DNA from: Candidatus Manganitrophaceae bacterium
GTDB taxonomy: Bacteria; Nitrospirota; Nitrospiria; SBBL01; Manganitrophaceae
Direction: 5' to 3'
Assembly: GCA_016200325.1 (NCBI GenBank)
Contig: JACQEZ010000015.1
Span: forward strand, 1 to 64,000
DNA length: 64,000 nucleotides
The position numbers and the translations under genes are program-made. Every line of letters starts with the position of its first letter. Positions within the stretch are counted from its first letter, which is position 1. The notes below the pieces were generated by a model. That model was not told the origin of the DNA, did not search any database, and saw nothing but the letters and a program-made list of their open reading frames with translations. Shown here in pieces: positions 1-64,000 of this stretch.

Positions 1-2
1 AT

Positions 3-56
3 AAGCTACATACCGCCCGCGATATTATCGACTTCGTGAGTGAGACGGAGCAATAA
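3..56 (+). CDS. Acyl carrier protein, C-terminal end (partial)
   Basis: Only the last 17 codons and a TAA stop are inside the window. They read KLHTARDIIDFVSETEQ, which resembles the last helix of acyl carrier proteins, where a hydrophobic-Thr-x-x-Asp-hydrophobic-hydrophobic-x-hydrophobic pattern is usual. The next gene encodes a ketoacyl-ACP synthase, which needs an ACP, so the context fits. The phosphopantetheine serine lies upstream of the window and cannot be checked. The identification rests on a short tail plus context. Confidence 0.5.
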   Translation, partial: KLHTARDIIDFVSETEQ

Positions 57-153
57 TTCTCGTCGAAAGAACAAAAAAGTTGAAATGAGCTGTTGACCTG
101 AAGAACGTCAACACTGGTTCTTATTATAATTCCATGACACAAAGGAGGAGTAA

Positions 154-1752
154 ATGAGTGCAGGAACGGCAGTATTCTATGAGAGAAGGAAGAGCATCGC
201 ACCGATTGATTTTACAGATCGGCGGAGAGCCGAACGAAGAAGTAATTTAGAGTCCCCTTCGTCCGAGCGGAGGCGCCTCGCCTCGCAACTTCGGCGATTT
301 GATCGAGAGGTCATCCGCATCCCCGTTCATCTTCATGTAGATGGAAAAGAGATATCAGGACACACTCAAAATATCAGCTTGAGTGGACTGCTTATATTAA
401 TTAGCGATCCTCTACCAGCAGGCACTCCGGTCACTCTTCAGATTTCTTTTGGCGAAAGTTTCTGTTATTTAAACATCAGTGGTCAAGTTGTCTTCTGTAG
501 CGCGGGAAAAAACAATGGGACTAATCATTATATAAGTGGAATTAAATTTTCTGCCATCCATGATTTCGATCAAAAAATACTTAGCACGGCCATTCACGCA
601 CTCAAGCAAAATACAATAACAGAGGGGAAGTCATCAGTGAGCGTTACCATTGCTAAGGATAACATGTCCCAAGGTATTTTAGATTTTCACTATCAAACCT
701 TGAAATCTCTTGAAGAGAAAGTAAGACCTGCTATTCGAAAATCGACTGTTCACGCGTCAAAAATTGTCGGCTGGGGCTCCTACCTGCCACCCCAAGAGAT
801 CACGGCCGAAGAGATTAATAAAATGTTTAGAGCAGAAGGGTACAAAAATGTCGGAGCGGTTGTTGAGACTCTCACCGGGATTAAGTCACGGCGCTATGCT
901 AGCGCCGATCTTTTTCCCTCTGATTTAGCAGGTATGGCTGCTCGAGATGCGTTGAATAATGCGGGTATGGATGCAAAAGATCTCGATGTAATTATTTATT
1001 GTGGTATAGCCAAAGACTTCGATGAACCCGCCACTGCGATTGTGGTTCAAGATAAAATCGGAGCAAAGGATGCTTACGCTTTTGATCTGGTCAATGCCTG
1101 TAATGGATTTGTTACCGGCATAGATATTCTTGATTCTATGATTGCTTCCGGACGATGTGAAAACGGCATGGTGGTAACGGGCGAAAAAGTATCAATCGCG
1201 ATCGATTGGGAACCAAAGACAAAAGACGATTTTAAATTATGTATCTTCAGCTATACTATTGGGGATGCAGGCGGAGCAGCAGTCTTGACGAGAGCAACGG
1301 TGAATGAACCCAGGGGAATACGTGCGAGATGGTTTTCATCAAACAGTGAGTACTGGAGACTCGCACTTGCGGGCACCCTTGAAGGAGCAAATGAACATAA
1401 TAAATTCTTTAGGTCCCACGGGACTGACCTGGAAACAGCTGCTGTTAAATTAGCTCCGAAGGGATTAGAAAAAATCATGCAGATACTGAATTGGAATATG
1501 GAAGACATCAGTTTAGTCATACCTCACCAGATACCTACAACGTTTACAGACAATCTATATCATAAGGCAATGGGAATTCCGCACGATAAACTAATGTGGA
1601 CATTTCCATATTATGGAAACATTGCTACAGCCAGTATGCCCATTGCAATGTGCGAAGCAATAAGAACAAAAAGAGTTAAACAGGAAGACAAAGTACTATT
1701 AGCCGGGATTGCTGCTGGCTTCAGTGTAGGCCTGATCGGTCTTATTTCATGA
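154..1752 (+). CDS. PilZ domain fused to 3-oxoacyl-ACP synthase III
   Basis: A 532-residue protein with two parts. Residues about 45-150 form a PilZ domain with both c-di-GMP signatures: overlapping RxxxR motifs at Arg47-Arg51 and Arg51-Arg55, and NxSxxG at Asn73-Gly78. Residues about 200-532 form a thiolase-fold ketoacyl synthase of the KAS III (FabH) type, with nucleophile Cys316 in VNACNGF, His458 in IPHQ and Asn489 in YYGN, so the Cys-His-Asn triad is intact. KAS III enzymes condense an acyl thioester with malonyl-ACP. Ordinary FabH is about 320 residues and has no PilZ part. The start has a strong site, AAAGGAGGAG. It follows an ACP tail and is 7 bases from a sensor kinase. Inference: condensation controlled by c-di-GMP, making a specialised lipid or signal. 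The product is unknown. Confidence 0.85.
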   Translation: MSAGTAVFYERRKSIAPIDFTDRRRAERRSNLESPSSERRRLASQLRRFDREVIRIPVHLHVDGKEISGHTQNISLSGLLILISDPLPAGTPVTLQISFGESFCYLNISGQVVFCSAGKNNGTNHYISGIKFSAIHDFDQKILSTAIHALKQNTITEGKSSVSVTIAKDNMSQGILDFHYQTLKSLEEKVRPAIRKSTVHASKIVGWGSYLPPQEITAEEINKMFRAEGYKNVGAVVETLTGIKSRRYASADLFPSDLAGMAARDALNNAGMDAKDLDVIIYCGIAKDFDEPATAIVVQDKIGAKDAYAFDLVNACNGFVTGIDILDSMIASGRCENGMVVTGEKVSIAIDWEPKTKDDFKLCIFSYTIGDAGGAAVLTRATVNEPRGIRARWFSSNSEYWRLALAGTLEGANEHNKFFRSHGTDLETAAVKLAPKGLEKIMQILNWNMEDISLVIPHQIPTTFTDNLYHKAMGIPHDKLMWTFPYYGNIATASMPIAMCEAIRTKRVKQEDKVLLAGIAAGFSVGLIGLIS

Positions 1753-1759
1753 AGGAATA

Positions 1760-4700
1760 ATGGAAGCATTCCAAGACAACCTTGCAGTAGGTTTAGGCTT
1801 AACAGCCGCTGCCACATTTCTTCTTGGGCTTTTTGTATCTTTGAACAAAAGGAAGGAATCTCTTGGATTAATTTTTTTCTTTTATTGTATCTCCATCTCA
1901 TGGTGGAGTCTTCTTGAACTGCTGCTAATCACAAATACAAATAAAGAATCAGCCTTATTAATAGGCAGGAGCATGGAAGCAGGGGTTCCCTATATTCCTA
2001 CCCTCCTGGTACATTTTGTCACTATCCTGCTCGAAAACCCTCTTGCTCGCTGGAAATTGGTTATCCTCTATTCGGTGAGCATATTTCTCAGTATGCTTTT
2101 TTTCACTAATCTGATGATCTCAGATGTAATCCAAAGAACTGATATCAATTTTATGATCGTGCCTGGACCTTTTTATTCACTTCTATTAATCTTCTTTGCC
2201 TTTTGTATCTCTTATGGCCATCTAAAACTCTTCCAGGCATATATCTCATCAAAGGGATCTAAGAGAGTTCAGATGGGGTATTACCTGTGGTCATCCATAG
2301 CGGGTTACCTTGGCGGCAGTTCAAACTTCCTCTTGGTTTATGACGTTAGGATCCCATTTCTTAATAGCTATGGAACATATGCCGTACCGCTGTATGTTGG
2401 GGCCACCACTTATGCAATAGTCCGCTATCAGTTAATGGATATTCGAACCGTCATTCATAAGACGGCGATGTGGCTGACCACCTCGTCGCTGGCCCTTATG
2501 CCCATTCTGTTTACAACTATATGGGCCAGACCGTGGATAACAAACCTTTCTGATTTTCAACTTTCCACTATGATCGCTCTCCATTTTCTCTTACTGGTTT
2601 TCTACATCAAAACGGTTCAACCGCGCATCGACCATCTCTTCCAGCGTCGAAAGTATGACATGCAAAAAATACTGCAGGGAATGGTCAAAGAACTAACTCT
2701 ATTAAAGGATTTGAAGGGATTAACCGAAAAGATTGTATCCACAATTCGGGAGGCGCTATACGTTTCTCATTCTTCCATAGTATTGTGGGATGTGAAGAAA
2801 TCTCAGTATGCTTATGTGGGAAACGAAAGTACTCAAATTGATTTTAGAGCTCACGCTCCATTTTTAAACTGGATGCAGAAAGAAGATCGAGTCATCGAGT
2901 CTATGGAACTTGAGGCCGATCCACGGCATGAAAACGTTAAAGCATCGGCTCATCGCTATTTCGAAGCCTTTTCAGCCAAGGTTGCACTTCCTCTAATCCA
3001 TGACCAAAAACTGATAGGGATCATTAACCTCGGGGAAAAAGACAATCTCAAACCATTTACCCGCTCGGATATTGAATTCCTCTCAAATCTAAGAATCGAA
3101 GCCTCCATTGCCCTCTCCAATTCGCTCTTATATGATGATGTTCACAAAATGTCCGAAACACTCCGGCAGTGGGCATTAGACTTAGAAAGAAAGGTCGAAG
3201 AGCGGACCCGTGAGTTGTCCGAAAGCAAGGCGGAGTTGGAGCGCTCTTATCAAAAACTCCAAGAGCTCGATCAAGTCAAAACCCAGTTCTTCGCCAATAT
3301 CTCCCATGAGCTTCGCACCCCTCTCACACTGATCCTGGCCCCGCTGGAATCGATGCTCCATCGGGAGACGCTGCAAAACGACCGACGGGAAGACTTAAAC
3401 AGCATGTATCAAAACGGCCTTCGCCTTCTCAAGTTGATCAACAACCTTCTCGATTTGGCCAAGATCGACGCCGGGAAGATGCAGCTCTCCTACTCAAAAG
3501 CGGACTTTACAAAATTCATTAAAGGGATTATTGCCTCCATTACACCTTTGGCGGAGAAGAAGGAAATCTCTCTCTCCTTCACCTGTCCCGATCCGATCGA
3601 TGAATTCTATTTCGATCGAGATAAGATCGAAAAGGTTCTTCTAAATCTGATCTTCAATGCCATCAAGTTCACCCCGGTCGGTGGAAAGGTCGAAGTCTCC
3701 TGCGAGCAGAGCGTCGATCAGGTGTTCGTTAAAGTAACCGATACGGGGATCGGCATCGCCGCGGAAAACCTCCACAAGCTCTTCAACCGTTTTTCTCAAG
3801 TCGATGCCTCTTCCAGCCGCCGGTTTGAGGGAACCGGGATCGGGCTGGCCCTCTCGAAGGAGTTAATCGAGCTTCATAAAGGAGAAATCTCGGCAGAGAG
3901 TAAGCTGGGTAGCGGGACGACCATGACCTTTACCATTCCCTTTCTTGATGCCCCCGTTTTCATCTCCGAGGAAAAAGAGGAAGGGAGTCAGGATTGGACC
4001 CGCTCGTTGCATCAAGCGGCAGAATATGCGACCGCCGGCATTGTCCAAGAGTCGCAACCGATTCAGAACACCGTCTCAGGCAGCCGGCCCGGCACGCCGA
4101 AGCTTCTGGTGGTCGAAGACAATCCCGACATGCTCCACTTTCTGGCGGCTCAACTCCAAGATGACTATTATATCATTACGGCTCAGAATGGGGTGGAGGG
4201 GGTACAGCGGGCTCAGTCGGAGCTGCCGAGCTTAATTCTCTCCGATGTCATGATGCCGATCAAAGACGGCTATCAACTCTGTCGAGAGATCAAGGAAAAC
4301 CCGCTGACCAAGCAGATCCCGGTCGTCTTGATCTCGGCCAAAGCGGACCTCTCGATGAAGATCGAGGGATTGGAATATGGCGCCGACGATTATCTCACAA
4401 AGCCGTTTAGCTGCGAGGAGCTTCGGGCCCGGATCAAGTCGCTCCTCAACCAGCGCGGTCTGGAAGCCCAGCTGATTCATTCGGAAAAGATGGCGGCCCT
4501 CGGCCTGCTCGTCGCCGGGATGGCGCACGAGATCAACAACCCGATCAGCTTCGCCAAGGTCAGTCTGGAGAACCTTCGTAGCGCGCTCGACGAGCACGAG
4601 CGGCTTGCAAAAGAGGGGGCGACCCTCGACAGCGCCGAGATCAACCGATTAAATGAGAAAATCGGCCGGGCCATCTCGATCATCAAAACAGGGTTGGACC

Positions 4701-5221
4701 GGACCGAGACCATCATCTCCGACCTGAAAGCTTTCGTCAGAAAAGACGAGGCCCAATTCAGACCGATCGACCTCCATGCAGGATTTGATTCGACACTCAA
4801 TTTAATGCGTCCAGAGCTCAAGGATCGCATTATCGTCACCAAGGAATACGGGGAGATCGGCTTGATCGAAGCGGTTCCCGGCCAGATCAATCAGGTTTTC
4901 ATGAACTTGCTGCAGAATGCGATCCATGCCATTCCGGACAAAGGGGAGATCCGCATTAAAACGTGGAAAGAAGAAGGGTGGGTGAAGGTCTCGGTGAAAG
5001 ACAGCGGAACGGGCATTCCGATGGAAAATCAAAAACGGATCTTTGAGCCTTTCTTCACCACGAAAGAGGTCGGAAAGGGAACCGACCTCGGGCTTTCGGT
5101 CAGCTATCGTATCCTTCAGAGCCATGGGGGAGAGATTTCCGTCTACAGCCAGGCGGGACAAGGGACCGAGTTTATTCTCACGCTGCCCGCTCGACAGGCC
5201 CTCAGCGTCGTGCGGCATTAA
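1760..5221 (+). CDS. Membrane hybrid histidine kinase: 7TM-like, GAF, HK, REC, HK
   Basis: An 1153-residue multidomain kinase. Residues about 10-290 hold seven or eight hydrophobic segments, like the 7TM sensor region of some histidine kinases. A GAF domain follows (about 308-465), then a coiled coil (470-505), a HisKA domain with phospho-acceptor His516 in ISHELRTP, and an HATPase domain (about 615-730). Next is a receiver with Asp829 in LSDVMMP, then a second HisKA-like region with His923 in GMAHEINNP and a second HATPase domain (about 1040-1150). Two kinase cores around a receiver suggest an internal phosphorelay. It starts 7 bases after the PilZ-KASIII gene and is probably cotranscribed with it. 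Base composition is AT-richer up to about base 3150 and GC-richer after it, so the sensor and kinase halves may have different origins. The ligand is unknown. Confidence 0.9.
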   Translation: MEAFQDNLAVGLGLTAAATFLLGLFVSLNKRKESLGLIFFFYCISISWWSLLELLLITNTNKESALLIGRSMEAGVPYIPTLLVHFVTILLENPLARWKLVILYSVSIFLSMLFFTNLMISDVIQRTDINFMIVPGPFYSLLLIFFAFCISYGHLKLFQAYISSKGSKRVQMGYYLWSSIAGYLGGSSNFLLVYDVRIPFLNSYGTYAVPLYVGATTYAIVRYQLMDIRTVIHKTAMWLTTSSLALMPILFTTIWARPWITNLSDFQLSTMIALHFLLLVFYIKTVQPRIDHLFQRRKYDMQKILQGMVKELTLLKDLKGLTEKIVSTIREALYVSHSSIVLWDVKKSQYAYVGNESTQIDFRAHAPFLNWMQKEDRVIESMELEADPRHENVKASAHRYFEAFSAKVALPLIHDQKLIGIINLGEKDNLKPFTRSDIEFLSNLRIEASIALSNSLLYDDVHKMSETLRQWALDLERKVEERTRELSESKAELERSYQKLQELDQVKTQFFANISHELRTPLTLILAPLESMLHRETLQNDRREDLNSMYQNGLRLLKLINNLLDLAKIDAGKMQLSYSKADFTKFIKGIIASITPLAEKKEISLSFTCPDPIDEFYFDRDKIEKVLLNLIFNAIKFTPVGGKVEVSCEQSVDQVFVKVTDTGIGIAAENLHKLFNRFSQVDASSSRRFEGTGIGLALSKELIELHKGEISAESKLGSGTTMTFTIPFLDAPVFISEEKEEGSQDWTRSLHQAAEYATAGIVQESQPIQNTVSGSRPGTPKLLVVEDNPDMLHFLAAQLQDDYYIITAQNGVEGVQRAQSELPSLILSDVMMPIKDGYQLCREIKENPLTKQIPVVLISAKADLSMKIEGLEYGADDYLTKPFSCEELRARIKSLLNQRGLEAQLIHSEKMAALGLLVAGMAHEINNPISFAKVSLENLRSALDEHERLAKEGATLDSAEINRLNEKIGRAISIIKTGLDRTETIISDLKAFVRKDEAQFRPIDLHAGFDSTLNLMRPELKDRIIVTKEYGEIGLIEAVPGQINQVFMNLLQNAIHAIPDKGEIRIKTWKEEGWVKVSVKDSGTGIPMENQKRIFEPFFTTKEVGKGTDLGLSVSYRILQSHGGEISVYSQAGQGTEFILTLPARQALSVVRH

Positions 5222-5250
5222 TCCGCAGATCACTCCTTTCAGGAGCTCTT

Positions 5251-6441
5251 ATGCAATCTGGACCTGACCACAAAGAATACCCGGTGCTCTTTGTCGATGA
5301 TGAAGAGATGGCCTTGCTCAGCCTCGCGGAGCTCTATGAGCGGGAGTTCACGGTTTATACGGCGAAGAGCGGCCGGGAGGCGATCGAGATCCTTCAGGCC
5401 CATCCCGAGATCGCGGTGATTATCAGCGATCAGAGAATGCCGGGCATGACCGGCGTTGAAGTCCTCGCCGAAGCGAGAAAGATCTGTCCGGATGCCGTCC
5501 GGATGCTCCTGACCGCCTACACCGAAATGGAGATGGTCATCGAAGCGATCAACAAAGGGAATATCTACCGCTACATCTCGAAGCCCTATGACGTCGCCGA
5601 GCTTCGCTGTGCCATGCTCCAGGGGGTGGAGCACCACTGTCTCGTGAAAGAGCGAGACCGGCTTTATGCGGAAAAAATCGAGACGCTCAAGCGGGTCGCA
5701 CGAACCAACCGCCTCACCGCCATCGGCACGTTGGCCGCCGGGATGGCGCACGAGATCAACAACCCGATGGTGGCGATTTACACCTTCCTTCAGATGCTCC
5801 CACAAAAACTCCAGGAGTCGCGACTCGACAAAGAATATTTCGATCACTTCTATCAGCTCTCGATTCGCGAGGCGGAGAGAATCCAGACGCTGATCCGGAA
5901 ACTGCTCGACTTCTCTAAGGGAGCCGATCAGGATACCCTTTCGCTCAAAGAAGAAAGCCTTAATCTCCTCTTACAAGAAGTCGTCACCCTCCTCAAACAC
6001 GAAGCCGGCAAGAAAGGGATCGAGTTCGACCTTCAACTCGCCCCCGATCTCCCCCCCATCAAAATAGATCAGGAGAAGATCAAGCAAGTTTTTTTAAATC
6101 TCATTTTAAATGCCATCCAGGCCACCGCCACCGGGAAGATCACCCTGATGACCTCTTACCAGGCGGACCCCTCCCCCACTCTGGTCAAAGTGGTCGTCGC
6201 CGATACCGGCGCCGGCATTTCAGAGGAAAATTTGGAAAAACTCTTCAATCCCTTTTTCACGACGAAGGAGGCGGAGGGAACCGGATTGGGCTTGATGATT
6301 TGCCACCATATCGTCGACCAACACCGTGGAAATATCGACGTCACCTCCCAAATCGGAAAGGGAACGAAAGTCACCCTCCAGATGCCGCTCGATCCCCTTC
6401 AGCACGAACGCCGCAAAACAGAAAGGCGAGACAGCCGTTAA
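5251..6441 (+). CDS. Response regulator-histidine kinase (REC-HisKA-HATPase)
   Basis: A 396-residue soluble protein. An N-terminal receiver (about 10-125) has phospho-acceptor Asp60 in ISDQRMP and Lys in the YISKP motif. It is joined to a HisKA-like domain with His167 in GMAHEINNP and an HATPase domain with N-box NLILNAIQA and GTGLGL. The kinase part is close to the second kinase core of the preceding gene, including the AxGMAHEINNP sequence, so the two probably share ancestry. It lies 29 bases downstream of the hybrid kinase in the same direction and is likely its phosphorelay partner. No DNA-binding output domain is present. The C-terminus is strongly basic (ERRKTERRDSR). Confidence 0.88.
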   Translation: MQSGPDHKEYPVLFVDDEEMALLSLAELYEREFTVYTAKSGREAIEILQAHPEIAVIISDQRMPGMTGVEVLAEARKICPDAVRMLLTAYTEMEMVIEAINKGNIYRYISKPYDVAELRCAMLQGVEHHCLVKERDRLYAEKIETLKRVARTNRLTAIGTLAAGMAHEINNPMVAIYTFLQMLPQKLQESRLDKEYFDHFYQLSIREAERIQTLIRKLLDFSKGADQDTLSLKEESLNLLLQEVVTLLKHEAGKKGIEFDLQLAPDLPPIKIDQEKIKQVFLNLILNAIQATATGKITLMTSYQADPSPTLVKVVVADTGAGISEENLEKLFNPFFTTKEAEGTGLGLMICHHIVDQHRGNIDVTSQIGKGTKVTLQMPLDPLQHERRKTERRDSR

Positions 6442-6617
6442 CAGCGCCTGCCATCGGCTCCGATCAGGGCGTCTCCCAAAGAGAGCGATCAAACGGGATT
6501 CGCTTCTCAGCCCTCCTGTAACTCACCGGCAGGGGACGGGAGACGCATCAACCCGGAATCCGAAACCGTCTCAATCCACCCTCCACCCCTTGTGCCATTA
6601 CTCATTACCTCCGAGAC

Positions 6618-6646
6618 TTGACTTCTCAAATCGATCTGTATAGACA
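6618..6646 (+). promoter_or_regulatory. Possible sigma-70 promoter for the YtxH gene
   Basis: TTGACT at 6618-6623 resembles a -35 box, and TAGACA lies 17 bases downstream at 6641-6646. TATAGA at 6639-6644 is an alternative with a 15-base spacer. The -10 match is weak. The site lies in the 275-base gap between the response-regulator kinase and the YtxH gene, which otherwise shows nothing recognisable. Confidence 0.3.
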
Positions 6647-6716
6647 ATAGAATATCTTTTTTAACCGAGACTCGGAGCGGCCATCGCCTCTCCCTCATCC
6701 TGAAAAAGGAGGAAAC

Positions 6717-7016
6717 ATGAAAGGGGAATCCCGTTTTGCTTTTGGTCTGCTGATGTTCTTGGCAGGCCTGGCCGCCGGCGCATTGGCAGGGGTGCTGTTC
6801 GCCCCTCGGTCGGGCAGAGAAACTCAAAAAGATTTAAGAGGGCTTGCGAACGAAACCGGGAAGCGCTTCGGTCGCATCACCGAAAAAACAAGAGAGTCCC
6901 TCGCCGGCGCGGCAGACCAGGGAAAACAGTGGGCAAACGACGCCCAAGAACACCTCAAATCGATCGGTCAAGCGGCATCGAAGGTCGTTGACGAAGGGAG
7001 GGAGTTCACACGCTAA
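6717..7016 (+). CDS. YtxH domain-containing protein
   Basis: A 99-residue protein with one N-terminal membrane helix (about residues 7-27, rich in Ala, Gly and Leu) followed by FAPRSGRETQ, the hallmark of YtxH (gas-vesicle-GvpP-like) proteins. The rest is a charged, probably helical tail. The function of the family is not settled; several members are linked to general or salt stress. A strong ribosome-binding site, AAGGAGG, precedes the ATG. The gene stands alone, with a stem-loop right after it, and is probably a single-gene transcript. Confidence 0.8.
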   Translation: MKGESRFAFGLLMFLAGLAAGALAGVLFAPRSGRETQKDLRGLANETGKRFGRITEKTRESLAGAADQGKQWANDAQEHLKSIGQAASKVVDEGREFTR

Positions 7017-7022
7017 GGTCTA

Positions 7023-7058
7023 GTGGATCCCGCAGGTCGGACAGCCCGCGGGATCCAC
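7023..7058 (+). terminator. Perfect 11-bp stem-loop after the YtxH gene
   Basis: GTGGATCCCGC at 7023-7033 is the exact reverse complement of GCGGGATCCAC at 7048-7058, with a 14-base loop. It starts 6 bases after the YtxH stop. There is no U-run after it, so it may stabilise the mRNA 3' end or act with a factor and not as a classical intrinsic terminator. The remaining bases up to the glgE start at 7240 hold nothing else recognised. Confidence 0.5.
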
Positions 7059-7239
7059 CGATACATTCAATCAGCGAATTTACCGATTAGATGCCTAGGA
7101 AATTTGCAAAAGTCGCTCCAAAATCATCCTACAGAAACCAGCCTCAGTTTACCTTCCCCACCCGGATCAGTTACAATAAAACAAACGACGGCCGGTCCTC
7201 TCGAGATGAAATAATTGAAGAGAGCTCTCCGTCAAAAAA

Positions 7240-9243
7240 ATGAAACGTTTGGGAACAATGACTCAATCCAAAAACCTCCAGCCACGTTTTCCGGACCAGG
7301 CACAGCAGCGGGTGATGATCGAACGGGTTGCGCCGGAAATCGACGCCGGTCGTTATCCGATCAAGCGAACGCCCGGGGAAAAGGTCGTCGTGACCGCCGC
7401 CATTTTCGCCGATGGTCACGACCGTATCGCCGCCCGGCTCCTCTATAAACCGGTCACGGAAGAGAGGTGGCAAGAGACGCTGATGGAGCCGCTCGGCAAT
7501 GATGCTTGGAGCGGAACGTTCGTCCCGGCCGATGCGCGCCATTATCATTACACCCTGGAGGCGTGGATCGACCGGTTTGTTTCATGGCGGGACGATCTGG
7601 CCAAACGGATCAACGCCGGCCAGGAGGTCGGCAGCGAACTGCTGGAAGGGGCCGGCCTCGTCTCCGATGCCGCCAAGCGGGCCGCCGGAGAAGATCAAGA
7701 GCGGCTGCGCGAGCATGCCGGAATTTTGTCGGGTTCGTTGCCTCAGGAACTGCGCATTGAGGTCGCGCTGCATGAATCGCTCGACACCCTGATGTCGCGG
7801 TATCCCGACCGAAGCCGCGCCACCCGGTACGAGCGGACACTCGAAGTCCGTGTAGAGCGGGAACGGGCGCGCTACAGCGCCTGGTACGAAATGTTTCCCC
7901 GATCAGCCGGTCCCGATCCGGCGCGCAGCGCCACCTTTGGGGAGGCGGCCTCACGCATCCCGGAGATCGCGTCGATGGGATTCGACGTCCTCTATCTTCC
8001 CCCGATCCATCCGATCGGAAAAAAATTTCGCAAGGGGCCCAACAATGCGTTGAGGGCGGGGCCAGGCGATCCGGGAAGCCCCTGGGCGATCGGATCGGAA
8101 GCGGGCGGACACAAAGCGGTCGATCCGGGACTCGGCACGCTGGAAGATTTTCGGCAGTTCGTCGCGGCGGCCAATCGACAGGGGCTGGAAGTCGCCCTCG
8201 ACATCGCCTTCCAATGCTCCCCCGATCACCCCTATGTGAAGGAGCATCCCGAGTGGTTTCTCCACCGCCCCGACGGAACGATCAAATACGCGGAGAATCC
8301 GCCGAAGAAATATCAGGACATCTATCCATTCAATTTCGAGTGTGACGATTGGCGAGGACTCTGGACGGAGTTGAAAAGCGTCATCGAATTTTGGATCGAC
8401 CAGGGGGTGAAGATCTTCCGCGTCGACAATCCCCACACCAAGCCGCTTCGCTTCTGGTTCTGGCTGATCGGCGAGATCCAGAAAAAACACCCGGAGACGA
8501 TCTTCCTCGCCGAGGCCTTCACCCGACCGAAGATCATGTATGCGCTCGCCAAAGGGGGATTCACGCAATCTTACACCTACTTTACCTGGCGCAATGCAAA
8601 ACAGGAGCTGATCGACTACGTCACTGAGCTGACCCAGACGGAGGTGCGGGAGTACTTTCGTCCGAATTTCTTCGCGAACACCCCCGACATTCTCCACGCC
8701 TATCTGCAGACCGGCGGCCGACCGGCCTTTCAGGCGCGGCTCGTCCTCGCCGCAACGCTGGCGGCGAATTATGGGATCTACAGCGGCTATGAGCTCTGTG
8801 AGAGCCGCGCCGTTCCCGGAACGGAAGAGTATCAAGATTCAGAGAAGTACCAGGTCCGCGCCTGGGATTGGGAGCGCCCCGGCAACATCAAGGAGCTCGT
8901 CGCCCGCGTCAATCGAATCCGGGGAGAGAACCGGGCGCTCCATTTTAACGACCGGCTTCGCTTCTGCGCCATTAACAACGACCAGATTCTCTGCTATACA
9001 AAGACGACGGAAGATCTCTCGAACAGCCTCCTCATTGCGGTAAACCTCGACCCGCACCATCCGCAATACGGGTGGGTCCAGGTTCCGATTCACGAGCTCG
9101 GTATTGAGACGGATGAAAGCTATCCGGTTCACGATCTGATCACCGATGTCCGCTATCAATGGCGCGGCGAGTGGAACTATATCCGGCTCGATCCGGCGGT
9201 CATGCCGGCTCACATTTTCAGCGTGAATCCAAAACTCCCTTAA
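7240..9243 (+). CDS. glgE: Alpha-1,4-glucan:maltose-1-phosphate maltosyltransferase GlgE
   Basis: A 667-residue GH13_3 enzyme that transfers maltosyl units from maltose-1-phosphate to alpha-1,4-glucan. The N-terminal beta-sandwich (about 30-130) and helical insert precede a TIM barrel. The family-typical GPNNALRAGPGDPGSPWAIG stretch is present, as are nucleophile Asp396 in RVDNPHTKP and acid/base Glu425 in LAEAFTRP. Length and residue spacing match characterised GlgE proteins. The start is uncertain: ATG at 7240 and ATG at 7258 are in frame and neither has a strong ribosome-binding site. It begins a cluster with the trehalose synthase-maltokinase fusion and glgB, so the full trehalose-to-glucan route is encoded. 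Confidence 0.95.
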   Translation: MKRLGTMTQSKNLQPRFPDQAQQRVMIERVAPEIDAGRYPIKRTPGEKVVVTAAIFADGHDRIAARLLYKPVTEERWQETLMEPLGNDAWSGTFVPADARHYHYTLEAWIDRFVSWRDDLAKRINAGQEVGSELLEGAGLVSDAAKRAAGEDQERLREHAGILSGSLPQELRIEVALHESLDTLMSRYPDRSRATRYERTLEVRVERERARYSAWYEMFPRSAGPDPARSATFGEAASRIPEIASMGFDVLYLPPIHPIGKKFRKGPNNALRAGPGDPGSPWAIGSEAGGHKAVDPGLGTLEDFRQFVAAANRQGLEVALDIAFQCSPDHPYVKEHPEWFLHRPDGTIKYAENPPKKYQDIYPFNFECDDWRGLWTELKSVIEFWIDQGVKIFRVDNPHTKPLRFWFWLIGEIQKKHPETIFLAEAFTRPKIMYALAKGGFTQSYTYFTWRNAKQELIDYVTELTQTEVREYFRPNFFANTPDILHAYLQTGGRPAFQARLVLAATLAANYGIYSGYELCESRAVPGTEEYQDSEKYQVRAWDWERPGNIKELVARVNRIRGENRALHFNDRLRFCAINNDQILCYTKTTEDLSNSLLIAVNLDPHHPQYGWVQVPIHELGIETDESYPVHDLITDVRYQWRGEWNYIRLDPAVMPAHIFSVNPKLP

Positions 9244-9267
9244 TAAAAGATAAAAGGGACGGGATAG

Positions 9268-9298
9268 AGAGACCCGGCGACGGGCCTCTTGGTTTTTT
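9268..9298 (+). terminator. Attenuator-like hairpin with T-run between glgE and treS
   Basis: Left arm 9268-9276 (AGAGACCCG) pairs with right arm 9281-9289 (CGGGCCTCT), with one A-C mismatch and a GCGA tetraloop. A run of six T at 9293-9298 follows. This looks like a weak intrinsic terminator inside the operon and could lower expression of treS-mak and glgB relative to glgE. It has not been tested. Confidence 0.45.
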
Positions 9299-9325
9299 CA
9301 ATCAAATCAAAGCGAGGAGATCTGA

Positions 9326-12300
9326 ATGTCCGAAAAGGAGTTTCAGGCGGATGACGATCCTCAATGGTTTAAGGACGCCATTATTTATCAGCTCCATATC
9401 AAAGCGTTTTTCGATGGGACCGGCGACGGGATCGGCGATTTTAAAGGGCTGACCGAAAAATTAGATTACCTGAAAGACCTCGGGGTCACGGCGATCTGGG
9501 TCCTCCCCTTCTATCCCTCTCCGATGCGGGATGACGGCTATGACATCGCCGACTACTTCAGCGTCAACCCCGATTACGGGACGATGCGCGACTTCAAGGA
9601 GTTTTTAAAAGAGGCCCATCGGCGCTGCATCCGCGTGATCACCGAACTCGTCTTAAATCACACTTCGGATCAACATCAATGGTTCCAGCGGGCCCGGCGT
9701 TCCAGTCCGGGCTCTCATTGGCGGGACTTCTATGTCTGGAGCGACACCCCTGAGAAATACAAAGAGGCCCGGATCATTTTTAAAGATTTTGAGACCTCCA
9801 ACTGGACCTGGGATCCGGTGGCAAAAGCATACTACTGGCACCGGTTCTACTCCCACCAGCCCGACCTGAATTTCGACAACCCGCAAGTCCAGAAGGCGAT
9901 GCTCCGGGTGATGGAGCAGTGGCTGGAGCTGGGGGTCGACGGATTGCGGCTCGATGCCATTCCGTACCTTTACGAGCGGGAGGGAACCAATTGCGAGAAC
10001 CTCCCCGAGACCTATGAATTCTTGAAAAAGCTCCGCTCCCGCGTCGACGCCCAGTTTAAAAACAGGATGCTTCTGGCCGAGGCCAATCAGTGGCCGGAGG
10101 ATGCCGTCGCCTACTTCGGCAAGGGAGACTCCTGCCACATGGCGTTTCACTTTCCGTTGATGCCGCGGATCTTCATGGCGCTCCGGATGGAGGACCGCTT
10201 TCCGATCATCGATATCTTGGAGCAGACCCCCGCGATCCCGGAGAACTGCCAATGGGCGATCTTCTTGCGCAATCATGACGAGCTGACGCTGGAGATGGTA
10301 ACCGATGAAGAGCGCGACTACATGTACCGCATTTACGCGCGCGACCCGAAGATGCGGATCAACCTCGGCATTCGGCGGCGGCTCGCCCCGCTGCTGGAGA
10401 ATGATCGGAGAAAAATAGAACTGATGAACGTCCTCCTCTTCTCCCTCCCCGGAACCCCGGTGATCTATTATGGGGATGAGATCGGCATGGGGGACAACTT
10501 TTATCTCGGCGATCGAAACGGGGTCCGGACCCCGATGCAGTGGAATGCCGATCGAAACGCCGGCTTCTCGCGCGCCAACCCGCAGAAGCTCTATCTCCCG
10601 GCGATCATCGATCCGGAGTACCATTATGAAGCGGTCAATGTCGAGAATCAGGAGCGCAACCACTCCTCGCTTCTCTGGAGCATGAAGCGGTTCATCGCCA
10701 CCCGGAAGAACTACAAAGCGTTCGGACGGGGGACGCTGGAGTTTCTCCACTCCGACAATCCAAAGGTCCTCGCCTTCCTCCGGCAATATGAAGAGGAGAC
10801 GATCCTCGTCGTGGTGAACCTCTCCCGGCACTCCCAGATCGCCGAGCTCGATCTCTCCAAATTCGTCGGCTATGTCCCTCAGACCCTCTTCAGCCGGACC
10901 AAATTCCCGGCGATCCGGGATGGGCGTTACAGTGTCACCCTCGGCACCTACGGCTATTATCGTTTTCTCCTCAGAAGAGGCGAAGAGGCGATCTCGGCCG
11001 CGAGTCGCCGGACCGTTCCGGAGCTTCAGATCAGCGGGCAGTGGCTCCAGGCGTTGGAAGGGAAAGAGCGGGAACGGCTGGAGAGAGGAATCCTCCCCGC
11101 TTACATCGTCGGATGCCGATGGTTCGGCGGAAAAGCCCGCCAGATCGAGCAGCTCCGGATTGCCGAGACAATTCCGATCGGGCGGAATGGAGAGGCGGGC
11201 CGGCTGCTCTTCTTGCAAATCGAATACACGGAGGGGATTCCGGAGACCTATCTTCTCCCGGTCGCTTTCGCTTCGCGTGATGCAGCGGCGCGGATCGAAG
11301 AAGAGGCCCCGCTGGCGGTCATCGCCCGCCTCACCGTCGGGACGACCGGCATTCTCTATGACGCCGTTTACAGCGAGGCTTTCCGCCGTCATCTCCTCTC
11401 GATGATCTCGAAGAGACAGCATGTCCGGGGAGCCGCGGGAGAATTAATCGGCTCCCCGGGAGAGCGTTTTAAAGACCTGGCATCGGGCCAGAACCTCTCC
11501 GAATCACAAGTCCTCCGCGGCGATCAGACCAACACCTCGATTTTGTACGACCATGCCTTCTTCTTCAAGCTCTACCGCCGGCTGGATGAGGGGGTCAATC
11601 CCGATCTGGAGGTCGGACGGTACCTCACCGAGCAGACCCCCCCGTTCCCGCGAATTCCTCCCTTCGCGGGGGCGATCGAATACCGCAAAAACGGCGCGGA
11701 GCCGATCGTCATCGGATTGCTGCAAGGCTATGTCCAGAACGAGGGGGACGCGTGGCGATATACGGTCGATGCGGTCTCCCGCTTCTTCGAGCGGGTCCTC
11801 TCCATCCGAGGCGAGGTCCGCGAGCTCCCTCCCTCTCCCCCTTCTATTTATGAGACCGCTTACCGAGAGGTCCCCCCACTCCTTCAAGAGCTCATCAGCA
11901 CCGTCCTGCTGGAGATGGCGTCGGTGCTCGGCAAACGGACCGCCGAATTTCATCTGGCGCTCGCTTCAAATACCGAGGACCCGGCCTTTGCGCCGGAGCC
12001 GTATACCCTCCTCTATCAACGCTCCATCTTTCAGGGGATGCAAAGCCGGGGACGTCGGACCTTTCAACTTCTGAGAAACAATCTCAAATACCTCCCGGCC
12101 GCCGTTCAAGCCAAGGCTCAGAACGTTCTGGATATCGAACCGCAGATTTTGGAGCGTTTTAAAGTAATCTACAAGAAAAAGCTCTCGACGATTAAATTTA
12201 GGACCCACGGCGACTACCATCTGGGCCAGGTCCTTTATACGGGGAATGACTTTTTCCTCATCGACTTCGAAGGAGAGCCGACGCGGCCCTTAAGCGAGCG

Positions 12301-12655
12301 GCGCCTCAAGCGCTCCCCTTTTCGGGATGTCGCCGGAATGATCCGGTCGTTCCATTACAAGGCCCACACCGGATTGATCACGCAGTCTTCTATCCGCGCC
12401 GAGGATATCCCGATACTTGAACCTTGGGGCGATTTATGGTATCGATACATGGCCGGGGCGTTTCTCAGGTCCTACCTCGATACCGCCGGGGATTCTCCAT
12501 TCGTTCCCAAGGAACGGGAAGAGATCGAGATCTTGTTGAATATGTTTCTTCTGGATAAAGCGATTTATGAAATCGCCTATGAGTTAAACAATCGTCCCGA
12601 ATGGGTCGTGATCCCGCTGAAGGGGATCGCCCATCTGATGGAGACCGCACAATGA
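9326..12655 (+). CDS. treS: Trehalose synthase-maltokinase fusion (TreS-Mak)
   Basis: An 1109-residue bifunctional protein. Residues 1-550 are a GH13_16 trehalose synthase, which interconverts trehalose and maltose, with nucleophile Asp210 in LRLDAIPYL, acid/base Glu252 in LLAEANQWP and [10 protein letters not shown]. Residues about 570-1109 are a maltokinase with an aminoglycoside-phosphotransferase-like fold: HGDYHLGQ with catalytic Asp963, and the metal-binding IDFEGEP motif. It would convert trehalose to maltose and then phosphorylate it with ATP, giving the GlgE substrate. Separate and fused forms are both known in bacteria. The ribosome-binding site GAGGAG precedes the ATG, and the stop overlaps the glgB start (ATGA). 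Confidence 0.95.
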
Positions 12656-14583
12656 GTGGAAGTCAACGCATGAAAGGGGCCGCCCCCCAGATCAGCCTCC
12701 TCACCGACCACGATATCTATCTGCTGAAAGAAGGAAGCCACTTCCAGCTTCACCACAAAATGGGGGCCCACCCGATTGCCGAGAATGGTCTCCGCGGGGT
12801 CTACTTTGCCGTCTGGGCGCCGAATGCGGAGTCGGTCTCGGTCGTCGGCGACTTCAACGACTGGAACCGGAGCGCTCATCCTCTGATCGTCCGTCCAGAC
12901 GGCTCGGGGGTCTGGGAAGGGTTTTTCTCCGACGTCGGGGTCGGCGCGATCTATAAATATCACATCGCTTCCGGGCATCATCAATATGAGGTCGACAAGG
13001 GAGACCCGTTTGCTTTTTGGTGGGAACTCCCTCCCCGAACCGCATCGGTCGTCTGGGATTTGGGATATGAATGGGGCGATCAGGGGTGGATGTCGCAGCG
13101 GGCAAAGGCGAACCACCTCCGCGCGCCGATCTCCATCTACGAGATGCACCTCGGCTCCTGGCGCCGGGTGCCGGAGGAGGGGAATCGGCCGCTCACCTAT
13201 CGAGAGCTGGCCAAGCCGCTGACCGAATATCTGCAGGAGACCGGTTTCACCCATGTGGAATTTCTGCCGCTCACCGAGCACCCCTTCTACGGCTCCTGGG
13301 GGTATCAGACGACCGGCTACTTCGCCCCGAGCCACCGGTACGGAACGCCGCAAGATCTGATGTACCTGATCGACACCCTCCATCAAAACGGCATCGGCGT
13401 CATTCTCGACTGGGTTCCCTCCCACTTTCCGACCGATCAGCACGGACCGGCCTACTTCGACGGAACCCACCTCTACGAGCATGCCGATCCCCGCAAGGGA
13501 TACCACCCCGACTGGAACAGCTCCATCTTCAACTACGGCCGGAATGAAGTTCAAGCCTTTCTCATCAGCAGCGCCCTTTTCTGGCTCGAGAAATATCACA
13601 TCGACGGGCTCCGGATCGACGCGGTCGCCTCGATGCTCTATCTCGATTATTCGAGAAAGTCGGGCGAGTGGATTCCCAACATGTACGGCGGGCGGGAAAA
13701 TCTAGAAGCGATCTCTCTGCTGAAGCGATTGAACGAAGCGATCTACGGCGCGTTCCCCGACGTGCAGACCTATGCGGAGGAGTCGACCGCCTGGCCGATG
13801 GTCTCCCGCCCCGTGTATGTCGGCGGGCTCGGCTTCGGGATGAAGTGGAACATGGGCTGGATGCACGACACCCTCTCCTACTTCTCCAATGATCCGGTGT
13901 TTAGAAAATACCACCAAAACCAGCTGACCTTCAGCATCTGGTATGCCTTTTTCGAAAATTTCGTCCTTCCCCTCTCTCATGACGAGGTGGTCCATGGAAA
14001 GGGATCGCTCCTCTCCAAGATGCCGGGAGACGGCTGGCAGAAGTTCGCCAACCTGCGGCTGCTCTTCGGCTACATGTTTACCCACCCCGGGAAGAAGCTT
14101 CTCTTTATGGGGGGAGAGTTCGGCCAAGGCCGCGAGTGGAACCATGAGGAGAGCCTCGAATGGCATCTGCTCCAATACCCGCAACACCAGCAGGTGAAGC
14201 AGTGGCTCAGCGACGTCAATCGGTTCTACCGGAACGAGCCGGCGCTGCATCAGAAAGATTTCGATCAGTCGGGCTTCGAGTGGATTGACTTCGGCGACGC
14301 GGGGGCGAGCGTCATCAGCTATCTCCGCCGCGGAGACGATCCGAACGACGTGATCGTCATGGCCTTCAACTTTACCCCGGTCCCGCGTCTTCATTACCGG
14401 ATCGGCGTTCCCTTTGAAGGGTTTTGGCAGGAGCGGCTCAACAGCGACTCGGCCTTCTACGGCGGAAGCAACCTCGGAAACGGCGGCGGGGTGAATGCCG
14501 AGCCGATTCAATCCCACGGCCGGACCCACTCGATTGAGATCACGATTCCCCCGCTGGGGATGGTGGCGCTTAAGAGAGGGTAA
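12652..14583 (+). CDS. glgB: 1,4-alpha-glucan branching enzyme GlgB
   Basis: A 643-residue GH13_9 branching enzyme. It starts with a CBM48 module (about 40-130) and continues with the catalytic barrel: nucleophile Asp323 in [10 protein letters not shown], acid/base Glu376 in YAEESTAWP and [12 protein letters not shown]. It introduces alpha-1,6 branches into the glucan made by GlgE. I chose ATG 12652 because it overlaps the upstream stop in an ATGA arrangement, which fits translational coupling; the reading frame extends to 12601 but that would intrude on the previous gene. A strong bidirectional terminator follows at 14746-14783. Confidence 0.95.
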
Positions 14584-14745
14584 GCGCCCCCTCTCAACTT
14601 CCTTACATATTTGCACCTTGCGGCCGAGAGGATGTTCTTAGGCTCCTTCGAAAGGGAATACTTAATAGCCTCACAGCCTCTCAAAAGTAAATTTACCATT
14701 CATAAAGAAAAACCATACATTCCAAAACCGTTGTCCTCCGAAATG

Positions 14746-14783
14746 AAAAAGGCCCTGGTCTTGTCTCAGACCAGGGCCTTTTT
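14746..14783. terminator. Bidirectional terminator between glgB and the cytochrome operon
   Basis: AAAAAGGCCCTGGTC at 14746-14760 is the reverse complement of GACCAGGGCCTTTTT at 14769-14783, with an 8-base loop. The A-run and T-run at the two ends make it work in both directions. It lies between the convergent glgB (plus strand) and the cytochrome gene ending at 14795 (minus strand). Confidence 0.9.
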
Positions 14784-14794
14784 CAAAAGCGCGC

Positions 14795-15718
14795 TTAGTT
14801 TTTAAATTGGTCGTACTCGTTGTGCTCGACCACTTTCGGCAGGTACTCCCGAGGAATCCGTTCCATCTTCGGATCTCTCAATGACAACACAAACACGGTC
14901 AGCGCGGTCGCCTCGTCGTCGGTGAGGTTCCAATTCGGCATGATCGTCGGCGGCGTCCGGTCTTTCGGATTCGGCGCATTCATTGTCCCCGGCACGATCT
15001 TTTGCGGATCTTTAAAATGCTCCCACTCCCAGGTTCGGGTCGTATGGTCTTTCGCTTTGATCCGGGAGTAATCGTGGACGAGATAAAAAGCCAGCTCGGT
15101 CTTGCTCCCCATCGATGAGATCTCCGGCGCCAGGGTGGCGGTGCTCCCCAATTGGCGGATGGCGTGGCAGGCGACGCAGCCAAGCTCGGTCGCGAGCCGC
15201 TTCCCCTCCATCAAGACCTTCGTTTCGGGCCAATAGACATCGGGCGAGTAGAGCTCATAGTGGCACTTGGTGCAGGCGGCCTGAACATAGGGGCCGGTGA
15301 GGAGCTGGCGGTCGAGATGGTGGACGACGCCATGCGTCTTCTCTACCGTAACCGCTTGGCCGTCTCCCTCGTGGCAGATGGTGCAGCCGAACTTCTCGAA
15401 TGCATGCTTCGAGATATATCCCTCTTTTGCAAAGTTGGAATGGGTTTTATACGGCTGCGGCTCATTCTCGAATGCCGGGTTGTCGATCCCGCCATGGCAG
15501 GTCGTGCAGCGATCGGCTCGGTTCAGACGCTCATTCCAGATCTGCTTGACCTTGAGCGGGGTGCCGGCCACCTTCGGGTCGTTCGTCACCTTCGCCAATT
15601 TTTCGTAATAGACCTTTTCGTATTTCTTCCACTCGGGGGCCTGTTCCCGAAAAGCGAAGACCCCGATCTGGAATAGAACCGCCACACTGAAGGACGCAAA
15701 TAAGACGTGTTTTACCAT
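14795..15718 (-). CDS. Tetraheme cytochrome c of the bc-type complex
   Basis: A 307-residue protein with an N-terminal hydrophobic segment (about 5-22) that may stay as a membrane anchor. It has four CxxCH heme sites: CTTCH at 71, CTICH at 112, CTKCH at 149 and CVACH at 181. A C-terminal hydrophobic helix of the kind seen in cytochrome c1 is not obvious. The gene is last in the run Rieske, cytochrome b6, subunit IV-like, 40-residue peptide, this gene. It therefore probably replaces cytochrome c1 or f as the electron exit of the complex. Multiheme c subunits in this place are known in Nitrospirota. Its protein partner is inferred. Confidence 0.85.
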   Translation of the reverse strand: MVKHVLFASFSVAVLFQIGVFAFREQAPEWKKYEKVYYEKLAKVTNDPKVAGTPLKVKQIWNERLNRADRCTTCHGGIDNPAFENEPQPYKTHSNFAKEGYISKHAFEKFGCTICHEGDGQAVTVEKTHGVVHHLDRQLLTGPYVQAACTKCHYELYSPDVYWPETKVLMEGKRLATELGCVACHAIRQLGSTATLAPEISSMGSKTELAFYLVHDYSRIKAKDHTTRTWEWEHFKDPQKIVPGTMNAPNPKDRTPPTIMPNWNLTDDEATALTVFVLSLRDPKMERIPREYLPKVVEHNEYDQFKN

Positions 15719-15736
15719 AAACCGCTCGATCCCTTC

Positions 15737-15859
15737 CTATTTTTTCTGCTTTTCCTTCTTGAACGCGTTCTCAAGCCAGACGGTCACCCCGAGAAAGAGC
15801 CCCATGATCCCCAGGGTGCCGACCGTGATAAAAAGCCCAATTCCCAATCGGTCATTCAT
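15737..15859 (-). CDS. 40-residue single-helix membrane protein in the bc-complex operon
   Basis: A very short frame: MNDRLGIGLFITVGTLGIMG begins a protein with one membrane helix (about 5-28) and a basic tail ending KKEKQKK. A good ribosome-binding site (GGAGGG, 8 bases upstream) precedes the ATG. It sits between the cytochrome b C-terminal subunit and the tetraheme cytochrome with gaps of about 20 bases, so it is almost certainly cotranscribed. Small single-helix subunits such as PetG, PetL or PetN are standard in b6f complexes, which makes a structural subunit likely. No sequence family was recognised. Confidence 0.65.
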   Translation of the reverse strand: MNDRLGIGLFITVGTLGIMGLFLGVTVWLENAFKKEKQKK

Positions 15860-15879
15860 GAAGAATCCCTCCTTCGCCT

Positions 15880-16740
15880 TTATATCTTAAACCAAGGGGT
15901 CACCAAGACATATTTGACCCCCGCGAGCAGTCGCAAATAGATCTTCAGCGGCACCCCGACCATCGAGAGGAAGAGGAACATCATCAGATTGTAGCGGACG
16001 AACCCCAACGAGTTGTAAAACTTCCTCATAAAGATGAACGGAACGCCGAAACCGACCGCGTAATATCCGAGAAACAAAACCCAGGTCAACAGGTTCGCGA
16101 TCGTGATGCCGTAGCGGCCGAGGGTGACGAGCGGCGTCGCGCTCAATCCGAGCGTCTTTTGAAAGATGACCTCCAGATCGATGAGCCCTCCGGTGATCGC
16201 CTTGTGCTCATGCGGGTTGTCCCACGGCCAGTACCACGACCAATCCAAGCCCCGGAACCAGACGCCGACCACGATCAGAATGTACCAAAGTCCGAGTCCG
16301 AAGATAAAACCGAGGACGGCGAACTTTCTCTCGGAGAAGGTGTAGTATCCTTTGCCGCGCGGGTTCGGATCGATGTAAGGGAGCAGAACCAGCCCGACGA
16401 TGATCAAGGAAGGGAGGACCACCCCGGCCAGCCAGGGATCGAAATAGACCAGCAGCTCCTGAAGGCCCAAGAAATACCAGGGGGCCTTCGTCGGATTCGG
16501 CGTCGTGTCGGAGCTCGCCAGCTCTTCCAGCGGCGCGGGGGAGATAATCGAGAGGAAGAGGAGAAAAGCGGTCGCCGCCAAGATTGAAATCAGCTCGAGG
16601 TAGACCAGGTTCGGCCAGACCAAGACGTGGTCTTCCGGCCCCATCTTTTCAATCGCCGATTTCTTGATGAGCGCGGCCAGCCCGCCCGAATTTCCATCCC
16701 GCTTCGGAAGCGTTCCAAGCGTTGTTTCCTTTTCAGCCAT
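15880..16740 (-). CDS. Cytochrome b C-terminal subunit (subunit IV-like)
   Basis: A 286-residue membrane protein with about six helices. It contains APWYFLGLQELL, equivalent to the PEWY quinol-site region of cytochrome b/subunit IV, but with APWY in place of PEWY. Cyanobacterial subunit IV has about 160 residues. The extra length here is a C-terminal extension with two or three more helices, as in other Nitrospirota complexes. Together with the b6-like gene upstream it completes a split cytochrome b. The ribosome-binding site GAGGAAAAT is present. Confidence 0.88.
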   Translation of the reverse strand: MAEKETTLGTLPKRDGNSGGLAALIKKSAIEKMGPEDHVLVWPNLVYLELISILAATAFLLFLSIISPAPLEELASSDTTPNPTKAPWYFLGLQELLVYFDPWLAGVVLPSLIIVGLVLLPYIDPNPRGKGYYTFSERKFAVLGFIFGLGLWYILIVVGVWFRGLDWSWYWPWDNPHEHKAITGGLIDLEVIFQKTLGLSATPLVTLGRYGITIANLLTWVLFLGYYAVGFGVPFIFMRKFYNSLGFVRYNLMMFLFLSMVGVPLKIYLRLLAGVKYVLVTPWFKI

Positions 16741-16768
16741 CTATTTTCCTCAAACCAAAACGATAGGA

Positions 16769-17539
16769 TTAAAGGGGTCCCGAGAATCCGTCTTTTCGGA
16801 TCCGCCAGAAGTGAACCGCCATGAACAGCGCCATCACCAGCGGCAACCCGAGACAATGAAGCACGTAGAACCGAAGGAGCGCGCTCTGTCCGACCACCGT
16901 TCCACCGAGCAGCGCAAAGCGAACGTCGTTGTCGACCGTGACACCGAGCTCCGGCCCGAACGGCCCGGTATTTCCGACCAACGGGGTCGCTTCGGCCATT
17001 TTGCTTCCGACCGTCACCGCCCAGAGGGCCAACTGGTCCCAAGGAAGCAGATAACCGGTCCAGCTCATCACCAGGGTCACGACCAAGAGGATCACGCCGA
17101 CGACCCAGTTGAACTCCCGCGGCGGTTTATACGAGCCGGTCAGGAAGACCCGGGTCATATGCATCCAGACGGAGAAGACCATCGCATGGGCCGACCACCG
17201 ATGCAGGTTTCGGAAGAGGCTCCCGAAGTAGATCACCGTTCCCAAATCTTTAATGTCGTTATAAGCGCGCCGGGTATCGGGAACATAATAGAACATCAAG
17301 AAGACGCCGGTGATGGCGAGCATGACGAAGAAGAAAAAGGTCAGCCCCCCCAGACACCAGGTAAATTTAATCTTTAATGCACCGCGACGGACACGAACCG
17401 GGTGAAGATGAAGGATGACGTTGCTGAACATCACCAAGGCGCGGTTGGCATCCGTGTTCGGAAATCCATGACGGAAGATCGACTTCCAGGCCTGCGTCTG
17501 GGTGACGTTCTCCCGAATTTGATCAAGTAACTTGTTCAT
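16769..17539 (-). CDS. Cytochrome b6-like subunit with a probable heme c_i cysteine
   Basis: A 256-residue, four-helix cytochrome b N-terminal subunit that holds the two b hemes of the quinol:cytochrome c oxidoreductase. Ligand pairs are His113/His127 (HX13H in HRWSAHAMV...MH) and His228/His243 (HX14H); the longer second spacing is that of b6f-type complexes. Cys62 in WCLGGLT lies where Cys35 of cytochrome b6 (YCLGGIT) covalently binds the extra high-spin heme c_i, so this complex probably carries that heme too. AAGGAG precedes the start. It is encoded between the Rieske protein and the subunit IV-like gene. Confidence 0.92.
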
Positions 17540-17582
17540 TCCGGCTGTCTCTCCTTCATATGCAGTGTGATACCCTGTCCCG

Positions 17583-18155
17583 CTAAATCTTCAAGAAAAA
17601 TGGAGGAACTTCTCGAGTCGCTTCGTCGACCATCAACCCTTCATCGGTCCCTTTTGGATCGGGGTCCTGACGCTGGTTGAAGTTGACGACAATCTGGCCG
17701 TCGACCGGGTCGAGCGCGACCCCCGCCCGCCAAAGAGTTCGAGGGGCCGGACCGCCGACCACGTTTCCGGTGACGTCGTAGATGCTCCCATGGCAGGGGC
17801 ACCGGAAACGTTTCTGGTCGTCGAACCAGTTGGGGGTGCAGCCGAGGTGCCGGCAGATCGCCACCAATACATAGAGCCCCCGTTCGTTTCGGACCACCCA
17901 GATCTGGCGCTCTTTCTTCAGCTTGTTGTCGACGCCGACCCCATACTCTTCCGGCTTTCCGATTTTAAAAACCGTCGGCGGCTCATAAAGGACGTTGGGA
18001 AACATATATCTGAGGGCGCCGACACCGGTCCCCCCGAGCGCCGCGGCAAACCCGCCCCAGCCGATTCCTAAACCCATGAGGGTAAAAAACCGCCGCCGGC
18101 TGACGTCTGCCTGTTGTGGATTCTGCGGACCCTCTTTCTTGCCACCGGGAATCAT
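17583..18155 (-). CDS. Rieske iron-sulfur protein
   Basis: A 190-residue protein. [10 protein letters not shown] at about residues 19-28 resembles a twin-arginine signal-anchor, followed by a Gly/Ala-rich helix. The [2Fe-2S] ligands are in CRHLGC and CPCHGS, with two Cys and two His, and the disulfide cysteines are also present. It would carry electrons from quinol at the cytochrome b subunit to the cytochrome c subunit on the periplasmic side. The ribosome-binding site GGAGGAGG lies just after a small hairpin at 18172-18189. It is the first gene of the bc-complex set. Confidence 0.95.
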
Positions 18156-18171
18156 ATCCGAACCTCCTCCG

Positions 18172-18189
18172 CACCGCGTTGACGCGGTG
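18172..18189 (-). promoter_or_regulatory. Small hairpin next to the Rieske ribosome-binding site
   Basis: CACCGCG (18172-18178) and CGCGGTG (18183-18189) form a 7-bp stem with a 4-base loop, directly upstream of the GGAGGAGG ribosome-binding site on the minus strand. It has no T-run, so it is not a usual terminator. It may be an mRNA-processing or stability element. Confidence 0.25.
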
Positions 18190-18224
18190 GTCTGTTTCTT
18201 AATTGATGCGACAAAAACGGAAGA

Positions 18225-18764
18225 TCATCTCTTTTTTTTACGCGGGATCGCTTTCGCCTTCTTTTTTTTCCGAAAAAAACCAAAATAAACAATCGCAATC
18301 AGGAAAGCCGACCCGCCCGTCCAATAGATCCAAGCATAGGGCGACTCTTTCCCCGGTGCGCCGAAATCGATGGTCGCCCCCCGGTGCGTCACCCGGTCGC
18401 CGGGGGTGAACGTCACCGGCGCCTTCTTGACCTCGCTCCCGACGGTGACGATAATCTCATCGCCGAGATTGTCGTCATGGAGGTGAAAAAGGGCTTCGTA
18501 GTAACCGAAGCCGTTCGTCGTCGTCTTCTGTTTCTCCCCCCCTTTATGCTCGAGGAGCACGTCAACGCCCTTGAGGGCGTTTCCCTCGGCATCCCGGACA
18601 TAACCGGAGACAACATAGCGATGATCGGCTTCGTGAGTTGCGAAAGCAGGATTGGGCGAAATGCCTAAGAGAGAGAGAACGAAAATAAAAAGGATCACGA
18701 ATCGCGTTCCATCAGGAAATCTCTCCGGAGAGATTCTTCGGCGAAAATAAAATCGCCGTATCAT
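18225..18764 (-). CDS. Exported carboxypeptidase-regulatory-like protein with C-terminal membrane anchor
   Basis: A 179-residue protein. A hydrophobic signal (about residues 22-42, ending near AFA) is followed by an Ig-like carboxypeptidase-regulatory-type domain (about 48-130, starting VVSGYVRDAEGNALKGVDV). A membrane helix (about 145-165) and a very basic tail (FRKKKKAKAIPRKKKR) end it. It lies upstream of the Rieske gene and downstream of cytochrome genes, so a role in assembly or docking at the complex is possible but is inference. The ATG at 18764 lacks a clear ribosome-binding site, so the start may be later; a GTG within FVILFIF is one option. Confidence 0.6.
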   Translation of the reverse strand: MIRRFYFRRRISPERFPDGTRFVILFIFVLSLLGISPNPAFATHEADHRYVVSGYVRDAEGNALKGVDVLLEHKGGEKQKTTTNGFGYYEALFHLHDDNLGDEIIVTVGSEVKKAPVTFTPGDRVTHRGATIDFGAPGKESPYAWIYWTGGSAFLIAIVYFGFFRKKKKAKAIPRKKKR

Positions 18765-18947
18765 AAATCAGCGGAGAAAATATGTCAACAATCCCGATGT
18801 GTTTCCTTCGTCCCCCACCGGCTCCCCAAACAGACATGCTTCGCCGGTGCCCCCTTAAAGAACCATCCCCTTCATCCACTTTCAGCGAACTCTTTTTATC
18901 GGTCGACCGATGACCTCCCCGCGGCCCCGTTGCATCGACCCGATGAT

Positions 18948-19763
18948 TTAACTTTTCCGTGCTCCCGCTACCGGCGGATCCTCATAAGGGGTCACACCAT
19001 CCGGCTGGAGCGGCGGTCCTTTGAGGGTGGTCAGGTAGAGGGTGACCGCCAACGCTTCATCCTCCGACAATCCCAAATTCGGCATCCGCGTTTTTGGCTT
19101 AAACGATTGCGGATTGCGAATCCATCGGTAGATGAATTGGGGCTGCAGCATAAAACCGGCGCGCGATAAATACGGACCGAGCGTTCCCCCCTTCTTCCCG
19201 ACCATGTGGCAGCCGATGCAGCCATGCTCTTCGAACAGCTCCTTCCCCTGGTCGGTCAGCTCCTGCTTTTTCTCATCGTTGGGAACTTTCGACTCCATGA
19301 GGGTGCGAAATTCGTTCTCTTGAACGCCGGGAGCCCGAACCCGGGTCGTCGAATAGGGCTTCTCTTTATCAAACTTGACCTTCTCTCCCTTGTAAGGGTG
19401 GAGGGTTCGGATATAAGCGACGAGCGACCAGATCTCTTCTTCGGAGAAGACCTTTCCCCAGGCCGGCATCATTCCGGAGAGATCGACTCCGCGGCCCCCC
19501 TTGTCGATTACGTCGTAGATCTCCTTGTTGCTTAACTTGACCATATACTGCTCTTTCTTGTCGGTCAGGTCGCGCGCATGGGGATCGAGGTTCCTCGCAT
19601 TATACCCATCTCCCTGGCCGCTGTTCCCATGACAGGGAGTGCAGTACCGATCAAAGAGATGTCTCCCCTGAGAGACATGTTTGTCTTGAAAGAAAAACGA
19701 AAAGGCAACCCCGCCTGCAATAAGGACGATCGCCGGAATGAGCACCAATTGCAGCTTCTTCAT
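18948..19763 (-). CDS. Diheme cytochrome c
   Basis: A 271-residue exported protein with an N-terminal hydrophobic signal or anchor (MKKLQLVLIPAIVLIAGGVA) and two heme sites: CTPCH at about 41 and CIGCH at about 185. Each half has a late Met ligand candidate (MMPAWGK and RMPNLGL). The frame stays open to 19862, but ATG 19763 has a ribosome-binding site (GGAGGA) and avoids running into the upstream gene. The first module closely resembles modules of the tetraheme cytochrome at 30051-31289 (NLDP...DLT, EIYDVIDKGG, MPAWGK). It is probably a periplasmic electron carrier. Confidence 0.85.
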   Translation of the reverse strand: MKKLQLVLIPAIVLIAGGVAFSFFFQDKHVSQGRHLFDRYCTPCHGNSGQGDGYNARNLDPHARDLTDKKEQYMVKLSNKEIYDVIDKGGRGVDLSGMMPAWGKVFSEEEIWSLVAYIRTLHPYKGEKVKFDKEKPYSTTRVRAPGVQENEFRTLMESKVPNDEKKQELTDQGKELFEEHGCIGCHMVGKKGGTLGPYLSRAGFMLQPQFIYRWIRNPQSFKPKTRMPNLGLSEDEALAVTLYLTTLKGPPLQPDGVTPYEDPPVAGARKS

Positions 19764-19791
19764 TACTTCGCTCTTCCTCCTAAAAGAAACA

Positions 19792-21378
19792 TCATTTCTG
19801 CTTCCCGTTCCCGTTTCCATTTCTGTAGCTTCGGGAGATCCACCACTCCACCCCGACCACAACTAACAGAAAAAGGGTCGGATAGATAAAGCGATCTTTA
19901 GAGGCGGGGACTTCCAGGAGAATCGAATACCAGGCCGACAAAGAGCGTTGGGCGTCTCTCTCGCCGTTGGAGCCGTCCCAGGCGGTGAAGGCGATCGGAT
20001 AAAACTTCCCCGGCTCGATCTGCAGGTCGGTCTCTTTGTCTTCCGTGGTGAGCGCGCGTTTGAAGACCGCCCGGTACTGCCCGCTCTTATAGGTCCCCTT
20101 CCCTTTGAATTGCCAGTGCGACTCTTCTTGCGGCTTGATCCGAAGACCGACCTTGACCTCCGTGCCGGTCGCGTTGAATTCGTCGACCTTGTTGGTTCCG
20201 GCCGTCCACCGCGCGACATAAACCGGATGGGCCGGGTCTCCCATGATGAAATAGGGTTTCTCATTCCCCTCTTTCATCTTGGCCGGGAATTGGATCGCGA
20301 CGGCGTCATCAAAGATTTCGGGGACGGTCTCGCCGGCCGCCGGCGTCGCCACGCTCTTGGTCGGATCGTCCCAGATCACCAGCAGGGCAAAGTCTTTTGC
20401 GTTATACATCCCCTTGACGGTGACCATGTCGACGGTGGGGGTGAACATCCGGGGATCGATCGTCACCTGGCCGACCAGCGGAAAGCTATGCTGCTCCAGA
20501 CCCGCCCAGCGGGGATCGTCCGGATCATCGGCCACCTCGCCGGTCACCGGCTTCGCGACCACGGCGACCTTCCAATCGGGCGCGCCCGGATACTGAGAGA
20601 GAGAGTTGACGTAATTCGCCAGATTCCAGCTCTTCTCATTATCGAGGGTGCTGGCGAACGACGGCATCGGCGTTCCCATCAAGCCGGTATTGATCCGGGT
20701 ATAGATATCCTTCGGCGCATTCCCTCCGCGGAAGACCCACCCTTTGGTGAGGTTTCTCGGCTGAACGGGCCGGCCCCAATTGTCCTTCAGGGTCGGAGCG
20801 AGCGGGCCATTCCCCCGGCCTTCGTCTCCGTGACACATGATGCAGCCGACCTTGTTGAAGAGGTCCTTCCCCTTCTCGATGCTCTCCTTCGAAGGTTTGA
20901 TCTCGGCCCCGATGGTAATCTGCTTGGGTGTTTCGCTGGCAAACTGCGGGGCAAAGGTTTTGATGTATTGAACAACCGAGCGGATTTCGTTTTCCTTGAG
21001 AAGACTTTGCCACGCCGGCATTCCGGTCCCGGGAAGCCCTCTGGTCACCACTCGGACCAGGTCGTCATCATTCGGCACGCTTCCATGGGCGGTCGTTTTA
21101 TACTTGAACAGACCGCGGGTGAAGTCTCTGGGACGCGGTTTAAACCGCTCCGCCGCCGGGCCGTCTCCCGCGCCGGAAGGACCATGGCAGCCGAGACACC
21201 GTTTCTCATAAATGGCCTTCCCGAGCTCCATGCTGACGGTCGGCTTCTCCTCGGTCTTTTTCTCCTCCGCCTTCTTCGGCTCGGCGGGCGCCCCCTCTTC
21301 GGCCTGGCCCGACGTAGCAACGACCCCGAGAATCAACAAAAGCGGGAGGCCATATTTTCTGATCGCTGTGATTAACAT
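19792..21378 (-). CDS. Diheme cytochrome c with ethylbenzene-dehydrogenase-type heme domain (NxrC-like)
   Basis: A 528-residue protein. It has a signal peptide, a Pro/Lys/Glu-rich linker (about 28-48), two cytochrome c modules (CLGCH near 61 and CIMCH near 179), an EB_dh-like domain (about 300-490) of the sort found in gamma subunits of type II DMSO-reductase enzymes and in NxrC, and a C-terminal membrane helix (YPTLFLLVVVGVEWW). No alpha or beta molybdopterin subunit is encoded in the window. It could carry electrons from a periplasmic oxidation system into the cytochrome chain; the donor is unknown. Start supported by AAGGAAG. Confidence 0.75.
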   Translation of the reverse strand: MLITAIRKYGLPLLLILGVVATSGQAEEGAPAEPKKAEEKKTEEKPTVSMELGKAIYEKRCLGCHGPSGAGDGPAAERFKPRPRDFTRGLFKYKTTAHGSVPNDDDLVRVVTRGLPGTGMPAWQSLLKENEIRSVVQYIKTFAPQFASETPKQITIGAEIKPSKESIEKGKDLFNKVGCIMCHGDEGRGNGPLAPTLKDNWGRPVQPRNLTKGWVFRGGNAPKDIYTRINTGLMGTPMPSFASTLDNEKSWNLANYVNSLSQYPGAPDWKVAVVAKPVTGEVADDPDDPRWAGLEQHSFPLVGQVTIDPRMFTPTVDMVTVKGMYNAKDFALLVIWDDPTKSVATPAAGETVPEIFDDAVAIQFPAKMKEGNEKPYFIMGDPAHPVYVARWTAGTNKVDEFNATGTEVKVGLRIKPQEESHWQFKGKGTYKSGQYRAVFKRALTTEDKETDLQIEPGKFYPIAFTAWDGSNGERDAQRSLSAWYSILLEVPASKDRFIYPTLFLLVVVGVEWWISRSYRNGNGNGKQK

Positions 21379-21547
21379 CTGCTTCCTTTATTCTATGCGG
21401 AGGTCCGTGCGGCAAGAGAAAAGGCTTGTCCTCCGAGACATCCAGTGTCCCACCCTGTGCCCCTAAACCCCGCGCTCGGACCGGCGGAGCCGGTCGCTTG
21501 CTTTAGACGCTGTAACTCCCCGAAGGTTTCGCTTTCCATCCTGAATG

Positions 21548-22291
21548 CTACTCCCAGGTTCTCGGAGAGAACCCGGTGTACTCCGAGAGAAAAAGAATCA
21601 CCTTCCAGCGCTGCTCATCCGACAGCATCGCCTCCCACCGGGGCATCGCCGAGCTCCAGGGGGTCGATTCCTGCGGAAGCCCGATCCCGCCGGTGCTGAT
21701 TCTCCAGAAGAGAAACGATTCCTGCAGCATCGGGAGGACCGTCGGGTCTTGGAAATTCGCCGGTTTCGGATTGAACCCGTGCGCATAAATGCCTTCTCCG
21801 TTGAGGAGGTCTCCGTGACAGAAGATACAGTTCCGATAATAGATCTCTTTTCCATCGGCGACATACTTCTTGAAAAGCTCTTTGTCTTCGACACGATAGG
21901 GATTGTAGAGACCGGTAAATTCCACCGGAGGGGCGGGATGGATGACCCGCGAGTCCAACGGGGGCTGCATCTTTTTATTAAACTTTTCGTACGACCCGAA
22001 CCAGACGAGCAGCGGCATGGCAACCAGGACGGCATATCGCCCTCCCTTGGCCATCCCTCCTTCGACACCCCCTCCCAAAAAGGTATAAAGAGGAGTAATG
22101 ACGGCATCTTTGATATTGTAAAAGAGGGTCAAATACATGATCGCCCCGGCCAGGGCCATGCACATGTACATGAAAATGACGCTGAACGGGAGAGGAGGAC
22201 GAACCACATACTTCAGGACCAGATAGAATCCAAGCATTGCGAGGGCAACCCTGATTCCGGGAGGAACCCTCTCTTTTTTTATCTGCGCCAT
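21548..22291 (-). CDS. Membrane-anchored monoheme cytochrome c
   Basis: A 247-residue protein with about three N-terminal membrane helices (residues 12-30, 35-58 and 80-98) and a C-terminal cytochrome c domain with one heme site, CIFCH near 153. MPRWEAMLS...QRWKVI resembles the end of the monoheme cytochrome at 29442-29972, so the two are related. The start has a strong site (GAGGGG). It sits between the NxrC-like gene and the oxidase genes, and is probably a membrane-bound electron relay. The roughly 170 bases between it and the NxrC-like gene hold no gene. Confidence 0.8.
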   Translation of the reverse strand: MAQIKKERVPPGIRVALAMLGFYLVLKYVVRPPLPFSVIFMYMCMALAGAIMYLTLFYNIKDAVITPLYTFLGGGVEGGMAKGGRYAVLVAMPLLVWFGSYEKFNKKMQPPLDSRVIHPAPPVEFTGLYNPYRVEDKELFKKYVADGKEIYYRNCIFCHGDLLNGEGIYAHGFNPKPANFQDPTVLPMLQESFLFWRISTGGIGLPQESTPWSSAMPRWEAMLSDEQRWKVILFLSEYTGFSPRTWE

Positions 22292-22316
22292 CTGACCCCC
22301 CTCTATGACCGGATCA

Positions 22317-22775
22317 TTAAAACGAATTTTTTTGTCCCACTTCCGCCGGGCGGACCGTCACCGCTCCCCCCTGACTCTGAACGAAAGCGATCACCGTGAG
22401 CAGCTCCTGCTCCGAGAGGCCGATCGGCGGTTTGTTGACCGTCGGCATCCGCGCCGGATATTTTTTCGGCTCGGCAGAATCAAAATCAAGCTTGATATAG
22501 GCTTCGGGTTTCGTCAGCGTCTCATAGAGAAATTCCCGCGTCAGACGCGCACCCGCTCCCGCCAAATCGGGACATTTGCCACGCCCTTCTCCTCCGAGGG
22601 TATGGCAGAGGGCGCATTGACCTTTCCCGAAAAAAATTTTCTGCCCGACGTTGACTAACTCTTTCTCGCTTGAAACAGCACCCAGATCCAGCCTCTCTTC
22701 AACCCGGGCGCTGCAGGCGGCGATCCATCCCAAAATTAAAATAATTCCGAAGCCGATCCCTCTTTTAATTTCCAA
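22317..22775 (-). CDS. Monoheme cytochrome c lipoprotein, paralogue of the oxidase c-domain
   Basis: A 152-residue protein with a signal sequence and a lipobox-like WIAAC, suggesting lipid attachment at about residue 21, followed by one heme site, CALCH at 54. It is strikingly similar to the C-terminal cytochrome domain of the adjacent bd-like oxidase (shared FFGKGQCALCHTLG, GARLTREF, YETLTKP, PARMPT and NKPPI). It starts with TTG at 22775, only 11 bases after the oxidase stop, so it is probably translated with the oxidase. It may deliver electrons to the oxidase, or be a duplicated domain that became a separate subunit. Confidence 0.82.
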   Translation of the reverse strand: MEIKRGIGFGIILILGWIAACSARVEERLDLGAVSSEKELVNVGQKIFFGKGQCALCHTLGGEGRGKCPDLAGAGARLTREFLYETLTKPEAYIKLDFDSAEPKKYPARMPTVNKPPIGLSEQELLTVIAFVQSQGGAVTVRPAEVGQKNSF

Positions 22776-22786
22776 CGGAGCTCTTC

Positions 22787-25186
22787 TTATGACCCTTTGT
22801 GCTCGACCTCTCGGTGGCTTTGGATCAAGCTCTTCTGAGGGGCCGGCTCCCCACTGGCCGGCTGCGGCTGCGGCGCCGGGGCAGCTTGATCAATCGCCAA
22901 CTCCGATGGGTTAACCGTCACCTTGCCCCCCAAGCTTTGGACAAAAGAGATTACTGTAAGCATCTCCTGCTCCGAAAGCGCGATCGGCGGCTTGTTAATC
23001 GTCGGCATCCGCGCCGGAAACCTTTTAGGCTCAACCTCTTCGAAATCAAGCTTGATATAGGCATCGGGCTTCGTCAGCGTCTCATAGATAAATTCCCGCG
23101 TCAGACGCGCACCGGCATTCTGCAAACTTGGGCAACGCCCCGCTTCCGCTCCAAGCGTATGACAGAGCGCGCACTGCCCCTTGCCGAAGAACATATTCTG
23201 GCCGATTCTGGCCAGGTCTTTATCGTTTTTGATTGCCGCGATATCGAGCTTCTCTTTGGTCGGAGGAAGTCCAATGCTCTGGGGAACTGAAAAACCGACC
23301 CAAGTAAAGATTGCTAAAAATCCAACGACGACCGCTACAACCTTCCAAAAATGATTCGGCCCGGCCGCCGCCACCGGTTTTGGCGCGTTGACCTTCTCCG
23401 GCAGAGAGACCAGCCATTCGAAGAACGGCGCGATAAAAAAGTATTGTGTGGAAAAACCATTATAACGGATGGTGCGGGTTGTGACGAAGAAGATAAAGGC
23501 AACCAGAGAGAAAAATAGAAGGGTATTCACAGACCAAAGGAAGGCCGCCGTTCCGAGCGGAGGGGTATAGGCATACGGGGTGGTGTCTTCCACCACGCCA
23601 TAGACATGCCAGTGAACGCGCGAGGCGGAACGGGCATACCCCATCAGGCTCATCGTCAGGACCACCGTAATGGCATTGAGAACCAAGGCGTATTGGGAGC
23701 TGGGCGGCATGACCCCCCACGTCATCTTTCCGGTCATCTTCGCCCCTCGGAGCATCATCCCGGTCATCGGAGTCACTAAAATCAGCACGCTGATGACCGC
23801 TAAAACCTGAGCGACAGAAAGATAATTGACTCGGATAATGGACGGAACAAAATAGCCGTAAATTCCCAGGACGATTACACCAATGATCGCAACCGTAAAG
23901 AGGACCGCTTCAAAGCCGCGGGCCGCCTTTCCCCAGCGAACGGTCACCTGCTGGTTCGCCCTCCAATAAAGAAGGAAGCTGATGAAGGTGCTGAGGATCA
24001 TGATATTAACCACGGTGAGCTTCGCAGACATGACCCCGAAGACGCCGAGGATGGGGTGATGACTTCCCCCCATCGCGCGCGCCTCCTCCAGGCTGGCGAC
24101 CAAGCTGTGCGGAGTCATCCAAACCCCTAGACAAGCGAGAAGGGTGAAGAGGATAATCATAATGTATGGTTTATATTTAATTCCATCCGATGTTCTTTTC
24201 AGCAGGCCTTGCCAGAGATAATAGTTAGAACCGAGGAACAGCACCCCAATCAGCAGCGCCTGAAGGATAAATAACCAGGAGAGAATGCCCCCCATCAAGG
24301 TAATTCCCATCTGCTGGTTATATTGATAGACCTCTCGCATCAGCCAATAGCCGGCGAACGGCAACGGGAGAAGTCCGAAGATTCCGATGAAGTTCCCGAT
24401 ATATCCCATCCAATCGTAATGCTCTCGCTCTTCTTGGGTTTTCGCCCCCAGATACCGAACTCCCGCATAGGCTCCGCAGACAAACCCTCCCAAGACCACA
24501 TTGGCAACGATCCGATGAATATTAACCGGCCACCAAGTCGGATTATTCGCGGCGGCCCAGGTCCGCTGCAAGGCAGTCATGGAGTCATTTAAAACCACCG
24601 GGCTCGCCTGGAAAGAGGCCCAGGCGCTCGGCACCATCATCACGAAGAGGCCGACGAAGTTCAGCATGAATCCGACAAAAATGTGGAGTCCCTTAAGCCG
24701 GCCCCGCTGCATGACATCCCACTTGGCCGCATAGATATAGAGCGCAATTCCTTCCAGGAGGAAAAGGAAAAGATAAAAATAAAAACTGGGCAGAAAAACC
24801 CCTACCAGAAATGTCCACAATTTGGGATATAGAACGCGAAGGGAAAAAAGAAAAATAATCCCCAGGGTGGCCGTCATCTCAAAACAAGCGGTGATCAGGA
24901 TTGTAAACTCTTTGGCAAGATGATCGTATCGACGATCTCCCGACCAAACCCCGATCACCTCACAGAGCCAGGCGAAGATTGGCACGCCCAAAACGAAGCC
25001 ACCAAATAGTAAATGGACCTGGGAGATCACCCAAATCAGATTACGACTACTGATCCAGGAGGGATCGCGGTATTCCACGGCGGCGGGGGTCTGAGCGAAG
25101 AGAGACGTCCAAGGCAGCAAGAGTAGAACCGCGAAAAGGATTCCCGCCCCTACAACCGGTTGTCGGATCACTTTTTTGAAGGTCAT
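22787..25186 (-). CDS. Cytochrome bd-like terminal oxidase with C-terminal cytochrome c domain
   Basis: A 799-residue protein: a long membrane part (about 14 helices, residues 10-640) related to CydA, then a periplasmic cytochrome c domain with CALCH at 672-676. Conserved-looking histidines lie in ISQVHLLFGG, VNIHRIVANV and MTPHSL, as for the b-heme ligands of bd oxidases. No separate CydB-like gene lies beside it. Such bd-like oxidases with added c heme are known from Nitrospira and relatives and may accept electrons from cytochrome c. I chose ATG 25186, 8 bases after GGGGAGG, over the longer frame to 25210. The catalytic activity is not proven by sequence. Confidence 0.8.
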   Translation of the reverse strand: MTFKKVIRQPVVGAGILFAVLLLLPWTSLFAQTPAAVEYRDPSWISSRNLIWVISQVHLLFGGFVLGVPIFAWLCEVIGVWSGDRRYDHLAKEFTILITACFEMTATLGIIFLFSLRVLYPKLWTFLVGVFLPSFYFYLFLFLLEGIALYIYAAKWDVMQRGRLKGLHIFVGFMLNFVGLFVMMVPSAWASFQASPVVLNDSMTALQRTWAAANNPTWWPVNIHRIVANVVLGGFVCGAYAGVRYLGAKTQEEREHYDWMGYIGNFIGIFGLLPLPFAGYWLMREVYQYNQQMGITLMGGILSWLFILQALLIGVLFLGSNYYLWQGLLKRTSDGIKYKPYIMIILFTLLACLGVWMTPHSLVASLEEARAMGGSHHPILGVFGVMSAKLTVVNIMILSTFISFLLYWRANQQVTVRWGKAARGFEAVLFTVAIIGVIVLGIYGYFVPSIIRVNYLSVAQVLAVISVLILVTPMTGMMLRGAKMTGKMTWGVMPPSSQYALVLNAITVVLTMSLMGYARSASRVHWHVYGVVEDTTPYAYTPPLGTAAFLWSVNTLLFFSLVAFIFFVTTRTIRYNGFSTQYFFIAPFFEWLVSLPEKVNAPKPVAAAGPNHFWKVVAVVVGFLAIFTWVGFSVPQSIGLPPTKEKLDIAAIKNDKDLARIGQNMFFGKGQCALCHTLGAEAGRCPSLQNAGARLTREFIYETLTKPDAYIKLDFEEVEPKRFPARMPTINKPPIALSEQEMLTVISFVQSLGGKVTVNPSELAIDQAAPAPQPQPASGEPAPQKSLIQSHREVEHKGS

Positions 25187-25308
25187 GGGAAACCTCCCCT
25201 TAAATCTCAACGGCTCCAGAGATCCGTTTGCGGTTTATTGACGTTGCCATTCCTAAATGAATCGCTGCCTTTGAACAATAGACGATTCGACTCGTCGGAG
25301 GATCATTC

Positions 25309-25674
25309 TTAATCTTTGTAGTAGTCCTCGCGCTTCATCAACCCGGCCCCCAAGCCTTTAGAGACGAAGATAATCAACACGGTGGCGATCAGGCCATAGA
25401 CTGCGCTGAACCCCGGGATCGAATCTCCGATAAAGGTGACATGCTCCCGGGGAACGAAAAAGTCGGCCACCACCAGAATCCCGAGCGTGGCATAGAGGGG
25501 GGTCTTCATTCTTTGAATCTGCCCCGGTTTGCCGAAATACTTTTCAAGCTGCAGGCCGACCCCCTTCTGATCCCCAGCGTGGTTTGACGCCTGTCTTCCG
25601 CTGTGATCGGTCCCTTTTTTAGGAATCGATCCTTCCTTATGGGTGGAGCTGGTCTGGTCGGTATGCGGATTCAT
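25309..25674 (-). CDS. Small two-helix membrane protein, paralogue A
   Basis: A 121-residue protein with a hydrophilic, Ser/Thr/His-rich N-terminal half and two membrane helices (about 65-80 and 88-105). It is clearly a paralogue of the protein at 27204-27572: both share the pattern IPLY/TPLY, LGxLV, DFxVPREH, FIGDSIPGFSA, IATxLIIFVSK and GLMKxEDYY. Each copy lies directly downstream of an antiporter-like gene. The family was not recognised. It may be a small subunit pairing with the antiporter-like protein. The ribosome-binding site is weak. Confidence 0.7.
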   Translation of the reverse strand: MNPHTDQTSSTHKEGSIPKKGTDHSGRQASNHAGDQKGVGLQLEKYFGKPGQIQRMKTPLYATLGILVVADFFVPREHVTFIGDSIPGFSAVYGLIATVLIIFVSKGLGAGLMKREDYYKD

Positions 25675-25702
25675 GAACGGCCTGTTTAAAACCTCTTTAA
25701 AG

Positions 25703-27211
25703 TTAAAAACGCTTGGTCAGCCAGAGGAAAGCGGCCGTCCCTTTTCGATAAAACCAATCGGTGTCCAGGCTGATCTTGTTTTCCAAATGGAATTTGCTCA
25801 AGAAAAAGACGAATCCCAAAGCGGTCGCGCAGAGGAGCTGTAAAGAGCCGACCAGATGTTCCAAGGTATAGGGATGGTACTCCACCGGAAAAGGAAGGAG
25901 CCGATAGAGCAGGCCCGGCCACACGCCGAATAAAATACAGAGAGAGGCGGCCAACCCCATCGCAAAGATCATATTTTTAGGAGGATCGGCCGCCGGGATC
26001 TTCTTGTCCTCTCCCAAAAACACGGCGTAGGGAAGCTTGAGCGTGGTCGAGAGAAACGTTCCGGCGGAGGCGAGCGTCAGGAGCAAATAGGCCCAGGTCA
26101 GATTCGGCTCGACCGAAGCGGCGGTAATCACCATCGATTTGCTGATGAATCCGGAGAGCAACGGCACCCCGGAGATGGAGAACCCGCCGATCATGAAAAG
26201 GATGAAGGTCAGCGGCATTGTCCGATAAAGCCCCCCGAGCTCGGAGGCCTTCCGTTTTCCGGTCATAAAAACGACCGAGCTCATCCCCATCATCAACAGC
26301 CCTTTATAAATAATATGCGCATAGGCGTGGGCCACGGCGCCATTGAGGGCGAGTTCCGTTCCGATTCCAACCGCGGCGACCATGAAACCGACCTGGCTGA
26401 TGATATGGTAGGCGAGCAATCTTCGGATGTTGTTCTCGAGCATCGCATAGATCACCCCATACAGGGTCATCGTCACCCCAAGCGCGATCAAAATCTTTGT
26501 TCCGGGAAAGCCCCGCACCAAAACATAGACCGCGGTCTTGGTGGTAAACGCGCTCAAGAAAACAATTCCTGCGATGGTCGCTTCCGGATATGCGTCGGCC
26601 AGCCATGCATGGAGCGGCGGCACCGCCGCATTCAAAAGGAATCCAATGAGGATCAGGGTCGGCCCCAAGCCTTCGTGGGGAAACGCGTTGAAGGCAATTC
26701 CGCCGCCGCCCGCCGCGTAGATGACAATGCCTCCCAAGAGACAAAGTCCACCGGCGATATGGACCAACAGATAGCGCATTCCGGCCGCGCTCGACGACTT
26801 AAACCCGCCGAAGAGGATCAGAAAGACCGAAGAAAACGCCATGATCTCCCAAAACAAAAAGAGGGTAAAGAGGTCCCCGGCAAAGGTCACCCCCAAGGCG
26901 CTTCCGGCATAAATGAACGCAACAATCTGCTCCCTTTCATCCTTCAGATGAAGGGCGTAGACCATCCCGATAAAGGTGATGAGGGTAAAAACATAACCGA
27001 AGACGAGACTGAGACGGTCGACCCGCCCGAAGATCAACTGCTGTCCCATGAAGGACATCGTGCCATGATTTCCTTCCGAGACGATCAGAAGAGAGAGGAA
27101 ACCGAGCGCCGGCGCGCCGAGAAGGATCGCCTGCTTTGCTTTTCCTTTGACGAAAAGAAGAAGAACCGCAGCGAGGAAGAAGAGGGCGGTGGGATGAATC
27201 CACTCAATCAT
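25703..27211 (-). CDS. NuoL/MrpD-like antiporter subunit 1
   Basis: A 502-residue polytopic protein of the proton-translocating antiporter family (NuoL/M/N, MrpA/D), with about 14 helices and Lys/Glu-containing transmembrane stretches such as LFWEIMAFSSVFLILFGG and YHIISQVGFMVAAVG. It lies in the oxidase locus, away from the nuo operon. I chose ATG 27211 because GGAGG lies 7 bases upstream; this gives an 8-base overlap with the preceding small membrane protein, and ATG 27223 is an alternative. It may add ion translocation to the oxidase complex. Confidence 0.85.
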   Translation of the reverse strand: MIEWIHPTALFFLAAVLLLFVKGKAKQAILLGAPALGFLSLLIVSEGNHGTMSFMGQQLIFGRVDRLSLVFGYVFTLITFIGMVYALHLKDEREQIVAFIYAGSALGVTFAGDLFTLFLFWEIMAFSSVFLILFGGFKSSSAAGMRYLLVHIAGGLCLLGGIVIYAAGGGGIAFNAFPHEGLGPTLILIGFLLNAAVPPLHAWLADAYPEATIAGIVFLSAFTTKTAVYVLVRGFPGTKILIALGVTMTLYGVIYAMLENNIRRLLAYHIISQVGFMVAAVGIGTELALNGAVAHAYAHIIYKGLLMMGMSSVVFMTGKRKASELGGLYRTMPLTFILFMIGGFSISGVPLLSGFISKSMVITAASVEPNLTWAYLLLTLASAGTFLSTTLKLPYAVFLGEDKKIPAADPPKNMIFAMGLAASLCILFGVWPGLLYRLLPFPVEYHPYTLEHLVGSLQLLCATALGFVFFLSKFHLENKISLDTDWFYRKGTAAFLWLTKRF

Positions 27212-27572
27212 AACGTCCTCCATAGTAATCCTCTGACTTCATCAACCCGCGCCCCAGAAATTTGGAGACGAAGATAATCAGCAGCGTGGCGATCAAGGCA
27301 TAGAGGGCGCTGAAACCGGGGATCGAATCCCCGATAAAGACGGCATGTTCTCGGGGGACTAAAAAATCGATCAATACCAGAGTACCGAGCACGCCGTATA
27401 GCGGGATCGTGATCTTTTGAATCTGCTCCGGCGTGCCGAAATCTCTCCCGAAAGAGATGCCCCGTCGATCTTGCTGAACGGGAAGCGGACTCGGTGCGAT
27501 CGCTCTTTTCGACCGATTCTCGATCGGGTTGGAAGGGGCGCCGGAACGCAATTTATTCGTCTGCAAATTCAT
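27204..27572 (-). CDS. Small two-helix membrane protein, paralogue B
   Basis: A 122-residue protein, paralogous to the gene at 25309-25674 over the last 75 residues (DFLVPREHAVFIGDSIPGFS region, LIIFVSKFLG, GLMKSEDYY). The N-terminal third is polar and basic and not conserved between the copies. It overlaps the upstream antiporter-like gene by 4 bases (ATGA) and the downstream one by 8, so translation of the three is coupled. No known family was recognised. Confidence 0.7.
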   Translation of the reverse strand: MNLQTNKLRSGAPSNPIENRSKRAIAPSPLPVQQDRRGISFGRDFGTPEQIQKITIPLYGVLGTLVLIDFLVPREHAVFIGDSIPGFSALYALIATLLIIFVSKFLGRGLMKSEDYYGGRYD

Positions 27573-29125
27573 CGAATCACGAGTTTAATCAGGTCCAATA
27601 AAAAGTCCGGGTAAATTCCCAAGAGCACCGAAACCACGGCACAGAGCAGCAAAGGGACCACCAAGAAGTAAGAAGGCTCTCGGATCGGCCCGGTGAACGC
27701 GTGGGCACCGTGTGAATGGGGGTCGTGATCTTGGGCTGCGGCCGCCCCGAGGCTCTGCGGGACCGGATGAAGTCCTTTTTGAACCTCCTCCGCCGTCTCC
27801 GGCGCCCCTTCAAAAAAGGCCTTGTGAACCACCGGGAGGAAATAGCCGGCATTTAAAAGAGAGCTGGCCAACAGCACAAAAATGAAAGGGAGCTCTTGCG
27901 CCTCCATCGAGCCGGTCATCAGATACCATTTCGTCAAAAAGCCGGAGACGGGAGGGACCCCGATCATGCTGAGCGTGGCAAGGGCAAACGCGGTCATCGT
28001 CCAGGGCATCTTCCGCCCGATCCCCGCCATTTCAGAAATATTGGTCTTCCGCGAGGCGACATAAATCGACCCCGCGCAAAAGAAGAGGGTGATCTTTGCA
28101 AAGGCATGGTTGGCGATGTGCATAATTCCGCCGGTCATCCCGCTCGGCGTCAAAAGAGCCCCCCCTAAGATCATGTAAGAGAGCTGGCTCACGGTAGAAT
28201 AGGCCAATCGCGCTTTGAGGTTGTCTTTTGTGAGGGCATAGATTGATGCCATGACGATCGTAAATGAGACGACGAAGCCGGTCATGACCCCGAGGTTCAA
28301 CGACTTCATCAGCTCCACACCGAAGATATTAAAAATAATTCGGAGGATGCAGAAGACCCCGGTGTTCACGACCGCCACCGCATGGAGGAGCGCGCTCACC
28401 GGCGTGGGGGCCACCATGGCGGAGGGAAGCCAGCCATGAAAGGGCATGATCGCCGCCTTGCTCAGTCCCGCCAAAAAGAGAAAAAAGGTGATGATCAGAA
28501 CCGTACTACCGACGCCGGGGGGAAAGACGCCGCCGGCCTTAAACGTGAAGGTGTCGGAGAGATTGTAGGTCAAGAACGTGGCGGTGACAAAGAACGCTTT
28601 GGTCGTCGCCAAGAGATAGAAGAGATATTTGTTTCCTGCCGCGTACGCTTCCTTCGTGCCGTGATGGGTGACCAACGGATAGGTCACGAAGGTGATGAGC
28701 TCATAAAAAACAAAAAGGGTCACCAAATTGGCTGAGAAGGCGACCCCGAGGGTGGCGGAGAGTGTAAGGGCAAAACAGGTATAGTAGCGGGTCTGGGAAT
28801 GCTCGTTGAGCGAGCGCATGTAGCCGATGGAGTAAATAGTGGTCAGAATCCACAAAAAGGAAGCGGTGGTTGCAAAGAGAAGCCCCAGCGCATCGACCCG
28901 AAATTCAATGGAGACGCCGGGGAAGAGGGAGAAGAGGTTATAATGAAGCTTGTTCCCCGCGAGGACCGCCGGAATCATGGTGAGGACAATGAAGAACTTT
29001 AAGACCGCCGTAACGAGGGAACACCCTTCCCGGAGGTTCGGGTCCTTACGGGTTGCAATAATGAGCAGCGCCCCCACCAAAGAGATGGCCACGGCCAACA
29101 AGGGCTTGATCGATTCAATTTCCAT
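27569..29125 (-). CDS. NuoL/MrpD-like antiporter subunit 2
   Basis: A 518-residue polytopic protein of the NuoL/MrpA/MrpD family, with about 14 helices. The sequences FVFYELITFVTYPLVTHHG and LARLAYSTVSQLSYMILGG-like regions hold the conserved Glu and Lys/His ion-channel residues. A long hydrophilic loop near residue 440 (PHSHGAHAF) is unlike subunit 1, so the two are not recent duplicates of each other. The start has a very strong ribosome-binding site, AAGGAGGT. The 4-base overlap with paralogue B shows tight coupling. Confidence 0.86.
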   Translation of the reverse strand: MEIESIKPLLAVAISLVGALLIIATRKDPNLREGCSLVTAVLKFFIVLTMIPAVLAGNKLHYNLFSLFPGVSIEFRVDALGLLFATTASFLWILTTIYSIGYMRSLNEHSQTRYYTCFALTLSATLGVAFSANLVTLFVFYELITFVTYPLVTHHGTKEAYAAGNKYLFYLLATTKAFFVTATFLTYNLSDTFTFKAGGVFPPGVGSTVLIITFFLFLAGLSKAAIMPFHGWLPSAMVAPTPVSALLHAVAVVNTGVFCILRIIFNIFGVELMKSLNLGVMTGFVVSFTIVMASIYALTKDNLKARLAYSTVSQLSYMILGGALLTPSGMTGGIMHIANHAFAKITLFFCAGSIYVASRKTNISEMAGIGRKMPWTMTAFALATLSMIGVPPVSGFLTKWYLMTGSMEAQELPFIFVLLASSLLNAGYFLPVVHKAFFEGAPETAEEVQKGLHPVPQSLGAAAAQDHDPHSHGAHAFTGPIREPSYFLVVPLLLCAVVSVLLGIYPDFLLDLIKLVIR

Positions 29126-29441
29126 GGCGGAAACCTCCTTACGCTACCCCGGCAACCCTTGATCTACCCCAGCTTTACCTTAGTCTTACCGTTTTTCCAG
29201 CTTTTCCGCTGCTTCGATCCGTCATCCTTACATAGAGAGCGATAGAGACACTTGGATCGAGACAGCTGATAGAGATACCGACCCGTAAAGCGGTCCTCCT
29301 CTCGCCAGGAGACACTCCATCCCTCCATGAGGGGCACGATCGACCCCTTTTGGGTAGAGAGGCGTCCGAGCGTAACGGACCCAGGCGATACTTCTTATCC
29401 TCTATTATCAGTCAAAGAATCACTTCTTCTACCGCGACCGT
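29126..29441. other. 316-base gap upstream of the antiporter genes
   Basis: This gap lies between antiporter subunit 2 and the monoheme cytochrome, both on the minus strand. It contains one possible 54-residue minus-strand frame (listed separately), two short direct repeats of GATAGAGA in the middle, and no clear terminator or promoter. It probably separates two transcripts, but I cannot place the signals. Confidence 0.4.
29164..29328 (-). CDS. Possible 54-residue basic protein
   Basis: The frame starts MEGWSVSWREEDRF and ends in a Lys-rich tail (KSWKNGKTKVKLG). It stays open for about 23 codons upstream of the ATG. No ribosome-binding site precedes the ATG or the GTG three codons earlier, and no family was recognised. 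It could be a real small gene or chance. Confidence 0.2.
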   Translation of the reverse strand: MEGWSVSWREEDRFTGRYLYQLSRSKCLYRSLCKDDGSKQRKSWKNGKTKVKLG

Positions 29442-29972
29442 TTATGGCTCAACCGATACTTTGATCTCCTTATGCTCGTGCGACTCCGGCTTGTTTCCAT
29501 GGGACCAGGTATGTTCGTAGGCGATGATCTTCCAGCGTTGCTCCTCGGTCAACTTTTCTTTCCATGCCGGCATCTTCGTCTTGGAAACCCCTTCCGAAAC
29601 CCTCCAGAACCAGTAGCTGTCCGAATATTCGTTTATCTTCTTGCCGACGCGAAAGTCGCGGGCGCCCCGCTGTTTGGGCCGATCTTTTTCTTTATCAATG
29701 GCGTGACAGGTAGAACAGCCTTCCTTAACCTCTTCTTTCTTTCCCTTGTATTCAAACTCGAGGGTGGCGGTCTCAAAAAGCTTTTTCCCTTCCTCTATGA
29801 TCTTCGGATCGGTCCACCAGCCCTTCGGCATATGCTTGTCGGCATAGACCTTCGGAACCGGCTTCAACGGCTTGTCTTCCTCATCATCGGCCGCGGCGAC
29901 AAACGCCGGAGCGACCAGAACAGCAACGGCAACCAAACTCAAAAGAAAAAAGCGGAATTCGCGTTTCGTCAT
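29442..29972 (-). CDS. Monoheme cytochrome c, periplasmic
   Basis: A 176-residue protein with a cleavable signal (MTKREFRFFLLSLVAVAVLV, predicted cut after AFVAAA) and one heme site, CSTCH near 87. A Met ligand candidate lies in TKMPAWKEKLT. Its C-terminal part (WFWRVSEG, EEQRWKIIAYE) resembles the anchored cytochrome at 21548-22291. The ribosome-binding site GAGAGGAAAAG is present. It is transcribed in the same direction as the oxidase/antiporter genes and is a likely soluble carrier to that complex. Confidence 0.85.
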   Translation of the reverse strand: MTKREFRFFLLSLVAVAVLVAPAFVAAADDEEDKPLKPVPKVYADKHMPKGWWTDPKIIEEGKKLFETATLEFEYKGKKEEVKEGCSTCHAIDKEKDRPKQRGARDFRVGKKINEYSDSYWFWRVSEGVSKTKMPAWKEKLTEEQRWKIIAYEHTWSHGNKPESHEHKEIKVSVEP

Positions 29973-30050
29973 CTTTTCCTCTCGTTGATGTATGAGATCT
30001 ACCCAGAACTCCTCGTTTCAGCTGGATGAAAGAGCCGCCGCATGAATGTC

Positions 30051-31289
30051 CTAAGAATGTGGCCCGGCGGTCCCTTTCTCTTGTTTCTTATCTTGACTAT
30101 TAAAGCGATCAAGCGTGTGACATGCAACACAATTTTTATCTTTGACTAATTTTTCTCCCTTCGCCACCAGATCGGGGCGGGCCGGAGCCGGCTCAGAGAC
30201 GGTCGCGACCTGGGACATCCCTCCGCCGACACTGTAGATGTAAGCGATGAGCGAGCGGATCTCCGGGTCGGGAATCCCGAAGTTCGGCATGTTCACATCG
30301 GGCCGAATCGCCTGCGGATTTTTCAGCCAATAAAAGACCCATTCCGGCCGCAGCCGCTTGGCCGCTTCTGAGAGATCGGGGCCGACGACACCCCCCGCCC
30401 CCGCGTTGGCGGTCTTGTGGCAAGCATCGCAGGCATATTTGTCGGTAAAAAGCCGTTTTCCTTTTTCTACTTCGGCCGGGTCTGAAAGATTCGCCCCGGA
30501 CAACGGGGAAGCGGAAATCCCATCGTCTTTTTGTGTCATCAAGAAGGTGGTCAGGGCGGCCACTTCTTCGTCGCTTAACTGAAAATTGGGCATCTTTGTT
30601 TTTGTCAGCGGAACATAGCCGACGGGACGAATCCGTCCCGGATCTTTCAGGAATTTCGAGAGCCACTCCCGATTTAACTTGGTTCCCTCATGGCCGAGGT
30701 TCGGCGCCAGCGTCGGATGCTGCCCCTGTTTGATATGGCAGACCTGGCACTCGGCCTTCCCTTCCCGCCGCAGATCGGAGACACGAACCTCCCTGGAAGA
30801 CTCCGCGGAGCCCTTTTTATTTAAGGTGCGGATATAGGCGATGAGGTCGCGAATATGATCACCGGAGAGGGTCTTTCCCCAAGGAGGCATCGAGACGGAG
30901 AGTTCCACTGCCCCGCCCCCCTTTTCTATGACTTCATATATTTCATTGTCGGAAAGGCCCTGGACTTCTTCGCTGGTCAAATCGGAAGGGTGTGGATCGA
31001 GGTTGTCTGCGTTGACGCCGTTTCCCTTTGCGGAAAGGCCATGACAGACGGCACAGTAATGCTTAAAAACACGCTTCCCTTCTGCAGCGTTCCCCTTTGC
31101 CTGGAACGAAGGAGCAGACGGAGCAGGGGATTCTTTTTTTATATTTTTTGCGGGAGCCGCCTCAGAGAGAGAAGCGGCAAAAAAAAGGAAAGAAAGGAGG
31201 CTTGCTAAAAGAACCGCTCTTTTATTAAACAATCTTATCCCCTTATCACTGGATAATGAAGTGCCAAAACCATCCCCGGACATCGACAT
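30051..31289 (-). CDS. Tetraheme cytochrome c with repeated modules
   Basis: A 412-residue exported protein with four heme sites: CAVCH, CQVCH, CDACH and CVACH. The first and third modules each carry a Met-containing segment (MPPWGK and MPNFGI), and a third such segment (MPNFQL) follows the second heme, which indicates internal duplication. The first module matches the diheme cytochrome at 18948-19763. The ATG at 31289 has no ribosome-binding site. A TTG at 31232, preceded by AAGGGG and followed by a good signal peptide (FNKRAVLLASLLSFLFFAAS), is a likelier start. A flexible Pro/Ala linker follows the signal. It is the most upstream member of the cytochrome run. Confidence 0.83.
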   Translation of the reverse strand: MSMSGDGFGTSLSSDKGIRLFNKRAVLLASLLSFLFFAASLSEAAPAKNIKKESPAPSAPSFQAKGNAAEGKRVFKHYCAVCHGLSAKGNGVNADNLDPHPSDLTSEEVQGLSDNEIYEVIEKGGGAVELSVSMPPWGKTLSGDHIRDLIAYIRTLNKKGSAESSREVRVSDLRREGKAECQVCHIKQGQHPTLAPNLGHEGTKLNREWLSKFLKDPGRIRPVGYVPLTKTKMPNFQLSDEEVAALTTFLMTQKDDGISASPLSGANLSDPAEVEKGKRLFTDKYACDACHKTANAGAGGVVGPDLSEAAKRLRPEWVFYWLKNPQAIRPDVNMPNFGIPDPEIRSLIAYIYSVGGGMSQVATVSEPAPARPDLVAKGEKLVKDKNCVACHTLDRFNSQDKKQEKGTAGPHS

Positions 31290-31760
31290 AAAGAGGGAGA
31301 GATGGAAGACAGGGAGACTGATGTTGCTGAATTTTCGGTATGGAAAGGAGAGAAGCTGTATCCAACCGATAGAGAAGAAAACAATCCGGCTCCATGTCTA
31401 ATGGAGATACCCCTTGGCCTTCTAGAAACTTAAACGTTATACTTAAAAAATTTCAGGATAAGACCAGTGTTTTACCGAACAGAATCGTCCAGCGCCGACC
31501 CAAAATCGAACAGGATACACACTTCTCAAAGACACACAAGATGCGAATTCTTTTGAAAGATTTGCACTTATAGCATACATTCCCAGGCTTGTCAATACTT
31601 TTATGGCCTTTTTCTCCCAAAAGTCAACTTGTTCTACGCGTTTGGTCCCATCACAAAACGGCAGCGCGATCTCGATCAAGCAACAGGACCCAGAGGGGTT
31701 TTCGAGATGGGATCGAACCGACCCATACAACGCGCTTCGATGTACATCGGTGGGAGTTTC

Positions 31761-31804
31761 TCTGCGCGGCTTTGCGCGGCTTTGCACGATTTCGCACGAT
31801 TTCG
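31761..31804. repeat. Period-10 short tandem repeat
   Basis: Four units of 10 bases: TCTGCGCGGC, TTTGCGCGGC, TTTGCACGAT and TTCGCACGAT, followed by a partial unit TTCG. Adjacent units differ by one to three bases. It lies in the non-coding stretch upstream of the tetraheme cytochrome gene. Helical-turn spacing could allow protein binding on one face of the DNA; this is inference. Confidence 0.7.
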
Positions 31805-31930
31805 AATGAGCAGCGGTCTCCTCATCGATAGAAGAGCTTTTGTGCAAAACCTTACTCCAGGCGGTACGATACCGCGAGCCATGCCGAAACATGTAAACGA
31901 GAAAATGCGATGCGATTAAGCGGGGTGCGT

Positions 31931-31962
31931 AGGAATGGCCGGTCTTATTCCCGGCCATTCCT
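31931..31962 (+). terminator. Perfect 12-bp stem-loop
   Basis: AGGAATGGCCGG (31931-31942) and CCGGCCATTCCT (31951-31962) form a perfect stem with an 8-base loop, followed by TATTTAAAATTT on the plus strand. No plus-strand gene ends just before it, so its role is unclear. It shares the GGAAxGGCCG theme with the groES terminator 60 bases away. Confidence 0.5.
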
Positions 31963-32019
31963 TATTTAAAATTTAAACCCTTGGGGAGAATTTCAGGCAA
32001 GCAGAGTCACAGTGTAAGA

Positions 32020-32038
32020 AAGGAACCGGCCGTTCCTT
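32020..32038 (-). terminator. Terminator of groES
   Basis: AAGGAAC at 32020-32026 pairs with GTTCCTT at 32032-32038 around a 5-base GC loop. On the minus strand the stem begins at the groES stop codon and is followed by TTTCTT, which fits an intrinsic terminator overlapping the stop. Confidence 0.55.
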
Positions 32039-32360
32039 ATTTGGAATCGGCGAGATAACCGAGGACATCCTGCTCCCGGACCAGAACGATTTCGTCGCGG
32101 TCGATCTCAATCCGGCGCGCCGCATATTTTTCGTAGAGAATGTGTTCGCCCGGCTTGACGGTTGTTTTGACGAACTTCTTCTCCTTCATTTTCCCTTTTG
32201 TATCTTTCTCCTCAATATATTTACCCTCTCCGACCGCGATCACCTTTCCACTCTCGGGGGCTTCCCGGGCCGCATCGGGGACGATGATTCCTCCGGCCGT
32301 TTTCTCCATCGCTTCATCCGGCTGAACGACAACCCAATCTTGCAACGGTTTTACCTTCAT
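32037..32360 (-). CDS. groES: Co-chaperonin GroES (orphan)
   Basis: A 107-residue Cpn10 protein beginning MKVKPLQDWVVVQPDEAMEKTAGGIIVPD, with the mobile loop (EKTAGGIIVP) that binds GroEL. Usual GroES is about 95 residues; the extra length is a Lys-rich insertion near residues 50-63 (EEKDTKGKMKEKKFV). No groEL is nearby, so it must act with a chaperonin encoded elsewhere or be a second copy. The ribosome-binding site GGAGGAG is strong, and a terminator follows directly, so it is probably a single-gene transcript. Confidence 0.92.
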   Translation of the reverse strand: MKVKPLQDWVVVQPDEAMEKTAGGIIVPDAAREAPESGKVIAVGEGKYIEEKDTKGKMKEKKFVKTTVKPGEHILYEKYAARRIEIDRDEIVLVREQDVLGYLADSK

Positions 32361-32460
32361 CTTCTCCTCCTCTTTGTCTTAATGTCTAATCAATGATCAG
32401 CCTCTTGAACGCCTCTTATAAATAATCGATCTGATCCGAAAGATCAAGTTCGCGTCGATT

Positions 32461-33018
32461 CTAGAAAAGGGACGGCTGCTCCTCCGATCCAGGATAGGTA
32501 ATGCGGGCCCCTTCCACCTTGGCAAAGGGGGTGATCTGATGTACTTTGGTATCGGTGAGGGAGAGGATATGGCAGACTGTGACCCCTCGCACCACCAGCG
32601 CATCCGAGATGAGAGAGCGATGACACTTCCAAGGAACGGCCTCGGCACACATCAAGGCGGTTTTTTTCCCTCGGCACTCGGACAAGAGAAGGTCGATCCC
32701 CTCTCGAAACGCTTCCGTCTGCATATAATCGGCATAGCCGCGAAAACTGGCGTTTCGCCAACCTTGATTGGACCGATCCGAATCGCGGCCTTTTCGGAGA
32801 CCGCCGAGCGCCGGATGATGAAGGTAGGCGACCCCCTGCGTCGGCAAGCGGGCGTGAAGATGCTCCCGATTAAATTGTGGAACGCGCCGCGACCGCGGCA
32901 CGGTTCGAACATCAACCAAGAGCTGAATTTGATACCGGGTCAAAAGCGCCAGAAACGCCTCCTCCGTCCGGGTCGAATGTCCAAGGGTGTAGAGCGTCTC
33001 CCTCTCTTTCTCATCCAA
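32461..33018 (-). CDS. DUF488 family protein
   Basis: A 185-residue protein with the DUF488 signatures: LYTLGHSTRTEEAFLALL at the start, LVDVRTVPRSRRVPQFN, YLHHPALGG, and LMCAEAVPWKCHRSLI with the two conserved Cys. The biochemical function of the family is not firmly known; it is widespread and often found near stress genes. The ribosome-binding site AGGAGGAGATC precedes the ATG. It is divergent from the methyltransferase gene at 33255, and the roughly 235 bases between them contain an AT-rich stretch (about 33210-33235) likely to hold promoters. Confidence 0.88.
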   Translation of the reverse strand: MDEKERETLYTLGHSTRTEEAFLALLTRYQIQLLVDVRTVPRSRRVPQFNREHLHARLPTQGVAYLHHPALGGLRKGRDSDRSNQGWRNASFRGYADYMQTEAFREGIDLLLSECRGKKTALMCAEAVPWKCHRSLISDALVVRGVTVCHILSLTDTKVHQITPFAKVEGARITYPGSEEQPSLF

Positions 33019-33254
33019 GGCGATCTCCTCCTACGGTCGAGCGGCCCTTCCGAATTTTATCTCGTTCCAAGCCGGGAATACAATCGTCCGCTTCGTGGCG
33101 CGTCCTCGATCGGACCGCGGACCGCGCTTGCGACGACTCCCACTCTTTATTCTTATCCCTACAAGAAATACTATTTCGGTCGAGCGTCCAGCCGCCCCCC
33201 CATACCGGTAGGATATATGTTATATTTTCAAAGAGGACATAAACGCAGGGGCGC

Positions 33255-34013
33255 ATGGACATCAGAGACTGGGATCAAATTGCAGGCCGGTATAACGAGG
33301 AGATCATCTCCCCCTTTCAAGAAGGGGTCGTTAATCCTCTCTTTGAAGAGATCCTCGCCCTTCCCGCCAAAGCGGGGAAACGGGTCGCCGACCTCGGCTG
33401 CGGCACCGGCCCGCTCCTGCCGTTTTTATCGCAGCATTTCGGTCAGGTCGCGGCGGTCGATTTCTCCCCGAAAATGTTGGAGGCGGCCCGAAAGCGGACG
33501 CAGGCCAAGAACATCTCCTTTCATCGCTCCTCGTTGACCGACCTCTCCCCCTTTTATAATCAATTTGATATCGCCGTCGCGGTCAACTCCATCCTTTTCC
33601 CCTCCTCCAAAAGCATCGACACCATCTTGTCGGAGATCCAAAAAGCGCTCCTGCCGGAGGGGGTCCTCATGGCGATTTTCCCCTCAATGGAGGTGATCCT
33701 CTATCAAGGGGCGTTAATCTTTGATCGGGAAATCGAAAAAATCGGCGATGAAGAAAAAGCGCTCTCCGCCGCCAAGCGCATTTTGGAGCGCCGGAAGTTC
33801 GATTTCATCAGCGGGATTTACGACGACCACGGCCTCAAACAAAAATTTTTCTATGAGTTCGAGATCAAGCATCGACTCAAGAAGTCGGGCTTCAAGAATA
33901 TCCGGATCAAAAAGGTCCTCTACCCCTGGGGCGGCCAGATCGGCGGCTTCGAGCATTTCCACGACCAGCCCCGTCTCTGGGACTGGTTCATCACCGCCAA
34001 ACCCCACAAATAA
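33255..34013 (+). CDS. Class I SAM-dependent methyltransferase
   Basis: A 252-residue Rossmann-fold methyltransferase. Motif I is VADLGCGTGPLLPFL (about residues 45-59), followed by the acidic strand VAAVDFSPKMLEAARKR and a later IAVAVNSILFP strand. The domain is of the methyltransferase 11/25 type. The substrate is unknown: such proteins methylate small molecules, lipids or proteins, and the context (DUF488, then a repeat element) gives no hint. AGGGGCGC precedes the ATG as a weak ribosome-binding site. Confidence 0.82.
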   Translation: MDIRDWDQIAGRYNEEIISPFQEGVVNPLFEEILALPAKAGKRVADLGCGTGPLLPFLSQHFGQVAAVDFSPKMLEAARKRTQAKNISFHRSSLTDLSPFYNQFDIAVAVNSILFPSSKSIDTILSEIQKALLPEGVLMAIFPSMEVILYQGALIFDREIEKIGDEEKALSAAKRILERRKFDFISGIYDDHGLKQKFFYEFEIKHRLKKSGFKNIRIKKVLYPWGGQIGGFEHFHDQPRLWDWFITAKPHK

Positions 34014-34121
34014 CGAATCCGCTCCTTATTTTCATCCAATTTCTCACCGACGTTTTCGCTCTCGTCGTCTGCTCGTTCATGTGAAAACACTGTTTGGGCT
34101 TTGTCTCGCGTCTCACAGCCG

Positions 34122-34161
34122 AAGGTCGTGGGGTTTCACCCCACCCCCCACCGTGGGGCCG
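34122..34161 (+). repeat. Left arm of the 420-bp inverted repeat
   Basis: A 40-base arm containing GTGGGGTTTCACCCCAC, itself a short palindrome, and ending CCGTGGGGCCG. It pairs with 34502-34541. Confidence 0.8.
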
Positions 34162-34501
34162 TCTTGCCACGTTGATATTCTGTGGGAGCGGCGCTGGGAG
34201 AAGAAGGTTGGTCTCCGATCTTCACACCAGGTGCGCCCTACCCCACACCCAAGGCTTCCCCAGCCAGCGGGGCTTCCCCCGGGGCTTTTGAAATAAAGAT
34301 CGTAAGCGACTGCGCGGCAAGGGCGTACTACGCCCCCCCACTCTGCTGCGTTTTATATCAGACGGTTCACCTACCGAATCAGGTCACCTGTCGAAGCACC
34401 ATCCGCGGTGCCCTCCCGCGCGTGGTGCAAGTTGTGACCGTGGGGGGGAGCAGGGGGGGAGCCCCCCCGCTGCACGGGGAGGCCGGAGGGGGCCGGGCAG
34501 T

Positions 34502-34541
34502 CGGCCCCCACGGTGGGGGTGGGGTGAAACCCCACGACCTT
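34502..34541 (-). repeat. Right arm of the 420-bp inverted repeat
   Basis: Reverse complement of 34122-34161 with one extra C and one missing G in homopolymer runs; contains GTGGGGTGAAACCCCAC and ends at CCTT, next to AAGG. Confidence 0.8.
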
Positions 34542-34700
34542 AAGGCAGGTGGGTCTTGGACCAAAGCCCCCATTCCATCGCCCTTGATCCCATCAAATCG
34601 ATCTTAACACGGCCTCTCTCCCCTTCTTGTTCAGTTGCAATAAAACGTCGCTTCTTTTAAAATATCTTTCTCATTACCCAGTCTTTTGTAAGGAGGAAGC

Positions 34701-35366
34701 ATGTTCAGCCGACATCTAAGAAAAATCGCGCAGCCGATCTGGGATGCGCAGCTAAAACATCCCTTTGTAGAGGCCCTCGGCGATGGCTCCCTGCCGGAGC
34801 AGAAATTCCGGTTTTATATCATTCAAGATGCGCTCTTTCTGTTCGAACTGGCGAAGATCTTCTCGTCGGCCGGCCAGAAAAGCCCCGATGCCGAAACGAT
34901 GGAGAAATTCACGCAGCTCGCCGCCGAAACGCTGCAAGTCGAACGGGGGCTTCACAAAGAATACGGCAAGCGCTGGAAGATGACCGAGGGCGAGATGGCC
35001 GCCTTTCCGATGGCCCCGACCAACTATGCTTACACCCGCCACATGCTCCAGGTCGCCGCCACCGGCACCCTCGCCGAAACGACGGCGGTCGCCCTCCCCT
35101 GCGCGTGGATTTATGTCGAGGTCGGACGGCGTTTAACGAAAGAGGGACCCCCGCCCGATCGGCATCCCTATAAAAATTGGCTCGCTCTTTATTCTTCTCC
35201 GGAATTCGCCGAGGTCGCCCATTGGATGTGCGAGAAGGTCGATCTATGGGCCAAAGGGGCCGGCACCGATGAGAAGCTCCGGATGGAGAGCCACTTTGTG
35301 ATCAGCTCCCGGTATGAGTGGATGTTCTGGGAGATGGCCTGGAAGGAAGAGCGATGGCCGGTATAG
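34701..35366 (+). CDS. tenA: TenA-family aminopyrimidine aminohydrolase / thiaminase II
   Basis: A 221-residue all-helical TenA protein. Nucleophile Cys134 lies in LPCAWIY, and the C-terminal [10 protein letters not shown] carries the conserved Glu. TenA proteins hydrolyse degraded thiamine to recover the pyrimidine (HMP). The next gene, thiD, phosphorylates HMP, so the pair forms a thiamine salvage unit. The ribosome-binding site AAGGAGGAAGC is strong. The stop overlaps the thiD start by 13 bases. Confidence 0.92.
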
Positions 35367-36190
35367 CCGATGCCGATAAACCGGCCTCCTCAATCGCGCA
35401 GATCCTGACGATTGCCGGCTCCGACTCCGGCGGCGGGGCCGGCATCCAAGCCGACATCAAAGCGATCCAGGCGAACGGCGCGTTCGCGATGTCGGTCCTC
35501 ACCTCGATCACGGCGCAAAACACCCGCACCGTGACGACCGCGTTTGACCTTCCGCTCAGGGTGGTAGAGGCGCAGATCCGGGCGATCTTCGATGATTTCA
35601 CCGTCGCCGCCGTCAAGACCGGGATGCTCTCCTCTAAAGCGATCGTCAAGCGGGTGGCGCTTCTGCTCAAAGAAGTCGGCGCCCCGAACCTCGTCGTCGA
35701 TCCGGTCATGGTCTCCAAAAGCGGCTATCCGCTCCTGAAACCGGACGCGATCACACTGATGCGGACCGATCTGTTTCCGCTGGCGGCGCTGGTGACGCCG
35801 AACATCCACGAGGCCGAACTGTTGACCGGGATGAAGATCCGAACCCTCTCCGACGCGGAGGCCGCCGCACGTAAGATCCATCCGCTCGGCTGCCGTGCCG
35901 TTCTGATCAAGGGAGGACACCTGTTGGAAGAGCGGGGATGTGACCTCCTCTTCGACGGGAAGGAGACCACCCTCTATCGAACCGAGTTTATCGACTCGCA
36001 GCACACCCATGGAACCGGCTGCACCTACTCCGCCGCCATCGCCGCACGCCTCGGACAGGGGAAGCCGCTCAAAGAGGCGATCCGGGAGGCGAAAGGCTAT
36101 GTCACCGAGGCGATCCGCCACGGCCTCGCCATCGGCCATGGACAGGGACCGACCGATCATTTCTACTTCCTCCCGTCCCGAACCGTATGA
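35354..36190 (+). CDS. thiD: Hydroxymethylpyrimidine (phosphate) kinase ThiD
   Basis: A 278-residue ribokinase-fold kinase that phosphorylates HMP and HMP-phosphate. It shows the typical start [50 protein letters not shown] and the anion-hole [15 protein letters not shown] with the catalytic Asp/Cys region. I chose ATG 35354, preceded by GGAAG and overlapping the tenA stop, over the longer frame to 35318. It overlaps the next gene by 4 bases. Confidence 0.95.
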
Positions 36191-37005
36191 CGGCACTCCC
36201 TATGACCCCGCTACGGTTAATTGACCGCTTCGATCACTTTCTGATCGATCTCGACGGGGTGGTCTATATCGGCGACCGGCCGACCCCCCGCGCCGCCGAG
36301 ACGCTGAATGCTTTGCATGCCGCCGGAAAGAAACGGCGCTTCATTACGAACGACCCCCGGCACACCGCCGACGTCTATGCGCAAAAACTCCGCCGCCTCG
36401 ACATCCCCGCCGAGCCGACTGAGTTTTTGACCTCCGGACGCGCCGCCGCGCTCTATCTACAGAAGGAAGGACGCCTCTCGGAACCGGTCTTCGTCGTCGG
36501 GAGCGACGGCCTCCGATCGGAGATTGAATCGGTGGGAGGATGCGTGCTGGAAGGAGCGGAGGGGGTTGGGGCGCGGATCGTCGTGGTGGGAGGACACGAA
36601 GCGTTCTCGTATCCGGAGCTAAAGATCGCCGCCCTCGCCATCCAACGCGGGGCGACCTTTATTGCGACGAACCGAGATGCCACTTTTCCGATGCCTGACG
36701 GGCTCTGGCCCGGCACCGGGCCGATCGTCGCCGCCATTGAGTATGCCACCGGCGTGGCGCCGGTCGTCGTCGGAAAGCCGGAGAAGGCGGTCTTTGAGAT
36801 CGCGCTCGGCCTCTTCCCACCGGGGGGGAGAACCGCGATGATCGGCGACCGGCTCGACTCGGACATTTTGGGCGGCCGGCGCGCCGGGCTTGCGACGATT
36901 CTGGTCCTCTCCGGCTGCACCTCACGGACCGAGGCGGAGCGAAGCCCGATCCATCCCGATTATATTATCGAGAACCTTGCGCAGATTGCCACGCCGCTTT
37001 CTTGA
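36187..37005 (+). CDS. HAD-IIA family phosphatase (NagD-like)
   Basis: A 272-residue HAD hydrolase with a C2 cap. The nucleophile is Asp21 and the acid/base Asp23 in IDLDGVVYIG; FITND (motif II region), GKPEKAVFE with the conserved Lys (motif III), and IGDRLDSDILGGRRAGL (motif IV) follow. NagD-type enzymes dephosphorylate nucleotides or sugar phosphates. The ATGA overlap with thiD suggests operon expression, perhaps in vitamin metabolism (thiamine phosphate or pyridoxal phosphate), but the substrate is not shown. Its 3' end overlaps the convergent GNAT gene by 41 bases. Confidence 0.9.
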   Translation: MTALPMTPLRLIDRFDHFLIDLDGVVYIGDRPTPRAAETLNALHAAGKKRRFITNDPRHTADVYAQKLRRLDIPAEPTEFLTSGRAAALYLQKEGRLSEPVFVVGSDGLRSEIESVGGCVLEGAEGVGARIVVVGGHEAFSYPELKIAALAIQRGATFIATNRDATFPMPDGLWPGTGPIVAAIEYATGVAPVVVGKPEKAVFEIALGLFPPGGRTAMIGDRLDSDILGGRRAGLATILVLSGCTSRTEAERSPIHPDYIIENLAQIATPLS

Positions 37006-37456
37006 TCGAGAAAAGATCGAGGTCGACCAGCGGCCCCTTCGACGAGAGCCGCCCTTGAAACCGTCCCTCACACGTCATCCCGACTTTTTCCAAGACACGG
37101 ATCGAAGCAAGGTTGTTCGGAAGCGACTTTGCTTCCACCCGGTCCAAACCCATCCCCTCGAATCCAAAACCGACGACCGCGCGGCACGCTTCGGTCATGT
37201 AGCCGCGGCCGGTATAGATATTCATCAAGATGAATCCGACTTCCGCGCTGCGCGCCTCCCGCTCCCAGCGGATATAGCCGATCGTTCCGATCGGCTGATC
37301 GCTCTCAGCAAGGTGGATTTTCCAGTTGCTCGGAAGACCCGGCAGCGCCTGCGCCGCGGCGTCGCGGCCGTTCCAGGCGAAGGCCGGCTGCACGGCATCG
37401 TCGGGACCGACCAGATAAAGGTGTTCTGTTTTGAGCGGAGGGGGCGTCCAAGGCAT
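36965..37456 (-). CDS. GNAT-family N-acetyltransferase (RimJ/RimL-like)
   Basis: A 163-residue acetyltransferase of the GNAT_3 type: motif A region AEVGFILMNIYTGRGYMTEACRAVV holds the acetyl-CoA-binding RGYMTEA, and NNLASIRVLEKVGM is the conserved motif B. The N-terminus is shorter than in typical RimJ/L proteins (about 180 residues), so the first strand may be reduced. The substrate is unknown. The ribosome-binding site GAGGAATCG precedes the ATG. It ends inside the last codons of the HAD phosphatase gene on the other strand. Confidence 0.85.
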   Translation of the reverse strand: MPWTPPPLKTEHLYLVGPDDAVQPAFAWNGRDAAAQALPGLPSNWKIHLAESDQPIGTIGYIRWEREARSAEVGFILMNIYTGRGYMTEACRAVVGFGFEGMGLDRVEAKSLPNNLASIRVLEKVGMTCEGRFQGRLSSKGPLVDLDLFSIKKAAWQSAQGSR

Positions 37457-37563
37457 CGATTCCTCATTCGTTTAGTAACATGAAATACCAAGAGGGAGAA
37501 AACCAAAGTCTCGCAAGGCGATGCCATTGTTCCATACTTCACCCCGCGCATCAAGCGGGAAAA

Positions 37564-39951
37564 TTATTTCAGATGAAATCGATAGGGAAGGTAAACGGAG
37601 AAGCGCGATCCTTTCCCGATCTCACTCGTCACATGAACCTCTCCCCTCAAAAGACCGACCAGGTCCCTGACGATGGTGAGCCCCAGGCCGGTCCCGCCGA
37701 ACTCCCGCGTGGCGGTGGCGTCGGCCTGGTGAAAGGCATCGAAGATGCGCGGCAGCTCCTTGGACGGAATGCCGATGCCGGTGTCTTCCACCGTCATTTC
37801 GACCCCTCCTCTTTCCGGGAAATTCCGAACCGCGATTCGAATCTCTCCCTCTTCGGTAAATTTGATCGCGTTTGAGAGCAGGTTGGAGAGGATCTGCCGG
37901 ATCTTCTGCGGATCCGATTCGATCACCGGAAGGTCGGGAGGCAGGTCTAGGTCGGTGGAGAACGATTTCCGGGCGATCAGCGGCCACATCCCCGCGACCA
38001 CCTCTCGTGCGATCGGAGCGATCTCCACCTCACCGATCTCGAGCGAGACTTTCCCCGACTCGACTTTGGAGAAATCGAGAATTTGATTGATTAGATCGAG
38101 CAGCTCTCCCGCATTCCCGCGTACCCCTTCGAGCGCCGACCGCTGCTTCCCGTCAATCACGCCATAAGTCCCATCCAGCAGAAGATCGGTGTAGCCGAGG
38201 ACGCTGTTCAACGGGGTTCTCAGCTCATGGGATACATTGGAAATCAGCTGCGACTTCACCCGGCTCGCCGCTTCGGCCTCGTCTGTTTTTTGCTTCAACT
38301 CCTCCTCGGAATGTTTTTGGTCGGTAATGTCGAGCACCGTTCCAATGAAGCGGACCGGCCGATCCGCAGAATCAAAGAAAACCTGTCCGCGGGCCGCCAG
38401 CCAGCGGGGCTGGCCTCCCTGGAGCGGGACCGTCCGGAATTCGATCGAGTATCTCCCCCCGCTCGCCGGATCGATTGCACGGTCGACCGCCTCGCGCACC
38501 CGCTCCCGGTCGTCCGGGTGAACCTGCTGCAAGAAGAGGGAAAAATCGACCTCCGCCTCCGGCGGCAGACCGAAAATCTCTTTACATCGAACCGACCACG
38601 CCAACGCGCCGGTGACCGGGTTGTAATCCCACGTTCCGAGCCCCGTCGACTCAACCGCCAGCCGCAGCCGGTCCTCACTCTCGCGCAACGCCGACTCCGC
38701 CTTCTTCTGCTCGGTTACATCTCGAAGGGTCGTCAAGAGACACGGCTCCCCCTGCAGCGCCACCTTTTCCAGAGAGAGTTGGATCTGGCGCACCTCCCCC
38801 GACCGGCGGCGGACCGCCACCTCCAAATTGCGTAGGCTTCCCCCCTTCTCCAGCAGCAAGAGGGCCTCCTCTCGCTGTTTGGGATCGACGTAGAGATCCA
38901 AGTCCAGCGTCGTGCGGCCGAGGGTCTCGTCGCGGCGGTATCCGAAGAGACCGACCCAGGCGTCATTCACCTCGATGAACGCGCCATCCGACTGCCGGGT
39001 GATCGACTGCGCGTCGGGACTCGACCGGAATGCCTTCGCGAAGCGCTCTTCCGAGACCGAGAGCGCCTCCTCCGTCCGCCGCCGCTGCGAGATCACCGAG
39101 GCCAACACTAAAATGGTCAGGGTCATCGTCCCTATGAACGCTTGGAGCAGCAGAAGCGACTCATTTAGATCACCGGTGAAAAAAGGGCCAAACCCGCGAA
39201 GAGTTCCGCGCATCGCAACGGCCGACATCAGCAGGGTCACCGCGGCCGCCCCCCGCCGTCCCATGCGGAAAGCGACCCAGAGAAGGAAAGGGACCACGAG
39301 GTATTCGAACGGATAATTTTTGGTGTTGGAGGGAAACCATCCGCCGAAAACGATCTGCTCGATGACAAAAACAAAGAGGAGGAGCAACGTCGCTTCGAGC
39401 CCTTTGCGAAGGGTCAAGCGAGGAAACGGCCGCGCTCCCCAGATCAGGAGGAAAGGAGCCACCGTCAGGTCGCTCACCATATCGCCCAGCCACCAGGTCA
39501 ACCCGATCAGCCCCAACTCCCCCCCGCGTGCCACGCCGCCGAGCAGGAGGCTGGTGACACCGAAGGAGGCGCTGATCGCGGTGCTGACGGCCGTCGCGAG
39601 AACGTACTTAAAAATATCGGTCGGCCGATCGAACGCGTGGCAACCGTTCGCGAAAAACCGGACCAACCAGGCCCCGACGACCGCTTCCAGCGTATTTCCG
39701 ACTGCGATGCCGAGAGAGGTGGCGGTCGCCCCCGCCGTCGCCAGATTCACCAGGAAGGCGCCGATGAATACACCGGGCCAGAGCCGGAATCCAAAAAACA
39801 GAAGCGCGGCGAGTGAAAGCCCCGCGGGCGGCCAGACCGCCGTCGCGCTGGCGTTGAAAAACGCCAAAGAGAGGCCGAGTCTGCCGGAGAGGAAGTAGAC
39901 AGCGATGAAGAGGGGAATCGTCACAAAATGTGAGGGAAAATCTTTTTTCAT
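37564..39951 (-). CDS. MASE1-PAS-PAS sensor histidine kinase
   Basis: A 795-residue membrane kinase. Residues about 1-290 form a MASE1 region with eight or so helices (signature NASATAVWPPAGLSLAALL). Two PAS domains follow (about 310-430 and 435-560), then HisKA with His575 in SNVSHELRTP and HATPase (N-box NLLSNAIKFT; GTGLGL). I chose ATG 39951 over a GTG 14 codons upstream; neither has a ribosome-binding site. No response regulator is next to it; the partner is likely elsewhere. It is divergent from nuoA, and the roughly 190 bases between them should contain both promoters. Confidence 0.9.
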   Translation of the reverse strand: MKKDFPSHFVTIPLFIAVYFLSGRLGLSLAFFNASATAVWPPAGLSLAALLFFGFRLWPGVFIGAFLVNLATAGATATSLGIAVGNTLEAVVGAWLVRFFANGCHAFDRPTDIFKYVLATAVSTAISASFGVTSLLLGGVARGGELGLIGLTWWLGDMVSDLTVAPFLLIWGARPFPRLTLRKGLEATLLLLFVFVIEQIVFGGWFPSNTKNYPFEYLVVPFLLWVAFRMGRRGAAAVTLLMSAVAMRGTLRGFGPFFTGDLNESLLLLQAFIGTMTLTILVLASVISQRRRTEEALSVSEERFAKAFRSSPDAQSITRQSDGAFIEVNDAWVGLFGYRRDETLGRTTLDLDLYVDPKQREEALLLLEKGGSLRNLEVAVRRRSGEVRQIQLSLEKVALQGEPCLLTTLRDVTEQKKAESALRESEDRLRLAVESTGLGTWDYNPVTGALAWSVRCKEIFGLPPEAEVDFSLFLQQVHPDDRERVREAVDRAIDPASGGRYSIEFRTVPLQGGQPRWLAARGQVFFDSADRPVRFIGTVLDITDQKHSEEELKQKTDEAEAASRVKSQLISNVSHELRTPLNSVLGYTDLLLDGTYGVIDGKQRSALEGVRGNAGELLDLINQILDFSKVESGKVSLEIGEVEIAPIAREVVAGMWPLIARKSFSTDLDLPPDLPVIESDPQKIRQILSNLLSNAIKFTEEGEIRIAVRNFPERGGVEMTVEDTGIGIPSKELPRIFDAFHQADATATREFGGTGLGLTIVRDLVGLLRGEVHVTSEIGKGSRFSVYLPYRFHLK

Positions 39952-40140
39952 TTTCGTCTGCCGACAGATTCGGAAGTGCGGAGAACGAGGCACGCCAACG
40001 GGTCAGGCGATTATCATAGCACACCATTTCCGAGATTCAATCTTTATCCCGGCCTGGACCTCTTTCAACCCGAAACAATCCTTATCCAAAAAGCTATCAC
40101 CCCCACGGCTAATTGTTTCGCTTCGTCGGCTCCTCCTAGA

Positions 40141-40536
40141 ATGGAAACACAACCTGGATTGGTTATGGACCTTTGGCCCCTCGGAATCTACTTCGTGCTT
40201 GTGATCGCCCTGACGGTCGGAATGCTGACCCTCTCGGCCCTCTTAGGAGAACGGCATCACAACACCTTGACCGACACCCCCTACGAGTCCGGGATCCTGC
40301 CGACCGGCTCGGCCCAGCTTCGGCTCTCCGCCAAGTTTTACCTGGTGGCGATGTTCTTCGTGATCTTCGATCTGGAGGCGGCCTTTGTCTATGCCTGGGC
40401 GGTGGCGGCCCGCGAGCTCGGCTGGATCGGCTGGGGCGAGATCGCCCTCTTCATCGGCGTCTTGCTCGCGGCGCTGGTTTACCTGGCGCGGCTCGGCGCC
40501 CTCGATTGGGGTTCGGCGCGGTGGTACTCCCATTAG
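40141..40536 (+). CDS. nuoA: NADH-quinone oxidoreductase subunit A
   Basis: A 131-residue, three-helix membrane subunit. YESGILPTGSAQLRLSAKFY and LVAMFFVIFDLEAAFVYAWAV match NuoA closely, including the ESG form of the loop seen in the E. coli-type enzyme. The open frame extends to 39976, but ATG 40141 gives the family length; METQPGLVM precedes the first helix and ATG 40165 is an alternative. First gene of a 13-gene nuo operon. Confidence 0.93.
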   Translation: METQPGLVMDLWPLGIYFVLVIALTVGMLTLSALLGERHHNTLTDTPYESGILPTGSAQLRLSAKFYLVAMFFVIFDLEAAFVYAWAVAARELGWIGWGEIALFIGVLLAALVYLARLGALDWGSARWYSH

Positions 40537-40641
40537 GAAAAAGCGCGGTCAGCGATCCGCTCTGAGCTCAAGATAAGTTAGAAGAGGTCTCGGCCGATTG
40601 CTTATTTATGATTTACCCATAGTAGAAAGGATCCCCATCGG

Positions 40642-41331
40642 ATGCGCGGCTGGTTTGGCAAACAGAACCCTAAAGAAAATAATCCGAATTCCTCCGATCT
40701 CCCGAATCCCAATTCCAATGAAGCGCCGCACGGCAACGTCGCCCTCTCCCGGCTCGAAGCGCTCGTCGCGTGGGGCCGGAAGAATTCGATCTGGCCGTTT
40801 AACTTCGGCCTCTCCTGCTGTTATGTCGAGATGGCGACCAGCTTGACAAGCAAGTACGATCTGGCCCGATTCGGCTCGGAGGTGATTCGCGGAACCCCGC
40901 GCGAGGCCGATCTGATGATCGTCTCCGGAACGGTTTTCTATAAGGCCGCTCCGATGATCAAAATGCTCTATCAGCAAATGATGGCGCCGCGCTGGGTGAT
41001 CGCGATGGGTTCGTGCGCCAACTCCGACGGAATGTTCGACGTCTACAGTGTGATTCAGGGGGTCGATAAATTTCTGCCGGTCGATGTCTACGTCCAAGGA
41101 TGTCCCCCCCGGCCCGACAGCCTGATGGAAGGGCTGCTCCTGCTGCAAAACCTGGTCGGAAAAGAGCGGCGTCCGCTGAGTTGGGTCGTCGGCCCGCAAG
41201 GGGTGCAGCGGCCGGCCTTCCCCGCACAGCGCGAGCTGAAGCGGCCGAAGCGCCAATCGATCGGCCGGCTCACCCCGCCCGATTACGCGTCACACGATCT
41301 GGCCCTCGGAGGCAAAGATGCCGGGCGCTGA
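40642..41331 (+). CDS. nuoB: NADH-quinone oxidoreductase subunit B
   Basis: A 229-residue peripheral-arm subunit that holds cluster N2, the last Fe-S centre before quinone. The ligands are the tandem Cys in LSCCYVEM plus GSCANSDG and VQGCPPRP. An Asn/Pro/Ser-rich linker (about residues 8-32) precedes the conserved core and a basic Arg/Lys tail follows. It overlaps nuoCD by 14 bases. The nuoA-nuoB gap of about 105 bases shows nothing recognised. Confidence 0.95.
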
Positions 41332-43066
41332 ACGCCCCTTAATCGAGGCGATCCGAGCCCAAGCCGGACCGGCGCTTCTTTCTGCGCCGCCGACCGTCGA
41401 TGGCATCCCGACCTTCTGGATGGCCAAGGAGAAGATTCCGGCGGTGCTCCGGTATATGAAAGAGGGAATCGATCGTCCCTACAAAATGCTTTACGATCTG
41501 ACCGGCGTCGACGAGCGGGCCCGCAACCCCCAGCCCGGTCTGCCGCAGAGCGATTTCACGGTCGTCTACCATCTCTACTCGGTCGACCGAAATGCCTACG
41601 TCCGCTTCAAGGTGCCGCTGCGGGAGAAATCGCCCTCCGTTCAGACAATCACGAATCTCTGGCCGTCGGCCGACTGGTACGAGCGGGAGACGTGGGACAT
41701 GTTCGGCATCGTCTTCGACGGCCATCCCCATCTGGTCCGCATTCTGATGCCGCGCGATTGGGAAGGCCACCCCCTTCGGAAAGACCACCCCGCCCGGGGG
41801 ACCGAGCTCGGCCTGAACATGCCCGACCGGAAAATGGTCGAGGAGCAGGAGCAACTCCGCTTTGAACCGAAAGAGTGGGGGATGAAGCGAAGCGACGACG
41901 GCACCGACTTCATCTTCTTGAATTTGGGACCGCAACACCCCGGCACCCATGGCATTTTACGTGTCGTCTTACAGCTCGACGGCGAGATCATTCTCGATGC
42001 GGTCCCCGACATCGGCTTTCATCATCGGGGACAGGAGAAAATCGCCGAGCGGCAGACCTGGTATACCTATCTCCCCTATACCGACCGGGTCGACTATCTC
42101 TCCGGCGTGATCAACAACCTCGCCTACCTCACGGCGCTGGAGAAGCTCGCCGGCATCGATATCCCTCCGCGGGCCCAGGTGATTCGGGTGATGATGTGCG
42201 AGCTGTATCGGATCACCAATCACCTCGTCTGGCTTGGAACCTTCGCCCAAGATGTCGGACAGCTCTCGCCGGTTTTTTACGCCTTCAACGATCGGGAGCG
42301 CGCCTATGCGATCAGCGAGGCGATCTGCGGGGCGCGGATGCACCCGAATTGGTTTCGTCCGGGGGGAACCGCACAAGACCTACCGATCGGATGGGAGCGG
42401 CTCTTCCGAGACTTTCTCGACTATTTTCCGGCGCGCCTTGCCGAATATGAAGAGGAGATCATCCAGAATCGGATTTTTAAAGCGCGGACGAAAGGGGTCG
42501 GGCAGACCGACATCGATGAGGCAATCGAATGGGGAATGACCGGGCCGAACCTCCGCGCCTGCGGATTGGGATTGGACTTCCGGAGGGCCCACCCCTATTC
42601 GGGCTACAATCAATTCGACTTCGAGATCCCGACCGGAAAGAACGGTGACTGCTATGATCGCGCCCTCGTCCGGATGGAGGAGATGCGGCAAAGCCTGCGC
42701 ATCATCGACCAGTGCGTTCGACAGATGCCGGGCGGCCCTTATAAATCGACCCATCCGCTCGCCTCGCCGCCGCCGAAAGAGCGGACGATGCACGACATCG
42801 AGACCCTCATCGCCCATTTTTTAAATGTCAGCTGGGGCCCGGTCGTCCCTCCCGGCGAGGCGCTGGGGGCGATCGAAGCGAGCAAGGGGAACAATGGTTA
42901 CTATCTGATCAGCAACGGGAACACGACCTCGTATCGGACGCGCATCCGAACCCCGTCGTTCCCCCACATGCAGATGCTTCCCCTCCTCTGCCGGGGCCGG
43001 ACGATCTCCGATCTGGTCGCCGTTTTTGGAAGTGTCGATTTTGTCCTCTCGGACGTCGACCGGTGA
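41318..43066 (+). CDS. nuoC: NADH-quinone oxidoreductase fused subunit C/D
   Basis: A 582-residue fusion. Residues about 1-190 are NuoC ([33 protein letters not shown]), and residues about 200-582 are NuoD, the 49-kDa quinone-site subunit ([39 protein letters not shown]). The fusion is as in the E. coli-type complex I. NuoD forms the quinone pocket with NuoB. It is followed by nuoE after 33 bases. Confidence 0.95.
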
Positions 43067-43099
43067 GAAGGAGATGAAACGAGAAGAGAGGAGTCCCCC

Positions 43100-43564
43100 T
43101 TGCTCAGTCCCGAGGAAAAAAAAGAGATCGAAGCCGAATTCACCCACTACCCGACCAAGCAGGCGGTCTGCATCGATGCGATGAAGGTCGTCCAGAAACA
43201 CCGGGGGTGGGTCTCCGATGAAGCGCTCCGGGACGTTGCCGCGCTCCTCGACATGGCCCCCGATGAGCTCGACGGAATCGCCACCTTCTACAACCGGATC
43301 TACCGTCGGCCGGTCGGCCGGCATGTCATCCTCCTCTGCGACAGCGTCAGCTGCTGGATCATGGGGTATGAGCGGATCCGAGGCGCTTTGATGGAGCGGC
43401 TCGGGATTCGTCTCGGCCAGACGACCGCCGATCATCGCTTCACTTTTTTGCCGAATGTCTGCCTCGGCGCCTGCGACCGGGCGCCGGTGATGATGGTGAA
43501 TGAAGACCTTCATCTCGACCTGAAGACCGAAAAAATAGAAAAAATCTTAGAGGAGTATTCATAA
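43100..43564 (+). CDS. nuoE: NADH-quinone oxidoreductase subunit E
   Basis: A 154-residue thioredoxin-like subunit of the NADH-dehydrogenase module with one [2Fe-2S] cluster (N1a): ligands CDSVSC and CLGAC. It starts with TTG at 43100, preceded by GAGAGGAG. It joins nuoF with a 2-base gap. Confidence 0.93.
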   Translation: MLSPEEKKEIEAEFTHYPTKQAVCIDAMKVVQKHRGWVSDEALRDVAALLDMAPDELDGIATFYNRIYRRPVGRHVILLCDSVSCWIMGYERIRGALMERLGIRLGQTTADHRFTFLPNVCLGACDRAPVMMVNEDLHLDLKTEKIEKILEEYS

Positions 43565-43566
43565 CG

Positions 43567-44868
43567 ATGCCGACCCTCGAAAAACCGCTCACCCAACACC
43601 TCCGGACCGACGGAACCCCGCTCGACTTGGATGCCTACGAACAGGCCGGCGGATATCAGGGGCTTCGAAAAGCACTCCAAATGTCGCCGGCGGAAGTCAC
43701 TGAGACGGTCAAGCGCGCCGGCCTGCGGGGCCGCGGCGGCGCCGGCTTCCCGACCGGGGTGAAATGGAGCCTCGTCCCGATGGGAGCGGGCGCGCCCCAT
43801 CCGAAATATCTGGTCGCCAACGCCGATGAGATGGAGCCGGGCGCCTTCAAAGACCGGCGTCTCCTGGAAGGAAATCCGCACCAATTGATTGAAGGGATGA
43901 TCATCGCCGCCTATGCGATTGAAGCCGATGTCGCCTACATTTTTCTTCGATGGGCCTACCGGCAAGCGCAGGAGGCGCTCTCGCGGGCGATCGCTGAAGC
44001 GACCGAGCGGGGATATCTCGGCCGGGAGATTCTCGGGTCGGGCCACGGTTTGAAAATGATCCTCCACGTCAGCGCAGGCCGGTATATCTGCGGCGAGGAG
44101 ACCGCCCTGCTCAACGCGTTGGAGGGGAAACGGGCCAATCCCCGCGCCAAACCTCCCTATCCGCAGACGGTCGGCCTTTGGGGTAAACCGACCGTGGTGA
44201 ACAATGTCGAAACGCTCTGTAATATCCCGCACATTTTGAAAAACGGCGCCGATTGGTTTAAGGGGCTCAGCCGGACGAAAGACGGCGGGACGAAACTCTA
44301 CGGCGCGAGCGGCAAAGTGAAGCGCCCCGGGCTTTGGGAGCTGCCGATGGGGACGCCGGCCCGCGAGATTCTCGAAGAACATGCCGGCGGAATGCGCGAC
44401 GGCCTCCGATTCCGCGCGGCGATCCCCGGCGGCGCTTCGACCGAATTCATCACCGACGCGCAGCTCGACGTCCCGATGGACTTCGATGCGCTCCGGACGG
44501 TCGGCAGCCGCCTCGGCACCGGGACGATGATCATCCTTGATGACCAGACCTGCCCGGTGGGACTCCTCTGGAATCTGGAGCAGTTCTTCGCGCAGGAGTC
44601 GTGCGGCTGGTGCACCCCCTGCTGGAGCGGGCTTTCCTGGGTGGAGCAGGTCTTGGGGGCGATGGAGCGGGGCGAGGGAGAAGAGAAAGATCTCGAGATC
44701 CTCCGAGAGCAGACGAAATTTATGGCTCCCGGAAATACCTTCTGCGCCCTCGCCCCCGGCGCGATGGAGCCGCTTGCAAGCGGCCTGAACTATTTTTGCG
44801 ACGATTTCAAACGGCATATCGATGAAAAGCGCTGCCCTTGGAGGATGAATGGCGACACTCTACGTTGA
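43567..44868 (+). CDS. nuoF: NADH-quinone oxidoreductase subunit F
   Basis: A 433-residue flavoprotein that oxidises NADH. It has the Gly-rich NADH/FMN motifs (RGRGGAGFPTGVKW, ICGEETALLNALEG) and, near the C-terminus, the [4Fe-4S] N3 ligands ESCGWCTPCWSG plus a later Cys in GNTFCALA. It overlaps nuoG by 20 bases, suggesting coupled translation. Confidence 0.95.
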   Translation: MPTLEKPLTQHLRTDGTPLDLDAYEQAGGYQGLRKALQMSPAEVTETVKRAGLRGRGGAGFPTGVKWSLVPMGAGAPHPKYLVANADEMEPGAFKDRRLLEGNPHQLIEGMIIAAYAIEADVAYIFLRWAYRQAQEALSRAIAEATERGYLGREILGSGHGLKMILHVSAGRYICGEETALLNALEGKRANPRAKPPYPQTVGLWGKPTVVNNVETLCNIPHILKNGADWFKGLSRTKDGGTKLYGASGKVKRPGLWELPMGTPAREILEEHAGGMRDGLRFRAAIPGGASTEFITDAQLDVPMDFDALRTVGSRLGTGTMIILDDQTCPVGLLWNLEQFFAQESCGWCTPCWSGLSWVEQVLGAMERGEGEEKDLEILREQTKFMAPGNTFCALAPGAMEPLASGLNYFCDDFKRHIDEKRCPWRMNGDTLR

Positions 44869-47581
44869 CAACAAACCCTACCCGGCCGATCCGACCCAAA
44901 ATGTCCTTCAAAATGTCCTCTGGTCCGGGTTGAATTTGGAATACTTCTGCTGGCATCCCGCGCTGGGGTCGGTCGGCGCCTGCCGCCAGTGCGCGGTGAA
45001 AGCGTTTAAAGACGAGAACGACACGCGCGGCAAAATCGTCATGGCCTGCATGACCCCGGCCGCCGACGGCACGCGAATCTCCGTTGAGCACCCGGAGGCG
45101 AAGGCCTTCCGCGCCGCGATCATCGAAGGGATGATGCTCAATCATCCACACGACTGCCCCGTCTGTGACGAAGGGGGCGAGTGCCATTTGCAAGATATGA
45201 CGCTGATGAGCGGCCATGTCGCCCGCCGCTACCGCTTCCGAAAGCGGACCTACCGCAATCAGGACCTCGGCCCGTTCCTCAAGCATGAGATGAACCGCTG
45301 TATTCAGTGTTATCGCTGTGTCCGCTTCTACCGGAATTATGCCGGGGGCCGCGACCTGCACGCCTTTCATCTCCGGAACACCGTCTACTTCGGCCGGGAG
45401 CGCGATGGGGTGTTGGAGAATGAATTCTCCGGCAACCTCGATGAGGTCTGCCCGACCGGCGTCTTCAAAGATGCCACTTATGGCCGTCACTATGTCCGCA
45501 AATGGGATCTGCAGACCGCCCCCTCCGTCTGCGTCCACTGCGGGCTGGGCTGCAACATCTCCCCCGGTGAGCGCTACGGCACGCTGCGGCGGAACATCAA
45601 TCGCTACAACACGGAGGTCAACGGCTACTTTCTCTGCGACCGGGGGCGCTTCGGCTACGAATTCGTCAATAGCCCCGAGCGGATCCGGGAGCCGCTCTTG
45701 AGCCGCGAGGGAAAAGCGGTACCGATTTCAAAGCAAGCGGCGGTCGCGCACCTCGGTGGGTTGCTCCGAAAGGGGCGGGTGATCGGAATCGGATCGCCGC
45801 GCGCCTCGCTGGAGGCGAATTTCGCGCTCCGAACCGCCGTCGGTCCCGATCACTTTTTTCTGGGGATCGCCGACGCGGAGCATCGGCTCCTCTCGCGGAT
45901 CCTCGACCTTCTTCGGCACGGCCCGGCCCGCACCCCGTCGCTCGCCGAAATCGAACGCGCCGATGCGGTCTTCATCGTCGGAGAAGATGTGACACAGGTC
46001 GCCCCACGGATGGCATTGAGCCTCCGGCAGTCGGTCCGACAGTATGCCCTGGCCGCCGCCGAGAAAATGAAAATCCCAAGCTGGAACGATATCGCGGTCC
46101 GAGACGCAACCAGGGATCTGAAGGGCCCCCTCTTTATCGCCGCTTCGACCGCCACCCGTTTGGACGAGATTGCGACCGAAACCTATCGGGCCGCCCCCGA
46201 AGCGCTGGCGCGGCTGGCGCTTGCGGTGGCGCATGCGATCGATCCGGACGCCCCCGCCGTTCCCGACCTTCCATCCGCGGTCGGCGCCTTGGCGGACCGG
46301 ATCGCCCGATCGCTGCAGACCGCGGAACGTCCTCTGATCGTCAGCGGGGTAAGCGCGAACAGCGACGCGGTGATCGGCGCCGCAGCGAATGTCGCCTGGG
46401 CCCTCTGCGCCGCGGGAAAGCAGGCCGGACTCGCCTTCACCGTTCCGGAAGGAAACAGCCTCGGTCTGACGATGATGGGGGGCCGCCCGCTGAGCGACGC
46501 CTTCCGCGCCGTCCGCGACGGAACGGCGGAGACCGCGCTGGTCTTGGAGAACGACCTTACGCGCCGTGCGGAGGAGGCGTCGGTCGAGCCTTTTCTCAAC
46601 ACCGTCCCGCATCTGGTGACCCTCGACGCGCTCCACCACGCGACCGCGTCCCGGTCGGAGCTGGTTCTTCCATCCGGCACCTTTGCCGAGGCGACCGGAA
46701 CCCTCGTCAGCAGCGAGGGACGCGCGCAGCGGTTCACTCAAGTTTTTATCCCTTCCGGAGAGATCCGAGAGAGTTGGCGATGGCTGCGCGACGGGATGCT
46801 TGAGGCGGGCCGAAAAGAGATCGAGCGCTGGCGGGGGCTTGACGATTTGATCGCGGCGATGGCGCAGGCGATCCCGGCGTTGGCGCCGGCCGGCGATGCC
46901 GCGCCGTCGGCGGCGTTTCGAATCGTCGACCAAAAAATTCCGCGCGAATCGTTTCGTTTCAGCGGGCGGACGGCGATCTGGGCGAATATCAATGTCCATG
47001 AGCCGAAGCCTCCCGACGATCCCGACTCCCCCTATGCCTTCTCGATGGAAGGGTATTCGGGAGAGACGCCGGCCGGTCTCCGCCCGATCCCTTGGGCGCC
47101 GGGGTGGAACTCGAATCAGCAGGCGAACATCAAGCTCCAAGGAGAGGCGGACGACGCCTTGCCGAAAGAGCGCTCCGGCGTCCGTCTGATCGAGCCGGTA
47201 GGGGGGAAAGCGCCGGCTTACTTTCAGGAGATCCCGGCCTCCTTTATCTCCCGCGCCAACGAGTGGCTCCTGATCCCCCGCCATCACATTTTCGGCTCGG
47301 AGGAGCTGAGCCGCCGCGCGCCGGCGATCATGAAATTGGCGCCGGCCCCTTACATCGCGTTACACCCGGACGATGCAAAGCGTCTTCGGGTCGAACCGGA
47401 GGACGAGGTCGAGGTCGAATGGGGCGGAGCGGCGCAGACCCTGCTGGTCCGGATCGATCCGGCGCTGCCGAAAGGATTGGCAGCCGTCCCGGCCGGGTTT
47501 CCTCCCTGGATGGGGGCGACCCTTCCCGCTTGGAGCCGGATCCGCCCCGCCGCCGGAGGGATGCTGAGGATGGCGTCATGA
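44849..47581 (+). CDS. nuoG: NADH-quinone oxidoreductase subunit G
   Basis: A 910-residue subunit, close in size to E. coli NuoG. The N-terminal [2Fe-2S] ligands are in [15 protein letters not shown]. The [18 protein letters not shown] motif binds N5, [10 protein letters not shown] plus CPTG binds N4, and CVHCGLGCN binds the N7-type cluster. The long C-terminal part is a degenerate molybdopterin-oxidoreductase fold (about residues 250-900). Electrons pass through it from NuoF toward NuoI and NuoB. The stop overlaps the nuoH start by 4 bases (ATGA). Confidence 0.95.
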
Positions 47582-48531
47582 TATTGAGGACACTGCTCTT
47601 TAGTATTGCGCTCCTTTTCGTCACCCTCAGCCTCGCCGGATGGCTTACCTGGGTGGAGCGGCGTCTCTTGGCGGTCTGGCAAGACCGGTTGGGGCCGAAC
47701 CGCGTCGGCCCTTTCGGATCGCTGCAGGCGCTCGCCGACGCCATCAAGCTCTTTACGAAGGAAGATTGGATTCCGCCGTTCGCCGACAAACCGGTCTTCG
47801 TGATCGCCCCGGCGATCATCATGGCGGCGGTGCTGATGTCGTTTGTCATTCTGCCGTTTGCGCCCGGCGTCGTGCTCGCCAATCTGAACATCGGCATTCT
47901 CTTTTTTCTGGCGATGTCTTCGCTCACCGTCTACAGCATCGTCCTCGGCGGCTGGTCGTCGAACAACAAATATGCGCTGCTCGGCGGACTGCGGGCCGCG
48001 GCCCAGATGATAACCTATGAGGTCTTCCTCGGCCTGTCGCTGATGGGGCCGGTGCTCCTGGCCGGCTCGTTTCGCCTTGCCGACATTGTCGAGGCGCAGC
48101 GGGGAGTCTGGTTTGTCATTCCGCAATTTCTCGGATTTATTCTCTTTACGATCGCCGGGGTCGCCGAAACGCGCCGGCTCCCGTTCGATCTGCCGGAGGC
48201 CGAAACGGAGCTGGTCGGCGGTTTTCACACCGAATATTCGGGGATGAAGTTCGGGATGTTTTTTATCGGAGAATATCTCGGGATGATCCTCCTCTCCGCG
48301 ATGATGACGACCCTCTTCTTCGGCGGATGGCTCGGGCCGTTCCTGCCGCCGGTGGTCTGGTTTCTGCTGAAGAGTGCTTTCTTTCTGATCCTTTTTATTT
48401 TAATGCGGGCCTCCTTGCCACGGCCCCGGATCGATCAGTTGATGGCGTTGGGATGGAAGGTGCTCCTGCCGCTCGCGCTGTTGAACCTGCTCATCACCGG
48501 GGCGGCGGTGCTGGCGAGAGGAGGGAGATAA
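47578..48531 (+). CDS. nuoH: NADH-quinone oxidoreductase subunit H
   Basis: A 317-residue membrane subunit that contacts the quinone pocket. It contains [21 protein letters not shown] and the [22 protein letters not shown] loop. The frame stays open well upstream (to 47092), but ATG 47578 overlaps the nuoG stop and gives the family length. A 60-base gap with short repeats precedes nuoI. Confidence 0.95.
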
Positions 48532-48591
48532 ACCATTTCGGAATGCGGATTCCTCCCTTATTCCGAAATCCGCAATAAAAGGGGTTCTACC

Positions 48592-49107
48592 ATGTGGAGT
48601 ATCTTACGCACCCTGTGGGATGTCTTTCTCCATCTCTTCCGGCGTCCGGTGACCATTCCGTATCCGGAGGAGAAGGCGGTGCTTCCCCCCCGTTATCGGG
48701 GGCGGATTATCCTCTCGCGCGATCCGGACGGCGGGGAGCGCTGCGTCGCCTGTTATCTCTGTGCGGTCGCCTGTCCGGTCGATTGTATCGCGCTGCAGGC
48801 GACGCAGGACGAAACCGGCCGGCGCTATCCGGAGTTCTTCCGGATCAACTTCTCCCGCTGCATCTTCTGCGGCTACTGCGAGGAGGCCTGCCCGACCTAT
48901 GCGATTCAGCTGATCCCGGAATTCGAGATGAGCGAATACAACCGGCAAGAGATGGTTTATGAAAAAGAAGATCTCCTGATCGCCGGCGAGGGGAAGTATC
49001 ACGGCTATAACTACTGGAAGGTCGCCGGCGCGGCGATCGGCGGGAAAGACAAAGGAGAGGCCGAGCGGGAATCGCCACCGGTCGATCTGCACAGCCTGAT
49101 GCCCTAG
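48592..49107 (+). CDS. nuoI: NADH-quinone oxidoreductase subunit I
   Basis: A 171-residue ferredoxin-like subunit with two [4Fe-4S] clusters (N6a and N6b), from [15 protein letters not shown] and [12 protein letters not shown]. It links NuoG to NuoB. Both neighbouring gaps (60 and 84 bases) carry the same short words, including the 11-mer CGGAATGCGGA, described in the findings. Confidence 0.95.
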
Positions 49108-49191
49108 TAGGAGATCTTCCGGAATGCGGAATGAAATCGGATCGGTTCTCTCCCTTTACTTTCAATCCGCAATCCGAAATTTGGAGTCACA

Positions 49192-49782
49192 ATGCTGATC
49201 TCATTTTATATTACCGGTGCCGTTGCGGTTGCCGCCACCCTCTTGATGGTGATGAGCCCCAATGCGGTCCATGCGCTGCTCTATCTAATCGTTTCTCTCT
49301 TGGCCGTGGCGCTGCTCTTCTCCTTTCTCGGCGCGCCGTTCGTCGCCGCCTTGGAGGTCATCGTCTATGCCGGTGCGATCATGGTCCTTTTTATTTTCGT
49401 CGTGATGATGCTCAATCTCGGACAGCGGGCGACCGAGCAGGAACGCCGTTGGCTTCGGCCGGCGGTCTGGATCGGCCCGTCGATTCTGGCGGCGGTCCTT
49501 ATCGCCGAGGTCGTCTACCTCTTGACCCAGGCGGGCCTTCCGAGCCCGGCGGTCGAACAGGTCGATCCCAAGGCGGTCAGCCGGGCTCTCTTCGGACCCT
49601 ATCTGATCGGCGTCGAGCTGGCGTCGATTCTGCTGATGGGCGCGTTGGTCGGGGCCTATCATCTCGGCTGGCATAAACCGAAATTGGAGATGGCGGATGA
49701 TGTTCATTCCCGTGCAGCACGGACTGCTTCTGGCGGCGCTCCTCTTCACCGTGGGGCTGATCGGCCTGTTGGTTCGGCGTAA
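49192..49782 (+). CDS. nuoJ: NADH-quinone oxidoreductase subunit J
   Basis: A 196-residue, five-helix membrane subunit with the conserved third-helix region [20 protein letters not shown]. The core ends near [11 protein letters not shown]; about 30 more residues follow, with no clear family match, and they are encoded in the stretch that overlaps the start of nuoK by 86 bases. Confidence 0.92.
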
Positions 49783-50005
49783 CATTATTTTCATCTTGAT
49801 GTCGGTCGAAGTGATGCTCAACGCCGCCGGGCTTGCGTTTGTCGTCGCCGGCGCACGGTGGGCGCAGGCCGACGGACAGGTGATGTTCTTTTTTATCTTG
49901 GCGATGGCCGCCGCCGAGGTGGCGGTCGGATTGGCGCTGGTCCTCCGGATGCACCGCCAATATGAATCGCTCGATGCCGATGCCTTGAGCGAAATGAGGG
50001 GATAA
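49697..50005 (+). CDS. nuoK: NADH-quinone oxidoreductase subunit K
   Basis: A 102-residue, three-helix antiporter-like subunit of MnhC type. The key Glu residues lie in [17 protein letters not shown] and [19 protein letters not shown] 49697 gives the family length even though it overlaps nuoJ by 86 bases. It ends 2 bases from nuoL. Confidence 0.93.
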
Positions 50006-50006
50006 G

Positions 50007-51881
50007 ATGCGGACAGCACTCTGGCTCATCCCGACCTTCCCACTCCTCAGCGCGGTTCTCTTGGCGATCTTCGGCCCCCGTTTCTCTCGAAGAACGACTG
50101 CGCTCCTCGGCGTCGGGTCCATCGCCCTCGCCGCGTTGATCTCGCTCGGGATCGCCGCCGACTTCCTTCTCTCCCCTCCGCCAGAGGGCCGATACAGCCA
50201 ATCGCTCGGGTCGTGGATCAGGGTCGACGACCTTCGGGTGCCGATCGGATTCGTCCTCGATCCCCTCTCATTGACGATGATTCTAATCGTCACATGCGTC
50301 GGCTTTCTGATCCACCTCTACGCCGCCGACTCTATGCGCGGAGAGGAAGGATACAGCCGCTTCTTCGCCTACATGAACCTCTTCGTCGCCGCGATGGGGG
50401 TCCTGGTCCTCGCCGATAATTTCCTTCTCCTCTATCTCGGCTGGGAGGGGGTCGGGTTGTGCAGCTATCTGCTGATCGGATTCAGGTATACAAACTCGGA
50501 AAACGGACGCGCGGCACGGAAGGCATTCATCGTCACCCGGGTCGGCGACACCGCGCTGGCGATCGGCCTCTTTTTCCTCTTCACGCAATTGGGAACACTC
50601 GACATCGCCGCGGCGATGCAACACGCCGTGGCCGAATGGCCGATCGGAAGCCCGCTGGCGATCACCGCGGCGGCGTTGATCTTGGTCGGAGCGATCGGAA
50701 AATCGGCCCAGCTTCCGCTCCAGGTCTGGCTTCCCGATGCGATGGCCGGACCGACGCCGACCAGCGCCCTCATCCATGCGGCGACGATGGTGACCGCCGG
50801 GGTTTATCTGATTGCCCGGACCGCCTCTTTCTTTATTCTCGCACCACCGGTGCAAACGGTGGTTGCGGTGATCGGCGCGGCGACGCTGTTGATCGCCGGA
50901 TTCAGCGCGCTGGTGCAGACCGATCTCAAACGGGTCTTGGCCTATTCGACCATCAGTCAGATCGGCTACATGTTCCTCGCCCTCGGCGTCGGCGCTTGGT
51001 CGGCGGCGATTTTTCACCTGATGACCCACGCCTTTTTCAAGGCGCTTCTCTTTCTCTCCGCGGGGGTGGTTATTCACGCGATGGAGGGAGAGCAGAACCT
51101 CTTCAGGATGGGAGGATTGCGCCGAATCGTCCCGCTCGCCTTTTGGGGATTTCTGATCGGCGGGGCGTCGATGGCCGGCCTTCCCTTGATCACCGCCGGG
51201 TTCTACAGCAAAGGGGAGATTCTCTGGGGAACCTGGATCGGCGGGGGCCCCGTTCTCTGGGCGGCGGGGGTGATCGGGGTCGTCCTCACAACGCTCTACA
51301 CGTTTCGCCTCTTCTTCCTCGTCTTCTTCGGACGAACCGAAGCGGAAGCGGCGCCGCGACCGGGCTTCCTGATCCGGATCCCGCTCGTCGTCCTCTCCCT
51401 GTTGTCGATCTTCGGCGGATTCATCAATCTCCCCAGCCGCCCGCGCCTCAGCCGCTTTCTGCACGCGGCGCTTCCTCCGGACCGGGAAGGGGCGCCGGGG
51501 CGGTTGACCCCGTTCGGCTCGGAAGTGATCGTTGCGGCGGCGTTTATGGTCGGCCTTCTCCTGGCCTATGAACTCTACCTCCGCCGCCGCGCGGCTGTCC
51601 GGGGGCTGATGAGGTTGCCAATGGCGGCCGGGATGTACACCCTCTGGTATACCGGATGGGGGTGGGATCTCTTTTATGATCGGAGGGTGGTCCGGCCGGT
51701 GAAAGCCCTGGCCCGGGCGGCCCGATCCGATTGGATCGATCTGATTTATATCGGCCTTGCCCGGCTGACGACACTCTCTTACGACGCGCTGCGGCGGACC
51801 GAGACCGGACGAATCCGATGGTATGTCGGCGGGATCGCCGCCGGAACGGTCCTCTTTATTGGGCTGGTGCTGTTCATATGA
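50007..51881 (+). CDS. nuoL: NADH-quinone oxidoreductase subunit L
   Basis: A 624-residue antiporter-like membrane subunit with the long lateral helix at the C-terminus. It has LFVAAMGVLVLADNFLLLYLGWEGVGLC with the Glu channel residue and PTPTSALIHAATMVTAGVYL. It drives proton pumping at the distal end of the membrane arm. The stop overlaps the nuoM start (ATGA). Confidence 0.95.
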   Translation: MRTALWLIPTFPLLSAVLLAIFGPRFSRRTTALLGVGSIALAALISLGIAADFLLSPPPEGRYSQSLGSWIRVDDLRVPIGFVLDPLSLTMILIVTCVGFLIHLYAADSMRGEEGYSRFFAYMNLFVAAMGVLVLADNFLLLYLGWEGVGLCSYLLIGFRYTNSENGRAARKAFIVTRVGDTALAIGLFFLFTQLGTLDIAAAMQHAVAEWPIGSPLAITAAALILVGAIGKSAQLPLQVWLPDAMAGPTPTSALIHAATMVTAGVYLIARTASFFILAPPVQTVVAVIGAATLLIAGFSALVQTDLKRVLAYSTISQIGYMFLALGVGAWSAAIFHLMTHAFFKALLFLSAGVVIHAMEGEQNLFRMGGLRRIVPLAFWGFLIGGASMAGLPLITAGFYSKGEILWGTWIGGGPVLWAAGVIGVVLTTLYTFRLFFLVFFGRTEAEAAPRPGFLIRIPLVVLSLLSIFGGFINLPSRPRLSRFLHAALPPDREGAPGRLTPFGSEVIVAAAFMVGLLLAYELYLRRRAAVRGLMRLPMAAGMYTLWYTGWGWDLFYDRRVVRPVKALARAARSDWIDLIYIGLARLTTLSYDALRRTETGRIRWYVGGIAAGTVLFIGLVLFI

Positions 51882-53392
51882 TGCTTCTTACTTTAATCGC
51901 GATTCTTCTGATCTGCGGGCCGCTCGCTGCGGCGGCGGGGCGCTGGAGCCGGGAATGGCCGCGATGGATTGCGCTGGTGGCGACGCTGATTGGATTTCAG
52001 ACGAGCCTCGATCTCTGGATGCGACACGCCGGCGCGAGGGCGATTTTCTCCTCGCCGAGCGCTCCGATTACCTGGATGGAAGAATTCGACCGGAGCTGGA
52101 TTCCCCGATTCGGCATTCACTTCCACCTGGCGGTCGACGGGTTGAGCCTCCTTCTGGTCGTCCTCAGCTTCTTCCTCGGCACCCTCGCCGTCTTGGCCTC
52201 TTGGAATGAGATTCAAGAAAGGGTCGGCTTCTTTCACCTCCATCTCCTCTGGACGCTTGCCGGCGTGGTCGGGGTCTTTTTGGCGGCCGATCTCTTTCTC
52301 TTCTATTTTGCCTGGGAGATGATGCTCATCCCGATGTCGTTTCTCATCTTCCTTTGGGGCCATGAGCGGCGCGTCTATGCCGCCCTCAAGTTCTTTCTCT
52401 TCACCCAGCTCTCCGGGCTGCTGATGCTGGTGGCGATTCTCTCATTGGTCCTCTTCCATGCCCGGCAGACCGGGACGTGGACCTTTCAGTATGCCGATCT
52501 CCTCGGCACGGTCATTCCGCCGGGGATTGAGATCTGGATCATGCTCGGCTTCTTCATCGCCTTCGCGGTGAAGCTTCCGATGGTCCCCTTTCACACCTGG
52601 TTGCCCGATGCCCATACGGAGGCGCCGACCGCCGGGAGTGTGTTGCTCGCCGGCCTCTTGCTGAAGACCGGCGCCTATGGGATGCTCCGGTTTGTCATTC
52701 CGCTTTTTCCGATCTCCGCGCGGCGGGTTGCTCCGATCGTCATGACCCTCGCCGTCGTCGGCATTCTGTATGGTGCGCTGCTTGCCTATTCGCAGACGGA
52801 CCTCAAGCGACTGGTCGCCTACACGAGCGTCAGCCATCTCGGCTTTGTCCTCCTCGGCATCTTCGCCTGGAACGGTTTGGCGCTTCAAGGGGCATTGGTC
52901 GAAATGCTCGCGCATGGAATCAGCACCGGGGCGCTCTTTATTCTGGTCGGTCAACTTCAGGAGCGGATGCAGACCCGGGAGATCGGCCGGATGGGGGGAC
53001 TCTGGGAGACGATCCCCCGCCTGAGCGGGGCCGGGCTCTTCTTTGCGATGGGGGCGCTCGGCCTGCCGGGCCTCGGCCATTTCATCGGCGAGTTCCTGAT
53101 CCTCTTCGGCACCTATCCGGTCAGCCGCTGGAGAGCGGCCCTGGCGACGGTCGGCCTCCTGGCCGCCACCCTCTATGCGCTCAGGCTGGTCGAGCGGACT
53201 TTCCACGGACCGAATCTTCATCGCTGGAGGCTGCCCGATCTTTCCGCTCGGGAGATCGTTGTGCTTGTCCCCTTGATCCTCGCGCTGATTTGGCTCGGCC
53301 TTTATCCGCAGCCGGTCTTCGACACCTTCCGGATCGCGATGATCTCCCTCCAACAGACCGTCGCCGATGCGACGCTGGCGCTGGCGAGGTAA
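51878..53392 (+). CDS. nuoM: NADH-quinone oxidoreductase subunit M
   Basis: A 504-residue antiporter-like membrane subunit: LFYFAWEMMLIPMSFLIFLWG with the channel Glu, PFHTWLPDAHTEAPTAGSVLLAG and the broken-helix Lys region. I chose ATG 51878 for the 4-base overlap with nuoL; the frame extends further upstream to 51731, which would intrude on nuoL, and ATG 51881 follows directly. Confidence 0.94.
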   Translation: MMLLTLIAILLICGPLAAAAGRWSREWPRWIALVATLIGFQTSLDLWMRHAGARAIFSSPSAPITWMEEFDRSWIPRFGIHFHLAVDGLSLLLVVLSFFLGTLAVLASWNEIQERVGFFHLHLLWTLAGVVGVFLAADLFLFYFAWEMMLIPMSFLIFLWGHERRVYAALKFFLFTQLSGLLMLVAILSLVLFHARQTGTWTFQYADLLGTVIPPGIEIWIMLGFFIAFAVKLPMVPFHTWLPDAHTEAPTAGSVLLAGLLLKTGAYGMLRFVIPLFPISARRVAPIVMTLAVVGILYGALLAYSQTDLKRLVAYTSVSHLGFVLLGIFAWNGLALQGALVEMLAHGISTGALFILVGQLQERMQTREIGRMGGLWETIPRLSGAGLFFAMGALGLPGLGHFIGEFLILFGTYPVSRWRAALATVGLLAATLYALRLVERTFHGPNLHRWRLPDLSAREIVVLVPLILALIWLGLYPQPVFDTFRIAMISLQQTVADATLALAR

Positions 53393-53395
53393 TCG

Positions 53396-54829
53396 ATGCA
53401 GACCGCCGATTTTACCGCACTGCTTCCCTTTCTTCTTATCGCCGCCGCGGCCATTGCCGCGATGCTGACGATCGCCGTGACCCGCAGCCACCGCCTGACG
53501 CTGGCCTGGACCTTGATCGGGCTCGCCGCCGCGTTCGTCTCCCTTTTCTTCTCGCTCCGGGTGGCGCCCCGACCAGTAACGCCGCTCCTTCAGATAGACC
53601 GGTACGCCCTTTTCTATATTGGATTAATCATCGCGGCGAGCGCCGCCGTGGCGGCGCTCGCCTACGGCTATCTGGAGAGACAAGCCGATCGACCGGAAGA
53701 GTTTTATCTCCTTCTGTTGATCGCCACGCTGGGGGGGGCGGTGCTGGCGGCGAGCAGCCATTTCGCCTCGCTCTTTCTCGGCCTCGAAACCCTCAGCATC
53801 CCCCTCTTTGCGCTCAATGCCTATCTCCAAAACCGGAAACGGCCGCTCGAGGCGGGGATTAAATATCTGGTCCTGGCGACCGCTTCCAGCGCGTTTCTCC
53901 TCTTCGGAATGGCGCTGATTTATGCCGACCTCGGCACGATGTCGTTCCAGCGGATCGCCTTTTTGTTGAACGAGAACCCGGAGGTCCATCCGACGCTCCT
54001 CGCCGCCGGGACGGCGCTGATTTTGACCGGGGTCGGCTTCAAGCTCTCGCTTGTCCCGTTTCACCTCTGGACCCCGGATGTCTATGAGGGGGCGCCGGCG
54101 CCGGTGACCGCCTTCATCGCAACGGTCTCGAAAGGAGCCGTCTTCGCCCTGCTCCTCCGCTTCAGCGCCGACCTTCCCGCGGCCGGACCGATTGCCGTTG
54201 GGATCAGCCTGATTGCCGCCGCGTCAATGATTGTGGGAAATCTCCTGGCGTTGCTTCAACAGAACGTCAAACGAATGCTCGCCTACTCTTCGATCGCACA
54301 GATCGGCTACCTGCTCGTCGCCTTTTTGGCGTCGGGGAGGATGGCGGTCGAAACGGTCAGCTTTTACCTCGCCGCCTATTTTGTCATGACGCTCGGCGCG
54401 TTCGGCGTGGTGATCCTTCTTTCCGAGGCCGGACGGGACGCCGACGGGCTCGACGACTACCGCGGTCTCTTCTGGCGCCGGCCGCTGCTGGCGGGAATTT
54501 TTACGGCGATGCTTCTCTCTCTGGCGGGGCTGCCGCTGACGGCCGGCTTTGTCGGAAAATTTTACATCGTTGCAGCAGGGACCGCTTCGGCGCGCTGGAT
54601 TCTCGTGTTGATTCTCGCCGTCACCAGCGGGATCAGCCTCTTTTATTATCTACGGCTGGTGATCGTCCTCTATACAAAAATGGAGTTGACCACAGCAAGG
54701 CCGACCCCGCCGCTCTCTCCCCTCGGAAGCGGGGTGATGATTCTATTGGCCGGGTTACTGATCTGGCTGGGGGTCTATCCGACGCCGTTCATCCGGATCG
54801 TTCAAGCGCTGTCGGCGGGACTGGGATAA
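53396..54829 (+). CDS. nuoN: NADH-quinone oxidoreductase subunit N
   Basis: A 477-residue antiporter-like membrane subunit with FLGLETLSIPLFALNAYLQ, VPFHLWTPDVYEGAPAPVTAF and LAYSSIAQIGYLLVA. It is the last gene of the operon, after a 3-base gap, and is convergent with the exported TPR-like gene ending at 54851. Confidence 0.94.
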   Translation: MQTADFTALLPFLLIAAAAIAAMLTIAVTRSHRLTLAWTLIGLAAAFVSLFFSLRVAPRPVTPLLQIDRYALFYIGLIIAASAAVAALAYGYLERQADRPEEFYLLLLIATLGGAVLAASSHFASLFLGLETLSIPLFALNAYLQNRKRPLEAGIKYLVLATASSAFLLFGMALIYADLGTMSFQRIAFLLNENPEVHPTLLAAGTALILTGVGFKLSLVPFHLWTPDVYEGAPAPVTAFIATVSKGAVFALLLRFSADLPAAGPIAVGISLIAAASMIVGNLLALLQQNVKRMLAYSSIAQIGYLLVAFLASGRMAVETVSFYLAAYFVMTLGAFGVVILLSEAGRDADGLDDYRGLFWRRPLLAGIFTAMLLSLAGLPLTAGFVGKFYIVAAGTASARWILVLILAVTSGISLFYYLRLVIVLYTKMELTTARPTPPLSPLGSGVMILLAGLLIWLGVYPTPFIRIVQALSAGLG

Positions 54830-54850
54830 ACTCGAAAATTGAATTGGACA

Positions 54851-55561
54851 TCAGGAGAGCGCCGCGATCCGTTTTCGCGCGGCCGCTGCAAACGGCGTAT
54901 GGAAGTTGGAGGCGTTTGCTTTCGAAAACATCTCCTTCGCTTTTTCTCTCTCTCCCTGCTTTAGATAGTACCGGCCTGCATAATAATAGAGCGAAGAGCG
55001 GTCCCGAAAAAGAAGCTCTTCCTGAGGAACCTTGATCTTCCCCCCATCCATCCACCGGATCACCTGCTCCATGTCGGCGAGGCCGTCATTAAACCTTCCA
55101 AAAAACGCGGGTAATCCGAGGTAGCTGATGGCCCGAATGATATGGACCTGTGGGTCTTCCGGATGGGCCCGGGCCATCTGATCGAGCTGTTCGATCCCCT
55201 GTTGCACCAGCCTTTTACGCTTGAATACCTGAAGAACCCCTCCTTCCCAATCACGGGCTTTCAGCATCATCAGGCTCCCGAGAAATGCCTCCCCTTCGGG
55301 GGTGTCCAACCGGGTGTAGAGCGCTTCCGCCTTCTGCCGCGCGGTGGGATCATGGTTGTAGACCGCCACGAGAAAGTAGGCGTACGCCTGGTCTCTGTCG
55401 GAGAGCGCATCCTGCAGTTTCGCCTTCGCCAGCTCCCCCACCGCATCCGACAACCCCGCCTCGATTTGATCGACCTGATGGTTTGCCAAAGCGGTTCCGC
55501 CCTGGAAAAGGGTGAGCAAAAAGAACCACAAAAGGCCGACCTTCAAAATAAACCTGAACAC
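54851..55561 (-). CDS. Exported TPR-like protein of unknown function
   Basis: A 236-residue protein with a signal peptide (about residues 1-24, ending near TALA) and a helical body with TPR-like repeats. The clearest is near the C-terminus: SSLYYYAGRYYLKQGEREKAKEMFSKA. I chose GTG 55561, which has GGGAG about 7 bases upstream, over TTG 55567. TPR proteins bind other proteins; no specific role could be assigned. It is convergent with nuoN. Confidence 0.6.
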   Translation of the reverse strand: MFRFILKVGLLWFFLLTLFQGGTALANHQVDQIEAGLSDAVGELAKAKLQDALSDRDQAYAYFLVAVYNHDPTARQKAEALYTRLDTPEGEAFLGSLMMLKARDWEGGVLQVFKRKRLVQQGIEQLDQMARAHPEDPQVHIIRAISYLGLPAFFGRFNDGLADMEQVIRWMDGGKIKVPQEELLFRDRSSLYYYAGRYYLKQGEREKAKEMFSKANASNFHTPFAAAARKRIAALS

Positions 55562-56086
55562 GAACAATCTCCCTCTCTCACGTAGCCGTCACTTAACCGC
55601 GCTGCCGCTGCCAGTATAAACAATGGATGAAAGCAAACGCAATCCGAGTTGGAAAGAGGTCGCTCCGTCCCTCGGAACGGAGGGTGAAAGCGGCTGCGCG
55701 TTGCAGGAGGTTTTATCCCCCGATCTCCCTCCGTTCTTTTTGTCAGCCCTGATCCTCCCTGTTTGAACAAGAGAGCCGAGTGCCCGCAAACCGGCCGGAG
55801 GACCTCTATTAGGTATTGACAAGGAAACCAAAAGGCGCTAATTTGGTATCACTTTGGGAGGAAAGAAACTTTTGCACCGCCTCTCAACGCCTAACCCGCA
55901 TCATCCGTCCGTTCTTTCGTATTGGGGGTGTATTGAAATCGCTCCGCCAAAACATCCTTAGAAAAGCGATCCGTTCTTCCACCTCCGCCCCAACCGTTCT
56001 CCAGCCGACACGCTCCTCGCTTGATCGGTCGATCAAGAGCGACAGACAAAATACTAGAAGAGACCGACCCTAAAGGAAAGGCTGAC
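55562..56086. other. 525-base gap without a convincing gene
   Basis: This stretch lies between the divergent TPR-like gene and the glycosyltransferase gene. It has several short inverted repeats around 55660-55740 (for example CTCCGT with ACGGAG) and a candidate promoter at 55816-55844. No frame shows a recognisable protein. Confidence 0.4.
55816..55844 (+). promoter_or_regulatory. Possible promoter for the glycosyltransferase pair
   Basis: A perfect TTGACA box at 55816-55821 is followed, after a 17-base spacer, by TAATTT at 55839-55844, a poor -10 match. It would give a leader of about 230 bases before the glycosyltransferase start. The -35 box is convincing; the -10 is not. Confidence 0.4.
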
Positions 56087-56839
56087 ATGCTGAGAGATGA
56101 GAAGATATTGATCCTGATCCCGACCTTTAATGAAAAGGAAAATATCTCACATCTGATTGATGCCATCTATTCCACCGTGAAACGAGAGGTCGATGTTCTG
56201 GTCATCGACGATAACTCTCCCGATGGAACCGGGAAGATCGTCTCTGAGATATCCCGCAAAAACGATCGCGTCAAACTCTTGGAGCGAAAATGCAAAGACG
56301 GTCTGGCGCGCGCTTATCTGGAAGGATTCACCTATGCCCTCAAGCATCACTATGATCTCATCGTCTGTATGGACGCCGATCTCTCGCACCATCCGGCCTA
56401 TTTAAATCAGTTCTTTGAGACGATCGGGGAGGCTGATTTTGTCCTCGGCTCGCGGTATGCCCCCGGCGGAGCGATTGAAGATTGGGGCTGGTTTAGAAGG
56501 CTCTTGAGCCGCTGGGGAAACCGTTATGCGCGCTGGGTCCTCAACGTTCCGATTTACGATTTAACGAGCGGATACAAATGCCTTCGGACAGAGTTGCTGA
56601 CGAAGATCGGCTATCAAGAGATCCGGTCAAACGGCTATGAGTTCACCATTGAGCTCGCTTATTTATTTTATCGGAACGGCTTTTCAGTCAAAGAAATTCC
56701 AATCGTATTTACAGATCGGCGGTACGGAAGCTCCAAGCTTTCAAAATGGATTATTCTCGATGCATTGATCAAGGTCTGGAAGCTCCGTCTGGGATCTAAA
56801 AAAGTAGAAGGGGCACAGCAGTTCAAAAATGCTCTCTGA
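56087..56839 (+). CDS. Polyprenol-phosphate mannosyltransferase-like glycosyltransferase (GT2)
   Basis: A 250-residue GT2 enzyme of the dolichyl-phosphate-mannose synthase type: ILIPTFNEKENI, DDNSPDGTG, VCMDADLSHHP with the DxD metal motif, YDLTSGYKCLR and VFTDRRYGSSKL. It probably charges a polyprenyl phosphate with a sugar for use at the membrane. ATG 56087 follows AAAGGAAAGG; the frame extends to 56021. It overlaps the following GT87-type gene by 11 bases. Confidence 0.88.
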   Translation: MLRDEKILILIPTFNEKENISHLIDAIYSTVKREVDVLVIDDNSPDGTGKIVSEISRKNDRVKLLERKCKDGLARAYLEGFTYALKHHYDLIVCMDADLSHHPAYLNQFFETIGEADFVLGSRYAPGGAIEDWGWFRRLLSRWGNRYARWVLNVPIYDLTSGYKCLRTELLTKIGYQEIRSNGYEFTIELAYLFYRNGFSVKEIPIVFTDRRYGSSKLSKWIILDALIKVWKLRLGSKKVEGAQQFKNAL

Positions 56840-58094
56840 CGCGCCCGACCTGACGCGGTTTCGGAAATGGTCCTTCCTATTCTGGATCGGGGTCGGGCTT
56901 TATTATTTTCGGTTCATCAAAAACGGACTGATCCTTTATCCGGTCGCCGCAAACTGTCTTCTCTCCGGACAGCCGTTCATTCCCTGCGCACCGACCTTTA
57001 CCTATCCTCCCCTTTTCGCTTTTCTGATGATTCCTTTCGCACCGCTTCCGATCGGACTGCGGAATCTGCTTTGGTACATCCTTTCGATTTCCATTCTCTA
57101 CTGTAGCTTCCGACTGTGCGAATCTTTGATTCTCAAAACGTTCGAGGTGAAATTCAGCCCGAATCAACTTTATTGGTTTAGACTCTTGTCGCTGGCAGTC
57201 GGGTTGAAACTTATACTGGCCGTTTTGGAAAACCAGGCATACGACTATCTGGTCTTCTTCTTTATTTTATTGGGACTCTATGGGCTGATGGAGAAGAAGG
57301 ATTTCTCGGCCGCTTTTGGAATCGCCATGGCGGCGGCGCTGAAAGTCACGCCGCTTCTTTTCTTCCCCTATCTTCTCCTTCGGAGAAAGTGGAAAGTGTT
57401 CGCCTGGTGTGTTCTGATTTATCTCTTCGTTTCTTTTCTCCCCGACCTCTTCTTCTCCGCCGGAGAGACGCAAACCAGCTACTTCGGAAAGTGGGTTCAG
57501 GATATCGTTCGACCGGCCCTCTCTCAACAAGAGACCGCTTCGACCCCCCATTTTTGGGCCGGTGAAAATCCGCTTAATCAGTCTTTGCGGTCGCTTGTTT
57601 ACCGCGTTGTTGTGGCGTTCAACCTCACCGCTGATTTTAAGAAGATTCTCTATGCGGTCTATGCTTTATTTCTCTTCTCCCTCTCTCTCGTCCTCCTCAA
57701 AGCTTCTCGATTAAAAAACCCCTATATTCTGGACGGGTCGGTCCTGCTGATCGGGATGCTGATGTTATCGCCGATGAGCAGCAAATCCCATTTTATCGTC
57801 CTGATTCTCCCTTATATGACCGTCCTGGCCTATCTCTTGACCCAACAAAATCAGAGCCGCGTGTTGGGTGCACTCCTCGCATTGAGTTTTATTCTCAATT
57901 CGCTGACCTCGAAAGATCTGATCGGAAGGACCGTCGCCAACTTTTTCCTGTTGATCGGCTGTATTACCCTCGGAACCCTCCTTCTTCTCATCCTGATCAG
58001 TTTCATCGTGGTTGAAATGGCCTGGCGCCACGATCCCAACCGCATCGTTACGCTTCCGCCTTCCTCAGCGGCCCGTGCAGACCGTGTACTTTGA
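56829..58094 (+). CDS. GT87-type polyprenol-dependent glycosyltransferase (DUF2029)
   Basis: A 421-residue integral membrane protein with about ten helices, of the GT87/DUF2029 mannosyltransferase type (PFIPCAPTFTYPPLFAFLM, FGIAMAAALKVTPLLFFPYLL). Enzymes of this family use polyprenyl-phosphate sugars as donors, which fits the upstream GT2 gene and suggests the two make and use one lipid-linked sugar. The acceptor is unknown. Its 3' end overlaps the convergent DUF308 gene by 47 bases. Confidence 0.82.
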   Translation: MLSDAPDLTRFRKWSFLFWIGVGLYYFRFIKNGLILYPVAANCLLSGQPFIPCAPTFTYPPLFAFLMIPFAPLPIGLRNLLWYILSISILYCSFRLCESLILKTFEVKFSPNQLYWFRLLSLAVGLKLILAVLENQAYDYLVFFFILLGLYGLMEKKDFSAAFGIAMAAALKVTPLLFFPYLLLRRKWKVFAWCVLIYLFVSFLPDLFFSAGETQTSYFGKWVQDIVRPALSQQETASTPHFWAGENPLNQSLRSLVYRVVVAFNLTADFKKILYAVYALFLFSLSLVLLKASRLKNPYILDGSVLLIGMLMLSPMSSKSHFIVLILPYMTVLAYLLTQQNQSRVLGALLALSFILNSLTSKDLIGRTVANFFLLIGCITLGTLLLLILISFIVVEMAWRHDPNRIVTLPPSSAARADRVL

Positions 58095-58605
58095 AGCCGA
58101 GGAAGATCAGCGTCGCTCCGAAAATAATCGCATAACTCGCGATCACCCAGAGCAGGGCGAGCGCGCCGGCGGCCGGCGCCCACATCAAGATTGCAGCAAA
58201 GAGGATCGACGCGACCCCGCTGATCGCAAGCCACACCTCCCCTTCGATGCTCCTTCTCAAACGGATCGCCGCCGCAATTTGGAGCACACCGATCGCCAGA
58301 CTCCAAGCGGCAATATAGAGGAGCAGACCGATGGCTGTAATCCCGGGCGCCCGGAAAGTCAGAATGCCGATCCCAACCCCAATCACCCCCTGAAGCAAAA
58401 GGAGCCAACGGTCGTTCCGCTTCTCCCAACCGCCGAGGGCCAGGATAATGGCGAAGATTCCATCGACAAAAACATAAGCCCCGAAGAAAAGGACCAGCGC
58501 CGCCAGCGTCATCCCCGGTCGGCTGAAGGCCAACACCCCGAAGAGAATCGCCAAGACGCCCCTTAAAATCAGGACCCACCAATTACGCGTTAGAAGATCA
58601 AACAT
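58048..58605 (-). CDS. HdeD/DUF308 family membrane protein
   Basis: A 185-residue protein with six predicted helices, typical of the DUF308/HdeD family, starting LLTRNWWVLILRGVLAILFGVLA. HdeD in E. coli is linked to acid resistance at high cell density, but the molecular function is not established. The ribosome-binding site AAAGGAGGAAG is strong. It is convergent with the GT87 gene. The roughly 300 bases upstream, up to the UdgX gene at 58915, are AT-rich and without a gene. Confidence 0.85.
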   Translation of the reverse strand: MFDLLTRNWWVLILRGVLAILFGVLAFSRPGMTLAALVLFFGAYVFVDGIFAIILALGGWEKRNDRWLLLLQGVIGVGIGILTFRAPGITAIGLLLYIAAWSLAIGVLQIAAAIRLRRSIEGEVWLAISGVASILFAAILMWAPAAGALALLWVIASYAIIFGATLIFLGFKVHGLHGPLRKAEA

Positions 58606-58914
58606 CGTCTTCCTCCTTTGTTAGGGTTTATCTCTTGTTAGAACCGTATCTCTCATCTCTTCCATTGAAATTACTCAACCCTCTACTTAAGGAAACCATG
58701 CAATCCGAGAGGAGGTCAATTCATCATAAGGAACTATTAATTTGATCCGAGGACTAATCTAAACAAAGGTGTACCTGAGAAGGAATGGAATAGTGAAGCG
58801 CTTCGAATCGATCCTTCTTACAAAGAGTGACTCGCAGGCGTCGTTTGGAGTAAAATAACCGTATAGGTAGAGTTGAGCTTGAGAAGAGTGGTGCCAAAAC
58901 GTTCTATATCACAA

Positions 58915-59547
58915 ATGACCGCCGCACGGCTGATCCCGCCGAACCCGACCCTCGCTATCCTCCGAGAGGCCGCCGCCGGTTGCCAAGCATGCGATCTCTG
59001 GAAGAGCGGAACGCAGACGGTCTTCGGCGAGGGGCCGGAGCAGGCCGCGGTAATGCTCGTCGGAGAGCAGCCGGGCGATAAGGAAGATCAGGCTGGGCGG
59101 CCCTTCGTCGGACCGGCCGGAGGGCTGCTCAACGGTGCGCTCGAAGAGGCGGGGATCGTCCGCGACGAGGTCTACGTCACCAATGCGGTGAAGCACTTCA
59201 AGTGGGAGCCGCGCGGCAAACGTCGCATTCACAAAAAGCCGAACGCCGCCGAGATCACCGCCTGCCGCCCCTGGCTCGAGGCCGAGATTAAACTCATCCA
59301 GCCGAAGATCATCGTCTGCTTGGGCGCCACCGCCGCCCAGGCGCTGCTCGGAAAAGATTTTCGGGTCACCCGCCAGCGGGGTGAGCTCCTCCCCTCCCCC
59401 TTCGGCGGCCAGATCCTCGCCACCGTTCACCCCTCCTCGTTGCTCCGGATTGAAGACGAAGCGGAGCGCCGGGAGGCGCGGGCCCGCTTCGTCGAAGATC
59501 TTAAACAGGTGGCCAAAGCGCTCCACCGTCTTCGTCCCGCCGCTTGA
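58915..59547 (+). CDS. UdgX-type uracil-DNA glycosylase
   Basis: A 210-residue family-4-like uracil-DNA glycosylase with Fe-S ligand cysteines Cys23 and Cys26 (GCQACDLW), Cys117 and Cys135. The GEQPGDKED motif and TVHPSS are present, and the KRRIH loop, diagnostic of UdgX, includes His106. In characterised UdgX the loop His forms a lasting covalent bond with the sugar after removing uracil. I chose ATG 58915, which matches the family length; the frame opens at 58873 with TTG. It lies just upstream of the lexA-imu-dnaE2 cassette. Confidence 0.9.
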   Translation: MTAARLIPPNPTLAILREAAAGCQACDLWKSGTQTVFGEGPEQAAVMLVGEQPGDKEDQAGRPFVGPAGGLLNGALEEAGIVRDEVYVTNAVKHFKWEPRGKRRIHKKPNAAEITACRPWLEAEIKLIQPKIIVCLGATAAQALLGKDFRVTRQRGELLPSPFGGQILATVHPSSLLRIEDEAERREARARFVEDLKQVAKALHRLRPAA

Positions 59548-59589
59548 TCCGGGTCATTCCTCACGGTACTATCCCGGCCTAAGATTTCC

Positions 59590-59618
59590 TTGACACTCAC
59601 CGCTCAATCCGGCATCAT
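59590..59618 (+). promoter_or_regulatory. Promoter of the lexA-imuA-imuB-dnaE2 operon
   Basis: TTGACA at 59590-59595 is a consensus -35 box. CATCAT at 59613-59618 lies 17 bases away and matches four of six -10 positions. Transcription would start at about 59625, inside the palindrome at 59621-59640 and only a few bases before the lexA start codon. Confidence 0.6.
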
Positions 59619-59620
59619 AG

Positions 59621-59640
59621 AGGTAGACGTATGTCTACCT
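59621..59640. promoter_or_regulatory. Probable LexA operator over the lexA start codon
   Basis: AGGTAGAC (59621-59628) and GTCTACCT (59633-59640) are perfect reverse complements separated by GTAT. The palindrome covers the predicted transcription start, the GAGGT ribosome-binding sequence and the ATG at 59631. Placement and symmetry fit autoregulation by LexA. The sequence differs from the E. coli and Bacillus SOS boxes, so the DNA-recognition specificity would be lineage-specific. Confidence 0.7.
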
Positions 59641-60230
59641 CCGCCTTAACACCCAGACAAAAAGAGATTCTCGAGTTCCTCCGTCGAACGGTGGAGAAAC
59701 GGGGCTACCCCCCGTCGCTCCGGGAAACGGCAAGCCATTTCGGGATTGCGGGGGTTCACGCCGTTGAAAAACATCTCGCCGCCTTGGAACAAAAGGGATT
59801 TCTGAAAAAGGGGGTCGGGCCCCGCGCGATCGAGCTGACCGAGCGGGCGACCGCCCGCGCCGTTCCGATCGTCGGCCGGGTGGCGGCGGGACGGCCGATC
59901 CTCGCCGAGGAAAACCGAATTGGAACGCTGGCGCTCGATGCCTCGGTCGTCCGGTGGAAAGAGGCCTTCCTGCTGAAAGTAAAAGGAGAGAGCATGAACG
60001 GGGCCGGCATTCTGGACGGGGATCTTGTTTTGGTGAAGCCGCAGCCGGACGCCGAGTCGGGGGAGATCGTCGTCGCCTTATTAGACGGGGAAGCGACGGT
60101 AAAACGGCTGATCAAAAAGGGGGGAGCGATGATGCTACAGCCGGAGAATCCTGACTTCGAGCCGCTCGCCATCACGCGCCAATCGCCGGCGCAGATTATC
60201 GGGAGGATCGTCGGTGTTTTCCGATTCTAG
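59631..60230 (+). CDS. lexA: LexA repressor
   Basis: A 199-residue LexA. The N-terminal winged helix-turn-helix begins LTPRQKEILEFLRRTVEKRGYPPSLRE. Self-cleavage would occur between Ala86 and Gly87 in GRVAAGRP, with catalytic Ser121 in GESMNG and Lys158 in ATVKRL, so it should respond to RecA filaments. The GAGGT ribosome-binding site and the start lie inside the palindromic operator. It overlaps imuA by 17 bases and heads the lexA-imuA-imuB-dnaE2 operon, a known arrangement for damage-induced mutagenesis. Confidence 0.95.
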   Translation: MSTSALTPRQKEILEFLRRTVEKRGYPPSLRETASHFGIAGVHAVEKHLAALEQKGFLKKGVGPRAIELTERATARAVPIVGRVAAGRPILAEENRIGTLALDASVVRWKEAFLLKVKGESMNGAGILDGDLVLVKPQPDAESGEIVVALLDGEATVKRLIKKGGAMMLQPENPDFEPLAITRQSPAQIIGRIVGVFRF

Positions 60231-60936
60231 AGTGATCACCGGATCGGCGCTCTTGTTGCGGCAAGGGCGGCAGGCTCCCTTCGTGACACAGGTGCCGCTC
60301 CTCGATCGGCTGGAAGAAGGGGGGCTGCCGCGCGGGACGTTGATCGAGCTGTCGGGGAAAGCTTCGACCGGCCGGTTTGCCCTCAGCCTGGCGGCGCTCT
60401 CCGCCGCAACCCGCGCCGGCGAGCCGGCGGCGTTGATCGACTTGGGCGACCATCTCGATCCGGAGGGGGCGCATGCAGCGGGCGTCGATCTCTCCCGCCT
60501 GCTCTGGGTCCGGCCCTTTACGGTAAAGGAGGCGATGACCGCCGCCGAGATGATCCTCCTCGCCGGATTTTCTTTGGTGGTGCTCGATCTGGCGGAGAAA
60601 AAAACTGAGCATCTTTCCGACGGGCCCTGGATTCGTCTCTCCCGCGCGGCCCGCGCGCAGAACGCCGTGCTGCTCCTCTCCTCTCCCCTCCCGCTCGCCG
60701 GCACGGCGGCCGATCTTTCGGTGACCGCCTGCCGCTCCCGTCCGGTCTGGCTCGGAAGCGGGTCGGCGCCGCGGCTGCTGTCGGGCCTTCGGGTCGATTT
60801 CACCCTTCAACGGCGGAAAGGGGGGCGGCGCGCATTTTCGGGAGCGCTCTTTCTTCCGGTCCATCCGATCGATGAAGAGATTCGAGGGAAGGAGAAGGCC
60901 GATGCCGCGGCGGATCGCCTGTCTGCTCGTCCCTGA
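60214..60936 (+). CDS. imuA: ImuA-like RecA-related protein
   Basis: A 240-residue RecA-like protein of the translesion-synthesis cassette. The start is GTG 60214, with GGGAGGA just upstream inside the end of lexA. The Walker A region reads SGKASTGRF and not GxxxxGK(S/T), so nucleotide binding is doubtful, as often in ImuA/SulA-like proteins. DLGDHLDPEGAHAAGVDLSRLLWVRP is the conserved central region. It overlaps imuB by 35 bases. Its role is probably to help the ImuB-DnaE2 polymerase complex. Confidence 0.85.
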   Translation: MFSDSRVITGSALLLRQGRQAPFVTQVPLLDRLEEGGLPRGTLIELSGKASTGRFALSLAALSAATRAGEPAALIDLGDHLDPEGAHAAGVDLSRLLWVRPFTVKEAMTAAEMILLAGFSLVVLDLAEKKTEHLSDGPWIRLSRAARAQNAVLLLSSPLPLAGTAADLSVTACRSRPVWLGSGSAPRLLSGLRVDFTLQRRKGGRRAFSGALFLPVHPIDEEIRGKEKADAAADRLSARP

Positions 60937-62401
60937 CTTCCCGCTCGCCGCGCGCTTCCGACAAGAGCCGCAGATCACGCAGGCCGCGATCGCCGTCTTC
61001 GAGGCGGAGGGGGCGACCCCGGCGGTCATTGCGGCCAGCCCGACGGCCCGGCGGCGCGGGATCCATCCGGGACTCTCCCTTCATCAGGCGCGGGCCCTCT
61101 TTCCGGAGATCGTCGCCAGACCGCGCGACCGCGCGGCCGAGCAATCGGCCCAGGAACGCCTTCTTGAAACCGCCTCCGGACTGTCGCCCATCATAGAAAA
61201 TTCTGGATTGGGATGTATCTATCTCGATCTGCGGGGGATGGGAGACGAGCGGGCCCTCGCCGAAAGAGCGGTTGATGCGGCGGCGGCCGCGGGGTTCTCC
61301 GCACAGGTCGGGGTGGCCGAGGGGAGAACAGCGGCCCGATTGGCCGCTTGGCGCTCCCGGGGAAATCCGGCGATCCTTCCCAAAGGGGGAGATGCCGCCT
61401 ATCTGGCGCCGCTCTCCCTCGCCTGGTTAAAACCCCCTCCTCCTTTATTAGAGCGGCTCGCCCGTTGGGGGATTCGGACCGCCGGCGAGTTCGCCGCCCT
61501 CTCCCCCGGCGACGTTGCACGGCGGCTGGGGCCGGAAGGGCTGGCGCTCCATCGGACCGCGCAGGGATCGGACGAGCGGCCGCTCTCCGCCTGGCGAAGT
61601 CCCCTCGTCTTCTCCGAGCGGATCGATCTCGAGTGGACCCTCTGCGGGATCGAGGCCTTTTGCGCCGTCACCCGTCCGATGCTCGATCGCCTCGGTCAGC
61701 ATCTTTCCACGTTCGGAGTCGCCTGCCGGCGGCTCGATCTGGAACTCTCGTTCGATCCGAAGGGAGAAGAAACTCGGTCGCTGTCGCTGGCCGCTCCGAC
61801 GGCGGAGGTGAAGACGTTACTGGAGCTCCTCTCTTTGGAGTTAGCGGCCCATCCGCCCCGCGCGCCAGTTAACGGCATCACCCTCCATGCCCATCCCGAG
61901 CCGTTGCGGCAGGCTCAGTTTTCCCTCTTCGGTCCGGCCAGCCCCTCTCCCGACAGCCTGGCGACGGTCAGGGCCCGTCTGTCGCTGCTGCTCGGCGCCG
62001 ACCGGATCGGCTCCCCGCAGCGGGCCGACGGTACCCGCCCGGAGCGGTATTTCATGTCGGAGTACGCGCCCCCCCCTCCGAGGAGGATGCCTCTCTTGGA
62101 GAGACCTTCCTTGGCCGCCGCCATCCGGGTGCTCCGCCCGAAAATCCTCCTCAAGGTGCAGTATGGGGGAGTGCCGCCCCAGCCGATTCAGATCAAAACC
62201 GAGAAGCGGGCCGATCCTCTCCCTTCCATTTCAGGAAAGGTCCGGGTCGCCTCGGGACCGTGGCGGCTGGAAGAGGGGTGGTGGTCGGAAGAAGCGGTCA
62301 CGCGCGACTACTGGGATCTGGAGTTGGCCGACGGCGGTGTCTATCGGATCTTTCACGATCGCCAACAGGGAAATTGGTTTGCCGACGGCGTTTACGATTA
62401 G
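60902..62401 (+). CDS. imuB: ImuB-type catalytically inactive Y-family polymerase
   Basis: A 499-residue Y-family polymerase relative. The metal-binding residues of real Pol IV/V are missing: the first motif reads LLVPDFPLAARF and the second GLGCIYLDLRG in place of the SIDE motif, so it should not polymerise DNA. The C-terminal extension (about 380-499) has the GPWRLEEGWWSEE and RDYWDLELADGGVYRIF features of ImuB. It is thought to act as a scaffold for DnaE2 with the sliding clamp. ATG 60902 has GGAAGGAGAAGG upstream. Confidence 0.93.
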   Translation: MPRRIACLLVPDFPLAARFRQEPQITQAAIAVFEAEGATPAVIAASPTARRRGIHPGLSLHQARALFPEIVARPRDRAAEQSAQERLLETASGLSPIIENSGLGCIYLDLRGMGDERALAERAVDAAAAAGFSAQVGVAEGRTAARLAAWRSRGNPAILPKGGDAAYLAPLSLAWLKPPPPLLERLARWGIRTAGEFAALSPGDVARRLGPEGLALHRTAQGSDERPLSAWRSPLVFSERIDLEWTLCGIEAFCAVTRPMLDRLGQHLSTFGVACRRLDLELSFDPKGEETRSLSLAAPTAEVKTLLELLSLELAAHPPRAPVNGITLHAHPEPLRQAQFSLFGPASPSPDSLATVRARLSLLLGADRIGSPQRADGTRPERYFMSEYAPPPPRRMPLLERPSLAAAIRVLRPKILLKVQYGGVPPQPIQIKTEKRADPLPSISGKVRVASGPWRLEEGWWSEEAVTRDYWDLELADGGVYRIFHDRQQGNWFADGVYD

Positions 62402-62430
62402 CCGTGTCGATCTCCGTCTGGAGGAATCGC

Positions 62431-64000
62431 TTGCGCCCTTACGTTGAACTGCATGCTGGATCGGCATTTTCTTTTTTGGAAGGGGCTTCGCTTCCGGAGG
62501 ATCTGATCGACCGCGCGGCCGAGCTCGGTCTCGCCGCCGTGGCGTTGGTCGATACCAATGGCCTCTATGGCGCGCCGCGTTTTTATAAGGCGGCCAAGGC
62601 AATCGGCATGAAGCCGTTGGTCGGCGCCGAAGTCATTCTCTCCGAGCGCGTTTCACTGCCGGCGTCTGTCAAAACAACCCGCTCCCCTTTTTTACAGCCG
62701 CTCCCCCGCCTCACCTTGCTGGTCGCCTCCCGGAGCGGCTATCAGAACCTCTGTAGGCTGCTGACCGCAGGGGCCCTCGGCCGGAAAAAAGGAGAGGCCG
62801 CCGTTACCTGGGAGCAGATCGCCCATCATGCCGAAGGACTCTATTGTCTGACCGGCGGGGACGAAGGGCCGCTGGTCGCGGCACTCTCGGAAGAAAATCC
62901 GATCGACACCGCCCGGCAGACGCTCCGTCGGTTGGCGGCGCTTTTTCCGGAACGGCTCTATGTCGAGCTGCAGCGGCATCGGCGGCGCGATCAGGAGGCG
63001 CGCAATCACCTCTTGATCGATCTCGCCCGCGCGGCCGGCCTCCCGCTCATTGCAACCAACGGGGTCCGCTATGCAAAACCGGACGACAAAGAGCTCTTCG
63101 ATCTTTTGACCTGCATCCGGCGGCACACCCCGTTGGACGAAGCGAAAGGGATCTTGGCGGTCAACCGGGAGCGTCACCTGAAAGGGGCCGCCGAGATGAA
63201 CCGGCTCTTTGCCGATCTGCCGGAGGCGCTGACGGCGACGGGAGAGCTGGCCGAAAAACTCGATTTCACCCTCGACGATCTGGGCTATCGCTTCCCGACC
63301 TATCCCCTTCCGGCGGGAGAGACGCCGAGCTCCTATCTTCGGAAGGTCACCTGGGAGGGAGCGCGCACGCGCTTCTCCGCGATCGACCCCAAAACCGGCG
63401 CCCAAATTGAAAAGGAATTGGCGCTGATCGAGAAGCTCGACCTCGCCGGCTATTTTCTGATCGTCTGGGACATCGTCCAATTCTGCAAACGAGAAAAGAT
63501 CATGGTCCAGGGACGGGGCTCCGCCGCCAACAGCGCGGTCTGTTACGCGCTCTCGATCACGGCGGTCGACCCGGTCAAGATGGATCTTCTCTTCGAGCGA
63601 TTCCTCTCCGAGGAGCGGGGGGAGTGGCCCGACATCGACCTCGATCTTCCGTCGGGAGATCAGCGTGAGCGGGCGATCCAATACCTCTACTCCAAATATG
63701 GAAAACAGAGCGCGGCGATGACGGCAAACGTCATTACCTACCGTCCCCGCTCGGCAATCCGGGAGGCGGCGAAGGCCTTCGGCTGCTCGGCGGAACAGGT
63801 CGAAAAACTGGCGGGGGGCCTCGGGAGCCTCTCGGGGGAGGAGGTCCGGAAAGATCCGAAGATCGTTCTAAAACAGGTCGCCGCCTGCGGACTCGACCCG
63901 ACCACCCTTCGCGTTCGAAAGATGGTGCAGCTCTGGCTTCGGATGCAGAACCTGCCGCGGCATCTCGGGCAACATTCCGGCGGGATGGTCGTGGCGGCGG
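62431..64000 (+). CDS. dnaE2: Error-prone DNA polymerase DnaE2 (partial)
   Basis: The first 523 codons are inside the window; the gene continues beyond it. A PHP domain at the start (VELHAGSAFSFLEGASLPEDL) is followed by the polymerase palm with catalytic Asp401 and Asp403 in WPDIDLDLPS and the GRGSAANSAVCYAL motif. DnaE2 performs mutagenic translesion synthesis and works with ImuA and ImuB. It starts with TTG at 62431, with GGAGGA ending 5 bases before it; the initial Met is therefore encoded by TTG. It is co-regulated with lexA. Confidence 0.93.
   Translation, partial: MRPYVELHAGSAFSFLEGASLPEDLIDRAAELGLAAVALVDTNGLYGAPRFYKAAKAIGMKPLVGAEVILSERVSLPASVKTTRSPFLQPLPRLTLLVASRSGYQNLCRLLTAGALGRKKGEAAVTWEQIAHHAEGLYCLTGGDEGPLVAALSEENPIDTARQTLRRLAALFPERLYVELQRHRRRDQEARNHLLIDLARAAGLPLIATNGVRYAKPDDKELFDLLTCIRRHTPLDEAKGILAVNRERHLKGAAEMNRLFADLPEALTATGELAEKLDFTLDDLGYRFPTYPLPAGETPSSYLRKVTWEGARTRFSAIDPKTGAQIEKELALIEKLDLAGYFLIVWDIVQFCKREKIMVQGRGSAANSAVCYALSITAVDPVKMDLLFERFLSEERGEWPDIDLDLPSGDQRERAIQYLYSKYGKQSAAMTANVITYRPRSAIREAAKAFGCSAEQVEKLAGGLGSLSGEEVRKDPKIVLKQVAACGLDPTTLRVRKMVQLWLRMQNLPRHLGQHSGGMVVAA

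Follow-up and report, generated by a model that had tools for sequence, protein, structure and literature searches.

A PilZ–KAS III fusion beside a membrane hybrid kinase in Candidatus Manganitrophaceae is a probable c-di-GMP-gated signal-synthase/receptor cassette of the Phc type

We analysed a 64,000-nt stretch of DNA (the window), the first part of contig C15 from a 4.2 Mb genome congeneric with Candidatus Manganitrophus sp. GAC4 (G004, CP114561.1). The three complete genes at its start, A, B and C (Table 1), in our judgement quite likely constitute a Phc-type signal-synthase/receptor-kinase cassette, probably one that is gated by c-di-GMP. Comparison of homologous loci gives good support for pairing between enzyme and sensor, and what the pair provides is best read as a cell-to-cell signal. 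We infer that kinase B takes the product of gene A as its ligand, that this molecule leaves the cell and that a phosphorelay runs from B to C. In the proposed mechanism, the KAS III part of gene A would condense acyl thioesters, some of them probably supplied by the upstream ACP, into a small lipid-derived molecule, and c-di-GMP on the PilZ part would switch or tune the enzyme. The 7TM domain of kinase B would sense the product within or across the membrane, and phosphate would then travel from the kinase through the receiver within B to protein C, the receiver-kinase.

Table 1. Features at the start of the window (positions refer to the window) and PilZ fusions found at other loci.
Feature	Position	Strand	Genome	Basis or remark
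ACP, C-terminal 17 residues, KLHTARDIIDFVSETEQ*	3..56	+	source genome	truncated by contig start; translation
Gene A, PilZ–KAS III fusion, 532 aa, proposed signal synthase	154..1752	+	source genome	Pfam; orthologues
PilZ domain, gene A residues 45–137	286..564	+	source genome	PF07238, E 2.8e-13
RxxxR c-di-GMP motif, R47–R51	292..306	+	source genome	R47, R51 invariant in 12 PilZ modules on different enzymes
NxSxxG c-di-GMP motif, N73–G78	370..387	+	source genome	among 12 modules, G78 in all and S75 in at least 90%
KAS III domain, C316/H458/N489, E291 at FabH Phe position	748..1746	+	source genome	Pfam; alignments
Gene B, membrane hybrid histidine kinase, 1153 aa, proposed receptor	1760..5221	+	source genome	Pfam
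7TM sensor, HisKA_7TM, gene B residues 14–228	1799..2443	+	source genome	PF16927, E 7.1e-13; sensor/enzyme covariation
First HisKA–HATPase kinase core of gene B, kept across swapped cassettes	3278..3943	+	source genome	Pfam; core comparison
Receiver domain of hybrid kinase B	4106..4438	+	source genome	PF00072, E 1.4e-25
Gene C, receiver + HisKA + HATPase, PhcR-like layout	5251..6441	+	source genome	Pfam; Burkholderiales match
PilZ fusions: TENA-like, acyl-CoA dehydrogenase, aldehyde dehydrogenase			G002	PilZ weak in the aldehyde dehydrogenase fusion
PilZ fusion: methyltransferase			G005	
PilZ fusions: FabF; ACP–PilZ–thioesterase			G036	
PilZ fusions: KAS III			G173, G410, G420	wider census
PilZ fusions: TENA-like			G350, G412, G417	wider census
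PilZ fusion: HMG-CoA reductase			G324	wider census
PilZ fusion: LuxD acyltransferase-methyltransferase			G260	wider census
PilZ fusion at second locus: HMG-CoA reductase			source genome, G005	found via gene C
PilZ fusion at second locus: alpha-oxoamine synthase			G003	found via gene C
PilZ–KAS III			G414	added through sensor search

The genes are tightly spaced, with 7 bases between A and B and 29 between B and C. Pfam detected both the N-terminal (E 8.8e-15) and the C-terminal (E 5.3e-21) KAS III domain downstream of PilZ in gene A, and the order HisKA_7TM, GAF, HisKA–HATPase, receiver and second HisKA–HATPase in gene B. An initial annotation, made from the letters of the DNA, had described a PilZ–KAS fusion with both c-di-GMP motifs and an intact Cys-His-Asn triad, followed by a large membrane sensor kinase. 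Both descriptions were confirmed by these domains, the kinase being a 7TM–GAF hybrid kinase, and the triad (C316, H458, N489) as well as R47, R51, S75 and G78 of the PilZ domain are invariant among seven orthologues of gene A. Orthologues are 44–66% identical to gene A; a search of relatives gave 67% for GAC4 and 61% for both G020 and G021. The region covered by that annotation, 3–6441, also takes in gene C, a receiver-kinase protein. GC content is 40–45% across gene A and the sensor, versus 54–56% from position 4000 through the end of gene C, as expected for a cassette of separate history. Sigma-70-like sites were no more frequent than expected by chance.

The ACP proposed at the left end is real, and only its tail lies in the window: the window begins where contig C15 begins, so that the protein is reduced to 17 residues. 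A genome search for the carrier-protein family returned one match that halts at a contig end (C18:65218–65364; last base of C18, 65371). Contig C18 ends inside an ACP with a DSIDL phosphopantetheine motif, whose 58 N-terminal residues run to ..IEIHG, and upstream of it are TPR and receiver genes 62–74% identical to the locus flank in GAC4 and in a second species (G002). Judged by this synteny, C18 adjoins C15, the intervening sequence being absent from the assembly, which would make the 17-residue tail the end of a true ACP. At the orthologous loci of G004, G020 and G021, no ACP is present beside the PilZ–KAS gene, and the ACP is thus an optional part. Conserved linkage of all three genes, the lack of which the initial annotation had named as a refutation, holds for KAS and kinase, which are always linked, but not for the ACP.

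When relatives were searched with gene A, the PilZ part alone also matched within other long genes. In the class Nitrospiria, this module is fused to about ten types of acyl, lipid or ketone enzyme, in a census that scores only the best candidates per genome: KAS III, FabF, ACP–4HBT thioesterase, TENA/haem-oxygenase-like protein, acyl-CoA dehydrogenase, aldehyde dehydrogenase, PhcB-like methyltransferase, LuxD acyltransferase-methyltransferase, HMG-CoA reductase and alpha-oxoamine synthase. A histidine kinase gene follows directly downstream on the same strand at all 19 of the 19 loci with a readable downstream side, which answers positively the neighbourhood-conservation check that had been suggested for the locus. 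Querying the contigs of named genomes with a single protein gave no match, and the KAS alignment retrieved from them only the orthologues of GAC4 and NC_groundwater_1765, plus distant KAS III genes. In the open-access literature, we found no paper on this gene arrangement.

Gene A carries both RxxxR and D/NxSxxG within its PilZ domain, and the source genome encodes about 30 GGDEF domains. We infer that the PilZ part binds c-di-GMP, and gating of gene A by c-di-GMP is plausible from the residues present. The synthase/receptor pair could also operate without c-di-GMP control, with a PilZ domain that is dead or protein-binding, for example a docking platform for the ACP or the kinase; we consider this unlikely. 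PilZ domains that do not bind c-di-GMP exist, and the motifs are degraded in some family members: RxxxR is missing from G417, and at the second locus of the source genome the PilZ part fused to HMG-CoA reductase reads DIGLKG where D/NxSxxG is expected. The Burkholderiales methyltransferases discussed below have no PilZ match, and when 299 genomes of the phylum to which one Burkholderiales genome belongs were screened as a control, the sole, weak match was a stand-alone 121-residue PilZ protein. Since the PilZ-module profile also did not match a stand-alone methyltransferase of the source genome, gating by c-di-GMP does not extend to the whole family. However, among 12 aligned PilZ modules whose partner enzymes are unrelated and whose columns average 48% identity, R47, R51 and G78 never vary and S75 is kept in at least 90%, which argues against a module without c-di-GMP control.

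The sensor follows the enzyme. Across KAS, TENA and HMG-CoA-reductase loci of different bacterial families, sensor identity was 49.3% for the same enzyme (23 pairs) and 30.0% for different enzymes (38 pairs; p = 5e-5, label permutation, a test that models no tree for loci that are related and not fully independent). The corresponding values for the kinase core were 39.4% and 36.6% (p = 0.18), no significant effect. Among eight KAS loci, KAS identity correlated closely with sensor identity (r = 0.91, Mantel p = 1.5e-4), compared with r = 0.35 for KAS and core, so that synthase and sensor covary independently of the kinase core. The pattern is exemplified by the window and G173, both with KAS III, where the sensors are 46% and the kinase cores 26% identical, and conversely by the congeneric G410 (KAS III) and G412 (TENA), with cores 92% and sensors 29% identical. 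In the reverse direction, 269 Nitrospiria genomes were searched with a profile built from seven KAS-type sensors, and 29 of the 30 best-matching loci (one per genome) adjoin a candidate synthase, namely 8 KAS (7 of them the loci used to build the profile), 20 LuxD-methyltransferases and 1 thioesterase. The single locus without a synthase neighbour was an upstream kinase found at this site in G002, a genome that retains a KAS-type sensor without a KAS gene. In G414, which lies outside the sensor profile, the neighbouring gene is a PilZ–KAS III (45% identity).

Within Candidatus Manganitrophus, the locus is bounded by TPR/receiver genes on one side and the receiver-kinase gene C on the other, and this one site holds KAS III, acyl-CoA-dehydrogenase or PhcB-like methyltransferase cassettes that have only PilZ in common. 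Synthase and sensor are exchanged together, whereas the kinase core stays (91–97% identical), although there are few independent swap events. Between G004 and G002, for example, the upstream flanks are 94–95% identical, the synthase domains are unrelated, and identity returns to 95.7% from within the kinase gene onward. Along this gene, identity rises from about 40% to 75–100% at nucleotide 660 (codon ∼220, the end of the 7TM domain); between G004 and G005, the same rise occurs at nucleotide ∼1440–1500 (codon ∼485), just before HisKA. A second locus behaves similarly, with HMG-CoA reductase in the source genome (G000) and G005, alpha-oxoamine synthase in G003 and no synthase in G002; its kinase cores are 82–98% identical and the sensors of different alleles 26–32%. 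For the class as a whole, we lean towards a picture in which Nitrospiria carry PilZ on about ten signal-making enzymes with matched 7TM or MASE8 receptors, exchanged as cassettes in front of a resident kinase, such that strains of one genus would switch signal type and c-di-GMP would time synthesis.

The known system that comes closest is PhcBSRQ. In Ralstonia, the methyltransferase PhcB makes methyl 3-hydroxy fatty acids that are sensed by the kinase PhcS, PhcR is a receiver plus kinase without a DNA-binding domain, and PhcQ is a receiver protein (PMC8578825, PMC10653808). The window locus has the same order of synthase, membrane kinase and receiver-kinase, and gene C likewise combines a receiver with a histidine kinase and no DNA-binding domain. 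Furthermore, synthase and sensor vary together in both systems: in Ralstonia, the grouping of PhcB and PhcS corresponds to signal type, that of the downstream regulators PhcR and PhcQ to the phylotype of the strain (PMC8578825). The window differs in that a PilZ–KAS III enzyme stands in place of the PhcB-type methyltransferase and 7TM in place of MASE8, its kinase is a hybrid with GAF, and no phcQ-like gene follows gene C. A methyltransferase of the PhcB type does occupy the same site in G005, where it is combined with a MASE8 kinase and a receiver-kinase, each homologous to genes of Burkholderiales operons that match the published phcBSRQ layout. Two Burkholderiales genomes found via the G005 methyltransferase (E 6e-43, about 25% identity to the operon methyltransferases) encode, one after the other, a methyltransferase, a MASE8-like kinase, a receiver-kinase and a receiver. 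Gene C, aligned along its entire length, also matches the receiver-kinase of such an operon (26% identity across 383 residues, E 4e-31). The synthase/receptor pair first suggested for the window is thus strongly supported by the 19/19 adjacency, the tracking of enzyme type by sensor type, the same-site swaps and the phcBSRQ-like allele; its ACP component is not conserved.

A different reading is that gene A makes a membrane lipid or precursor retained by the cell, with the 7TM kinase as a feedback controller of membrane lipid state. KAS III, FabF, ACP and thioesterase are indeed lipid enzymes, the sensor sits in the membrane, c-di-GMP is often tied to surface life, and covariation of sensor and enzyme would also be expected for a product that is not secreted. 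We nevertheless regard this as decidedly unlikely: the same or a paralogous site also holds PhcB-like methyltransferase, HMG-CoA reductase and alpha-oxoamine synthase, which have no common membrane-lipid product, and one allele shares its operon layout with a proven quorum-sensing system (PMC8578825). A control unit for a special membrane lipid, the second option of the initial annotation, is thus the less likely one. As kinases are often located beside genes under their control, an ordinary operon could also be envisaged, in which regulation runs in either direction between the kinase and a metabolic enzyme, with no sensing of the enzyme's product, and adjacency is incidental or reflects co-expression, but this is very improbable since it cannot account for the sensor alone, and not the kinase core, tracking the enzyme or for recombination having its breakpoints where the sensor domain ends.

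Returning to the probable signal synthase, gene A has the KAS III fold family and Cys-His-Asn triad in common with OleA, PpyS, FabH and PqsD, and differs from them in its N-terminal PilZ domain. A housekeeping FabH role was considered and dropped, as gene A scores 187.7 bits against NCBIfam fabH TIGR00747, under the cut-off of 292.1, and two more KAS III genes are present elsewhere in the source genome. As an OleA/PpyS-like ketosynthase, it likewise scores below the cut-off of NF006720 (187 vs 285 bits). By overall score, the KAS domain falls between FabH and OleA, slightly better to FabH; identity to solved FabH and OleA structures is 22–30%, and PqsD is likewise distant. The AlphaFold model of gene A was poor (pLDDT 53), and structural matches to FabH and OleA gave no gain over sequence. 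E291, invariant in the seven orthologues, aligns with a Phe of FabH structures that we take to be the residue limiting the acyl pocket; the catalytic Glu of OleA/PpyS is presumed to lie at this position. PpyS-like enzymes make photopyrones, and their catalytic Glu extends into the active site of the partner (PMC4901931). OleA variants E117A/Q/D are present in the PDB. Catalytic Cys and His lie 142 residues apart both in gene A (316–458) and in OleA (C143–H285). Our best guess for the product would therefore be an OleA/PpyS-like long-chain beta-keto acid, ketone or alpha-pyrone, favoured because of the position of E291 and the OleA-like Cys-His spacing.

Other signalling systems resemble the locus in part. 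As in CqsA–CqsS and LqsA–LqsS, a synthase adjoins a membrane sensor kinase, and a sister species (L106) has, as PilZ partner at its second locus, an alpha-oxoamine synthase of the CqsA/LqsA superfamily; the window enzyme, in contrast, is a KAS III. We rejected the alpha-oxoamine synthase as a CqsA, as it is closer to BioF/Kbl/serine palmitoyltransferase and reaches 243 bits against NF005526 (cut-off 428; match to 2wk8, E 4e-44). LvrA/LvrB of Leptospira, like the locus, pairs a hybrid kinase carrying two kinase units with a receiver-kinase protein after it (match to NF047465, 387 bits). Membership was rejected on the NCBIfam LvrA and LvrB scores (387 vs a cut-off of 1200 bits and 131 vs a cut-off of 500 bits), and we know of no synthase in the LvrA/LvrB system.

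If the signal-cassette reading is correct, it provides a candidate cell-to-cell signalling system for Nitrospira-type nitrifiers and the Manganitrophus group, ties c-di-GMP directly to signal synthesis through protein fusion, and supplies naturally occurring receptor domains that are matched to synthases with different chemistries. The joint exchange of sensor and synthase allows the ligand to be identified through comparison of neighbouring alleles. The LuxD-methyltransferase version adjoins a 7TM kinase in many Nitrospira-family genomes, and a test in a cultivated nitrifier should therefore be possible. In the source genome itself, a stand-alone methyltransferase paired with a MASE8-like kinase is located about 7–9 kb before the end of C18.

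The genome of the window (G000) carries a second cassette, whose receiver-kinase is 55% identical to gene C, and in the relative G003 an alpha-oxoamine synthase allele takes the place of its PilZ-HMG-CoA reductase. Just upstream of the PilZ-KAS III locus lies a methyltransferase/kinase pair, the methyltransferase matching the PhcB-like enzyme of the relative G005 at 37%. A gene set on a conjugative Paraburkholderia plasmid resembles a mobile phc-type operon. The small 4HBT thioesterase genes of G000 and G005 lack a PilZ fusion.

At the site of the G002 kinase with a KAS-type sensor no KAS gene is present; this kinase is possibly an eavesdropping receptor, or else the leftover of an earlier cassette. 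Across many genomes of one Nitrospira-family genus, a PilZ-like/LuxD/methyltransferase fusion adjoins a 7TM kinase, a candidate system by which nitrifiers would signal with fatty acid methyl esters.

Downstream of the signalling locus, reading of the sequence alone assigned maltosyltransferase-like, trehalose synthase-maltokinase-like and branching-enzyme-like genes, the first of which is also present in sister species.

Coordinates of the features, within each extracted locus or the window
Feature	Source	Position
PilZ-HMG-CoA reductase, 7TM hybrid kinase, receiver-kinase	L105 (G000:C8:141000-155000)	2837-9268
Stand-alone PhcB-like methyltransferase, then MASE8-like kinase	L140 (G000:C18:52000-65371), minus strand	4021-6544
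Methyltransferase, MASE8-like kinase, two response regulators	L111 (Paraburkholderia graminis plasmid pPHS1_P, NZ_CP024936.1)	5440-9815
4HBT thioesterase beside one 7TM kinase gene	L173 (G000:C13:52000-67000)	4721-7927
4HBT thioesterase flanked by two 7TM kinase genes	L172 (G005)	5755-11803
Upstream kinase with KAS-type sensor	L036 (G002:C2)	4558-8478
Large fusion (PilZ-like domains + LuxD-type acyltransferase + methyltransferase), adjoining 7TM kinase	L171 (G175:C1); also L151-L170	4928-10963
Three alpha-glucan metabolism genes	Window	7240-14583

Follow-up and report, generated by a model that had tools for sequence, protein, structure and literature searches.

Under the name terminal oxidase 2 (TO_2), Yu et al. 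2022 (PMC9040806) described a gene cluster of Candidatus Manganitrophaceae that combines a bd-like oxidase with cytochrome b genes and a pair of MrpD-like subunits. The parts of that paper that deal with this cluster call TO_2 restricted to Manganitrophaceae, and they mention the green complex I of rhizobia, where a pair of MrpD-like subunits replaces NuoL. Bd-like oxygen reductases of the OR-N type (CydAA') are known from Nitrospirales and Nitrospinota (PMC12342949, PMC10839748), and oxygen reduction by the bd-like group is regarded as putative (PMC8026999, PMC10839748).

We analysed a stretch of 64,000 nucleotides (the window) from the 4.2 Mb genome of a Candidatus Manganitrophus species, which belongs to the family and genus from which TO_2 was described. 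The window oxidase adjoins two MrpD-like genes; the window cluster is TO_2 as characterized in those parts of the published text, and its core is not new. The original prediction of an ion-translocating oxidase complex is therefore not a new idea, but its substance holds in part, in that oxidase and antiporter genes behave as one genetic unit and pump residues are largely kept. The locus bears on energy conservation in Nitrospirota that use high-potential donors such as Mn(II), nitrite and ammonia. Many such Nitrospirota lack ordinary heme-copper oxidases.

The oxidase locus

Six genes on the minus strand (29125-22317) encode AntA, small A, AntB, small B, the bd-like oxidase and a monoheme cytochrome c, each exactly where it had been predicted. 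A Pfam scan places this set within a longer same-strand cluster. Upstream lie two cytochrome c genes, one tetraheme and one monoheme; downstream follow more cytochromes c, a protein of the alternative NxrC type, a Rieske protein and a cytochrome b in two parts. The cluster reads as follows:

30051..31289, minus strand: tetraheme cytochrome c with four CXXCH motifs (Pfam, gene maps)
29442..29972, minus strand: monoheme cytochrome c (Pfam)
27569..29125, minus strand: AntA, MrpD/NuoL-like antiporter subunit, 518 aa (Pfam, NCBIfam, residue alignment)
27204..27572, minus strand: small A, helical hairpin protein, 122 aa (ORF, structure prediction)
25703..27223, minus strand: AntB, MrpD-like antiporter subunit, 506 aa, likely start 27211 (NCBIfam, alignment)
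25309..25674, minus strand: small B, second copy of the hairpin protein, 121 aa (ORF, comparison with small A)
22787..25210, minus strand: bd-like oxidase with C-terminal heme-c domain, 807 aa, first Met at 25186 (Pfam, alignments)
22317..22775, minus strand: monoheme cytochrome c similar to the c domain of the oxidase (Pfam)
21548..22291, minus strand: monoheme cytochrome c (Pfam)
19792..21378, minus strand: two cytochrome c domains and an ethylbenzene-dehydrogenase heme-b domain, alternative NxrC type (Pfam)
18948..19862, minus strand: diheme cytochrome c (Pfam)
17583..18155, minus strand: Rieske iron-sulfur protein (Pfam)
16769..17539, minus strand: cytochrome b, N-terminal part (Pfam)
15880..16740, minus strand: cytochrome b, C-terminal part, petD-like (Pfam)

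According to gene maps, the tetraheme cytochrome c upstream is a conserved cluster member in the same genus and in the marine sister clade (f5), which, judging by the isolate names OFTM, probably includes the Oslofjord tunnel genomes (PMC11442690), marine relatives discussed in parts of PMC9040806. Candidatus Manganitrophus sp. GAC4 (G004, CP114561.1), of the same genus, carries the same cluster; there, apparent frameshifts, which are probably sequencing errors, interrupt the genes for the oxidase, AntB and a cytochrome (L073, L040). A promoter and terminator scan of the locus yielded little above shuffles and was uninformative.

The oxidase matches PF01654 with 43 bits and contains a single CALCH heme-c site at residue 680; Pfam and NCBIfam matches agree with the prediction of an oxidase with its own c heme in line with two NuoL/MrpD-like proteins. 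Its H66 takes the position of the CydA heme ligand H19 in alignment. A candidate b558 ligand is H232, read from a motif and the end of one alignment; the full alignment instead puts CydA H186 on H264. At the quinol-loop positions K252 and E257 of E. coli CydA the oxidase has S341 and a gap, in a region of low similarity, and no CydB gene was found among the Pfam-scanned cluster genes. With a fused heme-c domain and no quinol loop seen, the predicted entry of electrons from cytochrome c is likely. The cluster contains one bd-like gene, and the genome gives at least three bd-like matches. Oxidase homologues in the rest of the class are 55-65% identical, and some loci (L160, L161) show overlaps of 1-4 bp between oxidase and antiporter genes. 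The oxidase also has close relatives that occur without antiporters; thus, the pump is not needed for its chemistry. An AlphaFold model of the oxidase built from four sequences had a mean pLDDT of 38 and was discarded.

The antiporter cassette and its small hairpin protein

Both antiporter proteins match PF00361 (AntA with 172 bits, AntB with 135 bits), and both pass curated NCBIfam models for monovalent cation/H+ antiporter subunit D: AntA matches NF006236 with 711 bits (cut-off 663) and AntB matches NF009310 with 690 bits (cut-off 564). Alignment identifies E142, K223, H248, H336, H340, K344 and K399 of AntA as equivalents of NuoL pump residues, and all of these are kept across 19 oxidase loci, apart from a single residue at each of two positions. 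E126, K229, K307 and K362 of AntB are kept in all 13 oxidase-linked AntB proteins, and the equivalents of NuoL E144, K342 and K399 are invariant in both antiporters of the oxidase loci. As judged from these alignments, the pump residues are intact in AntA and largely so in AntB.

Oxidase-linked AntB departs from its relatives in two respects. The equivalent of NuoL H338 (residue 303) is an asparagine in 11 of 13 oxidase-linked proteins, which belong to separate lineages, but a histidine in the window protein, in all 16 AntB from Mrp loci and in 59 of the 61 from complex I. In addition, oxidase-linked AntB is 506-535 aa long (leaving out the frameshift-split L073), compared with medians of 595 aa in complex I and 609 aa in Mrp loci; the match of the window AntB (P0004) stops at model position 502 of 584. 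Alignment shows that the missing stretch is the C-terminal arm, which is kept in complex I, where it ties the antiporters together; among the three settings it is lost only beside the oxidase. Because of the lost arm and the asparagine, AntB may be altered in oxidase loci. The NuoL TM7 lysine, by comparison, has no equivalent in AntB in any setting (Asn198).

Small A and small B are 67% identical over 80 aa and share the motifs DF[F/L]VPREH and FIGDSIPGFSA, as originally observed. Structure prediction gives small A two helices (residues 48-71 and 87-110, pLDDT mostly 75-88 there) and an N-terminus without fixed structure, and one Lys and one Tyr are invariant in the C-terminal part of the aligned family. 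The family had been described as unrecognised, and a profile search of PDB, Pfam and NCBIfam returned no relative and no named model, but only chance matches such as ATP synthase subunit C. The prediction that a copy of the small protein follows each antiporter is correct for the window, but among oxidase loci this arrangement occurs in this species only: same-genus relatives have a single copy after AntB in gene maps, and most other loci have a single copy between AntA and AntB. Remnants of small A were sought in the AntA-AntB gap of the same-genus relatives and none were seen. Two Mrp loci (L108, L121) contain two AntB-like genes with a small gene before each, an independent doubling of the small protein.

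The trio AntA-small-AntB was found in three settings among the mapped relatives: in complex I, in the gap between nuoK and nuoM; in Mrp loci; and in bd-like oxidase loci. Of 105 AntB genes we assigned 61 to complex I, 16 to Mrp and 14 to oxidase loci and left 14 unassigned, proportions that are not a census since the sample comprises the best 80 matches of one AntB scan plus chosen relatives. The small gene adjoins AntB in 99 of the 105, mostly between AntA and AntB. By their record names, the hosts are Nitrospirota, Thermodesulfobacteriota, Myxococcota, Pseudomonadota, Planctomycetota, Acidobacteriota, Verrucomicrobiota, Nitrospinota and methane-linked archaea, that is, about eight bacterial phyla plus archaea; the oxidase-locus setting occurs in Nitrospirota. 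The small protein had been predicted to be a partner of the oxidase. This was not borne out, as it accompanies AntA and AntB wherever the cassette occurs, and we reject it as an oxidase subunit: it tracks AntB.

The gene overlaps noticed in the window recur across phyla, 4 bp in 51 of 78 AntA-small junctions and 8 bp in 80 of 96 small-AntB junctions, and are therefore not due to chance. In the window the 4-base overlap is exact, and the 8-base overlap holds with AntB starting at its second Met (27211), as in relatives. Antiporter genes elsewhere without the oxidase had been named as evidence against the complex. Such genes do exist, in complex I and Mrp loci, but this does not refute the coupling; it indicates a portable cassette.

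Two further loci of the same genome are worth recording. A complex I locus (L039, C1:398000-417000) encodes AntA, an AntB of 627 aa, NuoN and two NuoM-like proteins, five antiporter-type subunits in all, with a small protein copy between AntA and AntB, and matches the published Complex_I_3. At another site (L069, contig C3, 5551-11934), the inorganic-carbon transporter DabA lies in two overlapping reading frames, a frameshift or a fusion, next to a protein of 969 aa in which two stretches match antiporter domains.

Shared inheritance and repeated recruitment

The trees of oxidase and AntA have 14 of 15 splits in common across 18 loci (random maximum 4 in 5000). Within the same clusters AntB shares 7 of 10 splits with the oxidase and alternative NxrC shares 5 of 8, whereas cytochrome b and Rieske share 1 and 2 of 7, although these two short control proteins are also less well resolved in trees. 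Concatenated Rieske and cytochrome b sequences group the loci largely by genus code. They reject the oxidase topology (p-AU 2e-7 and 3e-5), and oxidase plus AntA reject the Rieske grouping (p-AU 7e-8); because the tested groups were picked after the trees had been seen, these values are somewhat flattering, but the likelihood differences are large. These results suggest that oxidase and pump move as one heritable block, separate from the neighbouring bc-type genes. Thus, the predicted oxidase-antiporter unit is supported at the genetic level; linked genes can share a history without touching.

Oxidase-linked AntB falls in three places in the AntB tree, and a single clade is rejected (lnL difference 276, p-AU 4e-37). 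Thus, the coupling arose more than once, with at least two recruitments. A single joining of the cassette to the oxidase, which the AntA tree on its own would allow, is thereby rejected. In four loci of clade f5 (L153-L156), an antiporter of about 600 aa replaces AntB and the small protein in the same oxidase cluster, so that the oxidase keeps two antiporters. The two examples of this protein that were scanned passed no NCBIfam cut-off.

The set of bd-like oxidase, AntA and AntB also occurs in four genomes of the same class but another order (G031, G036, G076 and G242) and in a marine Nitrospirota bin (L136); the AntB of G036 was found by a scan of class genomes, and a later map labelled its locus otherwise. 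This contradicts the restriction of TO_2 to Manganitrophaceae as worded in the TO_2 parts of PMC9040806, since the set is present outside both family and order. It nevertheless stays rare: at E 1e-100, AntB was found in 27 of 247 class genomes. In G076 (L161), which has the order oxidase-AntA-small-AntB, there is also a strong AMO match (E 1e-96), and because of this match we consider G076 to be probably a comammox Nitrospira.

A model and its place among known systems

We lean towards a cytochrome-c-fed oxidase of the bd superfamily with a two-antiporter, ion-translocating arm as the best explanation of this locus. Periplasmic cytochromes c would pass electrons to the heme-c domain fused to the oxidase, and from there they would move on to the bd-like core and its hemes, the probable site of oxygen reduction. 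Redox turnover would drive H+ or Na+ through AntA and AntB, and a large ion gradient could make the machine run in reverse. In this model the physical coupling of oxidase and antiporters, the ion and the direction are inference.

The published TO_2 proposal, as set out in the relevant parts of PMC9040806, has the ion-motive force consumed: electrons from Mn(II) or cytochrome c go partly to oxygen and partly to the quinone pool, and ion influx through AntA and AntB drives quinone reduction. The Rieske protein and cytochrome b of the cluster could indeed reach quinone. However, their history differs from that of oxidase and AntA, cytochrome b is of other length and placed apart outside the order, and no quinol-loop residues are seen in the oxidase; we therefore consider this proposal unlikely, though credible.

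It is also conceivable, but in our judgement decidedly improbable, that AntA, the small protein and AntB form a separate Na+/H+ antiporter merely co-expressed with the oxidase, for instance exchanging H+ for Na+. The matches to subunit D models and the presence of the same cassette inside Mrp loci agree with this. Against it, no match to MrpC, E, F or G was found in the window cluster, the cassette is more frequent in complex I than in Mrp loci in our sample, and the AntB arm is lost only beside the oxidase. The missing TM7 lysine and the loss of the H338 equivalent from most oxidase-linked AntB could be taken to mean that the antiporter subunits are structural or degenerate and move no ions. 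We think this very improbable, given the near-complete pump residues of AntA and the four residues kept in every oxidase-linked AntB.

If the ion-translocating oxidase is real, a complex-I-type pump arm on an oxidase would be a new way of coupling oxygen reduction to ion transport and would explain part of how Nitrospirota on high-potential donors conserve energy. A wider claim, which we advance tentatively but take seriously, is that ion-pumping oxygen reductases exist in a third kind that has no kinship with the heme-copper oxidases. On this view, a bd-superfamily oxidase acquired an antiporter arm of the complex I type repeatedly within Nitrospirota, a probable comammox Nitrospira among them, and the complex I, Mrp and oxidase versions of the arm would share the hairpin protein as an undescribed subunit.

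Compared with canonical cytochrome bd (CydAB), the window system has no detected CydB or quinol-loop residues, the latter in a low-similarity alignment. It shares with the OR-N type CydAA' reductases a bd-superfamily core without quinol loop and a presumed cytochrome c donor, but differs in its fused heme-c domain, its antiporter genes and the lack of a second bd-like subunit within the mapped window cluster. The green complex I of rhizobia has a trio homologous to AntA-small-AntB, in which the 4 and 8 bp overlaps recur and AntB is about 56% identical. There, however, the trio lies between nuoK and nuoM and AntB has its C-terminal arm, whereas here it lies beside an oxidase, with no nuo genes next to it in 16-32 kb of the window. 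The small gene of the rhizobial complex is annotated as 'hypothetical protein', and the hairpin protein appears to be an overlooked subunit of this and related complexes. The window species also has two small copies, and the text of PMC9040806, in its parts on TO_2, mentions no small subunit, separate recruitments, lost AntB arm or shared inheritance. Thus, what is added here to TO_2 is the small partner of a widespread cassette, the loss of the AntB arm, repeated coupling, inheritance as a block and a distribution that extends outside the family.
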